Below the pieces are notes generated by a model. The model saw only the letters and a program-made list of their open reading frames with translations, was not told the origin of the DNA and did no database searches. Both the position numbers and the translations under genes were made by a program. 64,000 bases of DNA, from contig NZ_LT629784.1 of the NCBI RefSeq assembly GCF_900105595.1, positions 2,170,001-2,234,000 on the forward strand, in the 5' to 3' direction. This DNA is from Stappia sp. ES.058 (GTDB lineage: Bacteria; Pseudomonadota; Alphaproteobacteria; Rhizobiales; Stappiaceae). Positions 1 through 64,000 of the stretch are shown here, in pieces (positions within the stretch are counted from its first letter, which is position 1; every line of letters starts with the position of its first letter).

Positions 1-65
1 TTGTCGGCATCGACGCCGAGATGTTCGATGACGATCTTCTTTACCCGATCCGCGATGTCGCTCAT
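1..65 (-). CDS. acpP: Acyl carrier protein, N-terminal 21 residues (cut by window edge)
   Basis: Only the first 21 codons lie in the window. They begin MSDIADRVKKIVIEHLGVDA, the typical first helix of the housekeeping acyl carrier protein that carries growing fatty acids on a phosphopantetheine arm. The phosphopantetheine serine is beyond the edge. A GAGGAA ribosome site sits about 7 bases before the ATG. The gene lies downstream of fabD and fabG on the same strand, the usual fabD-fabG-acpP order, after a gap of 282 bases that probably holds its own promoter. Confidence 0.93.
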   Translation of the reverse strand, partial: MSDIADRVKKIVIEHLGVDAD

Positions 66-314
66 TTCTGATTCCTCGATTGCTTCCAACAATAGTTCGC
101 TTGATTCAGCGCTCAGCGCCGTACCTCGTACCCGATCTCCGGAACGCGGTGAATGGGGTTCCAGCCCGCACCGGACCCGTACTTGGTATTTATCCCCCGC
201 CGGACCGGCCACGCCCGAGCGCCGAACCTTCGTGAACGGGTCTGCTGGCCGGCGGGTTCGTAACACACTTTCCGAGGCTTGACCAGTCGCGGACAAGCCC
301 TTCGAAGCACACGT

Positions 315-349
315 GGAAACCCCGCGAAGATCGCAGGGTTTCCCTTTTT
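315..349 (+). terminator. Terminator-like hairpin between fabG and acpP
   Basis: GGAAACCC at 315-322 pairs with GGGTTTCC at 336-343, with an inner GCGA/TCGC stem and one C-A mismatch. On the plus strand the stem is followed by CTTTTT, the orientation of an intrinsic terminator for plus-strand transcripts. No plus-strand gene precedes it. On the minus strand it lies just after the fabG stop codon, without a following U tract, so it may instead stabilise the fabG mRNA end or separate fabG from acpP. Confidence 0.4.
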
Positions 350-1085
350 ATATCATGGCCATACCGCCATTCACGTGCAGCGTTTCACCGGTCACATAGC
401 CGGCTTCGTCGCTGGCCAGATAGAGGGCCGCGGCGGCGATTTCATCGGCCCGACCCAGACGCCCTGCCGGAACCGACCCGAGGATCGATTCCTTCTGCTT
501 GTCAGTCAGCGCATCGGTCATCGGCGTTTCGATGAACCCGGGTGCGATGGTGTTCACGGTCACATTGCGGGCCGCGACCTCTCGCGCCAGGGATTTCGCC
601 ATCCCGATCATGCCCGCCTTTGCGGCCGCATAATTGGCCTGCCCCGCATTGCCGGTCACGCCCACCACCGACGCAATCCCGATGATGCGGCCGGACCGAC
701 GCTTCATCATTCCCTTCACCGCGGCGCGGCACAAGCGGAAACCAGCCGTCAGATTGACCTCCAGTACCTGGTCCCACTCCTCGTCCTTCATGCGCATGAA
801 GATGTTGTCACGGGTGATGCCGGCATTGTTGATCAGGATGTCGAGCTGGCCCATGGCGCTCTCGGCCGCCGGCACCAACGCGTCCACAGCGTCCCGATCC
901 GACAGATTCGCCGGCAACACATGAACCCGCTCGCCGAGTTCGCCGGCAAGCGCTTCAAGCTTTTCGGCCCGCGTTCCCGACAACGCGACCGTCGCTCCAT
1001 TGGCGTGAAGGGCACGGGCGATGGCCGCGCCAAGCCCTCCGGTTGCTCCCGTGACGAGTGCGGTTTTAGAAGTCAGGTCGAACAT
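348..1085 (-). CDS. fabG: 3-oxoacyl-ACP reductase FabG
   Basis: The 245-residue protein catalyses NADPH-dependent reduction of 3-oxoacyl-ACP in type II fatty acid synthesis. It is a classical short-chain dehydrogenase. TGATGGLG near residues 12-19 is the cofactor glycine motif, NNAG is present, and the active-site Ser, Tyr and Lys appear in IASVVGV and YAAAKAG. PGFIETPM and the C-terminal NGGMAMI are typical of FabG. The start at MFDLTSK is chosen because it gives the family length and has a GAGG site upstream; the frame stays open for about 128 more codons without homology. It follows fabD by 44 bases and precedes acpP. Confidence 0.97.
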   Translation of the reverse strand: MFDLTSKTALVTGATGGLGAAIARALHANGATVALSGTRAEKLEALAGELGERVHVLPANLSDRDAVDALVPAAESAMGQLDILINNAGITRDNIFMRMKDEEWDQVLEVNLTAGFRLCRAAVKGMMKRRSGRIIGIASVVGVTGNAGQANYAAAKAGMIGMAKSLAREVAARNVTVNTIAPGFIETPMTDALTDKQKESILGSVPAGRLGRADEIAAAALYLASDEAGYVTGETLHVNGGMAMI

Positions 1086-1129
1086 GCCCGCGAAATCCTC
1101 AAATCTGGTGGTCTGGAATACGCACTGTG

Positions 1130-2077
1130 TCAGTTGGACTGCAAACGGTCCATCAACGCATCGATGTCGGCGGCGGTGTTGACGGGCGAGCCGGCCATTT
1201 CCTTTGCGATGCGCTTCACCATTCCGCTCAGAACCTTTCCAGTCCCGATCTCGAAAGCGGTGTCGACACCGGCGTCCGCCATCCACGAGACGGATTCGCG
1301 CCAGCGCACGGTTCCGGTCACCTGCTCGACGAGCCGCTGCCGAATGTCGACCGGATCGCTGATCGGCGCGGCCAGCACATTGGCGACAAGGGGCACCGTC
1401 GGCATCTTCATGTCGACGCCGGCCAAAGCCTCCGCCATCACATCCGCGGCGGGCGACATCAAGGAGCAATGGAACGGTGCGCTGACCGGCAGAAGCACGG
1501 CGCGGCGGGCGCCACGGGCCTTGGCGATCTCTATCGCACGCTCGACGGCGGATTTGTGTCCGGAGACGACAACCTGGCCCGGCGCATTGTCATTCGCCGC
1601 CTCGCAGACCTCGCCACCGGCCGCCTCGCGGGCGACCTCGACGGCGGCGTCAAAATCGAGACCGAGCAGCGCCGCCATGGCGCCCTCGCCTACCGGAACC
1701 GCCTTTTGCATCGCATCGCCGCGAACGCGCAGCAGACGGGCAGCATCGGCGACACTCAGGGCACCGGCTGCGGCAAGCGCGGAATATTCGCCCAGCGAAT
1801 GACCTGCGACGAAGGCCACGGACGCCTTGAGATCGAGGCCCCGCGCCTCGATCACGCGCATGGTCGCGAGGCTTACCGCCATCAGCGCCGGCTGTGCATT
1901 GGCTGTTAGCGTGAGATCACTTTCCGGGCCGTTCCACATGGTTTCGCTGAGCTTCTCGCCAAGCGCGTCGTCGACTTCCTGAAAGACGGCCCGCGCCTCG
2001 GCGAACTGCTCCGCCAGGTCACGGCCCATGCCGACCGACTGGCTGCCCTGTCCGGGGAACGTGAAAGCGATGCTCAT
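1130..2077 (-). CDS. fabD: Malonyl CoA-acyl carrier protein transacylase FabD
   Basis: The 315-residue enzyme moves malonyl from CoA to ACP, supplying the extender unit for fatty acid synthesis. It opens with the family signature FTFPGQGSQSVGMG. It contains the nucleophile elbow GHSLGEYSAL, a conserved Arg region, and the catalytic His in SAPFHCSLM. The start at MSIAFTFPGQ is fixed by homology, because the upstream 78 codons of the open frame look non-coding. It is the first gene of the fabD-fabG-acpP cluster and is divergent from rpsF. Confidence 0.97.
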   Translation of the reverse strand: MSIAFTFPGQGSQSVGMGRDLAEQFAEARAVFQEVDDALGEKLSETMWNGPESDLTLTANAQPALMAVSLATMRVIEARGLDLKASVAFVAGHSLGEYSALAAAGALSVADAARLLRVRGDAMQKAVPVGEGAMAALLGLDFDAAVEVAREAAGGEVCEAANDNAPGQVVVSGHKSAVERAIEIAKARGARRAVLLPVSAPFHCSLMSPAADVMAEALAGVDMKMPTVPLVANVLAAPISDPVDIRQRLVEQVTGTVRWRESVSWMADAGVDTAFEIGTGKVLSGMVKRIAKEMAGSPVNTAADIDALMDRLQSN

Positions 2078-2451
2078 CGCGCTGTCTCCACCTTGAGTGT
2101 GCGAAGCAGGAAAACGCGTCTCCGGCTCCGCCTTGTGAGTTGGCCGCAAAGAGACGGTCGCCCGCCTTTCTGTCAAGGTCGGTCGCGAAAAAAACCGCAC
2201 GCTTTGTCCCGCCCGGCTTGCACACGGCTCGAACTGGTGTATAAGCGCCACTTCGTTCGGAACTCTGGCCGGGGGCTGAACGGAAGACCGGACGTCATGT
2301 GGACCTTCCACCCGATGCCCGGCAGGACGGCAAAAGCGTCCGCCTTCCCGTGTCTCCGCCTTCGAAGTTGCTTCGATCCGCCTTTCTTGAAGGCTCGAAG
2401 AGGCTTAGCGCCGTGTTCCGGGGTTTATGAACCTGAAGAAAGGCACAATCC
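2078..2451. promoter_or_regulatory. Divergent intergenic region fabD / rpsF
   Basis: This is a 374-base region between two divergent core operons. The plus-strand half carries a candidate promoter at 2218-2245 and a roughly 200-base leader to rpsF. Small hairpins near the leader end include GGTT-tatg-AACC at about 2423-2434. I see no convincing gene. A leader this long ahead of an S6-S18 operon is where the known S6:S18-binding mRNA motif occurs in other bacteria, but I cannot verify that motif by eye. Confidence 0.5.
2218..2245 (+). promoter_or_regulatory. Candidate sigma70-type promoter for rpsF-rpsR-rplI
   Basis: TTGCAC (2218-2223) and TATAAG (2240-2245) are separated by 16 bases. The -10 matches the consensus at five of six positions and the -35 keeps the conserved TTG. 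It lies about 200 bases before rpsF, in the correct orientation. Confidence 0.5.
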
Positions 2452-2886
2452 ATGCCGCTTTACGAGCATGTGTTCCTGGCTCGCCAGGACGTCTCGGCCC
2501 AGCAGGTCGAGCAGATGGTCGAGCAGTACAAGGCTTTGATCGCAGAATACGAAGGCAGCGTCGGCAAGGTCGAGGCTTGGGGCCTGCGCACCCTGACCTA
2601 CCGCGTCAAGAAGAACCGCAAGGCGCATTACACGCTGATGAACCTGGACGCGACGCCCCCGGCGATCGCGGAAATGGAACGTCAGATGCGTCTGAACGAG
2701 GACGTCCTGCGCTTCATGACCATCAAGGTCGATGAGCACGAGGAAGAGCCCTCCGCAATGATGCAGAAGCGCGACCGCGACGACCGCCGTGGCGGACGTG
2801 GTGGACGCGGTGATCGTGGCGACCGCGGAGATCGCGGCGACCGTGGTGACCGTGGCGATCGCGGCCCCCGCCGCAACGACGACTAA
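2452..2886 (+). CDS. rpsF: Small ribosomal subunit protein bS6
   Basis: The 144-residue protein binds 16S rRNA together with S18 in the platform of the 30S subunit. The N-terminal core (residues 1-95) begins [13 protein letters not shown] and includes the S6 segment [18 protein letters not shown]. Residues from about 108 to 144 form a low-complexity tail of Gly-Gly-Arg and repeated Gly-Asp-Arg units, encoded by short tandem repeats of the DNA. An AAAGG site precedes the ATG. It is the first gene of rpsF-rpsR-rplI, with 12 bases before rpsR. Confidence 0.97.
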
Positions 2887-2898
2887 GGAGAGAACGCA

Positions 2899-3147
2899 AT
2901 GGTTGATATCGCTCAGCTCCCGACGCGGCGTCCTTTCTTCCGCCGTCGCAAGACCTGCCCGTTCTCCGGTGCCAACGCGCCGAAGATCGACTACAAGGAC
3001 ATCCGTCTGCTTCAGCGCTACATCTCGGAGCGCGGCAAGATCGTTCCGAGCCGCATCACCGCGGTGTCGGCGAAGAAGCAGCGTGAACTCGCCCGCGCCA
3101 TCAAGCGCGCGCGCTTCCTTGGGCTCCTGCCCTTCGTGATCAAATAA
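2899..3147 (+). CDS. rpsR: Small ribosomal subunit protein bS18
   Basis: The 82-residue protein is the S18 partner of S6. It has [14 protein letters not shown] near the N-terminus and the conserved [14 protein letters not shown] and [19 protein letters not shown] segments, ending LPFVIK. A strong AAGGAGAG ribosome site lies just upstream, 12 bases after rpsF ends, so translation of the pair is probably coupled. The length is normal for the family. Confidence 0.98.
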
Positions 3148-3248
3148 GATCGCGAACACCCGCAATCGGCTGGGGTCGCCCCGTCCCTAGACGGGCGCCC
3201 CTAACCGCACCGCAGGACGGTGCGGGACAGACGACAAGGATACTCGAC

Positions 3249-3863
3249 ATGCAAGTCATTCTTCTGGAGCGCGTGCAAAAGCTCGGCCAGATGGGCGAAG
3301 TGGTGAAGGTCAAGGACGGGTTCGCCCGCAACTATCTTCTGCCGCAGGGCAAGGCCCTTCGTGCCAACAAGGGCAACATGCAGCGTTTTGAAAACGAGCG
3401 CGCGCAGCTCGAGGCCCGCAACCTGGAGCGCAAGGCCGAAGCCGAAAGCGTCGCCAAGTCGCTTGATGGCACCCGCTTTGTGGCGATCCGCCAGGCTGGC
3501 GAAACCGGCCAGCTCTACGGGTCTGTCTCGACCCGCGACATCGCCGAATCCATGACCGCAGGCGGCTTCTCCGCATCGCGCGCCCAGGTGCGCCTGGACA
3601 AGCCGATCAAGACCATCGGCATGCACAACATCGTGATCGTGCTCCACCCCGAAGTGGAAGTCGAGATCAGCCTCAACATCGCCCGTTCCAACGACGAAGC
3701 CGAGCGCCAGGCGCGCGGTGAGGATCTGACGGCGCGCGACTTCGACACCTTCGAGTTCGAAGAAGAGGACGACGAGGATGCAGAGGGCGCCGAAGGCGCC
3801 GACGATGGCGAAGAAGGGGCCGAGGCCTCCGAAGAGGGCGCGGCCGAAGAGGAAAACCTCTAA
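3249..3863 (+). CDS. rplI: Large ribosomal subunit protein bL9, with acidic C-terminal tail
   Basis: The 204-residue protein has the L9 N-terminal RNA-binding motif beginning [17 protein letters not shown], with [13 protein letters not shown], a long connecting helix (residues 40-75) and the C-terminal globular domain to about residue 150. The usual bacterial length is about 150. The extra 50 residues are strongly acidic (runs of Glu, Asp, Gly and Ala), as in other alphaproteobacterial L9 proteins. An AAGGA site precedes the ATG. It ends the ribosomal operon and is followed by a strong terminator. Confidence 0.97.
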
Positions 3864-3894
3864 GTCACGCCCCGCGCCATGCGCATCGAGATCG

Positions 3895-3973
3895 AAAAAG
3901 GCCCCACAATGAACTGACCCCCGAAAGTTGGACACCAACTTCGGGGGTCAGTTCACAAACCGGGGCCTTTTTT
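3895..3973 (+). terminator. rplI terminator, its loop enlarged by a 46-bp palindrome
   Basis: The outer stem pairs AAAAAGGCCCC (3895-3905) with GGGGCCTTTTT (3962-3972) and ends in a T run, an ideal bidirectional intrinsic terminator. Its loop is not the usual few bases. It contains the separate perfect-but-one palindrome at 3910-3955. The outer stem can still form, and the inner one can form as a second hairpin on top. Confidence 0.85.
3910..3955. mobile_element. 46-bp IS3-type end-to-end palindrome (MITE-like) with 3-bp target duplication
   Basis: The left arm TGAACTGACCCCCGAAAGTT (continuing GG) at 3910-3931 is the inverted copy of 3935-3955, apart from one extra A, with a 3-base centre. 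Its outer tips are TG...CA and its sequence resembles the terminal repeats of IS3-family elements. The trinucleotide CAA flanks both sides (3907-3909 and 3956-3958), matching the 3-bp target duplication typical of that family. There is no internal coding sequence, so this is a minimal two-ended derivative that landed in the terminator loop. Confidence 0.65.
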
Positions 3974-4294
3974 CGTTGTCCCTTTTGCCGCCCGGCGTTT
4001 CCCGTCGCCGGCGTGTCATGCGGTCTTGCTAGAGGGGAAGCGTCGTCGACGCCACCCGCGTCTGACTTCGACCCGCTAACTCCACGCGGCCGGTTTTTCC
4101 GGCCGCTTTTTTTGTCCTGACACCGGCGCGTCCCGGCAAGTCCTGTCGGGCGGGCGATTCTCCCGTGATCTCTCGGACAACATCGGTTAAGAGGATCGGG
4201 CCTTCACGGACCCGCTCGCGGTTCGGCGGGCGTGGCGCTTGCGCGCATCGCGACACAGGCAGCCACCACCAACCCCACAACGGACGACAGACAA
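3974..4294. other. Intergenic region rplI terminator to tyrS
   Basis: No gene is recognisable in these 321 bases. Besides the hairpin terminator at 4086-4113 there is about 110 bases of sequence before it with no assigned transcript, which could hold a small RNA, and about 180 bases after it that form the tyrS leader. No tRNA fold was found on either strand. Confidence 0.4.
4086..4113 (+). terminator. Second intrinsic terminator upstream of tyrS
   Basis: GCGGCCGG (4086-4093) pairs with CCGGCCGC (4099-4106) across a five-T loop and is followed by seven T residues. This is a textbook terminator for plus-strand transcripts. It lies 113 bases beyond the rplI terminator with no gene between. It either backs up the first terminator or ends an unannotated short transcript. 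Confidence 0.85.
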
Positions 4295-5548
4295 ATGACC
4301 GTTTTCAAATCGGAGTTCTTGAAGACCCTCGACGACCGGGGCTTCATCCATCAGATCTCGAACGCCCAGGGGCTCGACGATCTGTATCGGTCCGAGACGG
4401 TCACCGCCTATATCGGCTTCGACTGCACGGCAAAGAGCCTGCATGTCGGTTCTCTCGTCCAGATCATGATGCTGCACTGGATGCAACAAACCGGGCACCG
4501 CCCCATCGCGCTGATGGGCAGCGGCACCACACGGATCGGCGATCCCTCGTTTCGCGACGATGCGCGCCCGCTGCTCGACGACGCGCAGATCGAGGCGAAC
4601 AAGGACGGCATCCGAAAGGTCTTCGACCGCTTCCTGTCCTTCGGCGATGGTCCCAAGGACGCCTTGATGCTGGACAACGCCGACTGGCTGATGCAGCTCA
4701 ACTATGTCACCTTCCTGCGCGAGGTCGGACGTCACTTCTCGGTCAACCAGATGATCCAGCGCGACGCGGTGCGCACGCGGCTTGAGCGCGAGCAGCATCT
4801 GTCGTTCCTTGAATTCAACTACATGCTGCTCCAGGGCTACGACTTCGTCGAGCTCTTCCGCCGCACCGGCTGCCGCGTCCAGATGGGCGGCTCCGACCAG
4901 TGGGGCAACATCCTCTCCGGCGTCGACCTCGGTCGGCGCATGGCAGAGGTCGAGCTCTTCGCGCTGACAACGCCGCTGCTCACCACCGCCTCGGGCGCGA
5001 AGATGGGCAAGACCGCTTCGGGCGCCGTTTGGCTCAACCCGGACATGCTGTCGCCCTACGATTACTGGCAGTTCTGGCGCAACACCGAGGACGGCGACGT
5101 GGAGCGTTTCCTGAAACTCTTCACGACGCTGCCGCTCGACGAGATCGCCCGGCTCGCGACGCTTGGCGGTTCGGAGATCAACGAGGCCAAGAAGGTGCTC
5201 GCCACCGAGGCCACGGCGATGGCGCATGGCCGAGACGCGGCCGATGCGGCGGGCGAAACCGCGCGCCGCGCCTTTGAGGAAGGCGCGATGGCCGGCGGGC
5301 TGCCGACCGTCGAGATCCCGCGTGCGGATCTGGCGAACGGCATCGGCCTGCTCGCCGCCTTCGTGACAGCGGGGCTTTGCGCCTCCAACGGCGAGGTCCG
5401 CCGTCAGGTCAAGGGCGGTGGCACCCGCGTCAACGACCAGCCCGAGGGCGACGAAAAACGCGTGCTCGGCGAAGACGACCTGATCGAGGACGGTGTGATC
5501 AAGCTGTCGCTCGGCAAGAAGCGCCATGTGCTGCTGAAGGCCGTTTGA
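4295..5548 (+). CDS. tyrS: Tyrosine--tRNA ligase
   Basis: The 417-residue class I enzyme charges tRNA-Tyr. The HIGH-type motif is HVGSL near residue 50, the KMSKS-type motif is KMGKT near residue 236, and the tyrosine pocket shows YDFVELF and [10 protein letters not shown]. The C-terminal S4 RNA-binding domain covers about residues 350-410. The start [10 protein letters not shown] is chosen because it agrees with the family length and follows a GGACGACAG site; 21 extra codons upstream lack homology. The gene stands alone and is convergent with the rarD-type gene. Confidence 0.97.
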
Positions 5549-5633
5549 CGGGCCTGCCGGATCACGACACGGGAACGGACGCAGGGCCAATGGCTTGCGC
5601 CCGTTTTCGCGTTCGGCAACAACGGCACGCAGC

Positions 5634-6563
5634 CTATGCGACGCCGCCGCGCGGACGCCGTTCGCGGCGGTAGAGCGTATCGGTCGTGAAAATCGCCAAC
5701 GACACCCAGATAAGGCCGAAGGTGGCAAGCCGCATCGGCTCGATCTCCTCGCCATAAAGAAAAATCGCGAGGATGAGCTGCAGGCTGGGCGCCATATATT
5801 GCAACAACCCGATCATCGACAGTGGCAAACGACGCGCGCCGGCGGCGAAAAGCGCCAGCGGAAAGGCCGTGACGATCCCCGTGCCGGCGAGCAGAAGCAG
5901 AAGGCCCGGCCGGTCGAGCGGCAGGACATCCTGCTGCAGCCAGATGCCCGAATACATCAGATAGGCAAGCGCGAAGGGCGCGAGCAGGACCGATTCCACC
6001 ATCAGGCCCGGCGACGCCCCGACCGCCACCATCTTGCGCAGATAGCCGTAGGTCGCGAAGGAAAAGGCCAGCCCCACCGACACCCAGGGAAAAGCGTCGA
6101 GCGCCACCGCCTGGATCGCGACGGCCAGCGCGGCAATGGCAATGGCGACCGCCTGCCAGCGACTGAGCTTTTCCTTCAGGACGATCAGGCCGATGGCGAC
6201 CGAGACCAGCGGATTGCAAAAATATCCGAAACTGATCTCGATGATCCGATTTTCGGTCACCGCCCAGATGAACACCAGCCAATTGACCGAGATCACCGCC
6301 GCAGACAGCGCCAGCATCGGCAGGCGCTTGCGGTCGAGGAGCGCATCGCGCACCTCGCCCAGCCGCCCGCGCAGCCCGAGAAAGATCCCCAGAAAAACCA
6401 CCGACCACAGGATCCGATGAGAGACCACGACATCGGCATCGACGGCCGCGGTCCATTTGTAGTAGGCGGGCAGAACCCCCCAAAGAAAAAAGGCCGTCAA
6501 CGCGAAGACGAGACCGAGGCGGCGCTCGGCGTCTTCCGCCTCGACCGGTTGGGGAAGGCTCAT
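5634..6563 (-). CDS. rarD: RarD-type EamA transporter
   Basis: The 309-residue inner-membrane protein has about ten hydrophobic helices in two EamA repeats. FFLWGVLPAYYKW at the first helix, SHRILWS, NWLVFIWAV and the late YMAPSLQLILAIFLYGE segment are characteristic of RarD (chloramphenicol-sensitive protein family). The transported substrate is unknown. It lies 27 bases after the citramalate synthase gene on the same strand, so the two may be cotranscribed, possibly for amino acid or metabolite export. Confidence 0.88.
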   Translation of the reverse strand: MSLPQPVEAEDAERRLGLVFALTAFFLWGVLPAYYKWTAAVDADVVVSHRILWSVVFLGIFLGLRGRLGEVRDALLDRKRLPMLALSAAVISVNWLVFIWAVTENRIIEISFGYFCNPLVSVAIGLIVLKEKLSRWQAVAIAIAALAVAIQAVALDAFPWVSVGLAFSFATYGYLRKMVAVGASPGLMVESVLLAPFALAYLMYSGIWLQQDVLPLDRPGLLLLLAGTGIVTAFPLALFAAGARRLPLSMIGLLQYMAPSLQLILAIFLYGEEIEPMRLATFGLIWVSLAIFTTDTLYRRERRPRGGVA

Positions 6564-6590
6564 GATGTGGACCTGCGGAAGCGCCGGCGG

Positions 6591-8183
6591 TCAGCCCGCC
6601 GACTTGAGAAGCGTGTACGTATGGGAATCGAGCAGCGCCTGGAACGACGCGTCGACGATATTGCTTGAAACGCCGATGGTGAACCAACGCTTGTGCGTGC
6701 GCCGGTTCTGGCTTTCGATCAGGACGCGCGTGACGGCGCCGGTGCCACCATTGAGGATCCGCACCTTGAAATCAATCAGTTCCATCTCGTCGATGCGATC
6801 CTGATAGTGCCCGAGGTCCTTGCGCAGCGCATTGTCGAGCGCATTGACCGGGCCGTTTCCTTCCGCCACCGACATGCGCGGCTCGCCGTCGATATCGACC
6901 TTGACGACCGCTTCCGACACCGTGACGAGTTCGCCAAGCGCATTGTGCCGCCGTTCGACCATCACGCGGAACGATTTCACGTCGAAATACTTCGGCACCT
7001 CTCCGAGCCTGCGGCGGGCGAGCAGCTCGAAGGAAGCGTCGGCGGCCTCATAGGCGTAGCCTTGCGCCTCGCGCTCCTTGACGTCGTCGAGAAGCGCATC
7101 GAGACGTGTATCCGCCTTGTCGACGGAAATCCCGAGCCGTTTGAGTTCGCCAATAAGGTTGGACTTGCCGGCCTGGTCGGACACAAGGACCCGGCGACGG
7201 TTGCCGACGCTTTCCGGCGGAACATGTTCGTAGGTCTCCGGCTCCTTCAGAATCGCGGACGCGTGAATGCCGGCCTTGGTGGCGAAGGCGTTGGCGCCGA
7301 CATAAGGCGCGTGGCGGTCCGGCGAGCGGTTGATGATCTCGTCGAAGGCCCGCGAGATCGCCGTGATGTCAGCCAGCGCATCACTGGAAACGCCAAGCTC
7401 GAAGGCATCGGCATATGGCTTTTTCAGCATCAGCGTCGGCACGAGGGTGACGAGATTGGCGTTGCCGCAGCGCTCGCCGATGCCGTTCAGCGTACCCTGG
7501 ATCTGCCGCACGCCGGCATCGACGGCGGCGAGCGTATTGGCAACCGCATGGCCCGTGTCGTCATGCGCGTGGATGCCGAGATTTTCGCCCGGCACGACCG
7601 CGCGTACCCTGGCGACGATCTCGCGCACCTCCGAGGGCAACGTGCCGCCGTTGGTGTCGCAAAGAACCACCCAGCGCGCCCCGGCCTCGTAGGCTGTGCG
7701 CGCACAGGCGAGCGCATAGTCGGGATTGGCCTTGTAGCCGTCGAAAAAATGCTCGCAGTCGATCAGTGATTCCCGGCCCGAGGCGCGCACCGCCTCCACG
7801 CTTTCGCGGATCGACACGAGATTGTCCTCGTTGGAACAGCCGAGCGCGACCTTGACGTGATAGTCCCAGCTCTTGGCGACGAGACAGACGGCATCCGCCT
7901 TTGAGCCAAGCACAAGCTGAAGCCCCGGATCGTTCGCCGCCGAACGCCCGGCGCGCTTGGTCATGCCGAAGGCGGTGAAAGTGGCCCTTTGCGTGCGCCT
8001 TTCCGAGAAAAACGCCGTGTCGGTGGGGTTCGCGCCGGGATAGCCGCCTTCCACATAATCGACCCCAAGCCGCTCCAGCAGCTCGGAAATCACGATCTTT
8101 TCCTCCACCGAAAAATCGATGCCCGCCGTCTGCGCGCCGTCGCGCAGGGTGGTGTCGAAGAGGGTGAGGCGCTCGCGTGTCAT
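6591..8183 (-). CDS. cimA: Citramalate synthase
   Basis: The 530-residue enzyme belongs to the 2-isopropylmalate/citramalate synthase family, condensing acetyl-CoA with pyruvate toward isoleucine. The N-terminal HMGL-like barrel shows FDTTLRDGAQ with catalytic Arg-Asp, the GGYPGANPTD segment, and the metal site HAHDD. NGIGERCGNA follows, and the C-terminal LeuA regulatory domain starts around residue 395. The length and the GGYPG segment fit the CimA (D-type) subgroup better than LeuA. The start MTRERLTLF has an AAGGA site; the frame runs 11 codons further upstream. Confidence 0.9.
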   Translation of the reverse strand: MTRERLTLFDTTLRDGAQTAGIDFSVEEKIVISELLERLGVDYVEGGYPGANPTDTAFFSERRTQRATFTAFGMTKRAGRSAANDPGLQLVLGSKADAVCLVAKSWDYHVKVALGCSNEDNLVSIRESVEAVRASGRESLIDCEHFFDGYKANPDYALACARTAYEAGARWVVLCDTNGGTLPSEVREIVARVRAVVPGENLGIHAHDDTGHAVANTLAAVDAGVRQIQGTLNGIGERCGNANLVTLVPTLMLKKPYADAFELGVSSDALADITAISRAFDEIINRSPDRHAPYVGANAFATKAGIHASAILKEPETYEHVPPESVGNRRRVLVSDQAGKSNLIGELKRLGISVDKADTRLDALLDDVKEREAQGYAYEAADASFELLARRRLGEVPKYFDVKSFRVMVERRHNALGELVTVSEAVVKVDIDGEPRMSVAEGNGPVNALDNALRKDLGHYQDRIDEMELIDFKVRILNGGTGAVTRVLIESQNRRTHKRWFTIGVSSNIVDASFQALLDSHTYTLLKSAG

Positions 8184-8237
8184 GATGTCGTGTCCTTGGG
8201 GCCGCCGGTCCTTCATCGGGACCGGTCTTTTGTGGAG

Positions 8238-8768
8238 TCAGTCGTTGGGGAAAGAGCCGGACTTCGACCAGGCATCGCCGGCCCACTCCTCGGGCGGCCA
8301 GCTTTCCGTGTCGCAATCCGGGTGCTGATGGCTGACGATACTGTCGAGAAAGGCGGCGGCTTCGAGATCCTCAAGCGTGTTTCGTGCCGGCAGGTCGCCG
8401 AGCGTGTCGACGTAGGCAAGCTTGGCTTCGACGCCGTACTGGATCGTCGGCGGGATGGTTTCTGGATGGTCGAAGGCGCCGATCGCCAGCGCGATGGAGC
8501 CGTCCGGCTCCTCATAGGTCAGCGGGGTGCCGCAGGCGGGGCAAAACCCGCGCGCGACGTGATTGGAGGAGCGGAACCTCGCCGGCGCTCCCCCGCGCGT
8601 CCACTCGAGCGCCCCCTCGGAAGTACCGACGAGCGCGCCGAAGAACCCGCCGAACGCCTTCTGGCACATGCGGCAGTGGCAGATCGAGGCCGTGCCCAGC
8701 GGTCCCGTCACCCGGAACCGCAACGCGCCGCACTGGCAGCCGCCGGTGTGGATCTCCAATGCACTCAT
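8238..8768 (-). CDS. GFA / CENP-V family zinc protein
   Basis: The 176-residue protein has the glutathione-dependent formaldehyde-activating (GFA) fold. Zinc-binding cysteines appear as GGCQCG near residue 11, CHCRMCQ near 32 and CPACG near 76. Family members include a glutathione-binding enzyme, but most are of unknown function and assignment to formaldehyde chemistry is not justified here. Its ATG overlaps the stop of the upstream DUF559 gene by four bases (ATGA), so the two are translationally coupled. It precedes cimA on the same strand by 54 bases. Confidence 0.85.
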   Translation of the reverse strand: MSALEIHTGGCQCGALRFRVTGPLGTASICHCRMCQKAFGGFFGALVGTSEGALEWTRGGAPARFRSSNHVARGFCPACGTPLTYEEPDGSIALAIGAFDHPETIPPTIQYGVEAKLAYVDTLGDLPARNTLEDLEAAAFLDSIVSHQHPDCDTESWPPEEWAGDAWSKSGSFPND

Positions 8769-9136
8769 TCGTTTCCCCCTCGCTGTCGCGCTTCCAGGAT
8801 CTTGCTGCAGACGCCGTCAAGCTCATTCAGGACATCCGGATTCCGGAAGCGCAGAACGGTCCAGCCCGAAGCTGCAAGATGCGCATCCCGCGCCCGATCG
8901 GCTTCGAAATGATGCGCTTCGCCGTGCTGCGACCCGTCGAGTTCGACGATGAGTTTGTGTGCCGGCGCGGCGAAGTCGACGATGTATCCTGCAATCGGCA
9001 GTTGGCGACGAAACGCAATGCCGTCGAGCCGATGTGCCCGAAGGATGTTCCACAGCTTCTTCTCTGCCGGGGTCATCGTCCGTCGCAGGGATTTCGCGTT
9101 TCCGCGCAAGGATTTGGAGACGTCATGATGAGGCAT
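8765..9136 (-). CDS. DUF559 endonuclease-like protein
   Basis: The 123-residue protein matches the DUF559 family, which has a restriction-endonuclease/Vsr-like fold. TPAEKKLWNILR is followed by FRRQLPIAGYIVDF, where the final Asp is a candidate metal ligand, then VELDGSQH, and a C-terminal GWTVLRFRNPDV block. The start MPHHDVSK is chosen because the sequence upstream is a palindromic repeat rather than coding. Biochemical function of this family is unsettled; roles in DNA repair or mobile DNA have been suggested. It is coupled to the GFA gene by an ATGA overlap. Confidence 0.82.
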   Translation of the reverse strand: MPHHDVSKSLRGNAKSLRRTMTPAEKKLWNILRAHRLDGIAFRRQLPIAGYIVDFAAPAHKLIVELDGSQHGEAHHFEADRARDAHLAASGWTVLRFRNPDVLNELDGVCSKILEARQRGGNE

Positions 9137-9193
9137 GTCCGCATCTCCCGAGATTGGAACGCTTGCCCGAACCCATCCTCGGTTTGACGCTGG

Positions 9194-9361
9194 CCCCCGC
9201 CCCACGCGCCTCTCTCTCCCCTTGAGGGGGAGATGTCTCCGAAGGAGACAGAGGGGGGTAACGGACCCAGACCTCAACCTCAGTCCGCGCGGAGAGGCTC
9301 CACATCCCCCTCTGTCGGCAAATGCCGACATCTCCCCCTCAAGGGGGGAGACGGGAGAGCG
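9194..9361. repeat. 168-bp palindromic intergenic repeat, copy 1
   Basis: The unit consists of two inverted modules of about 43 bases. Each is itself hyphenated-palindromic (CCCCTTGAGGGGGAGATGTC arm then GACAGAGGGGG), separated by about 55 bases of unique spacer. The left apex is TCCGAAGGA and the right one GGCAAATGCC. The same unit recurs 277 bases away in direct orientation. Elements with this CTCCCCTTGAGGGGGAGATGTC theme are scattered in intergenic DNA of many Rhizobiales, resembling RIME-type mosaic repeats. Confidence 0.85.
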
Positions 9362-9470
9362 GAGCAGTCGCTCAGGCAAATGAGCTGGCGCCTTTGAACG
9401 GGGCTGATTGTGAACCTGCACAGAACCGAAACCCCGCCGCCATGCAAACACCGCCAGATCCGACACACGG

Positions 9471-9638
9471 CCCCGCCCCACGCGCCCCTCTCCCCCCTTG
9501 AGGGGGAGATGTCTCCGAAGGAGACAGAGGGGGGTAACGGACCCAGACCTCAAACTCAGTCCGCGCGGAGAGGCTCCACACCCCCCTCTGTCGGCAAATG
9601 CCGACATCTCCCCCTCAAGGGGGGAGACGGGAGAGCGG
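9471..9638. repeat. 168-bp palindromic intergenic repeat, copy 2
   Basis: This is a near-identical direct copy of the unit at 9194-9361, differing at only a few positions (for example the TCTCTC/CCTCTC start, and single changes in the central spacer). It ends about 8 bases before the cysS stop codon, so it may supply 3'-end hairpins to cysS mRNA. The 109 bases between the two copies contain nothing I can name. Confidence 0.85.
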
Positions 9639-9645
9639 GGCATGG

Positions 9646-11154
<1,509 letters not shown>

Positions 11155-11468
11155 GATCGGTCGTCTCCTGGCCGTCTGGCCGGGGCGTCCGTCTCATCTC
11201 CGGTGGGGAGGAGCATCGAGCATGAGGGGAACGGCCACAGCCAGCTTTGTCGCTAGCTGCAAATAATGAGGATCGAAATCAGGGTCCGCTTGGCCGTGGT
11301 CATGAAACGTGTTCTGACCCGTTTGCCCGGCGTGGTCAAGTCCGCAGTCCGTGCGACCGCAAGGAAACGATGGATACCCGGCGCGAGCGGGAGCCGCGCG
11401 AAGCCTCGTTCCCGACATCAAGCTTGTGTAAGATACATTCATGTCCGCCAGGGGACGGGAGGAGACCC
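11155..11468. other. Divergent intergenic region cysS / L,D-transpeptidase
   Basis: This is a 314-base spacer. It must carry the promoters of both flanking genes, but I see no pair of -35/-10 elements I would defend. An open frame enters the transpeptidase gene from 11247; its 74 upstream codons lack homology, and the GGGAGGAG site at about 11455-11463 favours the start at 11469. Confidence 0.4.
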
Positions 11469-13274
11469 ATGCGCATGGCAATGACCGATCACTTCGGGCC
11501 ACACCCTTTTGCGGTCCCGACCGGCGCCAAGCGAGATCGGCTCCGCCCGCTTGCCGCGATGCCGGGTCTTGCGCTCGTCGCTTCCGTGACAATCGTTCTC
11601 GCCTTCTCCGGCAGCAGCCTGGCCCAGGAGACTGCAAGACAGGCGGAACCCGCCACCGGCACACCGCCTGCGGCCGGCACGCTTGCGCCCGCAGACGCTC
11701 CGGCCACCATCTTGCCGACCGACCCGCTGGCGATGGCGATCTCGCGCGAACTGTCCACAGCCGACACATTGATGCTCGACGCCGCCTTCAATGCGGGCAG
11801 CGAGGAGGAACTGCAGCTCGGCGTGCAGGAATTTTATGAGGCACGGATCTTCCAGCCGCTCTGGGTGTCGCAGGACGGCCTGAATTCGCACGGCGAACTC
11901 CTGATCAAGGCCTTCGAGGACGCGCGCGCGCATGCGCTCGATCCCGCCGCCTATGATCCGGACCGGCTGTTCCAGATCGCCTTCAATGCAAGCGGCATTG
12001 ACGAGATCGCCGCCGTCGAGGTGGCGCTTTCCAACAGCTACATCACCTATGCCAATGACATGGTCGCCGGCCGCGTCAAGCCGAACGAGGTGAATCCGTC
12101 GCTCAACCTTTTCCCGCAAGCTCCTGATCCGGCGTCGCTTCTGGAAATGGTGGAATCGAGCGAGGACTTCGCCCTTACCCTGGACGCCCTGTCGCCGAAC
12201 ACGCCCAACTACGCAAGGCTGAAAGAGCGGCTCGGCGACTATCGCGCCAAGGCCGAGGCCGGCGGCTTCACGCCGGTCCCCGCGGGCGAGACCCTGAAGC
12301 CCGGCATGAGCGACCCGCGCCTTGACGCCCTGCGCAAACGCCTTGCCCAGCAGGATCTCTTCACCGCCGGCAGCCACCAGGGCGATGTCTACGATGGCGC
12401 GCTGGTCGCGGCGGTCGAATTGTTTCAGGAGCGTCACGGCCTGACGGTCGACGGCATTGTCGGCAAGAACACGCTTGCGGAAATCAATGTGGCGATCGAG
12501 ACGCGCATCGAGCAGATGGAGCTTAACATGGAGCGCCGCCGCTGGATGCCGGACGATCTTGGCGATCGCTATGTCTTCGTCAATCTCGCCGACCAGAACC
12601 TCAAGGTCGTCAAGAGCGAGAAGACAGTTCACACCGCGCGCGTGGTCGTCGGCAAACCCTATCATGCAACGCCGGTGTTCTCCGACCAGATCACCTACGC
12701 CGAAGTGAACCCCTACTGGACGGTGCCCTACTCCATCGCCACCAAGGAGTATCTGCCGCAGTTGCGTAAGAACCCGGGGGCATTGCTTTCAAAGAACATC
12801 CGCATCTTCTCGGGCAACCGGGAGGTCGACCCATGGGCCGTGAACTGGCAGGCCTACGGGCGCGGCAACTTCCCCTTCACGCTGCGCCAGGACCCCGGAA
12901 ACAGAAACGCGCTTGGCCGCATCAAGTTCATGTTTCCCAACAAGTTCAACATCTACATTCACGATACGCCCTCGAAATCTCTGTTTGCCCGGTCGCAACG
13001 CTCGTTCAGCCACGGCTGCATCCGAACGGAAAAGCCCTTCGATCTCGGCGAGGTGCTTTTGGGCGACGACGGCTGGACGAAACCCAGACTGCTGTCGGTC
13101 AGATCGACGGGCAAACGCCGGGTGATCAAGCTGAAAGACCCGATCCCGGTTCATCTGACCTATCTGACAGCCTGGGTGAACAAGGACGGATCGACGCATT
13201 TCCGCCGAGACATCTACGGCCGCGACAAGGTCTTGAAGAAAGCGATCACCGCGCTCGCACCGGTGAAGCTCTGA
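11469..13274 (+). CDS. Periplasmic L,D-transpeptidase (YcbB-like)
   Basis: The 601-residue protein cross-links or modifies peptidoglycan through 3-3 peptide bonds. The N-terminus has a positively charged stretch and one hydrophobic segment (about residues 36-57, ending ALVASVTIVLAFSGSSLAQE) for export. A scaffold domain follows, then a peptidoglycan-binding repeat (LFQERHGLTVDGIVGKNTL, near residue 315-335). The YkuD catalytic domain has the nucleophile in FSHGCIRTEKP near residue 514-524. The start at MRMAMTDHF follows a strong GGAGG site. Size and order match YcbB/LdtD-type enzymes. It stands alone. Confidence 0.92.
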   Translation: MRMAMTDHFGPHPFAVPTGAKRDRLRPLAAMPGLALVASVTIVLAFSGSSLAQETARQAEPATGTPPAAGTLAPADAPATILPTDPLAMAISRELSTADTLMLDAAFNAGSEEELQLGVQEFYEARIFQPLWVSQDGLNSHGELLIKAFEDARAHALDPAAYDPDRLFQIAFNASGIDEIAAVEVALSNSYITYANDMVAGRVKPNEVNPSLNLFPQAPDPASLLEMVESSEDFALTLDALSPNTPNYARLKERLGDYRAKAEAGGFTPVPAGETLKPGMSDPRLDALRKRLAQQDLFTAGSHQGDVYDGALVAAVELFQERHGLTVDGIVGKNTLAEINVAIETRIEQMELNMERRRWMPDDLGDRYVFVNLADQNLKVVKSEKTVHTARVVVGKPYHATPVFSDQITYAEVNPYWTVPYSIATKEYLPQLRKNPGALLSKNIRIFSGNREVDPWAVNWQAYGRGNFPFTLRQDPGNRNALGRIKFMFPNKFNIYIHDTPSKSLFARSQRSFSHGCIRTEKPFDLGEVLLGDDGWTKPRLLSVRSTGKRRVIKLKDPIPVHLTYLTAWVNKDGSTHFRRDIYGRDKVLKKAITALAPVKL

Positions 13275-13482
13275 CAAGCGAACAAGCCCAAAAAATGCTG
13301 GCAAAATAGTGAGATGAGCCGATTCTCCGACTCAGGCCTTCAAGGCAGTGTGTCGCATGGCATACCGTGACGGCTTGCGCGTTAAGGATGCTGAACCGGA
13401 GATAAACACCGGCCTCAGGGCGGGTTCACGGCATGGATGGCAGGATCTCCCCACGATCAAGTCCCGCGTATCGGAGCCTGCC

Positions 13483-13695
13483 ATGTTCTCTGTTCTTCGC
13501 CCGCTGCTTTGCCAGACCCTCACCGCCACCCTTCTTGGCACTGTTCTTCTCGTTCCCGTTGCAATCTTTGTCCTGTCGGGAAACCGGGCCGAGGCGCCCC
13601 GCAGCCGGCAGGCCACGGTCGACGCCTGTGCCTTCACATCGAACGGTTGCGCGACCGCATCACACTGGCATGAAACACGCTTTCCCGTCAGGTGA
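13483..13695 (+). CDS. Possible 70-residue membrane-anchored small protein
   Basis: The frame starts MFSVLRPLLC and has one hydrophobic segment (about residues 12-33) followed by a basic, Cys-containing tail. A CGGAG site lies 6 to 8 bases before the ATG. I recognise no family, and the frame also extends upstream without a clear signal. It sits between the L,D-transpeptidase and the ArsR gene. Composition is consistent with coding, but a chance frame in this high-GC DNA is quite possible. Confidence 0.35.
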   Translation: MFSVLRPLLCQTLTATLLGTVLLVPVAIFVLSGNRAEAPRSRQATVDACAFTSNGCATASHWHETRFPVR

Positions 13696-13843
13696 GCGCT
13701 TGCACCCGACCCCGGGTTGAATTCTAATGCGCCAGCGATTTGCGTGCCCGCGAGAAAGCCACATTCCCGCGCAAGGCTTCATCGAAGCTGCAACCGGGCC
13801 GAAAAAGAAACATAGGGGCCGCGCAAGCCGCAGTGGAAGGACC

Positions 13844-14182
13844 ATGATGATCAACGCGCTTCAGGAAAAGGCCGAAGACGCAGCGGGTTTTCTCAAGATG
13901 CTCGCCTCCGGCCCCCGTCTCATGCTGCTGTGCCATATGGCGAACGGCGAAACCAACGTCGGCCAGCTTGCCGAGATGACCGGGATGCGCATGCCGACGG
14001 TCTCCCAGCAGCTCGCGCTGTTGCGCGCGCAGGGGCTCGTGCGCACGCGACGCAACGGGACGACGATCTACTACAGCCTGGACAGCGAGATTGCTCAGGA
14101 CGTGCTGGCCCTCCTGCAGAAACACTTTTGCCCCCCGGAAACCGAGACAACGGCCGCGCGCGAGAGCGAACACGCGGAGTGA
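13844..14182 (+). CDS. ArsR/SmtB-family transcriptional regulator
   Basis: The 112-residue protein is a single winged-helix domain. LASGPRLMLLCHMANGE, then VGQLAEMTGMRMPTVSQQLALLRAQGLVRTRRNG (helix-turn-helix, residues 40-70) and TIYYSLD (wing) are typical. The two-cysteine ELCVCDL metal motif of classical ArsR is absent, so metal sensing by that site is unlikely; it resembles the BigR-like redox or sulfur-responsive group only in general shape. The start is MMINALQ, after a GGAAGGA site. The next gene is convergent, so no regulated partner is obvious. Confidence 0.85.
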   Translation: MMINALQEKAEDAAGFLKMLASGPRLMLLCHMANGETNVGQLAEMTGMRMPTVSQQLALLRAQGLVRTRRNGTTIYYSLDSEIAQDVLALLQKHFCPPETETTAARESEHAE

Positions 14183-14242
14183 CCGCCCGACCGCGCCTTC
14201 GGCGCCGGTCAGGAGGCTCTCTCGCATGTCGGCCGGCAGACG

Positions 14243-14767
14243 TCAGTTATCGAGCCAGTCGGAACACCGCGGCGCCTCCGCATCGCCCCACGGCATGATC
14301 GGAACCGTGGAGGTGGAGTTCTTGGGGCTGCCTTCGATGATCTTGTCGGAATAGACGAGATAGACCAGCACGTTGCGCTTGGCGTCGCAGCCGCGCACGA
14401 TCCGCATCTTCTTGAACAGGAACGAACGGCGCTGACGAAACACCTCGTCCCCCTGCTCGAATGTCTCCGAAAAGCTCACCGGTCCGACCTGTCGACACGC
14501 CAGCGAGATGTCCGAGACCTCTTCGGCCACGCCGAGCCATCCGGAGACCCCGCCCTTTTCCGGCACCGTGAAATGACAGGCAACGCCTTTCACCAACGGG
14601 TCGTCGACCGCATAAGTGGCAAGCTTGTGGTCCGGTGTCAGCATCTTCCACACCGTCGACTTCTTGAAGATCAGATCAGGCTCATCCTGTGCGGACGCAA
14701 CGGGAGACAGGGCCGGCGCGGCCGCAAGGCCAAGAGCCGCGGCCAGAACAAGGGCAATCGATCGCAT
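14243..14767 (-). CDS. creA: CreA family periplasmic protein
   Basis: The 174-residue protein has a cleavable signal peptide (residues 1-26, ending ALSPVASAQ). The CreA domain includes DPLVKGVACHFTVPEKGG, DISLACRQVGPV, FKKMRIVRGCDAKRNVLVYLVYSDKIIEGSPKNS and the end CSDWLDN. Three conserved cysteines may form disulfides. CreA is widely conserved, but its molecular role is not known despite the historical link to catabolite regulation. The start has a GGAG site. The gene follows the small membrane protein gene on the same strand by 52 bases. Confidence 0.92.
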   Translation of the reverse strand: MRSIALVLAAALGLAAAPALSPVASAQDEPDLIFKKSTVWKMLTPDHKLATYAVDDPLVKGVACHFTVPEKGGVSGWLGVAEEVSDISLACRQVGPVSFSETFEQGDEVFRQRRSFLFKKMRIVRGCDAKRNVLVYLVYSDKIIEGSPKNSTSTVPIMPWGDAEAPRCSDWLDN

Positions 14768-14819
14768 TCGCGTTTCTCCGGATCTGTTTTGGTGTTCCCC
14801 CGATATGGGAAAGCGAGCG

Positions 14820-15176
14820 TCACAACACCAGTCCTGCAAGACGCGCCAGAACCAGCAACGGCGCAGCCGTTCCCAAAAGCACGAGCGTCGCGAGACTGAC
14901 GACGCCAAGGCCGGCGACGACATACTGCAGCCCCACGTGCCCCTCGCCGCGCGCCATGCGCCAGATTGCGAAGTGAAGCGCGATGACCAGGACGGCCAGG
15001 ATGCCGGACAGGAGAAATGGCGCCACGACATATCCCTGCGATCCCGCGTTTGGTCCTGGTTGAGGCAGGAGTGCCGGAAGATACGCCGCGGCGACCGGCA
15101 GGACGAGCACATGCACCAGCACAATCCAGACGAAGGCGACACTTTGGGGTGGCGTGGCAGGCTTTCGCGTCGACAT
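14820..15176 (-). CDS. Small integral membrane protein of unknown function
   Basis: The 118-residue frame starts MSTRKPATPP and contains three to four hydrophobic helices, at about residues 14-35, 48-72 and 82-118. I recognise no family. It lies 52 bases upstream of creA on the same strand and is divergent from the MarR gene, whose promoter region it borders. The open frame extends 61 codons upstream, but that part overlaps the MarR promoter and is not hydrophobic in the same way. Confidence 0.5.
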   Translation of the reverse strand: MSTRKPATPPQSVAFVWIVLVHVLVLPVAAAYLPALLPQPGPNAGSQGYVVAPFLLSGILAVLVIALHFAIWRMARGEGHVGLQYVVAGLGVVSLATLVLLGTAAPLLVLARLAGLVL

Positions 15177-15291
15177 GATTGACGTGCGGATCCATTGGTG
15201 ACTGCAAGGAACCGTGGTGCCACGCGCAGCGACGATAGGCAAGCGTCCACGCGGCCCGCGCCGTCCCCCTTTCCCCGCGCGGCGCGAACCG

Positions 15292-15320
15292 GTTACAGTT
15301 GGCACGATACGCGCTATACT
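15292..15320 (+). promoter_or_regulatory. Promoter for the MarR-family gene
   Basis: GTTACA (15292-15297) and TATACT (15315-15320) are separated by exactly 17 bases. The -10 matches TATAAT at five of six positions. Transcription would start about 45 bases before the ATG at 15372, a normal short leader. Confidence 0.65.
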
Positions 15321-15371
15321 TGCATCCTTCCAAAGGCCCCGATCGAGGGCTCGCGCCAATGGATCGGTCCA

Positions 15372-15839
15372 ATGACGTCAGCGCCGCCGCTGCTTGAACT
15401 CGAAACCTTCCTGCCCTATCGGCTGAATATCCTTGCGGAAACGGTGAGCCAGTCGCTCGCCGGCGTCTACCGCCGCCGCTACGGGATAACAGTGCCCGAA
15501 TGGCGCCTGATCGCAACGCTCGGGCAATTCGGTACCGTGACAGCCAAAGGCGTCGGGCATCACAGCTGCATGCACAAGACGAAGGTGTCGCGCGCAGCGG
15601 CCACGCTCGAAGCCCGTGGCCTGATACGCCGCGAACCAAACAGTCAGGACATGCGCGAGAGCTTTCTCGCCCTGACGGCCGAAGGCCGCGCGATCTACGA
15701 AACACTCGCGCCGCAAGCGCGGGATTTCGCACAAGCCCTCGTTGCCGGCTTTTCAGCCTCCGACCGCGAGGTGCTTGACGACCTGCTGCAACGACTGATG
15801 CTGCGCGCCCGGGCGCTCACCACCGAAATGGCGGAGTGA
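15372..15839 (+). CDS. MarR-family transcriptional regulator
   Basis: The 155-residue protein is a dimeric winged-helix regulator. Dimerisation helix LPYRLNILAETVSQSL, recognition region ITVPEWRLIATLGQFG and MHKTKVSRAAATLEARGLI, and the wing REPNSQDMRESFLALT appear in order. HHSCMHKTKVSR contains a cysteine just before the recognition helix, which could be redox-sensitive, but that is inference. The start MTSAPPLLELE is placed downstream of a well-spaced promoter. The divergent small membrane protein gene is the most likely regulated neighbour. Confidence 0.88.
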   Translation: MTSAPPLLELETFLPYRLNILAETVSQSLAGVYRRRYGITVPEWRLIATLGQFGTVTAKGVGHHSCMHKTKVSRAAATLEARGLIRREPNSQDMRESFLALTAEGRAIYETLAPQARDFAQALVAGFSASDREVLDDLLQRLMLRARALTTEMAE

Positions 15840-15957
15840 TCGGGCCCCTCTCGGCGCCGCCCCGCGCCCGCCGCACGCGCCCGCGCCATTAGGCTGAAGT
15901 TTACTAAAACCCGAGGCTTTTGTTGTGCCGGCCTCGGTCTTGTGGCGATAGTCAGGC

Positions 15958-17271
15958 GTGGAAGATCCCGAAAACGGGACATACGGCGCGGCAATGGCGC
16001 AGACGACGGGTGGCAGGCGAGCGAACAGGCGCGCCGCAGCAAGCGGATCAGGCATGACGGGACCGTATGCAATCGCACGCAGCGCAGGCCTTGCCGTCTT
16101 GGCAGGGGCGACGCTGGTACTTGTCGCGACGCCGGGACAGGCGGCCAGTTGCAATGCGCTTCGCGCCGAAATCTCCAGAATTGCCGCCGGCAGCGCACAA
16201 TCGCCGGCGTATCGCAAATGGTCCGCGGCCGCAGAGCAGCAAAAAGCCGCGCTCGGGCTCGCCCAGCGTGATGCACGCCATCTGGGGTGCAATGGCGCCG
16301 CATCGGCCGGCTCATGCAACACTTTGACCGGAAAAATCAAACGCATGCGCGCCAACCTCGCCAAGATCGAGCGCCAGCGCGATCGTCGGGCCCAGCCCGG
16401 CCAGGCTCGACGCAAGAGACAACTCGAGCGCACGCTCGCCAACCAGGGATGCGACCGGACCCGCACGGCAAAAAAGGGCGGCGGCCTGCTCGCCCTCTTC
16501 GGCATCGGCCGGCGCGACGGCGCAAATGACGCTGTAACCACCGCGTCCTCGCTCCAGAGCGCGACGCGCTCCTCCGTAACGATCACGAGCGCCCAGCCGG
16601 ATTTCACCACGAGCCAACCTTCTGGGCCGACCTATCGGACCATGTGCGTGCGCACCTGCGACGGCTTCTATTTTCCGGTCAGTTTTTCAACCGGCAGCGA
16701 GGGCTTCGGTCGTGACACCGCGATTTGCCGGTCGATGTGCCCGGGTGCCGAGGCGCAGCTCTACGTGCATCGCAATCCCGGCGAAACGGTCGACAATCTG
16801 GTCAGCGTCGAGGGCCTGCCCTATACGGATCTGCCCAATGCCTACCGGTTTCGTAAAACCTATGTCTCGGGCTGCGGCTGCCAGCCGAAACCGGGTGGAC
16901 GCCAGAGCATGGCAAGCCTGATCCGCAGCGGCGACGCGGTTGCCGCGCAAAGCCTGCGCGATACGCAAGGATCGGGCGGCCTCGGCATCGATTCGTTGCG
17001 CGAAACACTTGCGACACCCGTTGCATCCCGGGCGGATGCTGTTCCCGATGGCGCGGATCCGGACACACGGATGAATGTCGAGCTTGGCTTTGCTCCCCAG
17101 CCGGCCAGCATGCGCCTGCCGGTTCTGGGCGGCACCGGCACGTCCGTATCAGGAGTTGCGAAAAGCGCGGACGCGGTCGATGACGGAAGCGATGTTCAAA
17201 CCGCTCCGGCCACCGTTCAGCCAAAACAGAATGTCAGGATAATCGGGCCGCGCTATTTCGTCGCCCAATAA
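15958..17271 (+). CDS. DUF2865 secreted protein
   Basis: The protein belongs to DUF2865, a family found mainly in Rhizobiales. Near residues 216-310 it has the signature [18 protein letters not shown], then [16 protein letters not shown] and SGCGCQPKP with conserved cysteines. The N-terminal part has a signal peptide ([12 protein letters not shown]... ending TPGQA) followed by a helical, Lys/Arg-rich region resembling a coiled coil (residues 75-165). The reported GTG start at 15958 gives 437 residues; ATG at 15994 or 16054 would give 425 or 405 and leave a better signal peptide. Its last 38 bases overlap the 3' end of gltX. Function is unknown. Confidence 0.82.
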
Positions 17272-18598
17272 GCGGCAACAGCGTCTTCATGTCCGGACCA
17301 TGCGCCTCACCGGTCAGCGCCTTGCGCAGCGGCAGGAACAACGCCTTGCCCTTGCGCCCGGTCTCCGTCTTCAGCGCCCCGGTCCACGCCCCCCAGGTCT
17401 GAGCGTCCCAAGGCTCTTGCGGCAAAAGCGCCGCCGCCCGGGCAAGATATTCGGCATCCTCCGGCGCGACCGGCATCGCCTGCGGATCGTTGACGGCGCG
17501 CCACCAGCGCGCGGCATCGCCGACGGTCTCGCAGTTTTCCCGCACCGCGTCCCAGAACGCCGCGCCGCAGGCAGCAATACCCAACTCCTGAAGCCGATCC
17601 GCCACGGCGTCGAAGGGCAACTTGTGCACAAGACGCGCATTCAGCGGACGAAGGTCCTCGGGATCGAACTTGGCGGCGGAGCGTGAGACGTCCGCAAGCG
17701 ACACCATGTCGGCGAGCGCCGCCATCGTCTCCGCCGGCTCGATCGCATGGCTGGTGCCACTCAGGACTGCAAGCGAGGCGACCGCCATCGGTTCGAAACC
17801 CGCCTCACGCAGCGAGCGCAGCGACAAGGCGCCCTTGCGCTTCGAAAGGCCTTCACCCGAAACGGTCGTCAGCAGGTTGTGATGCGCAAAAACCGGCGGC
17901 GCAGCATCGAGCGCCTTGAAGATCGCAAGCTGCACGGCGGTGTTGGCCACATGATCCTCTCCCCGGATCACGTGTGTGATGCCAGAGCCGATGTCGTCCA
18001 CGATCGAGGGCAGCGTATAGAGATAGCTGCCGTCCGCCCGGATCAGCACGGGGTCGGAGAGCGAGGCAAGATCGATGGTCTGCTCGCCGCGACACAGGTC
18101 CAACCAACTGACGTCGGCTCGTCGTGTAGCGAAGGGATCGCCGTCGTGATTGGGCAGAAGAAAGCGCCAATGGGGCTGGCGTCCTTCCGCCTCGAGGGTC
18201 GCACGTTCATCATCGGTGAGTTTCAGCGCGGCCCGGTCGTAGACCGGCGGACGACCGAGCGCGCGCGCGCGTCCGCGCCGCCGCTCCAGTTCGTCCGCCG
18301 TCTCGTAGCAGGGATAGAGAAGGCCGGCGGCGCGCAGCCGCTCCGCCGCGCCGTCATACTGCGCGATCCGTTCCGACTGGCGAAAGCTCTCATGCGGACG
18401 AATGCCCAGCCACGCCAGATCCTCGCCAATCGCCGCCGCGAATTCGGCGGTCGAGCGCTCACGGTCGGTGTCATCGTAGCGCAGGATGAAACGGCCGCCT
18501 TCGCGCAAAGCGAATAGCCAGTTCATCAGCGCGGGACGGGCGTTGCCGATGTGGAGAAAACCGGTCGGCGAGGGAGCAAATCTAACGGTTACGGTCAT
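17234..18598 (-). CDS. gltX: Glutamate--tRNA ligase
   Basis: The 454-residue class I synthetase charges Glu onto tRNA. It begins [20 protein letters not shown] (HIGH motif) and has RYDDTD, the tRNA-recognition [11 protein letters not shown] and the LSKRKGA loop (KMSKS type) near residue 245. It is shorter than the E. coli enzyme (471) and resembles the second alphaproteobacterial GluRS type. In this group Gln-tRNA is usually made through Glu-tRNA-Gln, so a nondiscriminating or specialised role is possible. The end is convergent with, and overlaps, the DUF2865 gene by 38 bases. Confidence 0.95.
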
Positions 18599-18607
18599 GC
18601 GCCTGTC

Positions 18608-19864
18608 TTAGCGGGAGGGCGAACGCTCGGCAATGCCGGGCATCGCGGCAGATGCAAATCGGCGACGGACACGCACGGACACAACAGCCATCGCTGCCGC
18701 TGCTGCAAAACAATAAGCCGCCATGGCAAGCACTTGGGTCTCATAAGGAACGCCGAGATCGATGAGATAACCGGTCAGGCCGGGTCCAAGCGCGGAAGCG
18801 AGCACCATCATTGCAACGGTGACGGAACGCACGGCACCCAGGTGTCGTGTGCCGTAGATTTCCGGCCACAAGGAACCGAACAGGGTTGAACTGAAGCCGT
18901 AACTGACCCCGAGAAGCCCCATGAAACCGAAGGCGGCAGCCGGATGGGTGACGGTGGCAAGCAGAACGCAGGCCGCACCGAGCGGAAGCAGAAACACCGG
19001 CAGGATGCGAACCGCGGTGACCTTGTCGATGAGCCAGCCGGCCAGCAACGCGCAGGTGATGGTCATGGACGACATGGCCACGAAAGCGGAGGCGAAAAGC
19101 TCCATCGTCCAGCCGCGCAATTCCACCAGATAGACCTGATTGAAGAAGATCGTCGTGCCGATGAAGGGCGGGGCGAGTGTCCCGGCGGAGATGACCCAGA
19201 ACGCTGGATCGCGCAGAACCTCGCGTCGGGTCCAGTGCCGCAGGACTTCCGGGCCGTCGTCGGGAGCGGTCTGTCCGCGCGGAATGCGCTCGACCCTCAA
19301 AAGCAACAGCAGCGCCGGCAGCGCAACGACGACAAGCGCCCCGGCGCCGAGCCACCACGCCCCCCGCCAGCCGAGGAGCGCTGACACGGACACAAACGCC
19401 AGGGGGAGCGATGCCTCCCCGCACTGGATGCCGAGCGCCGCGATGGACACCGCCCGACCGCGCTGCGCCGCGTACCATCGGCCCATCGCCGTCATTGCCA
19501 CATGGGTCATCATGCCCTGCCCGAACAGCCGCAGACCATAGAGCACGACAAAGAGCATCGCGACGGAGGACACGCTCGCCATGCCGACCGAAAACAAGGC
19601 AAGGCCACACACGATACCGGCCGACACCAACGCCAGCGGATGGGTGTCGACAACCTTTCCGATGACCGTCAACGACGCCGCCGAAAGCAAAGTGGCCGCC
19701 ATGTAGAGACCGCCGAACTCGCCATGCGACAAGTTGAACTCGCCGCGAAGGTCGCCGGCAACGAGCGAGATGAAGAAGGTTTGGCCGAAGCTCGAAAAGA
19801 ACGTCAGCAACAGACCCGCGAGAAGCCAGCGCAGGTTCTCCCGGACGAAGGCGAAATAGGACAT
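18608..19864 (-). CDS. Major facilitator superfamily transporter
   Basis: The 418-residue inner-membrane protein has about twelve hydrophobic segments in two halves with a short cytoplasmic loop (near residues 195-215). The first helix region LLAGLLLTFFSSFGQTFFIS and the loop GRWYAAQRGRAVSIAALG after helix 4 are typical MFS features, and the profile resembles monocarboxylate/oxalate-formate type members. Substrate is not predictable. The start MSYFAFVREN is preferred to the in-frame ATG six codons earlier. It directly follows gltX's 5' end region on the same strand, with 9 bases between, though the two are functionally unrelated. Confidence 0.85.
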   Translation of the reverse strand: MSYFAFVRENLRWLLAGLLLTFFSSFGQTFFISLVAGDLRGEFNLSHGEFGGLYMAATLLSAASLTVIGKVVDTHPLALVSAGIVCGLALFSVGMASVSSVAMLFVVLYGLRLFGQGMMTHVAMTAMGRWYAAQRGRAVSIAALGIQCGEASLPLAFVSVSALLGWRGAWWLGAGALVVVALPALLLLLRVERIPRGQTAPDDGPEVLRHWTRREVLRDPAFWVISAGTLAPPFIGTTIFFNQVYLVELRGWTMELFASAFVAMSSMTITCALLAGWLIDKVTAVRILPVFLLPLGAACVLLATVTHPAAAFGFMGLLGVSYGFSSTLFGSLWPEIYGTRHLGAVRSVTVAMMVLASALGPGLTGYLIDLGVPYETQVLAMAAYCFAAAAAMAVVSVRVRRRFASAAMPGIAERSPSR

Positions 19865-19936
19865 TTCCCAGTCTTTCCGCACAAAGTGCGATATGTCACC
19901 GGAAGCGGCACACGAGCAGCGGAGCCGTCGGCGTGG

Positions 19937-21625
19937 CTAGCTGCGATCGCGAAAGCGATTGGTGATCGGATAGCGCCGGTCGCGGCCGAAATTCTTGCGC
20001 GTGATCTTCACGCCGGGCGCCGACTGACGCCGCTTGTACTCCGCGACATAAAGAAGATGCTCGATCCTGTGGATCAACGCCCGATCATGCCCGCGCGCCT
20101 CGATGTCGCCCACCGACATCTCGTTTTCCACCAGGCATTCCAGAATGTCATCCAGGACATCGTAGTCGGGAAGCGAATCCTGATCGGTCTGGTTCTCCCT
20201 CAGCTCGGCCGAAGGAACCTTGGTGAGGATATTGGTCGGGATCACCTCGCCCTCCGGCCCGAGCAGTCCATCGGGCCTGTTGGCGTTTCGCCAGGCCGCG
20301 AGCCGGTACACCTGTGTCTTGTAGAGATCCTTGATCGGATTGAAGCCGCCATTCATGTCGCCATAAAGCGTGGCGTATCCAACCGACATCTCCGACTTGT
20401 TCCCCGTGGTCGCAACCATATAGCCGAACTTGTTGGAGATCGCCATCAGGATGACGCCGCGAGCTCGCGACTGGATGTTTTCTTCCGTCACGCCACTCTC
20501 GGTCCCGGAAAAGAGGTCGGACAAGGCCGCCCCGAAACCCTCGACAGCCGGCGCGATGCCGACCGTGTCATAGCGCAACTTCAATGCATCCGCACAAGCC
20601 TTTGCATCCACGAGACTTTCGTCCGATGTGTAGCGATACGGCAGCATCACGCAATGCACCCGCTCAGACCCAAGCGCATCCACTGCCATGGCGGCAACGA
20701 TGGCGCTGTCGATCCCTCCGGAGAGACCAAGCACAACGCCGGGGAAGCCGTTTTTCTCGACGTAGTCGCGAAACCCCAGGACGCAGGCGTGCCATCGCGC
20801 GGCATCGGCATCGGGCAACGCGGACGCCGGCCCACGGGTACAGATCCACGCGCCATTTTCGTCGCGCTGCCAATCGGCGATTTCGAGCGCCTCGGCGAAT
20901 TCCGGCATCTGGAACGCCAGGCTGCGGTCGGCCTGAAGCGCGAAAGACGCACCGTCGAACACCAGTTCGTCCTGGCCTCCGACCTGATTGCAATAGACCA
21001 GCGGAAGGTCCGTCTCGACAACGCGCGACACCATGACCTGCAGCCGAACGTCCGGCTTTCCGGCGTAGAACGGCGATCCGTTCGCCACCAGCAACAGTTC
21101 CGCGCCGGTTTCCGCCAGGCACTCACACACCTCGTCCGACCAGGCATCCTCGCACACAGGCAGCCCCAGACGAATGCCCCGAAATCCGACGGGCCCCGGG
21201 AGCGGACCGGGCTGAAACACCCGCTTTTCGTCGAATTCGCCATAGTTGGGCAGATCGACCTTGAAGCGTACGCCCTCGATCCGCCCGCCATCGACAAGAG
21301 CCACCGCATTGTGCAGCGTCTCGCCCTCCCGCCAGGGCAAACCGACCATGACGCCCGGACCGCCATCGGCAGTGTCAGCGACAAGCGCATCAAGTGCGGC
21401 ACGACACGAGGCGACAAACGCGGGCTTCAGGACAAGATCTTCCGGTGGATAGCCGGACAGGAAAAGCTCGGAAAACAGGACGAGATCGGCGCCCGCAGCA
21501 GCCGCCCGTTCGCGACCGCGCCGTACGAGCTCCAGATTGCCGTCGATGTCTCCCACCGTCGGATTGAACTGTGCCGTGGCAAGGCGCAACCGCCCGGTGT
21601 GCGCAAGGCTGGAAGGTTCTGTCAT
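19937..21625 (-). CDS. nadE: Glutamine-dependent NAD+ synthetase
   Basis: The 562-residue enzyme makes NAD+ from deamido-NAD+ and ATP, using ammonia released from glutamine. The N-terminal nitrilase-like glutaminase domain (1-270) shows the Glu-Lys-Cys triad regions LFSELFLSGYPPEDL, RFKVDLPNYG and LPVCEDAW. The C-terminal synthetase domain has the pyrophosphatase loop GLSGGIDSAIVAAMAVDALG near residue 300, and GNKSEMSVGYATLYGDMNGG. Length is normal for the two-domain form. It is divergent from nothing obvious and stands alone. Confidence 0.96.
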   Translation of the reverse strand: MTEPSSLAHTGRLRLATAQFNPTVGDIDGNLELVRRGRERAAAAGADLVLFSELFLSGYPPEDLVLKPAFVASCRAALDALVADTADGGPGVMVGLPWREGETLHNAVALVDGGRIEGVRFKVDLPNYGEFDEKRVFQPGPLPGPVGFRGIRLGLPVCEDAWSDEVCECLAETGAELLLVANGSPFYAGKPDVRLQVMVSRVVETDLPLVYCNQVGGQDELVFDGASFALQADRSLAFQMPEFAEALEIADWQRDENGAWICTRGPASALPDADAARWHACVLGFRDYVEKNGFPGVVLGLSGGIDSAIVAAMAVDALGSERVHCVMLPYRYTSDESLVDAKACADALKLRYDTVGIAPAVEGFGAALSDLFSGTESGVTEENIQSRARGVILMAISNKFGYMVATTGNKSEMSVGYATLYGDMNGGFNPIKDLYKTQVYRLAAWRNANRPDGLLGPEGEVIPTNILTKVPSAELRENQTDQDSLPDYDVLDDILECLVENEMSVGDIEARGHDRALIHRIEHLLYVAEYKRRQSAPGVKITRKNFGRDRRYPITNRFRDRS

Positions 21626-21728
21626 GCCATCGGTTTAGCCCGGTCTTGAACGACGGTCCAGTGCCCAGACCGGTCGGCGTGCCGATCGAACACGCGAGCG
21701 TGGACACGCAGCGGACACCTGGACGGAT

Positions 21729-22235
21729 CTAAAGGAAAACCATTTCATTCACCGCAGGATCCGGAGGGATTACAACCGCTGAAGGGGGGCCGCTGCCGCG
21801 CGGCGCCGGTCCGAAATAGGTTCCGCTTCGAATGAAGGGCCGGTGTTCGGTAAGCACCCGGTAAAGCCGCTGATAGAGCATTGCCGGCGATACGGGTTTG
21901 GCCAGAAACTCATGAATGCCAAGCTCCAACGCCCGAAGGATCACCGGCTTGCGCGCGTCAGCGCTGACCATGATCACAGGAGTCGTGGCAACGAATTCGT
22001 CTGAATCGCCGCGCAGGATGGACAAGAACTCGCTGCCGGACAAAGGCGCCATCACCCAGTCGCAGATCACGACATCGGGCTTGCGGTCCACCATGACGGC
22101 AAGCCCGTCGGATCCGTCGCCTGCCTCGAAAATGCGGCGCGCTCCAAACCCGTTCAAGATCGCGCGAAAAAGCGCGCGCATGTGGGAATTGTCATCGATC
22201 ACAAGGATCGACACATCCGAAAGGTCAATATGCAT
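21729..22235 (-). CDS. Stand-alone receiver-domain response regulator
   Basis: The 168-residue protein consists of one CheY-like receiver domain (residues 8-130) plus a 35-residue tail with no output domain. The acidic pair is D14-D15, the phosphoacceptor is D59 in VVICDW, the conserved Ser is in VIMVSADA and the Lys in FLAKPVSP. The segment after the phosphorylation site (VMAPLSGSEFL) and the tail resemble small alphaproteobacterial receivers used in phosphorelays. No kinase is adjacent, so its partner must be elsewhere. Confidence 0.88.
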   Translation of the reverse strand: MHIDLSDVSILVIDDNSHMRALFRAILNGFGARRIFEAGDGSDGLAVMVDRKPDVVICDWVMAPLSGSEFLSILRGDSDEFVATTPVIMVSADARKPVILRALELGIHEFLAKPVSPAMLYQRLYRVLTEHRPFIRSGTYFGPAPRGSGPPSAVVIPPDPAVNEMVFL

Positions 22236-22398
22236 GCCGTTCGGTCCCCTCCCGATTGGCGTTTGAAAAATTTAGACAAAAGAGACTCAATATTTCCTTT
22301 AAGGAAGCATTGTTCCAAACTGAACGGGCTCGCGTTCACGCAGATTTGATTGATTGTCCGATCAAAACGCGTTGACCGCCGCACGAAGGTAGGGCGGG

Positions 22399-22429
22399 AA
22401 AACGGAACGGTCGGCAGTGCCGACCGTTC
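22399..22429 (-). terminator. Terminator after the DAHP synthase gene
   Basis: GAACGGTCGGCA (22405-22416) and TGCCGACCGTTC (22418-22429) form a perfect 12-bp stem with a one-base centre. Read on the minus strand, it lies 31 bases after the aroG-type stop codon and is followed by CGTTTTCC. The short T run is modest but the stem is very strong. Confidence 0.7.
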
Positions 22430-22460
22430 GATTGGGTGACCCTGGCAACACGAACCCGTG

Positions 22461-23843
22461 TCAGCCGGCGGCCGCCTGTCGCTCTGCGGAGCGCGCATCG
22501 CGCTCCTTGCGAACGTTTTCGGCCACCAGGAAGGCAAGCTCGATTGCCTGTTCGGCGTTGAGGCGCGGGTCGCAATAGGTGTGATAGCGATCCGCCAGAT
22601 CGTCGGCTGTCAGGGCGCGCGCGCCGCCGGTGCACTCGGTGACGTTCTTTCCGGTCATCTCGACGTGAATACCGCCTGCATAGGTGCCTTCGGCGCGGTG
22701 CACCGCAAAAAATGCCTCTACCTCGCGCAGGATCCGGTCGAACGGACGCGTCTTGTACCCGTTCGCCGTGATCGTGTTGCCATGCATGGGGTCGCAGGAC
22801 CAGACCACCTTGCGTCCCTCGCGCTCCACCGCCCTGACAAGGGCCGGAAGGTGCTCAAAAACCTTGTCGGCACCGAACCGGCAGATCAGCGTCAGACGCC
22901 CCGGCTCATTGTCGGGGTTCAGCGTATCGATAAGCTGCAAAAGTCCGTCCGGCGTCAGGCTCGGACCGCACTTCAGGCCGATCGGATTCTTGATCCCCCG
23001 AAAAAACTCGACATGCGCATGATCAGGCTGACGGGTGCGGTCGCCGATCCAAAGCATGTGGCCAGACGTCGCGTACCAGTCGCCGGATGTGCTGTCGATC
23101 CGCGTCAGCGCCTGCTCGTATCCCAGCAAAAGGGCCTCGTGGCTCGTGAAGAAATCCGTCGAGCGCATCTGCGGTGCGGTGTCGGGATCGACACCGCAGG
23201 CCCGCATGAAGTCGAGGCTTTCCGAAATCCGGTCGGCCAGCGCCTGGTAGCGATGGCTTTGCGGGCTGTCCTTGACAAACGACAGCATCCAGCGGTGCAC
23301 GTGATCAAGATTCGCAAAACCGCCCTGGGCAAATGCCCGAAGCAGATTCAGCGTCGCGGCGGACTGACGATAGGCCATGATCTGGCGCTGCGGATCCGGC
23401 TCGCGCGTCTCCGGCGTGAACTCGATGTCATTGACAATGTCGCCCCGGTAGCTGGGCAACTCGATATCGCCCTTCTTCTCCATGGGAGTGGAGCGCGGCT
23501 TCGCGAACTGTCCGGCAATGCGCCCGACTTTCACCACCGGTTGCGAAGAGGCGTAGGTCAGCACGACTGCCATCTGCAGGAAAACACGGAAGAAATCACG
23601 AATGTGATCGGCGTGGTGCTCGGCGAAGCTTTCAGCGCAATCGCCGCCCTGCAAAAGGAACCCTCGACCTTCGGAAACGTCGGCAAGCTGATCGGTCAGC
23701 TTTCGTGCCTCACCTGCAAAGACAAGGGGCGGAAAGTCGGAAAGACGGCCTTCAACCATCGCCAACGCCTCGGCGTCGCGATAATCGGGAACCTGCACGA
23801 CCGGTTTCGACCGCCAGCTGTCAGGTGTCCAGTTCTGCGCCAT
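22461..23843 (-). CDS. aroG: Class II 3-deoxy-7-phosphoheptulonate synthase
   Basis: The 460-residue enzyme performs the first shikimate-pathway step, joining phosphoenolpyruvate and erythrose 4-phosphate. It is of the plant/mycobacterial class II type. [19 protein letters not shown] at the start, the metal-binding Cys in [14 protein letters not shown] near residue 71, [29 protein letters not shown] and [10 protein letters not shown] match. The start is set by this N-terminus and a GGGAG site. The same reaction branch uses aroQ at 48.9 kb. The stem-loop at 22405-22429 ends the transcript. Confidence 0.95.
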
Positions 23844-24121
23844 AGTTCCAACTCCCGCACAATTCCGGCACCGGCGGTCTGATGACGCGCCGACGCCCTG
23901 CTCCAACAAAATCCGCGATGCCGCTCCACCAAACGGCCGCGACAATCCACCACTGCATGACACCGGAAAACGGCACCGCAATTCGGCAAATAGCCGGTGC
24001 GGAAGGACCGCAAGCCAGGCCGGCTGGGGTTATACACGCCACCACGCGGCGAGGCCACACCTAATGCCCGCGGCCTTCCGTTACGGCACCTTTTGACTTT
24101 TCGTGGCCCGCACCGCTACGC

Positions 24122-27100
24122 TCAACGATACTCGAAGATCTTCCGGAAGATGCCGGGTGCCATCGCCGAGGCCGGATTCACCGTCAGCACTGGCTCGGCG
24201 ATCGGCCCGGACAGTTTGAACGTCACGCCGATCAGTCCCTCGTCGGTTCCGCCGCCCAGCGCAAAGCCAAGAATCGGGATTTTCGCGAACAGGTTGTTGA
24301 GCGCGAAGACCGGTACGAAGGTGCCGGTCAGGTCAAGCAGCCGGTCTTCAAGATCGACCTGGCCGCTCACCGTTCCGCCGATGGTAGCACCCGTCAACGT
24401 GCCATCGGTGATGGTCAGTATGTCGCCCTGGCGCTGAAACACGAGATCAAGGGCATTGAAGGACGCCTCGCCGCGCTGCGCGGATCCGGTGAGGCCCGCC
24501 CGGCGGCGCCGGTCAGGATCGGACATGTCCGGCGCGCGTGCCAGCGCACGGATCGCAGGATCCTCGGTAATCGACAGGCGCTTGACCCTGAAGCGGCCGT
24601 TCCACGCGCCATTGGATGGCATCGCCACCGACAGGACGCCCTCACCGCCACGCATGCGTTCATAGAGATTGGAAAAGCGCAGCAGCGCTCCGGTGTCCTG
24701 CATCGAGCCGGTCAGCACGCGATCCGCGCCTTCGCCGGACATGGTCACCTTGAAGGGCGACTTCCCCCCCGTTTGCCCGGTCAGCGACAGGGCTCGCATG
24801 TCGCCACCCACGCTTGACATATTCAGCGAGACGTTTGTCACGCTGACACCGTTGAAGCCGGTCATCTGATCAACCGTCGCCTCAATGCGCACCGGCCCAC
24901 CCTGCCCTTCGCCGTTCGACGCATTGCCGTTGGCGAGATTGGCAAGCAGCCCGCGCCCATCGAAGCGGCGTGCACGCAGGTCCGCAACCACCTGGCTTCC
25001 GCGTTTAGACACCCGCAACGTGGCATCGTCGCTCGGGCGCAAGGAAAAGCGGGAGAACCGGGCACTGCTGAAACCGCCTCCCGCATCGAGCGAAATCGTT
25101 CCGGCAATATCCACGCCTTCCGATGTCAGATGGAACCCGCGCACCTCGCGCCCGCCGTCGACCTCGGCGAGCGTGAACTTCGCCTTCGCCGCGACACCCG
25201 GGCTCTTGCTCCATCCGACCTGCGGCAGGCTGATGCGGGCTCGCGACAGGTCGATCTCGTATTTCTGGCCATTTGCGGTCTCGTCGGAGGACAATCGCAT
25301 CTGTCCGGAAACGAACTCCCGCAAATCGATGCCGCGTTTGGCGAGTTGGGTCGCAGTGGCGTCGATCACCACGCCCTGACGCGCTGCAACGGGCGCGCCT
25401 TCTCCATCGCCGAGCGGAACCACAAGGTCGATGTTGGCGGGAAGACCGTCGAGTTCGCCGCGCCCGCGCAGGGCGATGCGGCGGGGATCGACTTCAAACG
25501 CCAGGTCCGCGCGGCGCATCTTGTGGTCCCGGATAGGTGCAGCGTTGGAAAACCCTTCCAGCTCCCCCTGCAGCGTCCAGTCGACGTCCTCAAGCGGAAC
25601 GCCTTTTTCCAGAGCAAACACTGCATTGAGCGAAAGCGACCCGCGACCGCCGAGATCGCCCGGCACCACATCATTTTTCGAAAGCACAAGAAAAGGCTCG
25701 CTGTCGAGAACCCCTCCAAGGGACGCGGCCGGTCCCGCGAGCGTCAACGCCAGATCTCCAGTCTTCACACCACTCTTGCGCAAATCCGGAATGGAGAATT
25801 CGACGTCGTCCACACTGAGCTGTTCATCCGGCCGCACCACCATCACGCCATTGTCGGACGTGACGGTGAGAATCTCGTCCGCCACCTGCAACCGGCCCGC
25901 AAGTCCCTGCACGACGGGGACGCTCCCAACCGTCTTGAGACTGAGTTGGTCAAATGCGATGTCGACCAGCATTTCATTGCCAGACCAGCCCGGATCCGGA
26001 TCGAGATGATCGAATGCAGGTGGTTGCAAAGCCACCGTGATCGTACCCTCAAGCACCCGACCGTCGATCAGATGTTCGATGGCCCAGGCGCGCGCCGGCG
26101 GGGCCATCGTGATCGGCCATATCCGTTTCATTGTGGCAACCGGCATCGCCCCGCTCGCCATTGCCAGCGCCAGATAAGGGCCGTCGGGCGCCAGCTTCAA
26201 AGACCCCGCGCCGTCAAGCTGGGCCGTTCCCGAGCGCAGGGCGATGGTGTCGAAGTGCAGTTCACGCTGCATCAGGTCGGCGCGCCCCTCGAGCATGAAG
26301 GCATTCATCGCAAACGGAGGACCCGGGACGTCGCTTGGACCGATGCGCCCGTTCCGCGACACCAACCGATAGGACCACAGCTCCTGCCACTCGCGCGGCG
26401 GTTCGACCACCCCCTCGAAGGGCACCATGGTATTGCCCCGGACATAGGCAGATGGCGCCACCCGGAACCCGGGACGTCCCGCTTCCCAAACCAGTTGGAG
26501 ATCGAAACGGTCGAAGCTGACCACGGTCCGGCCGGTGTTGATCCATCCCGGCGACACCGAGACGCCGATGCGGCTCGAAACGAACCCGCCGCCCGCGTCG
26601 AGGTTCGTGTCCAACCGGACACGCACCGGAACGCCGAGCCCGCGCCCCGCACGCATCCGCGTTTCAAGCGGCATGAATTCGCCAAGCGTCACATCCTGGA
26701 TGTCGAGGCCGAGCAAACGTTCGCCGGTGCCGGGATCGACACGTCTGCGAAGGTTCATGCGCCACCGCCCCATGCGCCCCGCAACATCGGCCTCCATCTG
26801 CAAGGTCTCGCGCCCCTCCCGGCGCAGGACCGCATCGATACCGCTTGTTCTGTAGGTCTGACCCGCATGGGCGACGACCTCGGCCGACACAATCTCGATG
26901 CGCTGGATCCCGCGGGCTGACAATTGCGCAAGCGCCAGACGCGCGAGCCTGTCGGCCGTCTCCGCCAACGCAGACATCTCGGGAATATCGCGGGGCGTCG
27001 TGCCGGTCGGCTGAACTTGCAGTTTCGGCTGCTCGAGCACCACCTCGTCCAGAAGAACCTCGCCACGCAGCGCGGCAGACAATTCAAGAGGCGCCGAAAT

Positions 27101-27412
27101 GCGCGGCAGGATCAGCGTGACAGGGCTTGCTCCCGGCATCTCGATGGCCGCATTCTCCAGTTCGATACGCACTGGAAGCCCGCGCGAGAAATCGACCGTG
27201 GCGACGCCGATCGTCAGTTGGGCTTCATCTGTGGAAACCCGCTCCTCGATCATGCGCGCAAGGCGGGGAATCGAAACCGGCCCCTGCGCCAGATAGACGG
27301 CCAACCCACCGACCAACAGCGCTGCGACTGCAAACAGCACGAGCATGGACACACCCCATCTGCCACGACGCCGACGCAGCGTCACGCGCAAGGGTTTGTC
27401 ACGGCGGATCAA
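24122..27412 (-). CDS. AsmA/YhdP-like envelope protein (DUF3971 and AsmA-like C-terminal)
   Basis: The protein is 1096 residues long, with one N-terminal membrane helix (about 22-43) and a large, beta-rich periplasmic part. The early segment with VDFSRGLPVRIELENAAI and the C-terminal block ending with NLFAKIPILGFALGGGTDEGLIGVTFKLSGPIAEPVL are characteristic of the DUF3971/AsmA-like C-terminal family (YhdP relatives). These proteins are thought to bridge the envelope for phospholipid transport to the outer membrane; that role is inferred for this one. The start reads as TTG and abuts an AGAAGG sequence too closely, so the exact start is uncertain by several codons. It is divergent from bcp. 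Confidence 0.85.
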   Translation of the reverse strand: MIRRDKPLRVTLRRRRGRWGVSMLVLFAVAALLVGGLAVYLAQGPVSIPRLARMIEERVSTDEAQLTIGVATVDFSRGLPVRIELENAAIEMPGASPVTLILPRISAPLELSAALRGEVLLDEVVLEQPKLQVQPTGTTPRDIPEMSALAETADRLARLALAQLSARGIQRIEIVSAEVVAHAGQTYRTSGIDAVLRREGRETLQMEADVAGRMGRWRMNLRRRVDPGTGERLLGLDIQDVTLGEFMPLETRMRAGRGLGVPVRVRLDTNLDAGGGFVSSRIGVSVSPGWINTGRTVVSFDRFDLQLVWEAGRPGFRVAPSAYVRGNTMVPFEGVVEPPREWQELWSYRLVSRNGRIGPSDVPGPPFAMNAFMLEGRADLMQRELHFDTIALRSGTAQLDGAGSLKLAPDGPYLALAMASGAMPVATMKRIWPITMAPPARAWAIEHLIDGRVLEGTITVALQPPAFDHLDPDPGWSGNEMLVDIAFDQLSLKTVGSVPVVQGLAGRLQVADEILTVTSDNGVMVVRPDEQLSVDDVEFSIPDLRKSGVKTGDLALTLAGPAASLGGVLDSEPFLVLSKNDVVPGDLGGRGSLSLNAVFALEKGVPLEDVDWTLQGELEGFSNAAPIRDHKMRRADLAFEVDPRRIALRGRGELDGLPANIDLVVPLGDGEGAPVAARQGVVIDATATQLAKRGIDLREFVSGQMRLSSDETANGQKYEIDLSRARISLPQVGWSKSPGVAAKAKFTLAEVDGGREVRGFHLTSEGVDIAGTISLDAGGGFSSARFSRFSLRPSDDATLRVSKRGSQVVADLRARRFDGRGLLANLANGNASNGEGQGGPVRIEATVDQMTGFNGVSVTNVSLNMSSVGGDMRALSLTGQTGGKSPFKVTMSGEGADRVLTGSMQDTGALLRFSNLYERMRGGEGVLSVAMPSNGAWNGRFRVKRLSITEDPAIRALARAPDMSDPDRRRRAGLTGSAQRGEASFNALDLVFQRQGDILTITDGTLTGATIGGTVSGQVDLEDRLLDLTGTFVPVFALNNLFAKIPILGFALGGGTDEGLIGVTFKLSGPIAEPVLTVNPASAMAPGIFRKIFEYR

Positions 27413-27576
27413 CCTTCTATACAGGGGGCCGGTCCTTGTTCAAGGTAGGCATCTATAGTGCGAATCGCGCAGAGCATACTACCGAATGCGCTTTACGGCG
27501 GCCTGCATCCGCTTTCGTGGCGGCCGCGTATCAGTCTGACAGTTGTTTCCTCCACTCGTGACGAAAGGAAGGCAAA

Positions 27577-28047
27577 ATGAGCGAAATTGCGACCGGGACT
27601 CCGGCACCGGATTTTGATCTAGAAACCGATGGCGGGGGACGCGTGAACCTGTCGGACCTCAAGGGCCGCAAGGTGGTTCTCTACTTCTATCCAAAGGATG
27701 ACACGCCGGGCTGCACCAAGGAGGCCATCGCCTTCACGGGTCTCAAGGACGACTTCGACGCGGCAGGCGCGACGGTCATCGGCATCTCCCCCGACACGGC
27801 CGCGAAACACGACAAGTTCAAGGCCAAGCACGACCTGGGCGTGATCCTCGCCGCGGACCCCGAAACCGACATCGCGGCCGCCTATGGCGTCTGGGTCGAG
27901 AAGAACATGTACGGCAAGAAATACATGGGCGTCGAACGCTCCACCTTCCTGATCAATGGAGAGGGAAAGATCGCCGAGATCTGGCGCAAGGTGAAGGTCC
28001 CCGGCCACGCCGAAGCCGTGCTCGACGCGGTCAAGACGCTCGGCTGA
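27577..28047 (+). CDS. bcp: Thioredoxin-dependent thiol peroxidase (Bcp/PrxQ), single-Cys form
   Basis: The 156-residue peroxiredoxin reduces hydroperoxides. The motif YFYPKDDTPGCTKEA contains the peroxidatic cysteine at residue 46. The resolving cysteine usually five residues later in Bcp is replaced by Ala, and there is no other cysteine in the protein, so it must act as a 1-Cys enzyme resolved by an external thiol. RSTFLING and the conserved Arg in the C-terminal half are present. A GAAAGGAAGG site precedes the ATG. The DUF455 gene follows closely on the same strand. Confidence 0.93.
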   Translation: MSEIATGTPAPDFDLETDGGGRVNLSDLKGRKVVLYFYPKDDTPGCTKEAIAFTGLKDDFDAAGATVIGISPDTAAKHDKFKAKHDLGVILAADPETDIAAAYGVWVEKNMYGKKYMGVERSTFLINGEGKIAEIWRKVKVPGHAEAVLDAVKTLG

Positions 28048-28135
28048 CCCCGGTTGCGGACGATCCCGCGGGGAACGTTCGCAACGCTTGTTCAACGAGC
28101 CAAAAGCCCCTGCACACCAAACGACCGGAGACCGC

Positions 28136-28987
28136 TTGCGCATTTCCCCGACGCGACAGATATCGCTCGACGCCGCCCCCGCCTCGCTCTGGGATGGGGC
28201 CCGTCGCATCGTCTCCACTGGCGATCTGGACGAGAAGATCCGTATCTCGCATGCGACGGCAAGGAGCTGGTTCGCGCGTGCCCTGTCCCTGCGCGAACGT
28301 ACGGGCGGCCAGCCCATGCCCGCGCAACCGGGACGACCGGAGACCCCCCTCCTGCTGCCGCCGCGCGACATGCCGAAACGCGCGGTTGGCGGTCAGGCCG
28401 GCCGTATCGCGCTGCTCCATTCGCTCGCCCATATCGAACTGAACGCCGTTGACCTCACATGGGACCTCGTCGGACGCTTCGCGGGACATCGCATCCCCAG
28501 ATCCTTCTTCGACGACTGGGTCCGTGTCGGGCTGGAAGAAGCCAAACATTTTTCGCTCCTGCGCAAGCGCCTCGCCGACGTCGGGTCGTCCTATGGCGCG
28601 CTCCCCGCCCACCACGGCCTGTGGGAAGCGGCAGAGAGCACCGGAAACGACCTGACGGCGCGTTTGGCCGTCATCCCACTCGTGCTTGAAGCGCGCGGTC
28701 TCGATATTTCGCCCAACATGATTGCCAAGGCCCGCCGGACCGGAGACTGGGAAACCGCCGATATTCTCGAAATCATCTATCGCGACGAGAAGCGTCACGT
28801 CGCCTTTGGGGCGAAATGGTTTCGCTTCCTGTGCGACCGCGAGCGCACAGATCCGGAAGCCAGGTTTCAGCACCTCGTGCGCCGGCACTTCAAGGGCGGG
28901 CTCAAACCGCCATTCAACGACCGGGCACGGGCTGAAGCCGGTCTGACTCCGGGATTCTATCGCCCGCTGGTGCGACTGACCGGCTGA
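28136..28987 (+). CDS. DUF455 ferritin-like protein
   Basis: The 283-residue protein belongs to DUF455, helical proteins with a ferritin-like arrangement. IALLHSLAHIELNAVDL, GLEEAKHFSLL, LEARGLDISPNMI and IIYRDEKRHVAFG supply the Glu and His residues expected for a di-metal centre. Its activity is unknown. Two TTG starts are possible; the one at 28136 (LRISPTRQ) has a GGAG site five bases upstream and is preferred over 28088, which would add 16 residues. It lies 88 bases after bcp, suggesting a shared oxidative-stress context. Confidence 0.82.
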   Translation: MRISPTRQISLDAAPASLWDGARRIVSTGDLDEKIRISHATARSWFARALSLRERTGGQPMPAQPGRPETPLLLPPRDMPKRAVGGQAGRIALLHSLAHIELNAVDLTWDLVGRFAGHRIPRSFFDDWVRVGLEEAKHFSLLRKRLADVGSSYGALPAHHGLWEAAESTGNDLTARLAVIPLVLEARGLDISPNMIAKARRTGDWETADILEIIYRDEKRHVAFGAKWFRFLCDRERTDPEARFQHLVRRHFKGGLKPPFNDRARAEAGLTPGFYRPLVRLTG

Positions 28988-29125
28988 AGCCGGCACTGGT
29001 GCTGCCGAAAAATCCGAAGAAACATCCAACCCTTAGCATTTGTTAACCTTAATCATCTCTAATTCGTTCCAAGGATGTCCGGCCGAGTGTGTGGTCGGGG
29101 ACGACAGGAACGGGTCCGGAGAGTG

Positions 29126-30472
29126 ATGACAGGACACGCAGCAAACGGGCAAAAGGTGTTCGGAAAACGCAAAGACCCCCATCGGGTTATCATCGCCAGG
29201 GGCGATCATGTGCGCAGTTTCACGATCTCCCCCTGGATCGCCGGTGCGGCCACCGCCATCGGGCTCATGCTTGCTGTCGGCTATGTCGGCGCCACCGCAT
29301 ATCTCGTCTTGCGAGACGACATCATTCATTCGTCATCGGAACGCCAGGCACAGATGCAGCTGTCCTACGAAGACCGCATCGCCTCGCTTCGCGCGCGCAT
29401 CGATCAACTGACAAGCCGCAGCGTGCTGGAGCGCCAGAGCCTGGAAACGCAGCTGGAAGGTGTCCTCACGCGCCAGCAGGATCTGGACACGCGGCAGTCG
29501 CGTGTCGCCGCGCTGCTGCAAAAGGCCGCCGACAGCGGCATCCGGGTGGCGGTCGGCGGGCCGATACCGCAAACCAAGCCAGATGTTGCGGATCCGCTCC
29601 TGGCGCTGGATGCAGAGCTCACCGGAACCGGAATCGGCGGTACGCCGGAGCCGATCGAAATCGGTCCGGACCTCAACCTGCGCGGCTCCCAGAGCGAAAC
29701 GCTGGCGCCCTCCGTAGGTCGTCCCGCCGCATCGCCGAAAGATCAGGCAGCGCTTGACGGTAAGAAAACCCTGATCGAGAGCGTGGCCGGAAACTTGCAG
29801 CGCATGGACCGCGAAGCGCATCTCGCACTTGATGTCATTGCGGTCAGCGCCGAGCAGGACGCGAAACGGATCTCGGAAACCGCCGACAAGCTCGGCCTGC
29901 AACTGGCAGGCGCCACGCCTCCGCAGGACCCGGCCGAAAGCGGCAGCGGGGGCCCGTATGTCGCCCTCGGCGCTACCGATTTCGATGCCCGCCTGCACCG
30001 GGCCGAGCGCGCGCTCATCGTTCTTGACACTCTAAAAACGGCCGCACGCGGCATCCCCTTCGACCGTCCGGTTGCCGGCGCACCGATCTCCTCCTCCTTC
30101 GGGCCCCGCCTCGATCCCTTTCTCGGGCGCATGGCGATGCACACCGGCACCGACTTCAAGGCGCCGCGCGGCGCCAACATCCGCGCGCCCGGTCCGGGCA
30201 CGGTGGTCTTCGCCGGCCGCAATGGCGGCTATGGCAAGTCCGTCGAAATCGAACACCCGAGCGGCGTTGTGACACGTTTCGCCCATATGAGCCGGATCCT
30301 TGTGAAAAAGGGACAGACCGTGGCCGCGCGTGCGCCGATCGGTCGGGTCGGTTCGACGGGACGCTCGACCGGCCCGCACCTGCACTACGAGGTGCGCATG
30401 GACGACCGGCCCATGAACCCGACACGATTCATGGACGCCGGCGAGAGGATCAAGCCTTTGCTCGAGAATTGA
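29126..30472 (+). CDS. M23 family metallopeptidase (murein hydrolase-like)
   Basis: The 448-residue envelope protein has a cytoplasmic N-terminus, one membrane helix (about residues 40-62), a long coiled-coil region (70-140) and a C-terminal LytM/M23 domain (about 330-440). Zinc ligands are in MHTGTDF (HxxxD) and GPHLHYEV (HxH), and the intermediate His is in RFAHMS, so the site is intact and probably active as an endopeptidase. The coiled coil plus LytM arrangement is that of EnvC/NlpD-like division factors. The start MTGHAANG has a CGGAGAG site; an earlier in-frame ATG at 29075 is less likely. Confidence 0.9.
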   Translation: MTGHAANGQKVFGKRKDPHRVIIARGDHVRSFTISPWIAGAATAIGLMLAVGYVGATAYLVLRDDIIHSSSERQAQMQLSYEDRIASLRARIDQLTSRSVLERQSLETQLEGVLTRQQDLDTRQSRVAALLQKAADSGIRVAVGGPIPQTKPDVADPLLALDAELTGTGIGGTPEPIEIGPDLNLRGSQSETLAPSVGRPAASPKDQAALDGKKTLIESVAGNLQRMDREAHLALDVIAVSAEQDAKRISETADKLGLQLAGATPPQDPAESGSGGPYVALGATDFDARLHRAERALIVLDTLKTAARGIPFDRPVAGAPISSSFGPRLDPFLGRMAMHTGTDFKAPRGANIRAPGPGTVVFAGRNGGYGKSVEIEHPSGVVTRFAHMSRILVKKGQTVAARAPIGRVGSTGRSTGPHLHYEVRMDDRPMNPTRFMDAGERIKPLLEN

Positions 30473-30902
30473 GCAGTCGGCCAAGCGCCTGTATCGTGAT
30501 CGGACGGAAGCAACCAACCATCACAATACCGCCCGACGTCGACCCGCTCCGTCTTCTGCGGGATGGACCGGCAGGATTTCGCCGCAGACACGGTTCTTTG
30601 ACTGGCAGCCGTCCGTACCGCCGTTTCTGCGGGCGCTCGGTCCGTTTCCCGGGATGCGCTGAGCGCTGAACGAGGCGCTGAATAAATCTCAAGAAAAACG
30701 ACAAATCCTGCCCTCCACACGCGTCGTCACGTCCGGCAAGGACCTGGCGGGCGACGTCATCCGGCAATGCGCCGGACGAGAAGGATCGCCCCCTCGCGCG
30801 AGAATCATCGTCTTTGCCGATGAATTGGACAAGACCCCGGTTGTGCGTGCATGCGTCTTTACCTAAAGAAATTGAGATGTTGATCGAACAGACTTTATTT
30901 CA
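30473..30902. other. Intergenic region M23 peptidase to ATP-grasp genes
   Basis: These 430 bases contain no convincing gene. The right half is less GC-rich than its surroundings. A short hairpin with TCCGGC and GCCGGA arms lies near 30760. I see a weak TTGAGA/TTATTT pair with 17-base spacing just before the next ATG, too close to the start to be a normal promoter. No clear ribosome site precedes the ATG at 30903. Confidence 0.4.
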
Positions 30903-31769
30903 ATGAATTCGAAAGCTCTGACGAACTTCCTGCTCCGGGTCGCCCCTGAAACGCGCCTGTTTGACAAGGTGCTTTCCTATGCACAGTTTTTTGCAACACA
31001 CGGTCGTCTTGCGGGCCGGAAGAACTCGCTGAACGACGCCCTCCTTGCCATCAAGATATCGGATGAAATCCTGTCCCCCTTGCGGGTCATGACGACCGAC
31101 AAGGAACTTGCAAAGATCTACCTGCACGGGTGTGTCGATTCCTTTCACGTCGTCCCGACCATCGCCGTCCTGAGGTCGCGCGCGGAGATCCGGTGTTTTC
31201 CGTTTCCGAAGCGGTGCGTCATCAAACCCACCCATTCGAGCGGAGACGTGATCCGCCGCCGGAACGGTGAACCACTGGACCTGACGCACATCGCAAGCTG
31301 GCTTGAAATCAACTACTACCGAACCTGGCGGGAGGCGAATTACCGGTATCTGGAGCCGAAAATCATCATTGAGCCATTTGTCTTCGACCAGGAGGACCCT
31401 TGCGAGGTGAAGTTCTTTTGCTTCAAAGGCAAGGTCAAAATCATCAAGTGGACCTATGACAAGACAACCCGTCCGCACAGAATGCTCTACGACCGGAACT
31501 GGACGGCGCTCGATGCGTCGATGAACTACCCTCTGACGACCTTGAAAAAGGAACGGCCGGCAAACCTCGATGCAATGATTGCAGCGGTCGAGCGCGTGGC
31601 TGACCCCTTCGGTCTCGTTCGCATTGACGTTTACACCAATGATGCCGACTTCTATCTTGGCGAAGTTACGCACATATCAAACAATGCCACCTTGAGATTC
31701 ATTCCCCCTGAGTCGGAACACCGGATCTCGGCGATCATTTTCGATGAAGAAAGCAAATCTTTCATATGA
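30903..31769 (+). CDS. TupA-like ATP-grasp protein 1
   Basis: The 288-residue protein matches the TupA-like ATP-grasp family. CVIKPTHSSGD supplies the nucleotide-binding Lys, INYYRTWREANYRYLEPKIIIEPFV is the family signature, followed by EVKFFCFKGKVKIIK and VRIDVYTNDADFYLGEVTHISN, which holds the metal-binding acidic residues. TupA makes the peptide-like linkage of teichuronopeptide in Bacillus; the substrate here is unknown. It overlaps the next, homologous gene by four bases (ATGA). The encoded proteins look about half identical. It lies between an M23 peptidase and prfB. Confidence 0.85.
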   Translation: MNSKALTNFLLRVAPETRLFDKVLSYAQFFATHGRLAGRKNSLNDALLAIKISDEILSPLRVMTTDKELAKIYLHGCVDSFHVVPTIAVLRSRAEIRCFPFPKRCVIKPTHSSGDVIRRRNGEPLDLTHIASWLEINYYRTWREANYRYLEPKIIIEPFVFDQEDPCEVKFFCFKGKVKIIKWTYDKTTRPHRMLYDRNWTALDASMNYPLTTLKKERPANLDAMIAAVERVADPFGLVRIDVYTNDADFYLGEVTHISNNATLRFIPPESEHRISAIIFDEESKSFI

Positions 31770-32680
31770 CGTCACACCCGCAAGATCCGGCCGAGGACGC
31801 TGCCTCAAAGCCCGCATCGGACTGGATTCTCGCGTTTTGTCTCGGTCGGCTGAACCGGCACGCACCGGAGACGCGGTTTTTCGACAAGCTCATTTCGACC
31901 TTGCAATTCCGTCTCGCGCACAGCCGCTGGCCCGGACAGAAGGAAACGCTTCAAGACGCATTGCTCGCGCTGAAGAACAGCGATGACATTCTAAGCCCGG
32001 ACAGGGTCAAGACCACGGACAAGGAACTCGCCAAGACCTTTGTCGAAGAGCACGCCGGACCGGGCCTGGCGATTCCGACACTTGCCGTGCTGCGCAACAA
32101 GGAGGAAGCAAACGCCTTTGCCTTTCCGGCCCGCTGCGCGATCAAACCGACCCACGGGAGCGGAGATTTCATCATTCGGCGAAATGGCGAGCCGATCGAC
32201 ATGCCCCGCGTGCTCCGCTGGTTCGACATGAATTACTACAGGGTCTGGCGCGAGGCGAATTACCGCGATCTCACGCCGAAGGTGATCATCGAACCGATCA
32301 TCTTCGACGCCGACCTCAGCAACGAATTGAAAATATTCTGCCATCAGGGTCGGGTAAAGGTGATCAAGTACTACACCGGATCCCACACCAACAAGACCTC
32401 GATGCTTTATACGGCCGACTGGCGCCCGTTGCACGTGGCCCTTGGTACGCCACTGGCACCGGACGTTCGCCCGCGCCCCTCAAATCTCGAAGCAATCATC
32501 GAGGTCGTCGAAAAGCTGGCCGCGCACTTCGAACTGGTTCGCATCGACCTCTACTGCAAGGATGACGCATTCTTCATCGGCGAATTGACCCATATCGACC
32601 ACAATGCGACGGGACAATTCTTCCCGCCGGACGCCGAGGACCGGATTTCCAGGCTGATACTGCACGGCGAGCACGCCTGA
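31766..32680 (+). CDS. TupA-like ATP-grasp protein 2
   Basis: The 304-residue paralogue of the preceding protein has the same landmarks: RCAIKPTHGSGDFI, MNYYRVWREANYRDLTPKVI, ELKIFCHQGRVKVIKYY and VRIDLYCKDDAFFIGELTHI. The N-terminal 20 residues are extra relative to protein 1, but the shared start of homology (RHAPETRFFDK) shows a tandem duplication. Both copies keep the ATP-grasp Lys and acidic ligands, so neither looks dead, and they could form a heterodimer or act on different acceptors. A hairpin follows its stop. Confidence 0.85.
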   Translation: MTSHPQDPAEDAASKPASDWILAFCLGRLNRHAPETRFFDKLISTLQFRLAHSRWPGQKETLQDALLALKNSDDILSPDRVKTTDKELAKTFVEEHAGPGLAIPTLAVLRNKEEANAFAFPARCAIKPTHGSGDFIIRRNGEPIDMPRVLRWFDMNYYRVWREANYRDLTPKVIIEPIIFDADLSNELKIFCHQGRVKVIKYYTGSHTNKTSMLYTADWRPLHVALGTPLAPDVRPRPSNLEAIIEVVEKLAAHFELVRIDLYCKDDAFFIGELTHIDHNATGQFFPPDAEDRISRLILHGEHA

Positions 32681-32685
32681 AAACT

Positions 32686-32711
32686 GGAAAGACGCTCCGG
32701 AGCGCCTTTCC
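32686..32711. terminator. Hairpin between convergent TupA-like gene and prfB
   Basis: GGAAAG-A-CGCTCC (32686-32698) pairs with GGAGCG-C-CTTTCC (32699-32711), a 26-base near-perfect palindrome in the 60-base gap between convergent genes. No long T run follows on either strand, so it is at best a weak bidirectional terminator. Confidence 0.5.
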
Positions 32712-32740
32712 ATACAATCGCTGTTCCCAAGGGATCGGGA

Positions 32741-33872
32741 TTATTCGACGTCGGCGATCTCTTCCGCCTGGCCACCGAAGGCGCGCTGCGCCAGCGTCGC
32801 TTCCATGAAACCGTCGAGGTCGCCATTCAGCACGTCCTGCGGGCTGGTGCTTTCCACACCCGTGCGCAGGTCCTTCACAAGCTGATAGGGCTGCAAGACG
32901 TAGGAGCGGATCTGGTGCCCCCAACCGATCGACGTCTTCGACGATGCTTCGGCATTGGCCTTTTCTTCCCGCTTCTGCAACTCCAGTTCATAGAGCCGCG
33001 CCTTCAGCATCGACCAGGCGCTGGCCCGGTTCTTGTGTTGCGAGCGTTCGCTCTGGCACTGCACCACGATCCCGGTCGGCTGGTGGGTGATGCGCACGGC
33101 CGAGTCGGTCGTGTTCACATGCTGCCCGCCCGCGCCGGACGCGCGGTAAGTGTCTATGCGGCAGTCGCTTTCGGCGATGTCCACCTCAATGGAATCGTCG
33201 ATCACCGGATAGACCCAGGCCGAGGCAAAGCTCGTGTGACGACGCGCCTGACTGTCATAGGGCGAGATTCGCACAAGACGGTGCACCCCGGACTCCGTCT
33301 TCAACCAGCCGTAAGCATTGTCGCCCCTGACCTTGAGTGTGGCGGACTTGATTCCCGCTTCGTCGCCGTCATGGATCTCGAGAACCTCGACCTTGTGTCC
33401 GTGCTGCTCGGCCCAGCGGGTGTACATGCGAAACAGCATATTCGCCCAGTCCTGGCTTTCCGTGCCGCCGGCACCCGCGTTGATCTCCAGATAGGCGTCA
33501 TTGCCGTCGGCCTCACCGGACAGGAGCGAGGCAATCTGACGGCGTTGCACATCGGCGCGCAGCGCTTTCAGCGCCGTTTCCGCGTCGCCGACCACCTCAC
33601 TGTCGCCTTCCGCATCGCCAAGCTCGATAAGTTCGAGATTGTCGTTGAGGTCGGCCTCGAGCTGCCGCACCCCGTTGATGCTGTCATCGAGATGCTGGCG
33701 CTCGCGCATCATTTTTTGAGCCTGCGTCGGGTCGTCCCAAAGGGTCGGATCCTCGGAGGCGGCATTCAGTTCGTCTAGCCTGGCAATCGCTTGATCCCAG
33801 TCAAAGATGCCTCCTCAGCAGGCTTATGGCCTGCTTGATTTCATCGACCACGGCCTCTGTTTCGGCGCGCAT
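32741..33872 (-). CDS. prfB: Peptide chain release factor 2, with programmed +1 frameshift
   Basis: RF2 ends translation at UGA and UAA. The coding sequence is in two frames: 23 codons from ATG 33872 ([14 protein letters not shown]...RRHL) end at an in-frame UGA (33803-33801). After a +1 shift the second frame continues [13 protein letters not shown] from 33802 to the stop at 32741, giving 376 residues. GAGGQHVN, the peptidyl-hydrolysis motif, is in the central domain, and the stop-codon recognition tripeptide is SPY where E. coli has SPF. A GAGG site precedes the first ATG. Reading only the second frame from its internal ATG at 33712 would miss the N-terminal domain. Confidence 0.95.
33801..33815 (-). 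promoter_or_regulatory. prfB +1 recoding site (AGGAGG-N3-CTT-TGA-C)
   Basis: Read on the minus strand the site is AGG AGG CAT CTT TGA C. It has a Shine-Dalgarno-like AGGAGG three bases before the CTT slip codon and the UGA stop followed by C. This is the autoregulatory frameshift signal known from E. coli prfB: low RF2 leaves the UGA unread, and the ribosome slips +1 to make full-length RF2. Confidence 0.95.
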
Positions 33873-34039
33873 CGCAAGTCCTCGCATTGGTGTTGAAAGG
33901 GTCGCCATCCGATCGGATGCAACGAGGTTTCCGGATCTCCACGATCTTGCGGATTCCGGAATTGGCGCGCGACCTTAGTTGATCTCCCGGTGCGGTGCAA
34001 ACCGTCCGGGATCTCCCTGATCGCTGCCTTGCCCGAGGC

Positions 34040-36499
34040 TCAGTAGAGGCCACCTGTGCCCGTCATCACCGCCTGCCCGGCCTCTGGCGAAACCGTGCGC
34101 GGAATGCCGACGTCGTCCTGGAACCCGATGATGGAATACTCATCCGGCGGCGCCGTGCCTGGCTTGAAAGCCTCCAGGATCGTGCCAGGCGTCCCCGCGG
34201 AGGCGCGCAGACCGGTCCGCCGGTTGATCGGGATGAGTTGCAGCCCCTTGGGAACGCGGAACTCGACAGGCGGCTGATCCGCCAGCGCGTTCTTGACGAA
34301 ATCGGTAAAGATCGGCGCGGCAACCTGGCCGCCGGTGGCACCGCGCCCCATCGGCTTGGGATTGTCATATCCGACGAAGACACCAACCGTCAGATCGGGG
34401 GTGAAGCCGACAAACCATGCATCCTTCTCGTCGTTGGTCGTTCCGGTCTTGCCGGCCACCGGACGATTGACCGCCTGGACCTTCGTGGCGGTGCCCCTCA
34501 GGACCACCCCCTCCAGCATCGAGGTGATCTGATAGGCCGTCATCGGGTCGAGAACCTGTTCGCGATTGTCGATCAACTCGGGCTCGGACTGGCCTTCCCA
34601 ATGATCGGTCGCGCAGGTTTCGCACACCCGTTCCTCGTGACGGAACACGGTCTTCCCGTATCGATCCTGAATGCGGTCGATCAGCGTCGGCGTCACCTTG
34701 CGGCCGCCATTGGCGATCATTGCGTAAGCCGTGACCATGCGCATCACCGTGGTCTCGCCCGCCCCGAGCGCCATGGACAATACCGGCATCATGTCATCAT
34801 AGATACCGAAGCGCTTGGAGTACTCGGCGACAAGCGGCATGCCCATATCCTGGGCAAGTCGCACCGTCATGACGTTTCGCGATAGCTCGATGCCGAGACG
34901 AAGGGTCGACGGTCCGTAGAATTTGCCGCCGTAATTCTGCGGCCGCCAGACGGGAAGGCCCGGCCCCTGGCTGATCTCCACCGGCGCATCCATCACCACG
35001 CTCGACGGCGTGTAGCCATTGTCCAGCGCCGCCGCATAGATGAAAGGCTTGAAGGCGGAGCCGGGCTGGCGATAGGCCTGCGTTGCGCGATTGAACTCGC
35101 TCTGGGCGAAGGAAAACCCACCGACCATCGCGAGCACGCGACCGGTAAAGGGATCCATGGCGACAAGCGCACCGGAAACCTTCGGGAATTGCATCAGCTC
35201 ATACGTCGGTCCCGCCGGACCGTCCTTGGCTTCGACGAAGATCACGTCACCCGGGTTGAGCACATCGTTCGCGGTCTTGGGAGCGCGTCCGCTGACCCGG
35301 GCCCACTTCATGCCGGAAAACGGCAACGTCGCCCGTTTGCGATCCGTGGACAACTCGCCACTCACCAGTGTTTCCGGCTGCAGGCCGATCTCGGCCGCGT
35401 CTTCAGACACCGACAGCACGACCGCCGGACGCCACTCGGGGATGTCGGAGTAGCCCGACACCTCCGCAAGCGCAGCACCCCAGTCGCCGGCGCCGAGTTC
35501 AATTGTCTTGTCCGCGCCGCGCCAGCCGCCCCGGCGGCGATCAAAGGCGATCAGGCCATCCATGAGCGCCTTTCGGGCCTTGACCTGCAGTTCCGGGTCA
35601 AGCGTGGAGCGCACGGACAACCCGCCCTCGTAAAGCCGATCCTCTCCATACATATCGAAGATCCGGCGGCGCACCTCCTCGGCGAAATACTCCGACCCGA
35701 AGAGCTGCGATCCGCGGCTGCGCGGCGTGACGTTGAGCGGCTTGGCCTTGGCTTCCTCGCCGGCCGTGGAATCGACGAAGCCGTTCTGCACCATCCGATC
35801 GATGACCCAGTTGCGGCGCTCGATTGCACGCTCGCGCTCGCGGAACGGATGGTAGTTGCTCGGCCCCTTGGGCAACGCGGCAAGGTAGGCCGCTTCCTCG
35901 AGCGTCAATTCATGCACGGACTTGTCAAAATAGAGCAATGAGGCCGCAGCGACGCCATAGGCCCCCAGGCCGAGGTAGATCTCGTTCAGATAGAGCTCGA
36001 GGATCTCGTCCTTGGTGTAGGCCTGCTCGATACGCAGCGCCAGAATCGCCTCCTTGACCTTGCGCTCGATCGATACCTCGTTGGTCAGCAGGAAGTTTTT
36101 TGCGACCTGCTGCGTGATCGTCGAAGCGCCCTGGGGACGTCGGCCCGACCCGTAATTCTTGATGTAGGTGAACGCGGCCCGGGCGATGCCCTCCGGATCG
36201 ACGCCCAGATGGGTGTAGAAATTCTTGTCCTCGGCGGACATGTAGGCCTGCTTGAGCATTTCCGGCACGGCCTGGATCGGCAGGAACAGGCGGCGTTCCT
36301 TGGCGTATTCGGCCATCAACTGGCCATCCGCTGCGTGAACGCGCGTCATGACCGGCGGTTCGTAGTTCTTCAGGGTCGTATAGTCAGGAAGGTCGTCGGT
36401 CATCTCCTGCAGATAAATCCACACGCCACCCGCCACCAGAAACGCGAACACCGCTCCAATGCCGAAAAGATAGCCGAAAAGTTTGATCAGGACTTTCAT
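34040..36499 (-). CDS. mrcA: Penicillin-binding protein 1A
   Basis: The 819-residue bifunctional enzyme polymerises glycan strands and cross-links them. An N-terminal membrane anchor (about 5-27) is followed by the GT51 glycosyltransferase domain, with SAEDKNFYTHLG and RRPQGASTITQQVAKN. An OB-like insert follows, then the transpeptidase domain with SAFK in QPGSAFKPF, SRN in IELSRNVM and KTGTTND. The start MKVLIKLFGYL is chosen because the preceding 25 codons lack homology. It is downstream of the divergent amidase gene region on the same strand and upstream of prfB. Confidence 0.96.
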   Translation of the reverse strand: MKVLIKLFGYLFGIGAVFAFLVAGGVWIYLQEMTDDLPDYTTLKNYEPPVMTRVHAADGQLMAEYAKERRLFLPIQAVPEMLKQAYMSAEDKNFYTHLGVDPEGIARAAFTYIKNYGSGRRPQGASTITQQVAKNFLLTNEVSIERKVKEAILALRIEQAYTKDEILELYLNEIYLGLGAYGVAAASLLYFDKSVHELTLEEAAYLAALPKGPSNYHPFRERERAIERRNWVIDRMVQNGFVDSTAGEEAKAKPLNVTPRSRGSQLFGSEYFAEEVRRRIFDMYGEDRLYEGGLSVRSTLDPELQVKARKALMDGLIAFDRRRGGWRGADKTIELGAGDWGAALAEVSGYSDIPEWRPAVVLSVSEDAAEIGLQPETLVSGELSTDRKRATLPFSGMKWARVSGRAPKTANDVLNPGDVIFVEAKDGPAGPTYELMQFPKVSGALVAMDPFTGRVLAMVGGFSFAQSEFNRATQAYRQPGSAFKPFIYAAALDNGYTPSSVVMDAPVEISQGPGLPVWRPQNYGGKFYGPSTLRLGIELSRNVMTVRLAQDMGMPLVAEYSKRFGIYDDMMPVLSMALGAGETTVMRMVTAYAMIANGGRKVTPTLIDRIQDRYGKTVFRHEERVCETCATDHWEGQSEPELIDNREQVLDPMTAYQITSMLEGVVLRGTATKVQAVNRPVAGKTGTTNDEKDAWFVGFTPDLTVGVFVGYDNPKPMGRGATGGQVAAPIFTDFVKNALADQPPVEFRVPKGLQLIPINRRTGLRASAGTPGTILEAFKPGTAPPDEYSIIGFQDDVGIPRTVSPEAGQAVMTGTGGLY

Positions 36500-36885
36500 G
36501 TAACCGGCTCGTTTGCCCCAATTGGATTTCCAGTGCGCGCAGGAATGCATTTCTTGCGTGCGGAACGGCGCCAAGAGAGGGCCGATGCAGCGGCATACAG
36601 GATTCGCCCTTTGCCCCGCCAGTCTCTTGCAGTCTCGGTCGCCTGCGATGTCATTCTATCTGTTGCCGTCTGTTGCCGTACACCCTGTCAACGTTCCACC
36701 GTTTTGCGGTTTCCTGCAGTCGGTTTCACTCGACACCTGACCTTCGCGGCCCGTCTTCCCCGCAATGAAGCCCCGCAACATGTCTTGACAGCGCAAACAC
36801 AAGAATGACGAACGCGACGACGCTCTGCCCATCGTTCAAAACCCTCTGTCGGCGAGCAATATGGCGATGCTGAGGCGGTCGGGCA
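36500..36885. other. Intergenic region amidase to mrcA
   Basis: The 386-base spacer lies between two same-strand genes. It contains the candidate mrcA promoter with a duplicated spacer at 36653-36691. The remainder shows no gene or strong hairpin. Confidence 0.5.
36653..36691 (-). promoter_or_regulatory. Candidate mrcA promoter with a 10-bp tandem duplication in its spacer
   Basis: On the minus strand a perfect TTGACA (36691-36686) is followed 27 bases later by TAGAAT (36658-36653). The spacer includes two exact tandem copies of a 10-base unit (plus-strand tctgttgccg at 36659-36668 and 36669-36678). Removing one copy gives TTGACA, exactly 17 bases, then TAGAAT, a near-consensus sigma70 promoter about 150 bases before the PBP1A start codon. 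Confidence 0.5.
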
Positions 36886-38184
36886 TCATTGCCCGGGGTC
36901 GCCCGCCTCGCCGTCTGTCTTGCCGACCTCCGCGGTCCGGGACAGCTTCAGATCCGCTGCACCGAAGCGCCGCGCGAAGTACCGGTCAATCGCGGCAACG
37001 ATTGCTCCGGACATTCGGTCGCGCCACGCGTCGGTGGCCATCAGTTTCTCGTCGAGCTTGTGCGACAGATATCCGAGTTCGACCAGTGCCGAGGGCACAT
37101 CATGCGCGGTCAGCACCCGGAAGCCGGCGGAACGATGCGGATTCTTGACGAGTTCGGCCGAACCGCGGAGCTCGTCGACGAGCGTGCGCGCAAAAAAGTA
37201 GGAAAACTTCTTGGTCTCCATCCGCGCGAGATCGATCAAGATATCGGTCACGTCGTCCGGTTCGTCCGCCAGGTCGATCCCGGCGATGACATCCGAGCGG
37301 TTCTCGCGTTCCGCGAGCGCTTCCGCGATCGCGTCGCTGGCTGTTTCCGAAAGCGTGTAGACCCCCGCCCCCCGGACCTGGCTGCGCCCGATGCGCACCG
37401 AATCGGCATGTACGGACACCAGAAGGTCCGCCTGATGCCCCCGCGCGATCTTCACCCGCTCGCGAAGGGGAATAAAAACATCGGTATCCCGCGTCATGCG
37501 CACGTCGTAGCGCCCGCTCTGCTTGAGCTTGTCGCGAAGCAGCAATGCGAAATCGAGAACCACGGCCTTTTCCAGGGTGCCGCCCGCGCCGGTGGCACCG
37601 GTATCCAGACCGCCATGCCCGGGATCGAGCACGATGAGCGGCCTGCTCGCATCCGCCTGTGGTTTGAGCCGGTCGCCTTTTCGCGCGACGGCCGCGCTCC
37701 TGGCGCGCGCTTCGGCGGCCGTCTCCGCCACCTCGTTCAGGAAGGCGGAACGGGTGGTTTTCACCAGATCGATCACGAAACGGGCGGGCTGATCCGATAC
37801 AGGTGGAAGAACAAAGACCTTGTCGACCGATACGGGCGCCGTGGCATCGATAACGATCCGCGACTTGCCGGCCGCGAAGAGGCCAAAACGCCAGTCAGAG
37901 ACAAGTCCACGTCCCTCTCGGCCGGCAACCGGGTCGAGATCGAACGACACTTGCGGGAGATCGATCACCACCCGATAGGGATCGGACAAGGTGGAAACCG
38001 CAAACTCGACAGGCTTCGAAAGATCCATGACGAAACGTGTGCGAAGTTCATCGCCGGCAAGCCGGGCATCGCGTGCCACCGCCACAACGTCACTTTCAGC
38101 CTGAACCGAAACCGCAGCCGTCCCGAGCCATACGATCATCGCGGCTGCAAAAAACCTGCAAGCCATGCGCCGAACCATTGTCAT
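36886..38184 (-). CDS. N-acetylmuramoyl-L-alanine amidase (AmiC-type)
   Basis: The 432-residue periplasmic zinc amidase cleaves the stem peptide from glycan, acting in cell separation. The signal peptide (about 1-29) ends VSVQAES. An AMIN domain (about 35-140) targets the septum, a basic linker follows, and then the Amidase_3 domain. Its zinc and catalytic residues are in LDPGHGGLDTGATG, LEKAVVLDF, VSVHADS and ALVELGYLSH. The start MTMVRRM has a GGA sequence at about -10; an alternative ATG is two codons downstream. It is the usual partner of mrcA upstream of prfB in this group. Confidence 0.93.
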   Translation of the reverse strand: MTMVRRMACRFFAAAMIVWLGTAAVSVQAESDVVAVARDARLAGDELRTRFVMDLSKPVEFAVSTLSDPYRVVIDLPQVSFDLDPVAGREGRGLVSDWRFGLFAAGKSRIVIDATAPVSVDKVFVLPPVSDQPARFVIDLVKTTRSAFLNEVAETAAEARARSAAVARKGDRLKPQADASRPLIVLDPGHGGLDTGATGAGGTLEKAVVLDFALLLRDKLKQSGRYDVRMTRDTDVFIPLRERVKIARGHQADLLVSVHADSVRIGRSQVRGAGVYTLSETASDAIAEALAERENRSDVIAGIDLADEPDDVTDILIDLARMETKKFSYFFARTLVDELRGSAELVKNPHRSAGFRVLTAHDVPSALVELGYLSHKLDEKLMATDAWRDRMSGAIVAAIDRYFARRFGAADLKLSRTAEVGKTDGEAGDPGQ

Positions 38185-38248
38185 TCGAGTCCGTTTCCAA
38201 GAGCGTTTCGCGAAGCGCCACCCCACAACACCCCTGACCAAGACTTAC

Positions 38249-38277
38249 ACATAGGCAAGTTAACCTTTCATTGACAA
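38249..38277 (-). promoter_or_regulatory. Candidate amidase promoter
   Basis: On the minus strand TTGTCA (38277-38272) and CTATGT (38254-38249) are 17 bases apart, giving a leader of about 58 bases to the amidase start. The -35 is good and the -10 weak. The spacer holds a TTAAC core, which recalls CtrA-type sites, but the second half-site is not at the expected spacing. Confidence 0.4.
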
Positions 38278-38914
38278 TAGAGAGATCGTCCCGGTGCCCG
38301 CGAAACACGCAAGCCGGGGTCGCGAGCATACTTGCCATCGCCGGCTCACGCCCGTAAAAGGAAGTGAACGGGTCCCGGTCTCGGAGTTGATTCTGACCGG
38401 GATGTCTTGGTCCCCTTGAACGGCGTCCCGTCAAGCCAACTGTCCTTGCGTCATCCGCGAAAGTTCGATTGGCTGCGGAAATCCGATTGGGTGACCGATC
38501 CGTGTGCGCGCTTGCCGCAACCGCCTCCGACGTCGCAAACAAGTCTGCGACCAGGTGGACTGAGTGGTAAGCGCGGACATGCGGCGCGGTGGATCCGGAG
38601 ACAACCGTTCGTGGTCGCCAGTGGTGGCCGCCCGTCAGCAGTCGCAAAGCGTCTGCCTTTTTTCAATACCGGCCGGTCGTTTTGGCGGGCACGCGATACA
38701 TATGGTCAGATAGGCGCTGCAATGAACCTTTGCGCGAAGACGATCCGCAACGGACAAGGACCTGCCCTCTGCGGTACGGGCTCCTCCGTTCGCATCGCCG
38801 CGCAGCGCGCCACTCCGTCAACATTCACAATGAAGAACAGAACGGCCGGTGTTTCGCACATCCGGGCGCGCAGTAAGCGCCGCCCCGAGGCGACGGTCGT
38901 GGAGATCCCCATCT
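38278..38914. other. Long region upstream of rne, probably its 5' leader
   Basis: These 637 bases separate the amidase promoter from the rne start. I see no gene on either strand and no clear promoter pair. In many bacteria RNase E represses its own synthesis through a long, structured 5' untranslated region, and a region of this length is compatible with that. The frame that enters rne from 38849 has no homology. Confidence 0.45.
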
Positions 38915-41488
38915 ATGGCAAACAAAATGCTGATCGACGCCGCGCACCCGGAGGAAACCCGGGTTGTCGTCGTGCGTGGCAACAGGGTCGAAGAATTTGA
39001 TTTCGAGGCCGCGAATCGCAAACAGCTGCGCGGCAACATCTATCTGGCGAAGGTAACCCGGGTCGAGCCGTCGCTTCAGGCGGCATTCGTCGACTACGGC
39101 GGCAATCGCCACGGCTTCCTCGCGTTCGGCGAAATCCACCCCGACTATTACCAGATCCCGGTCGCCGATCGGCAGGCGCTGCTTGAGGAAGAAGAAGCCG
39201 ACGCCCGACGCAACGACGCCGACGAGGCGCCCGAGAAGCCTGCCAGGCCGTCGCGCCGCCGTGCCAAGGCCGCCAAGGCAGACGCCGAGGACGCAAGCGT
39301 TTCGGTCGACGAGACGCCGTCGGACGACGACGCCGGGGCCGATACGGAAAACGGCTCCGACGGTGAAAACGACGTTGAATCGGTCGGTGCCGAGGACGCG
39401 ATGGAAGAAGTGCCGCAGCGCGCGCGCCGCCATCGCAAGCAATACAAGATCCAGGAGGTGATCAAGCGCCGGCAGGTCCTGCTGGTGCAGGTCGTCAAGG
39501 AAGAGCGCGGCAACAAGGGTGCGGCCCTCACCACCTACCTGTCGTTGGCCGGACGCTATTCCGTGCTGATGCCGAACACCGCCCGCGGCGGCGGCATTTC
39601 GCGCAAGATCACCAATCCTGCGGATCGCAAGCGGTTGAAGAAAATTGCCTCGGAGCTCGAAGTGCCGCAGGGCATGGGCGTGATCCTGCGCACCGCCGGC
39701 GCCAGCCGCACCAAGGCGGAGATCAAGCGCGATTTCGAGTATCTGATGCGGCTTTGGGAGAACGTGCGCGACTTGACGCTGCAATCCTCCGCCCCCTATC
39801 TGGTCTACGAGGAGGGGTCGCTGATAAAGCGCTCGATCCGCGACCTATACAACAAGGACATCGACCAGGTCCTTGTCGCGGGTGACGAGGGCTACCGCGA
39901 GGCCAAGGACTTCATGCGCATGCTCATGCCGAGCCATGCCAAAAACGTCCAGCCCTACAAGGACGCGACGCCCGTCTTCTCGCGCTTCATGGTCGAATCC
40001 CAGCTCGACGCGATGTTCTCGCCACAGGTGACGCTGAAATCGGGCGGCTACATCGTCATCAACCAGACGGAAGCGCTGGTCGCCATCGACGTGAACTCGG
40101 GCAAGTCCACGCGCGAACACAACATCGAGGACACCGCCTTCCAGACCAATCTGGAGGCGGCGGAGGAAGTCGCCCGTCAGCTGCGGCTGCGCGATCTTGC
40201 CGGTCTCATCGTGATCGATTTCATCGACATGGAAGAGAACAAGAACAACCGCGCCGTCGAGCGAAAGATGAAGGATTGCCTGAAGAACGACCGGGCTCGG
40301 ATCCAGGTCGGGCGGATCTCGCACTTCGGCCTGCTGGAGATGTCGCGCCAGCGCATTCGCACCGGGGTTCTGGAAAGTTCGATGACCCCCTGCCCGCATT
40401 GCCACGGCACGGGAATGATCCGGTCGGTGGAATCGGTGGCGCTGCATGTGCTTCGCTCGCTGGAAGACCAGTTGCTGAAAGGCCCGACGCACAATCTGAT
40501 CGTTCGCACGACGACGGATGCCGCTCTCTACATTCTCAATCAAAAGCGGTCGCATCTGTCAGATCTCGAAGCGCGCTTCGGGCTTGAGATCGATGTCCAG
40601 GCCGGATCGATGGACAACGGCCAGCATTATTCCCTGGAGCGCGGCGAACTTATCGAAGCCCGCCCGGACGATGCGCCGCCGATGGTTCAGCCGTCGAGCA
40701 TCGAGCCGATCGTGATCGAGCACGAAGACGAGGACGAGGATCCGGAGGAGGCTCCGCGCGAGCGCTCCGCGCGCGAGGACACTCAGGACGAGGACGGAAA
40801 CAACCGCAAACGCCGGCGCCGGCGCAGGCGGCGCAAGCCTTCGGGCGACGACGCACAGCAGGCCGACGCGGATGCAAATGGCGATGCCAACGGCGACGAC
40901 GACCAGTCGAACGGCGATGCCGGTGCTGCCTCCGAAGCCGCTGGCGAAGACGAGAGCGACGAGGATCGTGCCCGCCGCAAGCGTCGCCGTGGCCGTCGCG
41001 GCGGTCGCCGCAGCCGGCGGGATGGCGAGGGCAACGAGACGTCGGCCAATGCGGACGGCTCCGAGACGGCCGGGGACAACGACGCCGGGGAAACCGTAGC
41101 AGCCTCAAACGACGAGACGCCCGCCGGCGAAGCGGCTCAGGCCGAACCGCAGGACGCGCCGACGGAGGCCTCCGGCAACGAAAGCGCCGCCACGCCCCAG
41201 GCCGAGCCGACTTCAGAAGAGATCAAGACATCGGAAGAACCCGCGGCGCCTGCACCGGAAGATGTCTCCGCGGACGACGGCTCTGCAGACACTGAAGAAC
41301 CGGTTGTAGCCGCGAACGGCGAAGAGCCTGCCGCCGCCGACAGCGCGCAATCGGAACCGGCAGAGCCGGAGGTCCAGGCAGAGCCTGTCGTGGTTCGCGA
41401 GACCGTCTCGGGAGATGGTTCCACGGAAACCGACGAAGAGCCCGAACCGAAGCGCTCGGGCTGGTGGCAGCGCCGCAGCTTCTTCTGA
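38915..41488 (+). CDS. rne: Ribonuclease E
   Basis: The 857-residue endoribonuclease is the scaffold of the RNA degradosome. The N-terminal catalytic half begins MANKMLIDAAHPEETRVVVV. Its S1 domain is split by a long acidic/basic insert (about residues 90-190), usual for alphaproteobacteria. GGYIVINQTEALVAIDVNSG and VIDFIDMEENKN hold the catalytic aspartates, and the Zn-link is CPHCHGTG near residue 495. The C-terminal 300 residues are low-complexity, alternating acidic stretches and Arg-rich blocks (NNRKRRRRRRRRK) for RNA and protein binding. A terminator follows closely. Confidence 0.96.
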   Translation: MANKMLIDAAHPEETRVVVVRGNRVEEFDFEAANRKQLRGNIYLAKVTRVEPSLQAAFVDYGGNRHGFLAFGEIHPDYYQIPVADRQALLEEEEADARRNDADEAPEKPARPSRRRAKAAKADAEDASVSVDETPSDDDAGADTENGSDGENDVESVGAEDAMEEVPQRARRHRKQYKIQEVIKRRQVLLVQVVKEERGNKGAALTTYLSLAGRYSVLMPNTARGGGISRKITNPADRKRLKKIASELEVPQGMGVILRTAGASRTKAEIKRDFEYLMRLWENVRDLTLQSSAPYLVYEEGSLIKRSIRDLYNKDIDQVLVAGDEGYREAKDFMRMLMPSHAKNVQPYKDATPVFSRFMVESQLDAMFSPQVTLKSGGYIVINQTEALVAIDVNSGKSTREHNIEDTAFQTNLEAAEEVARQLRLRDLAGLIVIDFIDMEENKNNRAVERKMKDCLKNDRARIQVGRISHFGLLEMSRQRIRTGVLESSMTPCPHCHGTGMIRSVESVALHVLRSLEDQLLKGPTHNLIVRTTTDAALYILNQKRSHLSDLEARFGLEIDVQAGSMDNGQHYSLERGELIEARPDDAPPMVQPSSIEPIVIEHEDEDEDPEEAPRERSAREDTQDEDGNNRKRRRRRRRRKPSGDDAQQADADANGDANGDDDQSNGDAGAASEAAGEDESDEDRARRKRRRGRRGGRRSRRDGEGNETSANADGSETAGDNDAGETVAASNDETPAGEAAQAEPQDAPTEASGNESAATPQAEPTSEEIKTSEEPAAPAPEDVSADDGSADTEEPVVAANGEEPAAADSAQSEPAEPEVQAEPVVVRETVSGDGSTETDEEPEPKRSGWWQRRSFF

Positions 41489-41499
41489 AAGGACGTTGG

Positions 41500-41518
41500 G
41501 CGCCTCATCAGGAGGCGC
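41500..41518 (+). terminator. First hairpin after rne
   Basis: GCGCCTC (41500-41506) pairs with GAGGCGC (41512-41518) around a five-base loop, 12 bases after the rne stop codon. There is no T run, so it probably protects the 3' end rather than terminating by itself. Confidence 0.5.
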
Positions 41519-41547
41519 AGACGGAATACCTGACCCTAAAGACAAGG

Positions 41548-41579
41548 GGAGCGGATCGATCACGATCCGCTCCTTTTTT
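41548..41579 (+). terminator. rne intrinsic terminator
   Basis: GGAGCGGATCG (41548-41558) pairs with CGATCCGCTCC (41563-41573) around a four-base loop and is followed by six T residues. This is a strong intrinsic terminator for the rne transcript. Confidence 0.9.
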
Positions 41580-41627
41580 GTTCTGCGCCATTTCATGCGT
41601 CAGGCCCGGAAAGCCGGCTGTTACAGT

Positions 41628-42134
41628 TTAGTCCCCAGCGAACGCGATATCGGAGATCAAAGCAGGGCCGGTCTGCTTTCCGGACGCATTGGCGATGTCG
41701 GCCAGCGATTGTCCGCCCGCGCCCAACCGGTAGCCCTTGGCCTCAAGCCGGGCCGTGAGCTCTGCGGCGCTCAGGTCGAACAGGGGCGCGACTTCGGCAA
41801 CGGTCCCCTGCTCGATTGCAGACAACGCGGCGCGCACCGGATTGCCGCCGGACGACGTCGACGTCATCGCCGGGAGGGCGAATGCCAGCGACCCGACCAG
41901 ACCGATGACAAGAGGGATCGTCAATCGTCCCTGCTTCAAATAGGTCGAGAACCCGTTCCAGTTGCGCCACAGATGCACTCCGACCGGCAGGATCAGGACC
42001 AGCGACAGCCACTCATGCATGGAGTGGAAATAGGCGCTCCCAAAATGAAAGAAGAGAAAGAGGCCAGACACCGCAGAAACGGTAAACAGGACGATTGTGA
42101 ATGTGGTTCCGTGCGTCTTCAGAAATCGGGTCAC
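41628..42134 (-). CDS. DUF4405 membrane protein
   Basis: The 168-residue protein has two or three membrane helices (about residues 10-32, 42-60 and 75-95) with histidines at HFGSAYFHSMHEWL and VGVHLWRNW, where the family resembles cytochrome b561-like haem binding. The C-terminal soluble region (LFDLSAAELTARLEAKGY...GQSLADIANASG) is typical of DUF4405. The GTG start at 42134 has a GGAG site; an upstream TTG start at 42203 would add 23 residues without a hydrophobic signal. Function is unknown. It lies between rne and the aminotransferase remnant. Confidence 0.78.
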   Translation of the reverse strand: MTRFLKTHGTTFTIVLFTVSAVSGLFLFFHFGSAYFHSMHEWLSLVLILPVGVHLWRNWNGFSTYLKQGRLTIPLVIGLVGSLAFALPAMTSTSSGGNPVRAALSAIEQGTVAEVAPLFDLSAAELTARLEAKGYRLGAGGQSLADIANASGKQTGPALISDIAFAGD

Positions 42135-42269
42135 GACAGGTCTCCATGTCTCGAATTGGATCACTGATTGCTGCATCGCAGCAGAGACTTGAGCAAGGTT
42201 CAAACTGTATCGAAATGTCGTGCTGCGACAGTCCCGACGGCACCTTGCGAAGCCTCAACCTCACTCACG

Positions 42270-42344
42270 CTAACCCAGAGACGGCAACCACTCCCTCAGC
42301 CGATGCATGGCCTTCTCGATGGCCTGATTGTCGCCGGCGAAGGA
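42270..42344 (-). pseudogene. Remnant of an aminotransferase 3' end
   Basis: The minus strand reads SFAGDNQAIEKAMHRLREWL then PSLG and a stop. The intact aminotransferase gene 2.7 kb away ends SFAGDNAVIEKAMTRLEEWL then PGLA; 18 of 24 residues are identical. The DNA at 42283-42343 and 44970-45030 matches at about 50 of 61 bases without gaps. Upstream of the SFAGDN codons homology stops abruptly, so only the last 24 codons and stop survive. The two copies are direct repeats flanking two unrecognised genes. Confidence 0.8.
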
Positions 42345-42576
42345 CTTGCTTTCGTTGGAAACCCATCGCACGCCGTGAGAGTTCGGGCGGAACCTATCAC
42401 GGCATCGGGCAATGCGCTCGACCGGGCGATCCAGCCCAGAGCGCGGACGGAACCAACCGGCGGGTCGCAAGGCGGTCCGGTTCTCGTATTCGCGCCCGCA
42501 AGGGTGGACACGCGCAATCCGCGCATGGTTGGATGGGGCTGTTGCAATCAACGATTGACAGGCGGGGGCCGCGATT
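42345..42576. other. Spacer between aminotransferase remnant and first secreted-protein gene
   Basis: The spacer has no recognisable gene in 232 bases. A TTGACA occurs near 42553 but has no -10 at suitable distance before the start codon. Open frames here are shadows with no homology to the missing part of the aminotransferase. Confidence 0.4.
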
Positions 42577-44118
42577 TTGAGTGCGAGCAAACTTGCGGCT
42601 CCGAAGCGCCGACGGGGTCCGTTTTTTCGGCGCCTGTGTGCAGGTCTAGCGACGGTGGTCATAGCCTTGCCCGGGATTGTTGAAGACCTGTCAGTCCAGG
42701 CCTCGTCCACCCGCCCGGCCCTCATTCTGCCAGGAAACAAATCATCTCCGGAAAACCCCGAAACCGCCGCGCCGGCTGACGCGCATTCGCCTTTTCCCGC
42801 AAGGCCCGACGTTGCACCGCTCGGGCCGGCCGGGAACCGCCTGCGCATTCCCGGCGTGACCGGCGCGACAGTGGCCCGCATTGCCAGCGCCATCGGCTGC
42901 GAGATTCCCAGGGATACCGGTTTGTCCGGAGGAAGCCTTTCCGTAGCACCGCTGAATTGCATCGCTCGCGAACTGGGCATCGACCTGAAATCCCAGGACG
43001 ACCGGGCCCGGGCCAAGACACTGAACAAGATTGAACAGATCCTCGACTGGCAGGACGACAGCGCCCGCAAAAGCGGGATGGCGCAGCCGTTCACTCATCC
43101 GTACCGAAAGAGCTTCGGTCGATTGTCGGCGACCTTCACATCCAACATCTACCATCGCATCGGCGCGTGTCCCGAAGCGGTGGTGCGCTGGCGCATTCCG
43201 GATGGAATCCGCAAAGGTCTCTCGCAGGACAGGATCGCGGCAGGTCACACCGCTCCGTTGTCCGCGTATCTGTTCACCGAGCGCGACATCCGCGGGATGC
43301 TGGCCAGTTCGAACGTCCAGATCCGCTCCCCTACGCTTCCCCATGCCGTGTGCACAGGGAAACGGCCGGCAAGGGTTGCGATCCGGATCGAAATGGGCGA
43401 CCGCGAACTGACGGCTTTCGACGTCCCGGCGGATGATTTCTTTCAAGGCGGTGCCGCCTGGATGGCATTTATCACAGCGGCCGCCACGAAACTCACGAAG
43501 GAGGCGAACGACGTGATCCGGCAAGGCGCCGGGCGCGCCTACGCCGACGCCGAACGTTTCCGCGACCTATACGGCGACTTCAAGAACATGCGCCTCATGA
43601 CGGCTCTCATCGACGGAACCTACAAGCCCAAGGCATTCCTGCCGGCGCATCAGCTGGCGGTGCGTCGCATGTTCGTGCGCTATCATGTCCTCTACAGCCG
43701 GCACTGTTACGATGATCCGCCGGGCGATCTGTCGCCTGAAGACCGTGCAAGGCTCCTTGGCGACCGGTTCTTCCTGAGCCGCACCTTCGTCTACACCTCG
43801 CGCAACGCACGCACCGGCGAAGACGTCGCGACCCCGCAAGATTTTCACATCCGGGTGAGATACGCTGACCGGGTCTACGATCTTGCGCAGGAAGAGCTTC
43901 GGCGCACACACAATGCCCTGTTTCTGGAGCGCGGTATGGGTATCTCGGCAAGGGCCCTGCGCGACATCGACCTGTTCTTCGAGCGGCAGGGGTGTCTGTC
44001 TCCCCGCGCGGCGTCTTTCGAAGAAAACCTCTTTCAAGCCGCGTCCCTTGCATGGGACCCGCAGCGCGAGCGTGGCACCGCACCTCAGATCTTCCTTCCC
44101 GGCATCAACCTGAAATAG
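42577..44118 (+). CDS. Unrecognised secreted protein, 513 residues
   Basis: I do not recognise a family. The start reads TTG (SASKLAAPKRRRG) with a poor ribosome site, so it may lie elsewhere in the first 30 codons. Residues 10-30 are Arg-rich followed by a hydrophobic stretch (LCAGLATVVIALPG), consistent with a signal peptide. The mature part is mixed helical, with six or seven cysteines (in IGCEIP, NCIAREL, IGACPEAV, AVCTGK, SRHCYDD and RQGCLSP) suggesting disulfides in the periplasm. It lies between the two copies of the aminotransferase 3' end and 37 bases before a second secreted protein, so the two probably act together. Confidence 0.7.
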   Translation: MSASKLAAPKRRRGPFFRRLCAGLATVVIALPGIVEDLSVQASSTRPALILPGNKSSPENPETAAPADAHSPFPARPDVAPLGPAGNRLRIPGVTGATVARIASAIGCEIPRDTGLSGGSLSVAPLNCIARELGIDLKSQDDRARAKTLNKIEQILDWQDDSARKSGMAQPFTHPYRKSFGRLSATFTSNIYHRIGACPEAVVRWRIPDGIRKGLSQDRIAAGHTAPLSAYLFTERDIRGMLASSNVQIRSPTLPHAVCTGKRPARVAIRIEMGDRELTAFDVPADDFFQGGAAWMAFITAAATKLTKEANDVIRQGAGRAYADAERFRDLYGDFKNMRLMTALIDGTYKPKAFLPAHQLAVRRMFVRYHVLYSRHCYDDPPGDLSPEDRARLLGDRFFLSRTFVYTSRNARTGEDVATPQDFHIRVRYADRVYDLAQEELRRTHNALFLERGMGISARALRDIDLFFERQGCLSPRAASFEENLFQAASLAWDPQRERGTAPQIFLPGINLK

Positions 44119-44155
44119 CCGCAACCGACGCACCGACCCAATCCGGAGCCCCGAG

Positions 44156-44929
44156 ATGAACCTCCTCCCCAGCTTTGCAATCGGCGTGCTTGCAACCATT
44201 GCCGTTTGCTTTCCAACACAACCAAGGGCCGAGGCGCTTCAAAGCGTCGAGGTGAACGGCGAACTGACAGAAACGCAACTGAATGTGCTCGCGGAGCAGG
44301 TGCGACGATGCAAGACCATCGACGAATATCGACAAATCATGCTCGAACATAAGCGCAAGACCCACGGCGACGACGCCGAGCTCTCAGAAAAGTCCGCTCG
44401 GAGAGCCTTCGGCTTCGTTAGAAAATGCGTTCTGAAAGCATACGACCTCGACAACCGGAACGTGAGATCCAAGAACGCCCGGCTGCAACAGATCTACAAT
44501 GCCCTCGTCGAAAAGACGCAGGCCGAAGGCCCGGCCCTCAAGGCTTTCCCGGGTTTCGTCGACGGGTACCAGCGCTTCAAGATCTACACCACCACCAGCC
44601 CGGGCGACGCCTTCTGCAACGAGGAAGAATGGCTTCAGATCGCCTTCGACGAGACCCGGATGATGGATCGCCCGATAACCCGAAACGAAATGGAGCGCTT
44701 TGTCGGCAATGCCTTCGTCGCGACGATCGGCCAGGCGACCTGCACGAACACGCGACCGAAAAAGGTCAACTACGTTTTCACGCTTGGCGACACCGTGATT
44801 GCCGAAAAGATGTTCAAGCCGAGATACGGCTACGTCATGCGCACGCTGATGTTCGACCGATCCTCAGCCACGGCGTTCGGCAAAGCCGTCGGCGGAGAAA
44901 TCCTCGAGGCTGCCTATGCGGCGCGCTGA
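44156..44929 (+). CDS. Unrecognised secreted protein, 257 residues
   Basis: I do not recognise a family. A typical signal peptide (MNLLPSFAIGVLATIAVCF, cleavage near PRAEA at about 25) is followed by a soluble domain. It has paired cysteines in RRCKTID, VRKCVLK, DAFCNEE and QATCTNT and conserved-looking aromatic/charged blocks (DGYQRFKIYTTTSPGD). A GGAG site precedes the ATG. It is cotranscribed with the 513-residue protein (37-base gap). It ends 27 bases before the convergent stop of the aminotransferase gene. Confidence 0.75.
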   Translation: MNLLPSFAIGVLATIAVCFPTQPRAEALQSVEVNGELTETQLNVLAEQVRRCKTIDEYRQIMLEHKRKTHGDDAELSEKSARRAFGFVRKCVLKAYDLDNRNVRSKNARLQQIYNALVEKTQAEGPALKAFPGFVDGYQRFKIYTTTSPGDAFCNEEEWLQIAFDETRMMDRPITRNEMERFVGNAFVATIGQATCTNTRPKKVNYVFTLGDTVIAEKMFKPRYGYVMRTLMFDRSSATAFGKAVGGEILEAAYAAR

Positions 44930-44956
44930 GAAGGTCGTACGTCCCCAAGGAGCGGC

Positions 44957-46117
44957 TCACGCGAGGCCGGGCAACCACTCTTCCAGTCGCGTCATGGCCT
45001 TCTCGATGACCGCGTTGTCGCCGGCGAAGGAAAACCGGATGTAGGAGCGTCCGTTGACGGGATCGAAATCCGGTCCCGGCGTCGCCGCGATCCCGGCCTC
45101 ATTGAGCATCCGTTCGGCGAAAGCGACGCTGTCGTTGGAAAACGGCCGTACGCTGGCATAGCAATAGAAGGCTCCGTCGACAGGCAGCATCTCGGTGAAA
45201 CCGAGCGCAGGGAGCCGCTTGAGCAGAAGCTCGCGGTTCATCGCATATCCGGCCTTGATCGCTTCGAGTTCCGCAGTGGCCTCGAAGGCAACGGCTGCGG
45301 CCCTCTGCGACAGTTCGGGCGGTGAAATATAGAGCGACTGGGCAATGCGCTCCACGGGGCGCACCAGCGCCTCGGGCAGCACCATCCAGCCGATGCGCCA
45401 ACCGGTCATGCAGTAGTACTTCGAGAAGCTGTTCAGCACGATCGCATTGTCGCTAAAGGCGAGCGCGGTTTCCTGACGCCCGTTGAACACAAGCCCATGA
45501 TAAATCTCGTCGGACAGGAACCAGAGCCCCATATCGTCGCAGGCCCGAACCAGCGCCTTCAGCGCATCGGGCGTCATCATGGTTCCCGTCGGATTGGCGG
45601 GCGATGCAACGAGCACGCCCTTGAGCGGGGCCTCCCGATGCGCGGCCTCCAACAGCTCGGGCGTCAAGGCCCAACGGGTGTCCGCGCCGACCTCGATCTC
45701 CACCGGGATGATACCGAGAGCCTTGAGAATATTGCGATAAGCGGGGTAACCAGGCGCAGCAATGGCGATACGGTCGCCCGGATCGAAGGCCCCGAGAAAG
45801 GCAAGGTTGAAGCCGGCCGAAGATCCGGTCGTTGCAAGGATACGCCCGTCCGGAACGTCGACCCCATAGGTGTCGCGGTAGTGATCGGCAATCGCCGAGC
45901 GAAGCATCGGCAGGCCGCGTGCTTCCGTGTAACCGAGCCGCCCGTGAGCGAGTGCAGCTTGAGCCGCCGCGATCGCCCGTGCCGGCGCATTGGCGCCGGG
46001 TTGACCGACCTCCATGTGCAGGATCTCGTGGCCCGCGGCCTCCAGCGCATTGGCACGCGCCATGACGTCCATTGCGAGAAACGGGTCGACTTCGGAACGT
46101 CTTGAAGGGTGTGGCAT
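44957..46117 (-). CDS. Pyridoxal-phosphate aminotransferase, class I/II
   Basis: The 386-residue enzyme belongs to the aspartate/aromatic aminotransferase superfamily. GQPGANAPARA near the N-terminus, GYTEARGLPMLR, ASPANPTGTMM, the PLP-lysine in NSFSKYYCMTGWRIGWMV near residue 231, and the carboxylate-binding Arg in SYIRFSFAGDN near the C-terminus are in order. Substrate cannot be fixed from sequence. The start MPHPSRRSEVDPF is set by homology, as about 150 upstream open codons are non-coding. Its 3' end is partly duplicated at 42270-42344. Confidence 0.92.
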   Translation of the reverse strand: MPHPSRRSEVDPFLAMDVMARANALEAAGHEILHMEVGQPGANAPARAIAAAQAALAHGRLGYTEARGLPMLRSAIADHYRDTYGVDVPDGRILATTGSSAGFNLAFLGAFDPGDRIAIAAPGYPAYRNILKALGIIPVEIEVGADTRWALTPELLEAAHREAPLKGVLVASPANPTGTMMTPDALKALVRACDDMGLWFLSDEIYHGLVFNGRQETALAFSDNAIVLNSFSKYYCMTGWRIGWMVLPEALVRPVERIAQSLYISPPELSQRAAAVAFEATAELEAIKAGYAMNRELLLKRLPALGFTEMLPVDGAFYCYASVRPFSNDSVAFAERMLNEAGIAATPGPDFDPVNGRSYIRFSFAGDNAVIEKAMTRLEEWLPGLA

Positions 46118-46427
46118 CCAGGAAAACCTCGCGCAAAACGACAAGGACGGGCAACGAAACGCATGAACCGACCGGCCTTGCCAAGGTAACGCCGCATTCC
46201 CGACGTCTATGAGGCCGAGAAGCCAACGGGTTTTCTTGCGGCTCAGTTGACCGTCGAGATCCGGCTCCCTACCCTTCCGGAGCGTTTGTGTCCAGATCCG
46301 CGCTTCGCTGACAGCCGGGCGCCACATGTACGAATGCGTCGCCACTGCGATGACAACGGCGTCAACCGGTGGCAAGGCCTTGGACACGCCGGGATTTGTA
46401 CCAGTTGCAGACGAGGAAACCCGATTG
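46118..46427. other. Divergent spacer aminotransferase / M48 protease
   Basis: The 310 bases contain no gene I can support; it must hold the two divergent promoters. The open frame of the M48 gene enters it from 46326 without a plausible start. Confidence 0.35.
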
Positions 46428-47876
46428 ATGACCCGTTGCCAGCCCGCGCCCGGACCAGCCGTTATCCGCACAGGCAGGAACGAAGACCCGGCTCGCCAGC
46501 CGCATCGCCCGGCCTGCATGCCCCTGCGCCGCCGGATCGCGGCGGTCGCCGCGGCAGCGCTCATCGGCGTGACGGCGGTCGCGCAGCCGGTGCACGCCCA
46601 ACGCAGCCTGCCACTGGTACGCGATGCGGAAACCGAGGAGTTGATGCGTGACTATGCGGCTCCGATTTTCGATGCGGCCGGCATTTCGCGGCAGCAGGTC
46701 GAGATCATTCTCGTCAACCGCAACGACTTCAACGCCTTCGTCGCCGATGCCCGGCGCATTTTCATCAACGTCGGCGTGATTCTCGACGCAGAGACCCCCG
46801 GCGAGGTGATCGGCGTGCTGGCGCATGAAACCGGGCATATCACCGGCAATCACCTTGTCCGCCTGCGTCGGGCTCTGGCACAGGCGCAGATCATGGCCGC
46901 CGTCGGCGTTCTCCTCGGCGCGGGCGCCGCTGCGGCGGGTTCGGCGGGCGGTGGCGCGGGCGCGGTGACGGCAGGTGCCGGTCTGGCTCAACGCACTCTT
47001 CTCGCCTACCGGCGCGGCGAGGAAGCCGTCGCCGACCGGGCCGCGCTCACCTTCCTGGAAAAGACCGGACAGTCGGCCAAGGGCATGCTGAAGACCTTCA
47101 GCCGTTTCGCCGATCAAAGCCTGTTTTCCGCGCAATACACCGATCCCTATTCCATCAGCCATCCGATGCCGCGCGAGCGCCTCAATGCATTGGAGACACT
47201 GGCGCGCCAGAGCCGCTACTTCAACAAGCCGGCGCCCCCCGCACTTCAGGCCCGGCATGACATGGTGCGCGCAAAGCTCATGGCCTTCACCAGCCACCCC
47301 AATGCAGTTGCGCGCGCCTACCCGCGCTCCGACCGCTCCCTTGCCGCAGACTACGCCCGCGCCGTCGCGACGATGCGCACGCGCGGTCGCCGCGAGGCGG
47401 TGGAAGCCATCGACAACCTGATCCGGCGGCAGCCCGACAATCCCTATTTTTACGAATTGAAAGGGCAGGCGCTGCTGGAGTCGGGCAACCCAAAGGCCTC
47501 CATCGCGCCTTTCAGAAGGGCTGTTGCGTTACGCCCGCGCGAAGGCCAGCTCAACATCTGGCTCGGCTTCGCGCTTGTGGCCTCCAACACCGACAGCCTG
47601 CTGCCGGAGGCCGAGCGCATTCTCAAGGCCGGTCTGCAGATGGATCCCAACTCGCCGATCGGCTATTCGCAGCTCGCCATCGCGCAGGGGCGGCAGGGCA
47701 AGACGGCGGACGCGGATTTGTCGACGGCTCGCGGCCTGATGGCGCGCGGGGATTTTCGCGCGGCGAAACGTTACGCGCGCCGCGCACAAAAAAAGTTGAA
47801 GCGCGGCACGCCCGCGTGGCTGCAGGCTGATGATATCGTGTCATACAACCCGCCTGACTTTGCAAAGCGGCGCTGA
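46428..47876 (+). CDS. M48 metalloprotease with TPR repeats (BepA-like)
   Basis: The 482-residue protein probably works in outer-membrane protein quality control in the periplasm. A signal peptide begins at the internal MPLRRRIAAVAAAAL (ending QPVHAQ). The peptidase domain has the zinc motif AHETGH (HExxH), and a downstream Glu ligand in GEEAVADRAALTF. The C-terminal half contains helical TPR-type repeats (about residues 320-450). ATG 46428 follows a GAGGAAA site; ATG 46518 gives a cleaner signal peptide but lacks a ribosome site. The DsbA-like gene follows on the same strand. Confidence 0.9.
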   Translation: MTRCQPAPGPAVIRTGRNEDPARQPHRPACMPLRRRIAAVAAAALIGVTAVAQPVHAQRSLPLVRDAETEELMRDYAAPIFDAAGISRQQVEIILVNRNDFNAFVADARRIFINVGVILDAETPGEVIGVLAHETGHITGNHLVRLRRALAQAQIMAAVGVLLGAGAAAAGSAGGGAGAVTAGAGLAQRTLLAYRRGEEAVADRAALTFLEKTGQSAKGMLKTFSRFADQSLFSAQYTDPYSISHPMPRERLNALETLARQSRYFNKPAPPALQARHDMVRAKLMAFTSHPNAVARAYPRSDRSLAADYARAVATMRTRGRREAVEAIDNLIRRQPDNPYFYELKGQALLESGNPKASIAPFRRAVALRPREGQLNIWLGFALVASNTDSLLPEAERILKAGLQMDPNSPIGYSQLAIAQGRQGKTADADLSTARGLMARGDFRAAKRYARRAQKKLKRGTPAWLQADDIVSYNPPDFAKRR

Positions 47877-48022
47877 TCGGACGAAGTCGCACACACCCTG
47901 TCCCGGCAGTCAGCAAAACATGCTGCCGGCCCCGCAATGACCCCGGCCCGAACATTTGGTCCGGCACCACACATCGGGCACTGGACGCCCGCGGGTTAGA
48001 GACCCGATTTCTGGAGACGCAG

Positions 48023-48805
48023 ATGAAAACCAATTTTGCCGCCGCCCTGACAAAATCCCTGAAGCCGGCCATGCTGGCTCTGGCGACGGTTGTCCTGCTG
48101 CTGGCCCCCGCGCAAGCACAGGATGGCATCCTGAAGCGCGGCGACGTGGAAACCATCGTCCGCGAATATCTCATGGAGAACCCCAACATCGTCCGCGAAG
48201 CTCTGGAAGAGCTGGAGCGGCGCGAAGTGGCCGCCGCCGACGCGGCACGCGCACAGGCGGTATCCACCGTCTCCGACGTCCTCTTCAATTCCACACGGCA
48301 GGTGGAGCTGGGCAATCCGGACGGCGACGTCACGCTTGTCGAGTTCTTCGACTACAATTGCGGTTACTGCAAACGTGCCATGACCGACATGATGCGCCTT
48401 ATCGAGGAAGACGACGACCTGCGTATCGTTCTCAAGGAATTCCCGGTGCTCGGCGAAGGCTCCGTTCAGGCGGCACAGGTCGCCGTCGCCGTCAACAAGA
48501 TCGCGCCGGAGAAATATCTGGAATTTCATCGCGAGTTGATGAGTGCTCGGGGTCAGGCGAACCGTGCGGCAGCTCTGGAGGCCGCGAAAAACACCGGCCT
48601 CGACATCGACGCCGTGGAAGCCGCGATGAACGATCCTGAGGTCAGGGCGACCATAGAAGAGGTTTACACTCTCGCTCGCCGCCTCGGCCTAAACGGCACC
48701 CCCGCTTATGTCGTCGGCGAAGAAGTGCTGATGGGCGCGGTGGGATACGACAGGCTGAAGCAAGGCATCAACGCGGCACGGAATTGCGGCGAAGCGACCT
48801 GCTGA
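48023..48805 (+). CDS. DsbA-family thiol:disulfide oxidoreductase (ScsC-like)
   Basis: The 260-residue periplasmic protein has a signal peptide (about 1-33, ending APAQAQD). A helical N-terminal region (35-85) like that of ScsC proteins can trimerise. A thioredoxin-fold domain follows, with the active-site motif FDYNCGYCKRAM (CGYC) near residue 112 and the cis-proline loop NGTPAYVVG near 230. It probably oxidises or isomerises disulfides. It lies between the M48 protease and aroQ, an arrangement common in Rhizobiales. No DsbB/DsbD is adjacent. Confidence 0.92.
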   Translation: MKTNFAAALTKSLKPAMLALATVVLLLAPAQAQDGILKRGDVETIVREYLMENPNIVREALEELERREVAAADAARAQAVSTVSDVLFNSTRQVELGNPDGDVTLVEFFDYNCGYCKRAMTDMMRLIEEDDDLRIVLKEFPVLGEGSVQAAQVAVAVNKIAPEKYLEFHRELMSARGQANRAAALEAAKNTGLDIDAVEAAMNDPEVRATIEEVYTLARRLGLNGTPAYVVGEEVLMGAVGYDRLKQGINAARNCGEATC

Positions 48806-48943
48806 AGCCGCGAAACCCGTTTTGGCGGGCGTCGAATGGCTCTGCAGACAATGTCGGGTCTTTTCCTTGCCACGCGGAGTGCCTATAAGGGGCCATGATC
48901 ATCGCGGCGCGTCCTGCGTGGCGCGGCCCCTTGCGGAGAAGGC

Positions 48944-49384
48944 ATGTCCGCTTCTGTTTTCGTTCTCAACGGTCCGAACCTCAACAGGCTCGGCACACGC
49001 GAACCGTCGACCTATGGCGCGGCGACGCTCGGCGATATCGAGCGCCTGTGCCGCGACGTCGGCGAGGACCTCGATATCGAGATCGATTTCCGCCAGACCA
49101 ACCACGAAGGGGTGCTTGTCGACTGGATCCAGGAAGCCGGAGACGTTGCTCAAGGCCTCCTGATCAACCCGGCGGCCTTCACCCATACCTCCGTCGCGGT
49201 TCACGATGCGATCCGGGCGGCGGAAATACCAACCGTCGAAGTGCATCTGTCCAACGTCTTCGCGCGCGAGGCATTTCGACACCACTCCTACGTATCGCCG
49301 GTCGCCCTGGGGGTGATCTGCGGTTTCGGCGCCACGGGCTACCGGCTCGCGCTGGAAGCGCTTTCAACAGTCATCAGGCCGTGA
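48944..49384 (+). CDS. aroQ: 3-dehydroquinate dehydratase, type II
   Basis: The 146-residue enzyme catalyses the third step of the shikimate pathway as a dodecamer. [20 protein letters not shown] holds the catalytic Arg and Tyr. [12 protein letters not shown] and [16 protein letters not shown] follow, and EVHLSN carries the catalytic His. The product feeds aromatic amino acids. It starts the cluster aroQ-accB-accC-aat, with 39 bases to accB. Confidence 0.97.
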
Positions 49385-49423
49385 TGCCGGCGTTTGCCAA
49401 CCGAGAAAAGTTCAAGAAAGCCA

Positions 49424-49885
49424 ATGTCGGACAAGAACAACAAATTCGATCAGAATCTGATTCGCCAGCTTGCGATGCTGCTTGACGAAACCAACCTGAG
49501 TGAGATCGAGCTCGAACGCGACGATTTCCGCGTGCGCGTTGCCCGTCAGATCACCATCGAGGCACCCGTCGCGGCCCCCGCGCCCAGCGCGGCGCCGGCA
49601 TCGGCCGCGCCTGCAGCCTCCGCCGATGCATCATCGGACCCGGCAGGGCATCCAGGCACCGTGCCTTCGCCAATGGTCGGAACCGCCTATCTTGCGGCAG
49701 AGCCCGGCGCGCGCAACTTCGTCGAAATCGGCGATACGGTTGCCGCCGGCGATCCGCTGCTGATCATTGAGGCGATGAAGACCATGAACCAGATCCCCGC
49801 TCCGCGCGCAGGGCGCATTACGGCCATCATGGTCGAAGACGGACAGCCGGTTGAATACGGCGAGCCGCTGGTCATCCTCGAGTGA
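49424..49885 (+). CDS. accB: Biotin carboxyl carrier protein of acetyl-CoA carboxylase
   Basis: The 153-residue protein carries biotin between carboxylase and transferase subunits for malonyl-CoA synthesis. An N-terminal helical part (1-45) is followed by an Ala/Pro-rich linker (46-75) and the biotinyl domain. The biotin Lys is in EAMKTMNQI near residue 119. The start MSDKNNKFD is chosen over an ATG ten codons upstream by family length. It is directly followed by accC, 14 bases away. Confidence 0.96.
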   Translation: MSDKNNKFDQNLIRQLAMLLDETNLSEIELERDDFRVRVARQITIEAPVAAPAPSAAPASAAPAASADASSDPAGHPGTVPSPMVGTAYLAAEPGARNFVEIGDTVAAGDPLLIIEAMKTMNQIPAPRAGRITAIMVEDGQPVEYGEPLVILE

Positions 49886-49899
49886 CGGGACACCAGGCG

Positions 49900-51249
49900 A
49901 TGTTTTCAAAGATCCTGATTGCCAACCGTGGCGAGATCGCGCTGCGTGTGCTGCGGGCGTGCAAAGAACTGGGCATCCAGACGGTGGCGGTGCATTCGAC
50001 CGCTGATGCCGACGCGATGCATGTGCGCCTCGCCGACGAAAGCGTGTGCATCGGCCCGCCTTCCGCACGCGACAGCTATCTGAACATTCCGCAACTGCTT
50101 GCGGCCTGCGAGATCACCGGCGCCGACGCCGTGCATCCGGGCTACGGCTTCCTGTCGGAAAACGCGCGTTTCGCCGAAATTCTGGAAGCGCACAAGATCG
50201 CCTTCATCGGCCCGACGGCCGAACACATTCGCATCATGGGCGACAAGATCGAGGCAAAGCTCACCGCGAAAAGTCTCGGCATTCCCGTCGTTCCGGGATC
50301 AGATGGCGCGGTCACCCCGACCGATGACGCCCATGCCATCGCAGCTGAAATCGGATATCCCGTTCTCGTCAAGGCTGCCGCCGGTGGCGGCGGACGGGGC
50401 ATGAAGGTGGCCGAAACGGAGAAAGACCTCGACACGGCGCTTTCCACGGCCCGGACCGAGGCAAAGGCTGCCTTCGGCGACGACGCCCTCTATATGGAAA
50501 AATACCTCGGAAAGCCCCGGCACATCGAAATCCAGGTGCTTGGCGACGGGCGCGGCAACGCGATTCATCTGGGCGAGCGCGACTGTTCCCTGCAGCGCCG
50601 CCACCAGAAAATCTGGGAAGAGGCGCCCTCCCCGGCGCTGAACGCCGAAAGCCGCAAGAAAATCGGCGAGGTCGTCGCCGTGGCCATGCGCAAGCTCAAG
50701 TACCGGGGCGTCGGCACGATTGAGTTCCTTTATGAAAACGGCGAGTTCTATTTCATCGAGATGAACACCCGCCTCCAGGTCGAGCATCCGGTGACCGAAA
50801 TGATCACCGGCATCGATCTTGTAAACGAACAGATCCGAATTGCCTCGGGTGGCGAATTGCAGCTTCGCCAGAAAGACATCACGTTCGAGGGGCATGCGAT
50901 CGAGTGCCGGATCAACGCGGAAAACCCGCGCACCTTCGCGCCGTCCCCGGGCCGGATCAGCTACTACCATCCGCCGGGCGGCTTGGGCGTTCGCGTCGAT
51001 TCCGGCGTGTATCAGGGTTACCGGATCCCGCCCCACTACGACAGTCTGATTGGCAAGCTGATCGTGCACGGGCGCAACCGGGTCGAATGCATGATGCGCC
51101 TGCGGCGGTGTCTCGACGAATTCGTCGTGGACGGGATCGACAGCACGATCCCGCTTTTCCGGGACCTGGTGGACAATCAGGACATCGCAAACGGCATGTA
51201 TGATATCCACTGGCTTGAGAAATACCTAAGCGTCGAAGACGTGGACTGA
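49900..51249 (+). CDS. accC: Biotin carboxylase subunit of acetyl-CoA carboxylase
   Basis: The 449-residue ATP-grasp enzyme carboxylates biotin on AccB. MFSKILIANRGEIALRV at the N-terminus, the glycine loop AAAGGGGRGMKV near residues 162-173, YLGKPRHIEIQVLGD, and the active site NTRLQVEHPVTE are present. Length matches E. coli AccC (449). The start ATG 49900 is set by homology; a GTG six codons earlier overlaps accB. It is part of the aroQ-accB-accC-aat operon. Confidence 0.97.
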   Translation: MFSKILIANRGEIALRVLRACKELGIQTVAVHSTADADAMHVRLADESVCIGPPSARDSYLNIPQLLAACEITGADAVHPGYGFLSENARFAEILEAHKIAFIGPTAEHIRIMGDKIEAKLTAKSLGIPVVPGSDGAVTPTDDAHAIAAEIGYPVLVKAAAGGGGRGMKVAETEKDLDTALSTARTEAKAAFGDDALYMEKYLGKPRHIEIQVLGDGRGNAIHLGERDCSLQRRHQKIWEEAPSPALNAESRKKIGEVVAVAMRKLKYRGVGTIEFLYENGEFYFIEMNTRLQVEHPVTEMITGIDLVNEQIRIASGGELQLRQKDITFEGHAIECRINAENPRTFAPSPGRISYYHPPGGLGVRVDSGVYQGYRIPPHYDSLIGKLIVHGRNRVECMMRLRRCLDEFVVDGIDSTIPLFRDLVDNQDIANGMYDIHWLEKYLSVEDVD

Positions 51250-51393
51250 AGGCGGACGGACAACCAGTTCCGCCCGCACATCCTCAAACATGCTAGGGTG
51301 AGCAGGCTCGTCTGCTCACGCCGCTCCACGGAACGTTTCGGGGGCTCTTGCGCTGCGCGGCCTCCCGTTTGGACGGCTCCTTGGAAGGATCCA

Positions 51394-52080
51394 ATGGCCA
51401 CCAACATGTCCGATCAACTCGTCATAACGCCTCAGGTTCTGTTAAAGGCCTATGCCTGCGGGATCTTCCCGATGGCCGAGTCGGCGGAAGATCCGAATCT
51501 CTTCTGGATCGAACCCGAGCACCGCGGTGTCCTTCCGCTGGAAACCTTTCATATCCCCAAACGCCTGCGCCGGACCGTCCGGCAGGACGTCTTCGACGTG
51601 CGGGTCGATACAAGCTTCCCGCAGATACTCAACGGTTGCGCCGAGCCGCAGGCTGACAGGGAGAAGACCTGGATCAACTCCGAGATCCGCCGGCTCTACG
51701 GAGCGCTGTTCGACATGGGGCACTGTCACACTGTCGAAGTCTGGCGCGAAGGCCGGCTTGTCGGCGGCCTGTACGGTGTTTCACTGGGAGCCGCCTTCTT
51801 TGGCGAGAGCATGTTCGCGCGCGAGCGTGACGCTTCGAAAGTGGCGCTCGTGCACCTTGTCGCCCGTCTTTTGACAGGCGGTTACACACTTCTCGACACG
51901 CAATTCGTGACCGGGCATCTCGCGCAATTCGGCACCCGCGAGGTCCCAAAGGCCCGATACGACGGGATGCTCGAGGCGGCTCTTCAGCATCACGCGGATT
52001 TTCTCGCCCTGCCGGATGCAATTGCCGGACGCGAAGCCCTTTCGGCAATCGACGCTCATCTTCCGCCCTGCGACGTGTAA
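51394..52080 (+). CDS. aat: Leucyl/phenylalanyl-tRNA--protein transferase
   Basis: The 228-residue enzyme adds Leu or Phe to N-terminal Arg/Lys, marking proteins for ClpS-ClpAP degradation. [69 protein letters not shown] and [18 protein letters not shown] are family blocks. The start ATG 51394 follows a GGAAGGAT site. It is the fourth gene of the aroQ-accB-accC-aat run. Confidence 0.96.
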
Positions 52081-52112
52081 ACGCGGGTCAAGGCTGGTAG
52101 AGCGTGAAACGT

Positions 52113-52760
52113 TCAGCCGAGATCCATCAAGGCGGCGATTTCGATGGCCAGGTCCGCCGCTTCCTGCGCGCCTTTTCCGCGCGCGTCCGTCTCCATTACC
52201 GTGAGACCACGCCCCATTGATGCTGCAAAGGCCGTTCGATTGCCGAGGCGCGCGGCCGCCGTCCGAAACCCCTGCTCTGCGATCGCATCCAGCATTTCCG
52301 AAGTCAGGGCCGCACGCGGAGGAACCCGGTTGAGAACCACGAGCGCATCGGTGCCTTCACGCCGGGCGATGTCCACCGTGTGGCCGGTCGCCCAAAGATC
52401 CACGGGGGTAGGCTGGACAGGAATCACAACAAGATTGGCTGCTTCAATGGCCGGACGGACGTCGGAATCGGTTTTGGGCGGAGTATCGATGATGACCGCA
52501 CCGTGATCGCGGGCGAGCGAGCGCGCCTCGCGCCTGGCACCCCAGCCGCTCGATGTGCGGAAGGTCAGGCCGGTCTGACGTTCGCCCAACGCGTCCTCAC
52601 GGGCCTCGAACCAGGTGCCGAGTGAGCCTTGCGGATCGACATCGACCAAGGCAACGGGAAACTCGCCGCGACGCGCAAGAGCAACGGCCAGATGTGCGGC
52701 CAGCGTCGTTTTTCCAGACCCGCCCTTTTGCTGCGCAATGGAGAAGATACAACCGCTCAT
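52113..52760 (-). CDS. Orphan ParA-family ATPase
   Basis: The 215-residue protein has a deviant Walker A motif QQKGGSGKTTLAAHLA near residues 10-25 with the signature Lys, Walker A' in VALVDVDPQGS, and VIIDTPPKTD (Walker B). It therefore belongs to the ParA/MinD superfamily that positions cargo or partners along nucleoid or membrane. No ParB gene or centromere-like repeats lie nearby, so it is not a simple plasmid partition system. The start MSGCIFSIAQ is set by homology. It is convergent with aat and divergent from the FAH gene. Confidence 0.85.
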   Translation of the reverse strand: MSGCIFSIAQQKGGSGKTTLAAHLAVALARRGEFPVALVDVDPQGSLGTWFEAREDALGERQTGLTFRTSSGWGARREARSLARDHGAVIIDTPPKTDSDVRPAIEAANLVVIPVQPTPVDLWATGHTVDIARREGTDALVVLNRVPPRAALTSEMLDAIAEQGFRTAAARLGNRTAFAASMGRGLTVMETDARGKGAQEAADLAIEIAALMDLG

Positions 52761-52947
52761 GCCACCCTTCCTTGCTGGTAGAAACAGTGTTGCACCGCAA
52801 AACTGCGAATACAATGGGTCGACCGACGCATCAAAGGGATTGCAGCGCTGGACCAGGGGGCGGATCTCACCTAAGAAACCGTGCCTGTTATTCCGCGACC
52901 GCCGTTCTCGTCAAAGCGGATCGTCCGCCCGTTTCATGGAGATTGCG

Positions 52948-53646
52948 GTGACCTCATTTGTGTTCCCCCCCTCACCCCGCGCAAGCATTGCGGTATCAGG
53001 AAGTGCAGAGCGCTTTCCGGTCCGCCGCGTCTTCTGCGTCGGTCGCAATTATGCCGCCCATGCCCGGGAAATGGGCAAGGATCCGGAGCGCGAGCCACCG
53101 TTTTTCTTCACAAAGCCGGCGGATGCGGTCTGTGATGCCGGCGGCACCATCCCCTATCCGCCTTTGACGGAGAACCTGCATTTCGAAATGGAGCTTGTGG
53201 TCGCCATCGGCCATGGCGGAGCCGACATTTCCCCGGACAAGTCCGAGGCGCATATCTGGGGCTACGGTGCCGGAATAGACCTCACCCGACGCGACCTGCA
53301 GCAACAGGCCAAGGACATGGGTCGGCCCTGGGACTGGGCAAAGGGCTTCGACCTTTCCGGCCCGGTCGCGCCGCTGGTTCCGGCCACGCGAATCGGACAC
53401 CCGACCAAAGGACGCATTGCCCTGTCGGTCAACGGTGAGATCCGGCAGGATGCCGATCTGTCCAGCCAGATCTGGCCCGTCCGCGACGTCGTCTCCCTGT
53501 GCAGCCGCTCTGTCAAACTCGCGCCGGGCGATCTGATCTTCACCGGCACCCCGGCCGGCGTCGGGGCGGTCGGTCCTGGAGATCTGCTGGAAGGAACGAT
53601 CGAAGGCATCGCCGAGATTGCAATCACCATCGGTCCGCGCGCATGA
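52948..53646 (+). CDS. Fumarylacetoacetate hydrolase (FAH) family protein
   Basis: The 232-residue protein shares the FAH C-terminal domain. RVFCVGRNYAAHAREMG near residue 30 and FTKPADAV start the core. ENLHFEMELVVAIG carries metal-binding Glu residues, and GYGAGIDLTRRDLQ, KGFDLSGPVAP and DLIFTGTPAGVGAV follow. Substrate in the family ranges over acylpyruvates, oxaloacetate and catechol-pathway intermediates. GTG 52948 has a GGAG site and is preferred over ATG 52936. It is followed 50 bases later by plsC. Confidence 0.9.
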   Translation: MTSFVFPPSPRASIAVSGSAERFPVRRVFCVGRNYAAHAREMGKDPEREPPFFFTKPADAVCDAGGTIPYPPLTENLHFEMELVVAIGHGGADISPDKSEAHIWGYGAGIDLTRRDLQQQAKDMGRPWDWAKGFDLSGPVAPLVPATRIGHPTKGRIALSVNGEIRQDADLSSQIWPVRDVVSLCSRSVKLAPGDLIFTGTPAGVGAVGPGDLLEGTIEGIAEIAITIGPRA

Positions 53647-53696
53647 CGGACAAGACAGTGACCGATCGCGCCGGTGGGCCACAAGGCTGAACCCGG

Positions 53697-54509
53697 ATGG
53701 AAAGACACGCGCCAGGAACGAGCGAACCTTCCCAGGCCCCACAGCCCCGGCGGGGGCCTGGCGCTGGCGTGGCACTGCGCTCGTTCGCGTTCCTGGGCCT
53801 GGTGTTGACGACCCTCGCACTGTTCGCGCCGTTCACCGTCTTGCTTGCACTGCCGCGCAACTGGTGTCTGGCTGTCGTCACGCGCCTGCTGCGCTTCTGG
53901 CTGTGGGCACTGGAGGCGCTGACCGGGCTTTCCTATGAAGTACGCGGCCGCGAAAACCTGCCGTCGACCCCGTGCCTGATCGCTTCAAAGCACCAGTCCG
54001 CATTCGAGACCGTCGCTCTTCAGGTCATCCTGCAGGATCCGGCATTCGTGCTGAAACGGGAACTGACGCTTATTCCGGTGGCGGGCTGGACCATGTGGCG
54101 GCTGGGGCATATCGGTATCAACCGGGCGGCCGGCGCGGCAGCATTGATGGACCTCATGCGCAAGGCCCGCAAGAGGCTCAACGAAGGCCGTTGTGTCGTG
54201 ATCTTTCCCGAAGGCACCCGCTCTGCTCCGCTGGCCGCATCCAAATACAAGCCCGGCGTCGTGGCCCTCTACCGCTCCCTCAAAGTCCCCTGTGTTCCGG
54301 TTGCGCTGAATTCCGGCGTTTTCTGGCCGCGCCGCTGCCTGTGGCGGTATCCGGGTCGCATTGTCATTGAAATCCTGCCGCAGATCGCACCCGGTCTCGA
54401 TGCAAAGACGTTTGAGGTGCGGCTGCAAGACGCAATCGAAAGCCGGAGCGCGGAGCTCGCACACAGTGCCGACCCCTCCCTGCCCGGGAATACGGCCGGC
54501 CCCGGGTGA
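53697..54509 (+). CDS. plsC: 1-acyl-sn-glycerol-3-phosphate acyltransferase
   Basis: The 270-residue membrane enzyme acylates lysophosphatidic acid in phospholipid synthesis. A hydrophobic helix (about residues 28-55) anchors it. SKHQSAFETV holds the H-X4-acidic catalytic pair (HQSAFE) near residue 98. FVLKRELTLIPVAGW, GINRA and IFPEGTRSAP complete the acyltransferase motifs. The residue after the four-residue spacer is Glu rather than the usual Asp. It follows the FAH gene on the same strand and is convergent with the Frag1/DRAM-like gene. Confidence 0.93.
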   Translation: MERHAPGTSEPSQAPQPRRGPGAGVALRSFAFLGLVLTTLALFAPFTVLLALPRNWCLAVVTRLLRFWLWALEALTGLSYEVRGRENLPSTPCLIASKHQSAFETVALQVILQDPAFVLKRELTLIPVAGWTMWRLGHIGINRAAGAAALMDLMRKARKRLNEGRCVVIFPEGTRSAPLAASKYKPGVVALYRSLKVPCVPVALNSGVFWPRRCLWRYPGRIVIEILPQIAPGLDAKTFEVRLQDAIESRSAELAHSADPSLPGNTAGPG

Positions 54510-54525
54510 CCCGCGACCGCGTATT

Positions 54526-55320
54526 CTATCGGCTTGCGGCCTGCGCGGATGCGCGAACGGCATGGAATGAACGGCCGATTGCGAAGATATCCGGGGCGAA
54601 AAGTGCAAGATAGACAGTGAATGCGGAGATGGTGAAGATCTCTTGCACCGTATAGATGTAGTAAATCGTGTATTCCGAAATCGGCAACTCGATGCCCTTG
54701 ATGGCAAAAAGGCAGAGATAAAGGGCGGCCATGAACGCCACGGTCAGCGCGGCGCGGGCGCGAATCCGGCTCATGCGCGGAAGCAGCGCGAACGGTGCGA
54801 CTGCCTCAAGAGGGGACGACTTGGCAAGGCGCGCGCATAAGAATCCGCTCATCGCGATTGCCCCGCCCTGCCCGACAAAGAACACGTAGCTGCCCAGCAT
54901 GTGGAGGTCGTGGTCGTTCGCGAAGGTGAATTGCGTGCAGACAACCATTCCGGCGCTGCCGATGATCTGCAGCGCAAGCGCGAGCCAGACGCGGGCGATC
55001 AGGGCGCGCCTCATCGCCGGATCATGAGCGAAACGGATCTCGATCGCGGTTCGGTACCCGCAGAAGATCGGAACAAGCGCAAACAGCACCACCGCCGTCA
55101 CTGCGAGAATCATCATCGCGAAAGGCCCTCCGATGGCGGGATCGGAAATTGCACGGCTAATGGTTGGGGCGCTATGCTGGACGTAGTCGGGGTGGCGCTG
55201 ATAAAAGGTCCAGCGAGCCCAGATCATCATTGGAATTTGAAACAGGGGAATGGCGACGATCGGCGCGCTGAGCAACAACCCGAGAAGAGCACCTTCGCTT
55301 GTTTCGTCACGTCGTGACAT
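54526..55320 (-). CDS. Six-helix membrane protein, Frag1/DRAM/Sfk1-like
   Basis: The 264-residue protein has six hydrophobic helices (about 12-34, 63-88, 108-128, 138-160, 187-206 and 218-245). The SAPTISRAISDP loop, the FANDHDLHMLGSYVFFVGQG segment and the C-terminal YIYTVQEIFTISAFTVYLALF resemble the Frag1/DRAM/Sfk1 family, whose eukaryotic members affect lipid and autophagy processes. Bacterial function is unknown. An AAGGA site precedes the ATG. It is divergent from the ACP-ketosynthase operon. Confidence 0.6.
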   Translation of the reverse strand: MSRRDETSEGALLGLLLSAPIVAIPLFQIPMMIWARWTFYQRHPDYVQHSAPTISRAISDPAIGGPFAMMILAVTAVVLFALVPIFCGYRTAIEIRFAHDPAMRRALIARVWLALALQIIGSAGMVVCTQFTFANDHDLHMLGSYVFFVGQGGAIAMSGFLCARLAKSSPLEAVAPFALLPRMSRIRARAALTVAFMAALYLCLFAIKGIELPISEYTIYYIYTVQEIFTISAFTVYLALFAPDIFAIGRSFHAVRASAQAASR

Positions 55321-55609
55321 CCTCGTTCCTTCCCCACATTCGAGACAGCCCGGTTCTCATGCCGCATGCCGCGACCAAACATCCAGTCACCAAATTGTCG
55401 CCCTGCCTGTGGTGCAGACTGGCAAGGATGACTTTGAATAGCGGACGAAACAACACAATGACAAGGCTTCTCGACAGGGCTTTCTGCCAGCGATCCGCCG
55501 GAAAATCTTTATCGATCACCGGTTTTGTGGAAATTCGTTCTGGAACCGGGGCGCGCGACCTTTTATGACAGCCGAAAAGATATCGGATCACCAGGGAACA
55601 AGGCACGAG

Positions 55610-55882
55610 ATGGAACAGATGGCCGAAGGGATTGACCCCGCGACGCTCGATCGCTTGCTGGATCTCGTCGCGAAAGAGGGAATGGTCGAGCGTGAGAAGC
55701 TTAAGCCGGACGCAACATTCGAAGAACTCGGCATCCAGTCCGCTGACATGGTTGTGGTCCTGATGGCGATTGAAGAGGAATTCGGCGTCTATATTCCCGT
55801 GGACGGCGATCTGGCCGATGCGGAAACAGTGGGAGACTTCTTGAAGGTTCTGGCGGCTCGCATGAAGGAAGATGCCGCGTGA
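55610..55882 (+). CDS. Specialised acyl carrier protein
   Basis: The 90-residue protein has the ACP fold pattern. The phosphopantetheine serine is probably S44 in ELGIQSADMVVVLMAIEEEF, where the usual DSL is QSA. ATG 55610 has an AAGG site six bases before it; an ATG at 55565 would add 15 residues without a ribosome site. It is clearly distinct from the housekeeping ACP at the left window edge. Its stop overlaps the GTG of the ketosynthase (GTGA), the first of three overlaps or very tight joins in this operon. Confidence 0.88.
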   Translation: MEQMAEGIDPATLDRLLDLVAKEGMVEREKLKPDATFEELGIQSADMVVVLMAIEEEFGVYIPVDGDLADAETVGDFLKVLAARMKEDAA

Positions 55883-57099
55883 CAAGCAAGACACGCCGCG
55901 TTGTCGTCACCGGCATGGGGGCGATTACCGCAACAGGACATGGCGTTGAAAGCCTTTGGACCGCCGCGCGCGACGGGCGCACCGGCGTATCCGAGTTTCT
56001 GCTCGATCGCTACCCGCGCCAGCGGATTACCAAGGCTGCCCACATCAAGGGGTTTGAGCCGGCGGAGCACCTGACGCTTCAGGAGCTCAAGACGACAGAC
56101 CGGTTCGCGCAGCTTGCGCTTGTCGCGGCAGAAGAAGCGTTGCAAAGCGCAGGCATCGACACCAAGACCCCGCGCGGAGCGCGCACCGGCGCCATAATCG
56201 GGTCAGGTATCGGCGGCGCGTGGACAACCGACAACGGTAACTACAGCTTCTACGTCACCCATGAACGCCCCGACCTGATGTCGATCGCCAAGGTGATGCC
56301 GAACGCGGCCGCCTCCCAGATCAGCATGCGCTACGGAATTCGCGGCCCATCGCTTGCCATTTCGAGCGCTTGCGCCTCCGGCACCCAGGCGGTCGGCTAC
56401 GGATTGCAGATGATACGCGCCGGCATTATTGACGCGGCGGTCGTCGGCGGCAGCGAAGCATTGCTCACCCCCTCGACCTTCCGCGCATGGGAAGTTCTGC
56501 GCGTGATGGCGCCAGAGGCCTGCCGTCCCTTCTCCGAAAAGCGCAACGGCATGGTGCTTGGCGAAGGCGCGGCCGTCTTGATGATCGAGGAACTGGAGCA
56601 TGCGCTCGCCCGTGGTGCGACCCCTCTCGCCGAAATTGCCGGCTATGGCACCACCTCCGATGCGGGCGATCTCCTGCGTCCGACTGTCGAAGGCCCGGCC
56701 GGATCGATGAATGCAGCGCTCGAGGACGCCGGCCTGTCACCGGACGAGATCGGTTATGTGAATGCCCATGGCACGGGAACGATCCTGAACGACATTTCCG
56801 AAACCTGCGCTCTGAGACAGGTGTTCGGCGACCGACTGTCATCCTTGTCCGTTTCCTCCACCAAGCCGATCCACGGCCATGCGCTGGGCGCGGCTGGTGC
56901 CATCGAACTTGTGGTGACCGTGGAAGCCCTGCGTGCCCAGATCGCGCCGCCGACGATCAACTGGCTGGGCCCCGATCCCAAGTGCGACCTCGATCCCGTT
57001 CCGAACGAAGCGCGCGCGCATCCGATTTCGGCTGCGCTCAGCAACTCGTTCGCCTTCGGCGGCATCAATGCCACGCTGGCATTGCGCAAATACGACTGA
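55879..57099 (+). CDS. Beta-ketoacyl-ACP synthase (KAS II-like)
   Basis: The 406-residue condensing enzyme extends acyl chains with malonyl-ACP. The catalytic Cys is C165 in AISSACASGTQ, with H297 in NAHGTGTILND and H332 in KPIHGHALGAAG. All three active-site residues are intact, so it is not a chain-length factor. The start is GTG, overlapping the ACP stop. It is a FabF-type enzyme dedicated to the adjacent ACP and dehydratase subunits rather than to housekeeping synthesis, by context. Confidence 0.93.
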   Translation: MTSKTRRVVVTGMGAITATGHGVESLWTAARDGRTGVSEFLLDRYPRQRITKAAHIKGFEPAEHLTLQELKTTDRFAQLALVAAEEALQSAGIDTKTPRGARTGAIIGSGIGGAWTTDNGNYSFYVTHERPDLMSIAKVMPNAAASQISMRYGIRGPSLAISSACASGTQAVGYGLQMIRAGIIDAAVVGGSEALLTPSTFRAWEVLRVMAPEACRPFSEKRNGMVLGEGAAVLMIEELEHALARGATPLAEIAGYGTTSDAGDLLRPTVEGPAGSMNAALEDAGLSPDEIGYVNAHGTGTILNDISETCALRQVFGDRLSSLSVSSTKPIHGHALGAAGAIELVVTVEALRAQIAPPTINWLGPDPKCDLDPVPNEARAHPISAALSNSFAFGGINATLALRKYD

Positions 57100-57109
57100 C
57101 GAGGTCAAC

Positions 57110-57535
57110 GTGTCACAAGGGCCCGCACCGAATTGGATCGCTTTGCCTGATGCGGTGCTCGACACAGCATCGGCTAAGGTCGATGCTTTTGCACGGGCGC
57201 TCGCCGGTGGATCTCCGGCGACGTTTCCAGCCGGACATGTGCCGGCGACCTACGCCTTCACCGTTTTCGCCGGGGCTGAGTCGGGCGGGCGGATAGAGGC
57301 AATCGCGCGCGAGCGCGGGGCCATGCTGGTTCACCAGGCGCAGGCATTCACCTATCACGCGCCGCTTGAACGCGACCGGCTCTACGCGGTCTCTCTCGAC
57401 TGGCACGCCAATCCCGAACGTGACGACCGGCTCGTCCTACGCGGCCGTGTCCACGACGGGGACGGCCCGCTCCTGCAGGAGTTCACCGCCGAGATCGTCC
57501 TTTTTGTGAACCGCAAAGAGCCGGCGCATGGCTGA
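57110..57535 (+). CDS. Hotdog-fold dehydratase subunit, HadA-like (MaoC N-terminal type)
   Basis: The 141-residue protein resembles the MaoC dehydratase N-terminal domain. PATYAFTVFAG then LVHQAQAFTYHAPLERDRLYA, and a late LQEFTAEIVLFVNR, fit the non-catalytic half of heterodimeric dehydratases. It has no D-x4-H dyad, so it should need a catalytic partner, the next gene, whose ATG lies inside its last codons (8-base overlap). The start is GTG with a GAGG site. It is 10 bases after the ketosynthase stop. Confidence 0.78.
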   Translation: MSQGPAPNWIALPDAVLDTASAKVDAFARALAGGSPATFPAGHVPATYAFTVFAGAESGGRIEAIARERGAMLVHQAQAFTYHAPLERDRLYAVSLDWHANPERDDRLVLRGRVHDGDGPLLQEFTAEIVLFVNRKEPAHG

Positions 57536-57932
57536 CGCCGGACCCGTTTTTACGGTCGGGGACCGTTTGCTTTCTGGAAATGCGCGCCACCTTCCAGCCC
57601 GTGACATCGAGGCATACGCAGACGCCTCAGGAGACCGCAACCCGATCCATCTCGACGACAGCGCCGCACAAGGCGTCGGCCTGCCCGGCTCTATCGTGCA
57701 TGGCATGCTGGTGATGGGCCAGTTCGAGGCGGCACTGTGCGCCTGGCGAGCGGGACTGACAATCCAGACCCTGCAGACCCGTTTCCTGAGACCGCTCCCT
57801 GTCGGCGCGACCATCCATGTCGAGGGGCGCATCGCCAAGGTACTCGACGCCCGTTCCGCGATTGTCCGGCTTAGTGTGCGCGATGACGAAGGCCACACGA
57901 TCTGCGTCGGCGACGCCACCGTCTCGGTTTGA
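57528..57932 (+). CDS. MaoC-type dehydratase/hydratase subunit, HadB-like
   Basis: The 134-residue single-hotdog protein has the hydratase-2 motif YADASGDRNPIHLDDSAA with the catalytic Asp36 and His41 pair (D-x4-H), then GLPGSIVHGMLVMGQ. It would dehydrate 3-hydroxyacyl-ACP, acting with the preceding non-catalytic subunit as in mycobacterial HadA/HadB. It ends the operon; the next gene is convergent. No ketoreductase or enoyl reductase is included, so these steps must be borrowed from housekeeping FabG/FabI or be absent. Confidence 0.88.
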   Translation: MADAGPVFTVGDRLLSGNARHLPARDIEAYADASGDRNPIHLDDSAAQGVGLPGSIVHGMLVMGQFEAALCAWRAGLTIQTLQTRFLRPLPVGATIHVEGRIAKVLDARSAIVRLSVRDDEGHTICVGDATVSV

Positions 57933-57953
57933 ACCACGCTCACCGACCACGCG

Positions 57954-58835
57954 TCACGCCGCCCTTGCAGGCCTCGGCGGAAGTGCCGCGCGCCGGCCCG
58001 CGGCCTGGGCGGCCCAGACACTCGCGAGCACGACCAGCGCGCCGGCAATCTGCGGCGCTGTGAGCTGTTCCTCAAGCACAATCCACCCCAGAAGAACGGC
58101 GATTGCCGGGCTGAGAAAGCCAAGCGCGGACACGGGTCCCGGCTCCAGGCGGGCAATGCCGCGAAACCAGAGATAATAGGTGAGCGCGGCGCCGATCAGA
58201 CCAAGATAGGCGAAGCCGGCTACGTTCTGCGCAGTCAACGACGGCAATGGCGGTTCGACCCACAGTGCCACCGGCAGCAGCAAAAATCCGCCCGCGGTCA
58301 ACTGCCAGGCCGTGAAGGTCAGGAGCGAGACAGGCGACTGCCACTTGCGGCTGAAGACGGTGCCGCCGGCCATGGCGGCAGCCCCGCCGAGACCAGCTAG
58401 AACGCCGACCGGATCGAGCGACGCCGCCGGTCCGACGACGAGCAGCGCCACGCCGCAAAGCCCCGCGAGCGCCGCCCCGACCGACAAGAGCGTGACCGGG
58501 TTGCCAAGGGCGACGCGGGCGAGGAACAGCACCAGCAGGGGCTGAACCGCACCAAGCGTCGCCGCCACACCGCCGGGAAGCCTGTAGGCGGCAACGAACA
58601 GAAGCGACCAGAACACCGCGAAATTGAGCGCGCCGAGCACGAGGATGCGTCCGATCCACTGCGGCGGCGGCAGCTGGCGGACGACCGCGAGCAACAACAG
58701 CCCCGCCGGCAACGCCCGCAGGACCGCGAGCGTCAGTGGATGACCAGGCGGCAGCAGCTCGGTCGTGACGATATAGGTGCTGCCCCAGATGGCGGGTGCG
58801 AGCGCCGTTGCGAACACATCGAGGATGCGCGCCAT
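57954..58835 (-). CDS. EamA-family transporter
   Basis: The 293-residue inner-membrane protein has about ten helices in two EamA repeats. PAIWGSTYIVTTELLPPGHPLTLAVLRALPAG is the family N-terminal signature, and ALTYYLWFRGIARLEPGPVSALGFLSPAIAVLLG the second repeat. Substrate is unknown. Its ATG lies one base beyond the wrbA stop, so the two are cotranscribed with the LysR gene. A much longer open frame upstream reads through wrbA in another frame and is not real. Confidence 0.85.
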   Translation of the reverse strand: MARILDVFATALAPAIWGSTYIVTTELLPPGHPLTLAVLRALPAGLLLLAVVRQLPPPQWIGRILVLGALNFAVFWSLLFVAAYRLPGGVAATLGAVQPLLVLFLARVALGNPVTLLSVGAALAGLCGVALLVVGPAASLDPVGVLAGLGGAAAMAGGTVFSRKWQSPVSLLTFTAWQLTAGGFLLLPVALWVEPPLPSLTAQNVAGFAYLGLIGAALTYYLWFRGIARLEPGPVSALGFLSPAIAVLLGWIVLEEQLTAPQIAGALVVLASVWAAQAAGRRAALPPRPARAA

Positions 58836-58836
58836 G

Positions 58837-59376
58837 TCAAACGCCCTCCAGAACGGCAGCCAGGCCGCCCTCGGCCCGGCGGTGCAGCCGTTTGGCAAGT
58901 GCCGCGACATGCGCATCCATCCGCGTCTGTCCGGCAAAGGTGTAGGGCAGCCCGGCGATGACCATGCCGAAATGCAGCAGGGGCACATGGAAGGTGAGGA
59001 TCGCCGCCTCATGACCGCCGTGTTGCGACCCTGTCGACCTAAAGACCGCCCCGACCTTGCCAACGAGTGCATTGGTCGCCCACAGGCCGCCGGCCTGATC
59101 GATGAACTGCTTCATCTGCGCGGCCATGTTGCCGAAGCGCGTCGGCGTGCCGAACAGGATCGCGTCATAGGCGGGAAGATCGGCGACGGCGGCGACCGGC
59201 GACTCGGTGTCGGTGATATAGCCGGCCTGATCGCGAATGTCGGCCGGAACCGTTTCCGGCACGCGCCTGACGTCGACGGTGACGCCTTCGACGCTTCGCG
59301 CGCCTTGCGCGACCGCGCGCGCCATCTCACGGATATGGCCATAGCTGGAATAATAGAGAACAAGCACTCGGGTCAT
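58837..59376 (-). CDS. wrbA: WrbA-like NAD(P)H:quinone oxidoreductase with shortened C-terminal region
   Basis: The 179-residue flavoprotein has the flavodoxin-like FMN loop [11 protein letters not shown], the [20 protein letters not shown] block and the [27 protein letters not shown] core of WrbA. Typical WrbA is about 198-200 residues with a Gly-rich loop (GTPYGA...GGDGSRQPS) before the last helix. Here that loop is missing and the sequence goes directly from [17 protein letters not shown] to a basic end. It lies one base before the EamA gene, downstream of a LysR regulator. Confidence 0.85.
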
Positions 59377-59479
59377 GACGGTTTCTCCGCTCGGGGTGTG
59401 ATCGAACGGAAAGATGCGCCACGCCGGGAACGCGAAACAGGCGTCGCGTCACAACTGATTTTTTACGTGGGTTGAAAAA

Positions 59480-60385
59480 TCAGGGACGCAACTGCGCAGT
59501 GCTGGCCAGCGCTTCTTCGACGAAGGAGAGGAAGGCGCGGGTCTTCGCATCCGCGCCCAGGCGCGCGGCAAGCACTGCAAAGACATGCCGGTCCGGCAAG
59601 GCATGGTCGGGAAGAACGCGCTCCAGCCGCTTCGCCGAAACGGCCGCACCGGTCAGAAACCCGGGAAGCGCGCCGATCCCCTGCCCGGCCTCGAGCATGT
59701 CTTTCAGGAACAGGCTGCTGGACGCGGTATGGCGCGGCTGGATGGCGACCCTATGATGGTCCGTCCCATCGGACAGCGCCCAGACCGTTGCGTGATCGGC
59801 AAGCGTGAAGGCGCAGATCCGATGCGCCTTGAGATCCTCGGGCGTTCGGGGGCGCCCATGCGCATCGAGATAAGCCGGAGATGCGTAGAGACGCTGGTCA
59901 GCGGTCGCAAGCCGCCGCGCGACCAGCGAGGAATCCGGCAACTCCGCACGCACCCGGATCGAGACATCGTGGCCGCCCTCCACCATGTCGATCACCCGGT
60001 CGTCGAGCGTCAGGGCGATGTCGATTTCCGGATAGCGCGCGAGGAATGCCGGCAACATCGGCGAGAGCACCGCCAGCCCGAAGGACAGCGGCGCATTGAC
60101 CTTGAGGCGCCCGCGCACGACGCCAGCACCGGCACGCAGGGCCGTGTCGAGCGCCCCAACGTCCTCCAGGATCCGCCGGCATTCGTCATAGTAGAGCTTG
60201 CCGTTGTCGGTGAGCGTCATGCTGCGGGTGGTGCGGGACAGGAGCACACAGCCAAGGCTTTCTTCCAGAAGCTTGGTTTCGCGGCTCAAAAGTGCTGTCG
60301 ACAACCCGAGGTCTTCGGCCGCCCGCGAGAAGCTGTTCAACTCGACGATCCGGCAAAACGCCCGCATGACGCTCAAGCGGTCCAT
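59480..60385 (-). CDS. LysR-family transcriptional regulator
   Basis: The 301-residue protein has an N-terminal helix-turn-helix (SVMRAFCRIVELNSFSRAAEDLGLSTALLSRETKLLEE) and a C-terminal substrate-binding domain. A region with LDDRVIDMVEGGHDVSIRVRAELPDSSLVARRL is typical of the subgroup that controls quinone/redox and small-molecule transport genes. It is upstream of wrbA-eamA on the same strand with a 103-base gap, so it probably regulates them. The spacer lacks an obvious T-N11-A palindrome. Confidence 0.88.
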   Translation of the reverse strand: MDRLSVMRAFCRIVELNSFSRAAEDLGLSTALLSRETKLLEESLGCVLLSRTTRSMTLTDNGKLYYDECRRILEDVGALDTALRAGAGVVRGRLKVNAPLSFGLAVLSPMLPAFLARYPEIDIALTLDDRVIDMVEGGHDVSIRVRAELPDSSLVARRLATADQRLYASPAYLDAHGRPRTPEDLKAHRICAFTLADHATVWALSDGTDHHRVAIQPRHTASSSLFLKDMLEAGQGIGALPGFLTGAAVSAKRLERVLPDHALPDRHVFAVLAARLGADAKTRAFLSFVEEALASTAQLRP

Positions 60386-60508
60386 GATGCGATACAGCCC
60401 CTCGGCAATTGACCCAGTGTCGCCAAGCTAACCGCAGATGGCCGCTCGCGCATGCAAAACCGGATCGCGCCCGGTCTTGCATGCGGGCACAGGGACGAAA
60501 GCAAACAG

Positions 60509-60889
60509 CTAGGCGGCCGTCATGCGCTTGGGCGCACCTGTCGCCATGTCCGTTCCAACGAACGGCTGTCCGCCGGCCTTCCATGCTGCCATGCCGCCGC
60601 CCAGGTGCGCGATCCGCTCGAACCCGGCCTCAAGGCAGGCGCGCGCCGCCTTTTCCGAGCGCATGCCGGACCCGCAGTGCAGGACAATGCGTCGGTCCGT
60701 GTCGCGCGGCAGGAAGCTCGGATCGAAGAAGGCGATGGGGCTCAAAAGCGCGCCCTCGATGTGCTCGATCATGAATTCCTGCGGGCTGCGGACATCGATC
60801 AGCACAATTTCACGCCGCGCCAGCGCCCCGCTCACCTCATCCACACCCCAGGTCTCGAGGGTGGCACCATCGACGGTTTCGGATTTCAT
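60509..60889 (-). CDS. Rhodanese-domain protein
   Basis: The 126-residue single-domain sulfurtransferase has VLIDVRSPQEFMIEHIEGAL and the catalytic loop LHCGSGMRSEKAA with the persulfide-forming Cys near residue 72. It is cytosolic. The start MKSETVDG follows an AAGGA site; upstream codons of the open frame lack homology. It is downstream of the ThuA gene on the same strand with a 151-base gap and may be the last gene of the sugar cluster or separately transcribed. Confidence 0.9.
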   Translation of the reverse strand: MKSETVDGATLETWGVDEVSGALARREIVLIDVRSPQEFMIEHIEGALLSPIAFFDPSFLPRDTDRRIVLHCGSGMRSEKAARACLEAGFERIAHLGGGMAAWKAGGQPFVGTDMATGAPKRMTAA

Positions 60890-61040
60890 ATCGCAAGTCC
60901 TTTCAGTCTCAAAAATACGTCGGCCAGCGCCCCGAGGGACGACTGGCCGCGGGATTCCCACATCCCGAGCAGACCCGGGATCAGAAAACTTCTCGAAACC
61001 TGAATGTTCAATACGACGAGAATATGCCAATCCGCCGGAT

Positions 61041-61757
61041 TTATCCGGCGAGCGCCTTGCCTTCGGCCGCCCAGACGGCGCCGCGACGGATGATCTCGGT
61101 CACCTGCGGCACCTTGAGATCGTCCAGCGTGTGGCCGATGGAGCAGTAGAACACCCGCCCCTTGTCCCAACGCCGCTTCCACACGACGGGGATCACGGTG
61201 CCCTCGATCCACCACAGGTGATCGCCGGAAAAAGTCGTCGTCGCCAGCACCTCGTTGGAGGGGTCCACCAGCATGTAATATTGCTCTGAATGGAGCCGGA
61301 AGCTCTTGATCCCCTGAACGATCGGGTCTCCCGGTCGGGTGATCGTCACGTCGTAATCGACGAAATCATCCGACGGCACCGGATTGTCGGGCCAACCGGG
61401 CGGATGCGCCACGAACTGCCCGCCAATGAGAAAGTGGTAGGTGGGCCGGTCGCGAAAGGCATCTCCCATGTGGCCGTGCCATCCGGCAATACCGCAGCCC
61501 TTGGCGACAAGGGACAACAAACCGTCCTCTTCCGCCTTCGTCATGGTGCCGAATTCCGGCTGATGCGACGAGCGCGCCGACGACCAGATCGGAACGATCA
61601 AGTCGACGTCGGCCATACCTTCGGGATTGGCGAGCGGCTCCAGGGTTTCATGCACGGTGACATCGAAACCCTCGTTGCGCAGGAGGTTCTCGCACCAGTC
61701 GGAGAATGCAGTGGGCGCGTGCCCTTCCCAGCCGCCAACGAACAAGACAGCCTTCAT
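61041..61757 (-). CDS. ThuA-domain protein (trehalose-utilisation family)
   Basis: The 238-residue protein has the ThuA fold, a class I glutamine amidotransferase-like domain. KAVLFVGGWEGHAPTAFSDW at the start, IAGWHGHMGDAFRD and SEQYYMLVDPSNEVLATT are typical. ThuA-type proteins in Rhizobiales take part in trehalose and related sugar catabolism, as members of oxidative, keto-sugar routes; the exact reaction here is not known. Its ATG overlaps the dehydrogenase stop by four bases (ATGA), so it is translated with the oxidoreductase and ABC genes. Confidence 0.85.
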   Translation of the reverse strand: MKAVLFVGGWEGHAPTAFSDWCENLLRNEGFDVTVHETLEPLANPEGMADVDLIVPIWSSARSSHQPEFGTMTKAEEDGLLSLVAKGCGIAGWHGHMGDAFRDRPTYHFLIGGQFVAHPPGWPDNPVPSDDFVDYDVTITRPGDPIVQGIKSFRLHSEQYYMLVDPSNEVLATTTFSGDHLWWIEGTVIPVVWKRRWDKGRVFYCSIGHTLDDLKVPQVTEIIRRGAVWAAEGKALAG

Positions 61758-62623
61758 CGCTTTTCCTCCCGCATGAAATTCACCATTGCCGCCATGTCGC
61801 GGCTTTCATATCCACGACGCTCCGCCGCGCGCAGCTTGGCGAGTGTCACCCGCCCCTGGGGCATGGCAACCCCCAGCGTGTCGGCAAGGCGCGCAGTCAC
61901 CTCCATGTCCTTGCGCGCAAGCGCGACCGTAAAGGTCACCGCATGCGCCTGCTCGTCGAGATAAAGCGGGCGACGATAGGACAGCATCGGCGCGCAGGCG
62001 GCAGACGCCTCTATGGCGTCGAAGGCAAGCTCCGGCGCGATGCCCGAGGCCTCGGCGAGCGTCAGCGCCTCGGCCAGCGTCTGGTTAAGACCGTGGATAA
62101 GGGAATTGACGGCAAGCTTCATCACCGAGCCCGCACCCGGGCGTTCCAGATAGATCGTCTTTCGCCCGACAGCATCGAACAGCGGGTGAAACTCCATCGC
62201 CTCGGCCTCAGAGCAGCCGGCCATGATCATCAACTGCGCGTCGGCCGCCGCCTGTGTCGCACCGGACACCGGTGCATCGACCACCCGCACCCCGTCCGGG
62301 GCCGAAGCGGCAAGGGCCGCGATATGCCCCGGGCTCATCGTTCCCATCTCAATCACCCTACGCCCCCCGGGTGCGGCGAAGAGACCATCCGGTCCGTCGT
62401 GCACAGCCGTCGACGCCGCATCATCCGCCAACATTGTCATGACAGCATGTGTGGTCTCTGCAAGCTCGCGCGGAGTTGCCGCAACGGCGCAGCCAATTTC
62501 CGCGGCCAGCGCATCCGCCTTGTCACGCGAGCGGTTCCAGAGCGTCACGTCATGCCCGGCGCGCGCGAGATTGCGCGCCATATGCGCGCCCATACGGCCC
62601 AGGCCGGCAAATCCGACCCGCAT
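61754..62623 (-). CDS. Beta-hydroxyacid dehydrogenase (3-hydroxyisobutyrate dehydrogenase family)
   Basis: The 289-residue NAD(P)-dependent enzyme has the Rossmann motif FAGLGRMGAHMARNL at the N-terminus, the substrate motif DAPVSGATQAAADAQLMIMAGC, and the catalytic Lys in GSVMKLAVNSLIHG. Substrate may be tartronate semialdehyde, 3-hydroxyisobutyrate or a sugar-derived hydroxy acid. ATG 62623 overlaps the ABC ATPase stop (TGATG); a GTG codon one earlier is also possible. It lies in an operon with the ABC gene and ThuA. Confidence 0.9.
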   Translation of the reverse strand: MRVGFAGLGRMGAHMARNLARAGHDVTLWNRSRDKADALAAEIGCAVAATPRELAETTHAVMTMLADDAASTAVHDGPDGLFAAPGGRRVIEMGTMSPGHIAALAASAPDGVRVVDAPVSGATQAAADAQLMIMAGCSEAEAMEFHPLFDAVGRKTIYLERPGAGSVMKLAVNSLIHGLNQTLAEALTLAEASGIAPELAFDAIEASAACAPMLSYRRPLYLDEQAHAVTFTVALARKDMEVTARLADTLGVAMPQGRVTLAKLRAAERRGYESRDMAAMVNFMREEKR

Positions 62624-64000
62624 CACGCCACTTTTTCCGCACGAATGCCGGAAATTGCCTGAACGAGATTGTCCTCGGTCACTTCGGCTGCGGTGAACTC
62701 GCGAATGATCTCGCCGCTGTACATGGCGATCACCCGGTCGGAGACATGCAGCACCTCCGGCATCTCCGAGGAGATCACGATGACCGCATAGCCGCTGCGC
62801 GCCAGTTCGCGGATCAGATTGTGGATCTCCGACTTGGACCCGACGTCGATCCCCCGCGTCGGTTCATCCACGATCAGCACATTGGGCCGCATCGCCAGCC
62901 ACTTGCCGATGACGATCTTCTGCTGGTTGCCGCCCGAGAGATTTTTGACCGCCTGACGCCAGCTTGGCGTCTTGATCTCCAGCCGGTCGCGGTACTGCTC
63001 GAAAATCGCCAGTTCCGCACCATCGGAGACGAACGGTCCCGCAGTCAAGTCGTCGACCTGCGGCAGGGTGATGTTGTCGCGGCAGTTCATGCCAAGCACC
63101 AGCCCCTGCTCCTTGCGGCTTTCGGGAACCAGCGAAATGCCGTTGGCGATCGCGTCCACCGGAGAGGAAATGCGAACCTCCTTGCCCTCCAGCAGGATCG
63201 TGCCGGAACTCGGCGTACGCAGGCCGAACAGCGTTTCGGCAATCTCCGTCCGCCCCGCCCCGACCAGACCGTAAAAGCCGACGACCTCGCCGGAGCGAAC
63301 ATTGAAGTTGATGTCACGATACAACGATCCGCAGGAAAGCCCGCGGACCTCGAGCTCCACGCCGCCGAACTCGGCGTGTTCGACATTGCGCGACAGGTCG
63401 AGGCTGCGCCCGATCATCAGCTGCGTGACTTCGTCTTCGTCGGTGTCCGCGGTGATCAGCGTTCCGCGATAGGTACCATCGCGCAGGACGCTGATCCGGT
63501 CGGAGATCGTGAAAATCTCCTCCATTCGGTGCGAAATGTAGACGATGCCGACGCCGCGCGCCTTGAGGTCGCGGATAACGTCGAAGAGCACCACCTTTTC
63601 CGCATCCGTGAGCGACGCTGTCGGCTCATCGAAGATCACCGCCTTGGCGTTGACGGTCAAAGCACGGGCGATCTCCACCATCTGTTTGTTGGCGATCGAC
63701 AGGTCGCTGACGCGCGTCTCGGGCCCGAACTTGCAATTGAGCCGCTTCAGGATCTCGCCGGCCTTGGCATAAAGCGTCTTCCAGTCGACCCGCCCGAAGC
63801 TCTTCACGGGCAATTCGCCGAGATAGATGTTTTCCGCCGCCGACATTTCCTCCGCGAGACTGAGCTCCTGGTGGATCAGCACAACGCCCTTGGACTTTGC
63901 CTCGAGCGGCGTGCGCATCACCACTTCGTTCTCCTCAATGAAGATGCGGCCCTCGTTTGGCTGATGCATGCCGGCGAGCGTCTTCATCAGGGTCGACTTG
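62623..64000 (-). CDS. Sugar ABC transporter ATP-binding protein (RbsA/MglA type), 5' end cut by window
   Basis: This is a double-ABC ATPase of a monosaccharide importer. The window holds about 458 residues from GKST-type Walker A (only KSTL visible) onward. The first domain shows VLIHQELSLAEEMSAAENIYLGE and LSIANKQMVEIARAL; the second shows FYGLVGAGRTEIAETLFGL (degenerate Walker A), LSGGNQQKIVIGKWLAMRPNVLIVDEPTRGID. The C-terminal signature fits ribose/galactose/xylose-type uptake. Permease and binding protein genes must lie beyond 64000. Downstream partners are the dehydrogenase and ThuA genes. Confidence 0.93.
   Translation of the reverse strand, partial: KSTLMKTLAGMHQPNEGRIFIEENEVVMRTPLEAKSKGVVLIHQELSLAEEMSAAENIYLGELPVKSFGRVDWKTLYAKAGEILKRLNCKFGPETRVSDLSIANKQMVEIARALTVNAKAVIFDEPTASLTDAEKVVLFDVIRDLKARGVGIVYISHRMEEIFTISDRISVLRDGTYRGTLITADTDEDEVTQLMIGRSLDLSRNVEHAEFGGVELEVRGLSCGSLYRDINFNVRSGEVVGFYGLVGAGRTEIAETLFGLRTPSSGTILLEGKEVRISSPVDAIANGISLVPESRKEQGLVLGMNCRDNITLPQVDDLTAGPFVSDGAELAIFEQYRDRLEIKTPSWRQAVKNLSGGNQQKIVIGKWLAMRPNVLIVDEPTRGIDVGSKSEIHNLIRELARSGYAVIVISSEMPEVLHVSDRVIAMYSGEIIREFTAAEVTEDNLVQAISGIRAEKVA

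Follow-up and report, generated by a model that had tools for sequence, protein, structure and literature searches.

A conserved ACP-ketosynthase-hotdog cassette in Stappia as a candidate elongation module for a special membrane lipid acyl chain

Introduction

The NodF/NodE system consists of an acyl carrier protein (ACP) followed by a FabF-type ketosynthase (KS), with the ACP private to the system, an H332-x-H334 signature in the KS (numbered as in the locus described here) and no reductase between the two genes, and all of these features recur in the present locus. A private ACP and KS are also found in the AcpXL/FabFXL very-long-chain system, and adjacent hotdog genes, one with and one without a D-x4-H dyad, encode the mycobacterial HadAB and HadBC. 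Aryl polyene clusters carry dual KS genes, an ammonia lyase and outer-membrane genes. With respect to sphingolipids, the acyl supply described for Rhodobacteria is the salvage of free fatty acids, which are loaded onto AcpR by AasR, with acpR placed directly before spt in one operon, and YghO of E. coli BL21 is the presumptive acyl-CoA N-acyltransferase of dihydroceramide synthesis (PMC9386255). A dedicated chain builder likewise feeds an oxoamine synthase in the case of SgaA and SgaB, which make sphinganines derived from a polyketide synthase (PKS), SgaA being a type I PKS (PMC12134224).

Here we analyze a cassette encoding an ACP, a KS and two hotdog proteins, HD1 and HD2, in a 64,000-nucleotide stretch of the Stappia sp. 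ES.058 genome (the window). Whereas SgaA is a type I enzyme the cassette is a type II set, and we consider it probable (about 0.58) that it is a type II module dedicated to elongation, which has its own ACP and a HadAB-like dehydratase and makes a special acyl chain for a membrane lipid of the sphingolipid type or a related one.

Results and discussion

Organization and distribution of the cassette

Inspection of the sequence and its open reading frames showed that the four genes form a tight operon on the + strand. The first gene (55610..55882) encodes a specialised ACP of 90 aa with the carrier motif LGIQSAD and a PF00550 match of 40.1 bits. It is followed by the genes for a FabF-type, NodE-like KS of 406 aa (55879..57099), for HD1, a HadA/HadC-like non-catalytic hotdog protein of 141 aa with a VHQAQ motif (57110..57535), and for HD2, a MaoC/HadB-type dehydratase of 134 aa (57528..57932; PF01575, 67.9 bits). 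The ACP and KS genes overlap by 4 nt, 10 nt separate KS from HD1, HD1 and HD2 overlap by 8 nt, and both KS and HD1 start with GTG. The longest reading frame for the ACP begins at 55565, and since an in-frame stop falls within this extension in two of the 14 Stappia loci (L013 and L019), the start at 55610 is favoured.

The four genes are found in this order in all 14 Stappia genomes and, when the order was looked for in other Hyphomicrobiales (397 genomes sampled), in all 15 genomes that have HD1, which argues that the operon is more than a chance arrangement. Among 87 Stappiaceae genomes HD1 was found in 14, all of them Stappia, and G1026, a genome from another order, carries the cassette with HD1 and HD2 fused. 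An earlier note on this DNA had described four overlapping or tightly joined genes, which is borne out, and had called them an orphan system, which is contradicted by this distribution. As a whole its interpretation stands in part: the separate elongation module and the HadA/HadB layout are upheld below, the orphan status and the assignment of H332 are not. Weak matches to HD1 were also seen in the class and the phylum; 11 of the 12 stretches examined have no KS or ACP alongside, and we therefore read them as ordinary MaoC-type proteins, except that one of these 11, L125, is at the end of a contig and allows no judgement. No match to HD1 was found in plasmids.

The ACP and the ketosynthase

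The residue before the carrier serine of the ACP is glutamine in 13 and glutamate in one of the 14 Stappia genomes, and it is other than aspartate in 24 of the 25 cassette ACPs compared. The divergent motif pointed out previously (QSA in place of DSL) is thus real, but it is not unique to the cassette, since a non-aspartate residue is also present in three of seven NodF rows and in BL21 AcpR. The KS matches PF00109 with 182.2 bits and PF02801 with 108.6 bits, and C165 and H297 are present in 29/29 cassette KS rows. These two residues were correctly named in the earlier note as part of an intact active site, but its third, H332, was not: the second catalytic histidine is H334, within GHALGA, and H332 is an extra histidine common to all seven NodE rows and to none of ten FabF rows. 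Across the 14 Stappia genomes, identities are 77-90% for the KS and 80-100% for the ACP.

In the KS tree the ketosynthases of the cassette fall in a clade of their own (support 100/100), apart from FabF and from the AcpXL-cluster enzymes. The NodE clade (100/100) is separate from it, and the branch joining the two has a support of only 83/0. Seven of 65 rows were dropped from this tree (four near-identical Stappia and three partial AcpXL-cluster rows), L129 was left out as its KS is split into two ORFs, and two NodE rows, L042 and L168, owe their name to their clade and not to an adjoining nodABC. The ACP tree takes in 11 of the 16 non-Stappia cassette ACPs; here the cassette ACPs group together (89/84) far from the AcpXL-cluster group, and AcpR falls beside them (94/69) on a long branch. 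One row labelled AcpP (L028) is actually a pair ACP. The separate position in the KS tree leads us to reject a plain housekeeping FabF, despite the KS passing the cut-off of the general FabF subfamily model (405.6 vs 387 bits).

The cassette ACP reached 31.6 of the 83 bits demanded by PRK06508, which we take to be the AcpXL-type ACP model, and no ACP above that cut-off is present in this genome. Identity with the AcpXL/lipid A system is rejected by both trees, and the earlier view that this is not the AcpXL/FabFXL system is thereby supported. It could still be argued that the cassette replaces an absent AcpXL pathway and provides lipid A with a very long chain, as no AcpXL-type ACP passes in this genome and 9 of 41 sampled Hyphomicrobiales have one. 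However, with both KS and ACP far from the AcpXL-cluster groups and no lipid A acyltransferase family match among the neighbours scanned, we find this very improbable.

The likeness to NodF/NodE deserves more attention, since a similar system could make trans-2 polyunsaturated chains, through skipped enoyl reduction, for a lipid or a signal. Rhizobial KS genes with 44-46% identity make up most of the best 40 of 1297 plasmid records, the R. leguminosarum example being a nodF-nodE pair beside nodABC; H332 is common to the cassette KS and NodE, and the operon has no enoyl reductase. On the other hand, a missing enoyl reductase in an operon is little evidence, the KS does not fall in the NodE clade and the joint branch is poorly supported, as mentioned above, and no nod genes were seen among the nine proteins scanned, four being the operon itself. 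A plain NodFE system is rejected, as the cassette KS forms its own clade, and the two hotdog genes are a further difference; the MaoC gene of the R. leguminosarum nod cluster, presumably nodN, is only 21% identical to HD2. We regard a NodFE-like system of this kind as unlikely. A literature search for NodE/NodF together with a polyunsaturated acyl chain and a dehydratase gave no match in the open-access literature, so that absence proves little.

The hotdog pair

The D36-x4-H41 dyad of HD2 is present in 14/14 Stappia rows and in 19/19 rows of a wider comparison, and HD1 is without such a dyad, in agreement with the earlier observation that only the second hotdog carries it. The best NCBIfam matches of HD2 are fused HadA/HadB and HadB, all under cut-off (NF040620/NF010246); against the curated models HD2 scored 51 of 203 bits for HadB and 20.5 of 180 for HadA, and HD1 matched neither. 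PDB matches of HD2 are the MaoC family protein 4rv2 and HadB 5zy8. HD1 has no Pfam and no NCBIfam family match, and the best PDB match of its profile, across the hotdog core, is mycobacterial Rv0637 (presumably HadC) with an E-value of only 0.22. Its AF2 model (pLDDT 89.3) has an order of helix and strands that fits a hotdog, and hhalign relates the HD1 and HD2 profiles with 94% probability. Together with the natural gene fusion in G1026, these data support the HadA/HadB-like layout proposed before, and HD1 and HD2 may form a HadAB-like heterodimer. The pair differs from mycobacterial HadAB/HadBC in lying far under the HadA/HadB cut-offs and in being linked to a KS and an ACP in Gram-negatives, and its complex is putative.

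Sphingolipid-type genes around the cassette in relatives

Near the cassette, sphingolipid-type genes are found in four of six other families, a context that had been missed: serine-palmitoyltransferase (SPT)-like genes in three and YghO relatives in four. All ten f20 genomes have an SPT-like oxoamine synthase (AONS) near the cassette, as do f50 and one of the two f42 genomes. Compared with BL21 Spt, six of the f20 AONS show 40-43% identity and the f50 one 44%, and the SPT-like f20 proteins score under the SPT cut-off (458 and 470 of 500 bits). The f20 AONS and HD2 genes are convergent, no more than 50 bases apart in L084, L086 and L092 and separated by 1.5-1.6 kb in L089 and L091. Genes with 34-36% identity to BL21 YghO over approximately 375 aa are present in f20, f42, f49 and f50, and in the last two families the gene is directly upstream of the ACP. 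A KdsR-like SDR (266 bits vs a cut-off of 400) was also counted for the sphingolipid reading, LptF/LptG-like genes occur here as they do beside BL21 spt, and G123 has a desaturase with a sub-threshold match to sphingolipid Delta4-desaturase. The stretches examined around the cassette of f38, f49, G316 and G1026 gave no AONS, and that of G316 neither YghO nor PlsC relatives. Whether PlsC or YghO is the neighbour follows the KS tree (96/86 vs 92/80).

As the cassette is often placed among sphingolipid genes in distant relatives, a special fatty chain for ceramide-type lipids is probable, the cassette ACP being linked to SPT or YghO by neighbourhood only. The relatives, though not Stappia, resemble the AcpR/AasR/SPT route in having a specialised ACP and SPT-like, YghO-type and LptF/G-like genes together (PMC9386255). 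They differ in that BL21 AasR had no match at E 0.01 among the called cassette-locus genes compared (L126, L127, L129 and L130 left out); chain synthesis would instead fall to the KS and dehydratase.

On the reading that the cassette is a dedicated elongation module, the apo-ACP would receive 4'-phosphopantetheine on the serine of QSA, and the KS would use malonyl units to lengthen the acyl thioester that this private ACP carries. The 3-keto group would be reduced by housekeeping FabG, and an HD1-HD2 heterodimer would dehydrate the product, HD2 giving the D-H dyad and HD1 the chain-binding half; a housekeeping enoyl reductase would then either saturate the chain or be skipped. The finished acyl-ACP would presumably go to the acyltransferase of the neighbourhood, YghO-type in one half of the family and PlsC-type in Stappia and its kin, where PlsC may stand in for YghO, or alternatively to the SPT-like oxoamine synthase itself. 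The end product would be a polar membrane lipid, either of the sphingolipid type or related to it.

A more far-reaching proposal, which we put forward only tentatively, is that the cassette represents a type II route not described before, in which a set of enzymes including HadAB makes a special acyl chain, perhaps an unsaturated one, de novo on its own ACP. The chain would serve bacterial ceramides and the route would take the place of AasR salvage, with the acceptor acyltransferase changing between a YghO and a PlsC type along the family tree. If true, a private elongation module would explain how sphingolipid-type lipids could be made without AasR in some Hyphomicrobiales, and a HadAB-type dehydratase would be coupled to a NodE-like ketosynthase in Gram-negatives. 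In the open-access literature, SPT together with a ketosynthase and a dehydratase gave nothing beyond a review, and for HadA/HadB with a KS and sphingolipids nothing on point appeared among the matches listed.

The neighbourhood in Stappia

The earlier statement that the operon has no reductase, thioesterase or acyltransferase is correct for the four genes, but a PlsC-family (LPAAT) acyltransferase, a candidate acceptor enzyme, is encoded upstream (here at 53697..54509, + strand; PF01553, 87.6 bits) in all 12 Stappia with a long enough locus. Between it and the cassette lies a gene for a Frag1/DRAM/Sfk1-family membrane protein (54526..55320, - strand; PF10277, 40.9 bits), syntenic in 13 of 14 Stappia and also present in G123 (32% identity).

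These surroundings bear on another reading, namely that an unusual acyl chain is made for a glycerophospholipid via the adjacent PlsC-type enzyme, with sphingolipids not involved in Stappia. The PlsC-family gene is beside the cassette also in G123 (44% identical to the Stappia gene) and in G1026, where it is recognised by its similarity to the G123 gene; G123 has a CDP-alcohol transferase, and the existence of five PlsC-family genes in this genome suggests that the cassette PlsC may be specialised. Against this, the YghO-type N-acyltransferase is the neighbour in four other families, with SPT-like genes too in three, and we judge the glycerophospholipid reading to be rather unlikely.

In the Stappia window the cassette has neither an AONS nor another sphingolipid gene next to it, in contrast to the acpR-spt arrangement. 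The Stappia AONS locus (L171) is approximately 1 Mb away. Its AONS is 54% identical to the f42 AONS and scores best as bioF (314.5 of 426 bits); no Stappia AONS is above the SPT cut-off, the best reaching 287.8 of 500 bits. L171 also has LptF/G, DUF4833, NTP transferase, CDP-alcohol transferase and GT4 genes, and relatives of these five gene families lie near the cassette in G123. A search run without a positive control found no YghO relatives in the 14 Stappia genomes, and no report of Stappia sphingolipids was among the matches listed from the open-access literature.

At another place in this genome a second oxoamine synthase adjoins a type I PKS, and an EamA transporter gene adjoins the cassette on the opposite strand in 3/14 Stappia. 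Both would suit a secondary-metabolite operon for a polyketide or polyene, as would the type II KS-ACP-dehydratase set itself. We nevertheless give such an operon hardly any credence, in view of its presence in all 14 Stappia genomes with the KS and ACP conservation given above, the lipid-gene neighbours in relatives and the lack of tailoring genes among the neighbours scanned.

Operon layout and catalytic residues

The four-gene operon described in the earlier note was found intact, with the ACP gene at window positions 55610-55882, the ketosynthase (KS) at 55879-57099, the first hotdog gene (HD1) at 57110-57535 and the second (HD2) at 57528-57932, joined by two overlaps (4 and 8 nt) and one 10-nt gap. 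For the ACP we prefer the start at 55610, since an in-frame stop precedes it in two of the 14 Stappia loci. As had been claimed, the operon holds no ketoreductase. A FabG-like ORF, presumably FabG from its sequence, lies elsewhere, inside positions 348-1469 at the window's left edge, together with an ORF that we take to be FabD-like (1130-2311), an AcpP-type ACP (G000:2169895-2170065; G000 is the source genome, a single contig of 4,626,154 bases) and, just outside the window, the housekeeping FabF (G000:2168513-2169766). Given these fab genes, the cell has a FabG to hand. The genome also contains two AcpS/Sfp-type phosphopantetheinyl transferase genes, neither close to the cassette.

The KS triad had been given as C165/H297/H332. 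In the alignment C165 and H297 are conserved in all 29 cassette KS rows, while the second catalytic histidine is not H332 but H334 in the GHALGA motif, invariant in 14/14 Stappia. H332 is an additional histidine, present in 29/29 cassette rows, 7/7 NodE and 6/7 other ACP-KS pairs, and absent from 10 FabF, 9 AcpXL-cluster rows (three of them gaps) and one FabB.

The hotdog pair

The D-x4-H dyad is confined to the second hotdog: HD2 retains D36-x4-H41 in all rows aligned, whereas HD1 lacks the dyad and carries a VHQAQ motif that is invariant in Stappia; outside Stappia the motif loosens, its Q staying invariant and its H nearly so. Among curated models HD2, which belongs to the MaoC family, matched fused HadA/HadB and HadB best, below cut-off, and its PDB matches include 4rv2 (MaoC family protein) and 5zy8 (HadB). 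The window's HD1 had no match in Pfam or NCBIfam; two of 14 HD1 relatives matched PF13452 weakly (best E 0.0069), and the best PDB match of the HD1 profile was Rv0637 (E 0.22), which we take to be HadC. Comparison of the HD1 and HD2 profiles gave 94% probability across 109 columns. In an AlphaFold2 model of HD1 from 19 sequences (mean pLDDT 89.3, pTM 0.81) the predicted order of helix and strands fits a hotdog, and in G1026, a genome of another order, HD1 and HD2 form one gene. Taken together, these features fit the proposed HadA/HadB-like layout, with HD1 and HD2 as a putative HadAB-type complex.

Relation to FabF, NodE/NodF and AcpXL

In both trees the cassette stands apart from the AcpXL cluster, as had been proposed. 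In the KS tree (58 rows kept, 7 of 65 dropped) the 25 cassette rows form a single clade (100/100), and five full-length AcpXL-cluster KS group apart (100/100), a sixth lying elsewhere on a very long branch. NodE shares H332 with the cassette KS but forms a separate clade (100/100), which ACP-KS pairs from Xanthomonas sacchari and Pseudorhodobacter join; the branch uniting this group with the cassette KS has support of 83/0 only. Scored with FabF models, the KS clears the general subfamily one, NF005589 (405.6 against a cut-off of 387 bits), and falls below the equivalog one (416.6 against 493.75 bits). In the ACP tree, built from 53 rows and 91 columns and weak at many forks, cassette ACPs (89/84), NodF (95/91) and AcpXL (100/99) form separate groups; AcpR of E. 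coli BL21 adjoins the cassette group at 94/69, but on a long branch. No AcpXL-type ACP over cut-off was found in the Stappia genome, and 9 of 41 Hyphomicrobiales sampled have one.

The NodE-like pair of X. sacchari (KS identity 51%) lies on a plasmid (L039:6238-12756) beside aminotransferase, arginase-family and GNAT genes. On a Pseudorhodobacter turbinis plasmid (L040:4584-7209) a gene that we take to be LpxD-like is directly followed by ACP and NodE-like KS. Hotdog-free ACP-KS pairs of other Hyphomicrobiales (L156, L158, L159, L160) lie near ligases with 25-26% identity to BL21 AasR.

Distribution

HD1 is the most specific cassette marker. The counts are lower bounds, since at most 46 candidates per genome were scored at first for Stappiaceae and at most 10 for order, class and phylum. 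Within Stappiaceae HD1 occurs in 14/87 genomes (14/14 Stappia, 0/73 others), and within Hyphomicrobiales in 20/397, namely 5 Stappia and 15 others from five families (ten of one f20 genus, two f42, one each f38, f49 and f50). The suggested search for the gene order in other Hyphomicrobiales was carried out, and all 15 non-Stappia genomes, all loci being retrieved, keep ACP-KS-HD1-HD2; the KS is split in one draft genome (L129). What these genomes conserve is a private elongation module. In the searches of the class and the phylum HD1 matched in 5/385 and 12/398 genomes, and of 12 further stretches retrieved from these matches only G1026 contained the cassette. KS-profile matches fell at 11 named loci: nine Stappia, one MAG ("Rhodobacteraceae bacterium") and one Robertkochia at 31%. 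No printed description of the cassette was found in the open-access literature searched. In another genome, G794 (L114:1-966 and 5906-6525), a YghO-type gene lies about 5 kb from a 634-aa ORF with HD1- and HD2-like domains; neither KS nor ACP was found at this locus.

Neighbourhood in relatives

In relatives the cassette is set among membrane-lipid genes, of ceramide type in four of six other families. All 10 f20 genomes have an oxoamine synthase (AONS) gene no more than about 2 kb from HD2. The two AONS tested scored 458 and 470 bits against the serine palmitoyltransferase (SPT) model (cut-off 500), and BL21 Spt shares 40-43% identity with six f20 AONS and 44% with one from f50. The f20 loci also hold a KdsR-like SDR (266 of 400 bits), DUF4833 and LptF/LptG-like genes, in two cases a desaturase, and share the LptF/LptG genes with the BL21 spt cluster, which has its own paralogues. 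BL21 YghO, presented in PMC9386255 as a presumptive acyl-CoA N-acyltransferase of dihydroceramide synthesis, has counterparts with 34-36% identity across about 375 residues in f20 (in the one genome fetched widely), in one of the two f42 genomes, in f49 and in f50; in the last two, no more than about 25 bases separate the end of the counterpart from the ACP start. Both f42 genomes have GT21- and GT2-type glycosyltransferases downstream of HD2. The f38 genome G123 shares PlsC (44% identity) and Frag1 (32%) with Stappia, and its cassette region has a CDP-alcohol transferase, two LptF/G-like genes and a desaturase whose match to sphingolipid Delta4-desaturase stays below threshold (20.3 of 23 bits). 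In the stretches fetched from f38, f49, G316 (f42) and G1026 no AONS turned up close to the cassette, and the one from G316 had neither YghO nor PlsC.

Because of these membrane-lipid and ceramide-type neighbours we take the cassette, with moderate confidence for the family as a whole, to supply such lipids with a special acyl-ACP; an SPT-like enzyme or an acyltransferase would consume the acyl-ACP. In the KS tree the cassette clade divides in two (96/86 and 92/80), one part with the PlsC lineages (Stappia, G123, G1026) and the other with the YghO lineages, and this split suggests that the acceptor enzyme may have been exchanged between them. A published parallel is SgaA/SgaB, where a type I PKS as chain builder feeds an oxoamine synthase (PMC12134224).

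The Stappia loci

We hold the same supplier role in Stappia itself with less confidence. PlsC adjoins the cassette in 12/12 Stappia with a long enough locus (two were too short) and Frag1 in 13/14; in the remaining genome, G008 (L014), no Frag1 gene was found, and there PlsC immediately precedes the ACP. No AONS passed the SPT cut-off in any of the 14 Stappia genomes, and a search run without a positive control found no YghO relative in them. Stappia stellulata lacks the sulfur aminolipid SAL according to a lipid study (PMC8319176).

The Stappia AONS locus (G000:3223000-3238970), about 1 Mb from the cassette, encodes an AONS 54% identical to that of f42, an inositol-phosphate synthase-type protein (395.7 of 638 bits), a CTP transferase, and DUF4833, LptF/G, NTP transferase, CDP-alcohol transferase and GT4 proteins, the last five with relatives in the G123 cassette region. 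It also has phosphonate genes: PEP mutase (over cut-off), a TPP enzyme and a class V aminotransferase. At L171:10921-15969 (G000:C1 ~3233900-3239000) the PEP mutase is fused to an NTP transferase and a PhyH gene lies beside AONS; together, the phosphonate genes and AONS possibly make this a phosphonosphingolipid locus. A second oxoamine synthase, at G000:C1 ~1233900-1243000 (L170:7434-16498), adjoins the gene for a type I PKS of 2555 aa, the arrangement found in the SgaA/SgaB sphinganine cluster, and in other Stappia genomes AONS matches recur 8 kb from PKS matches.
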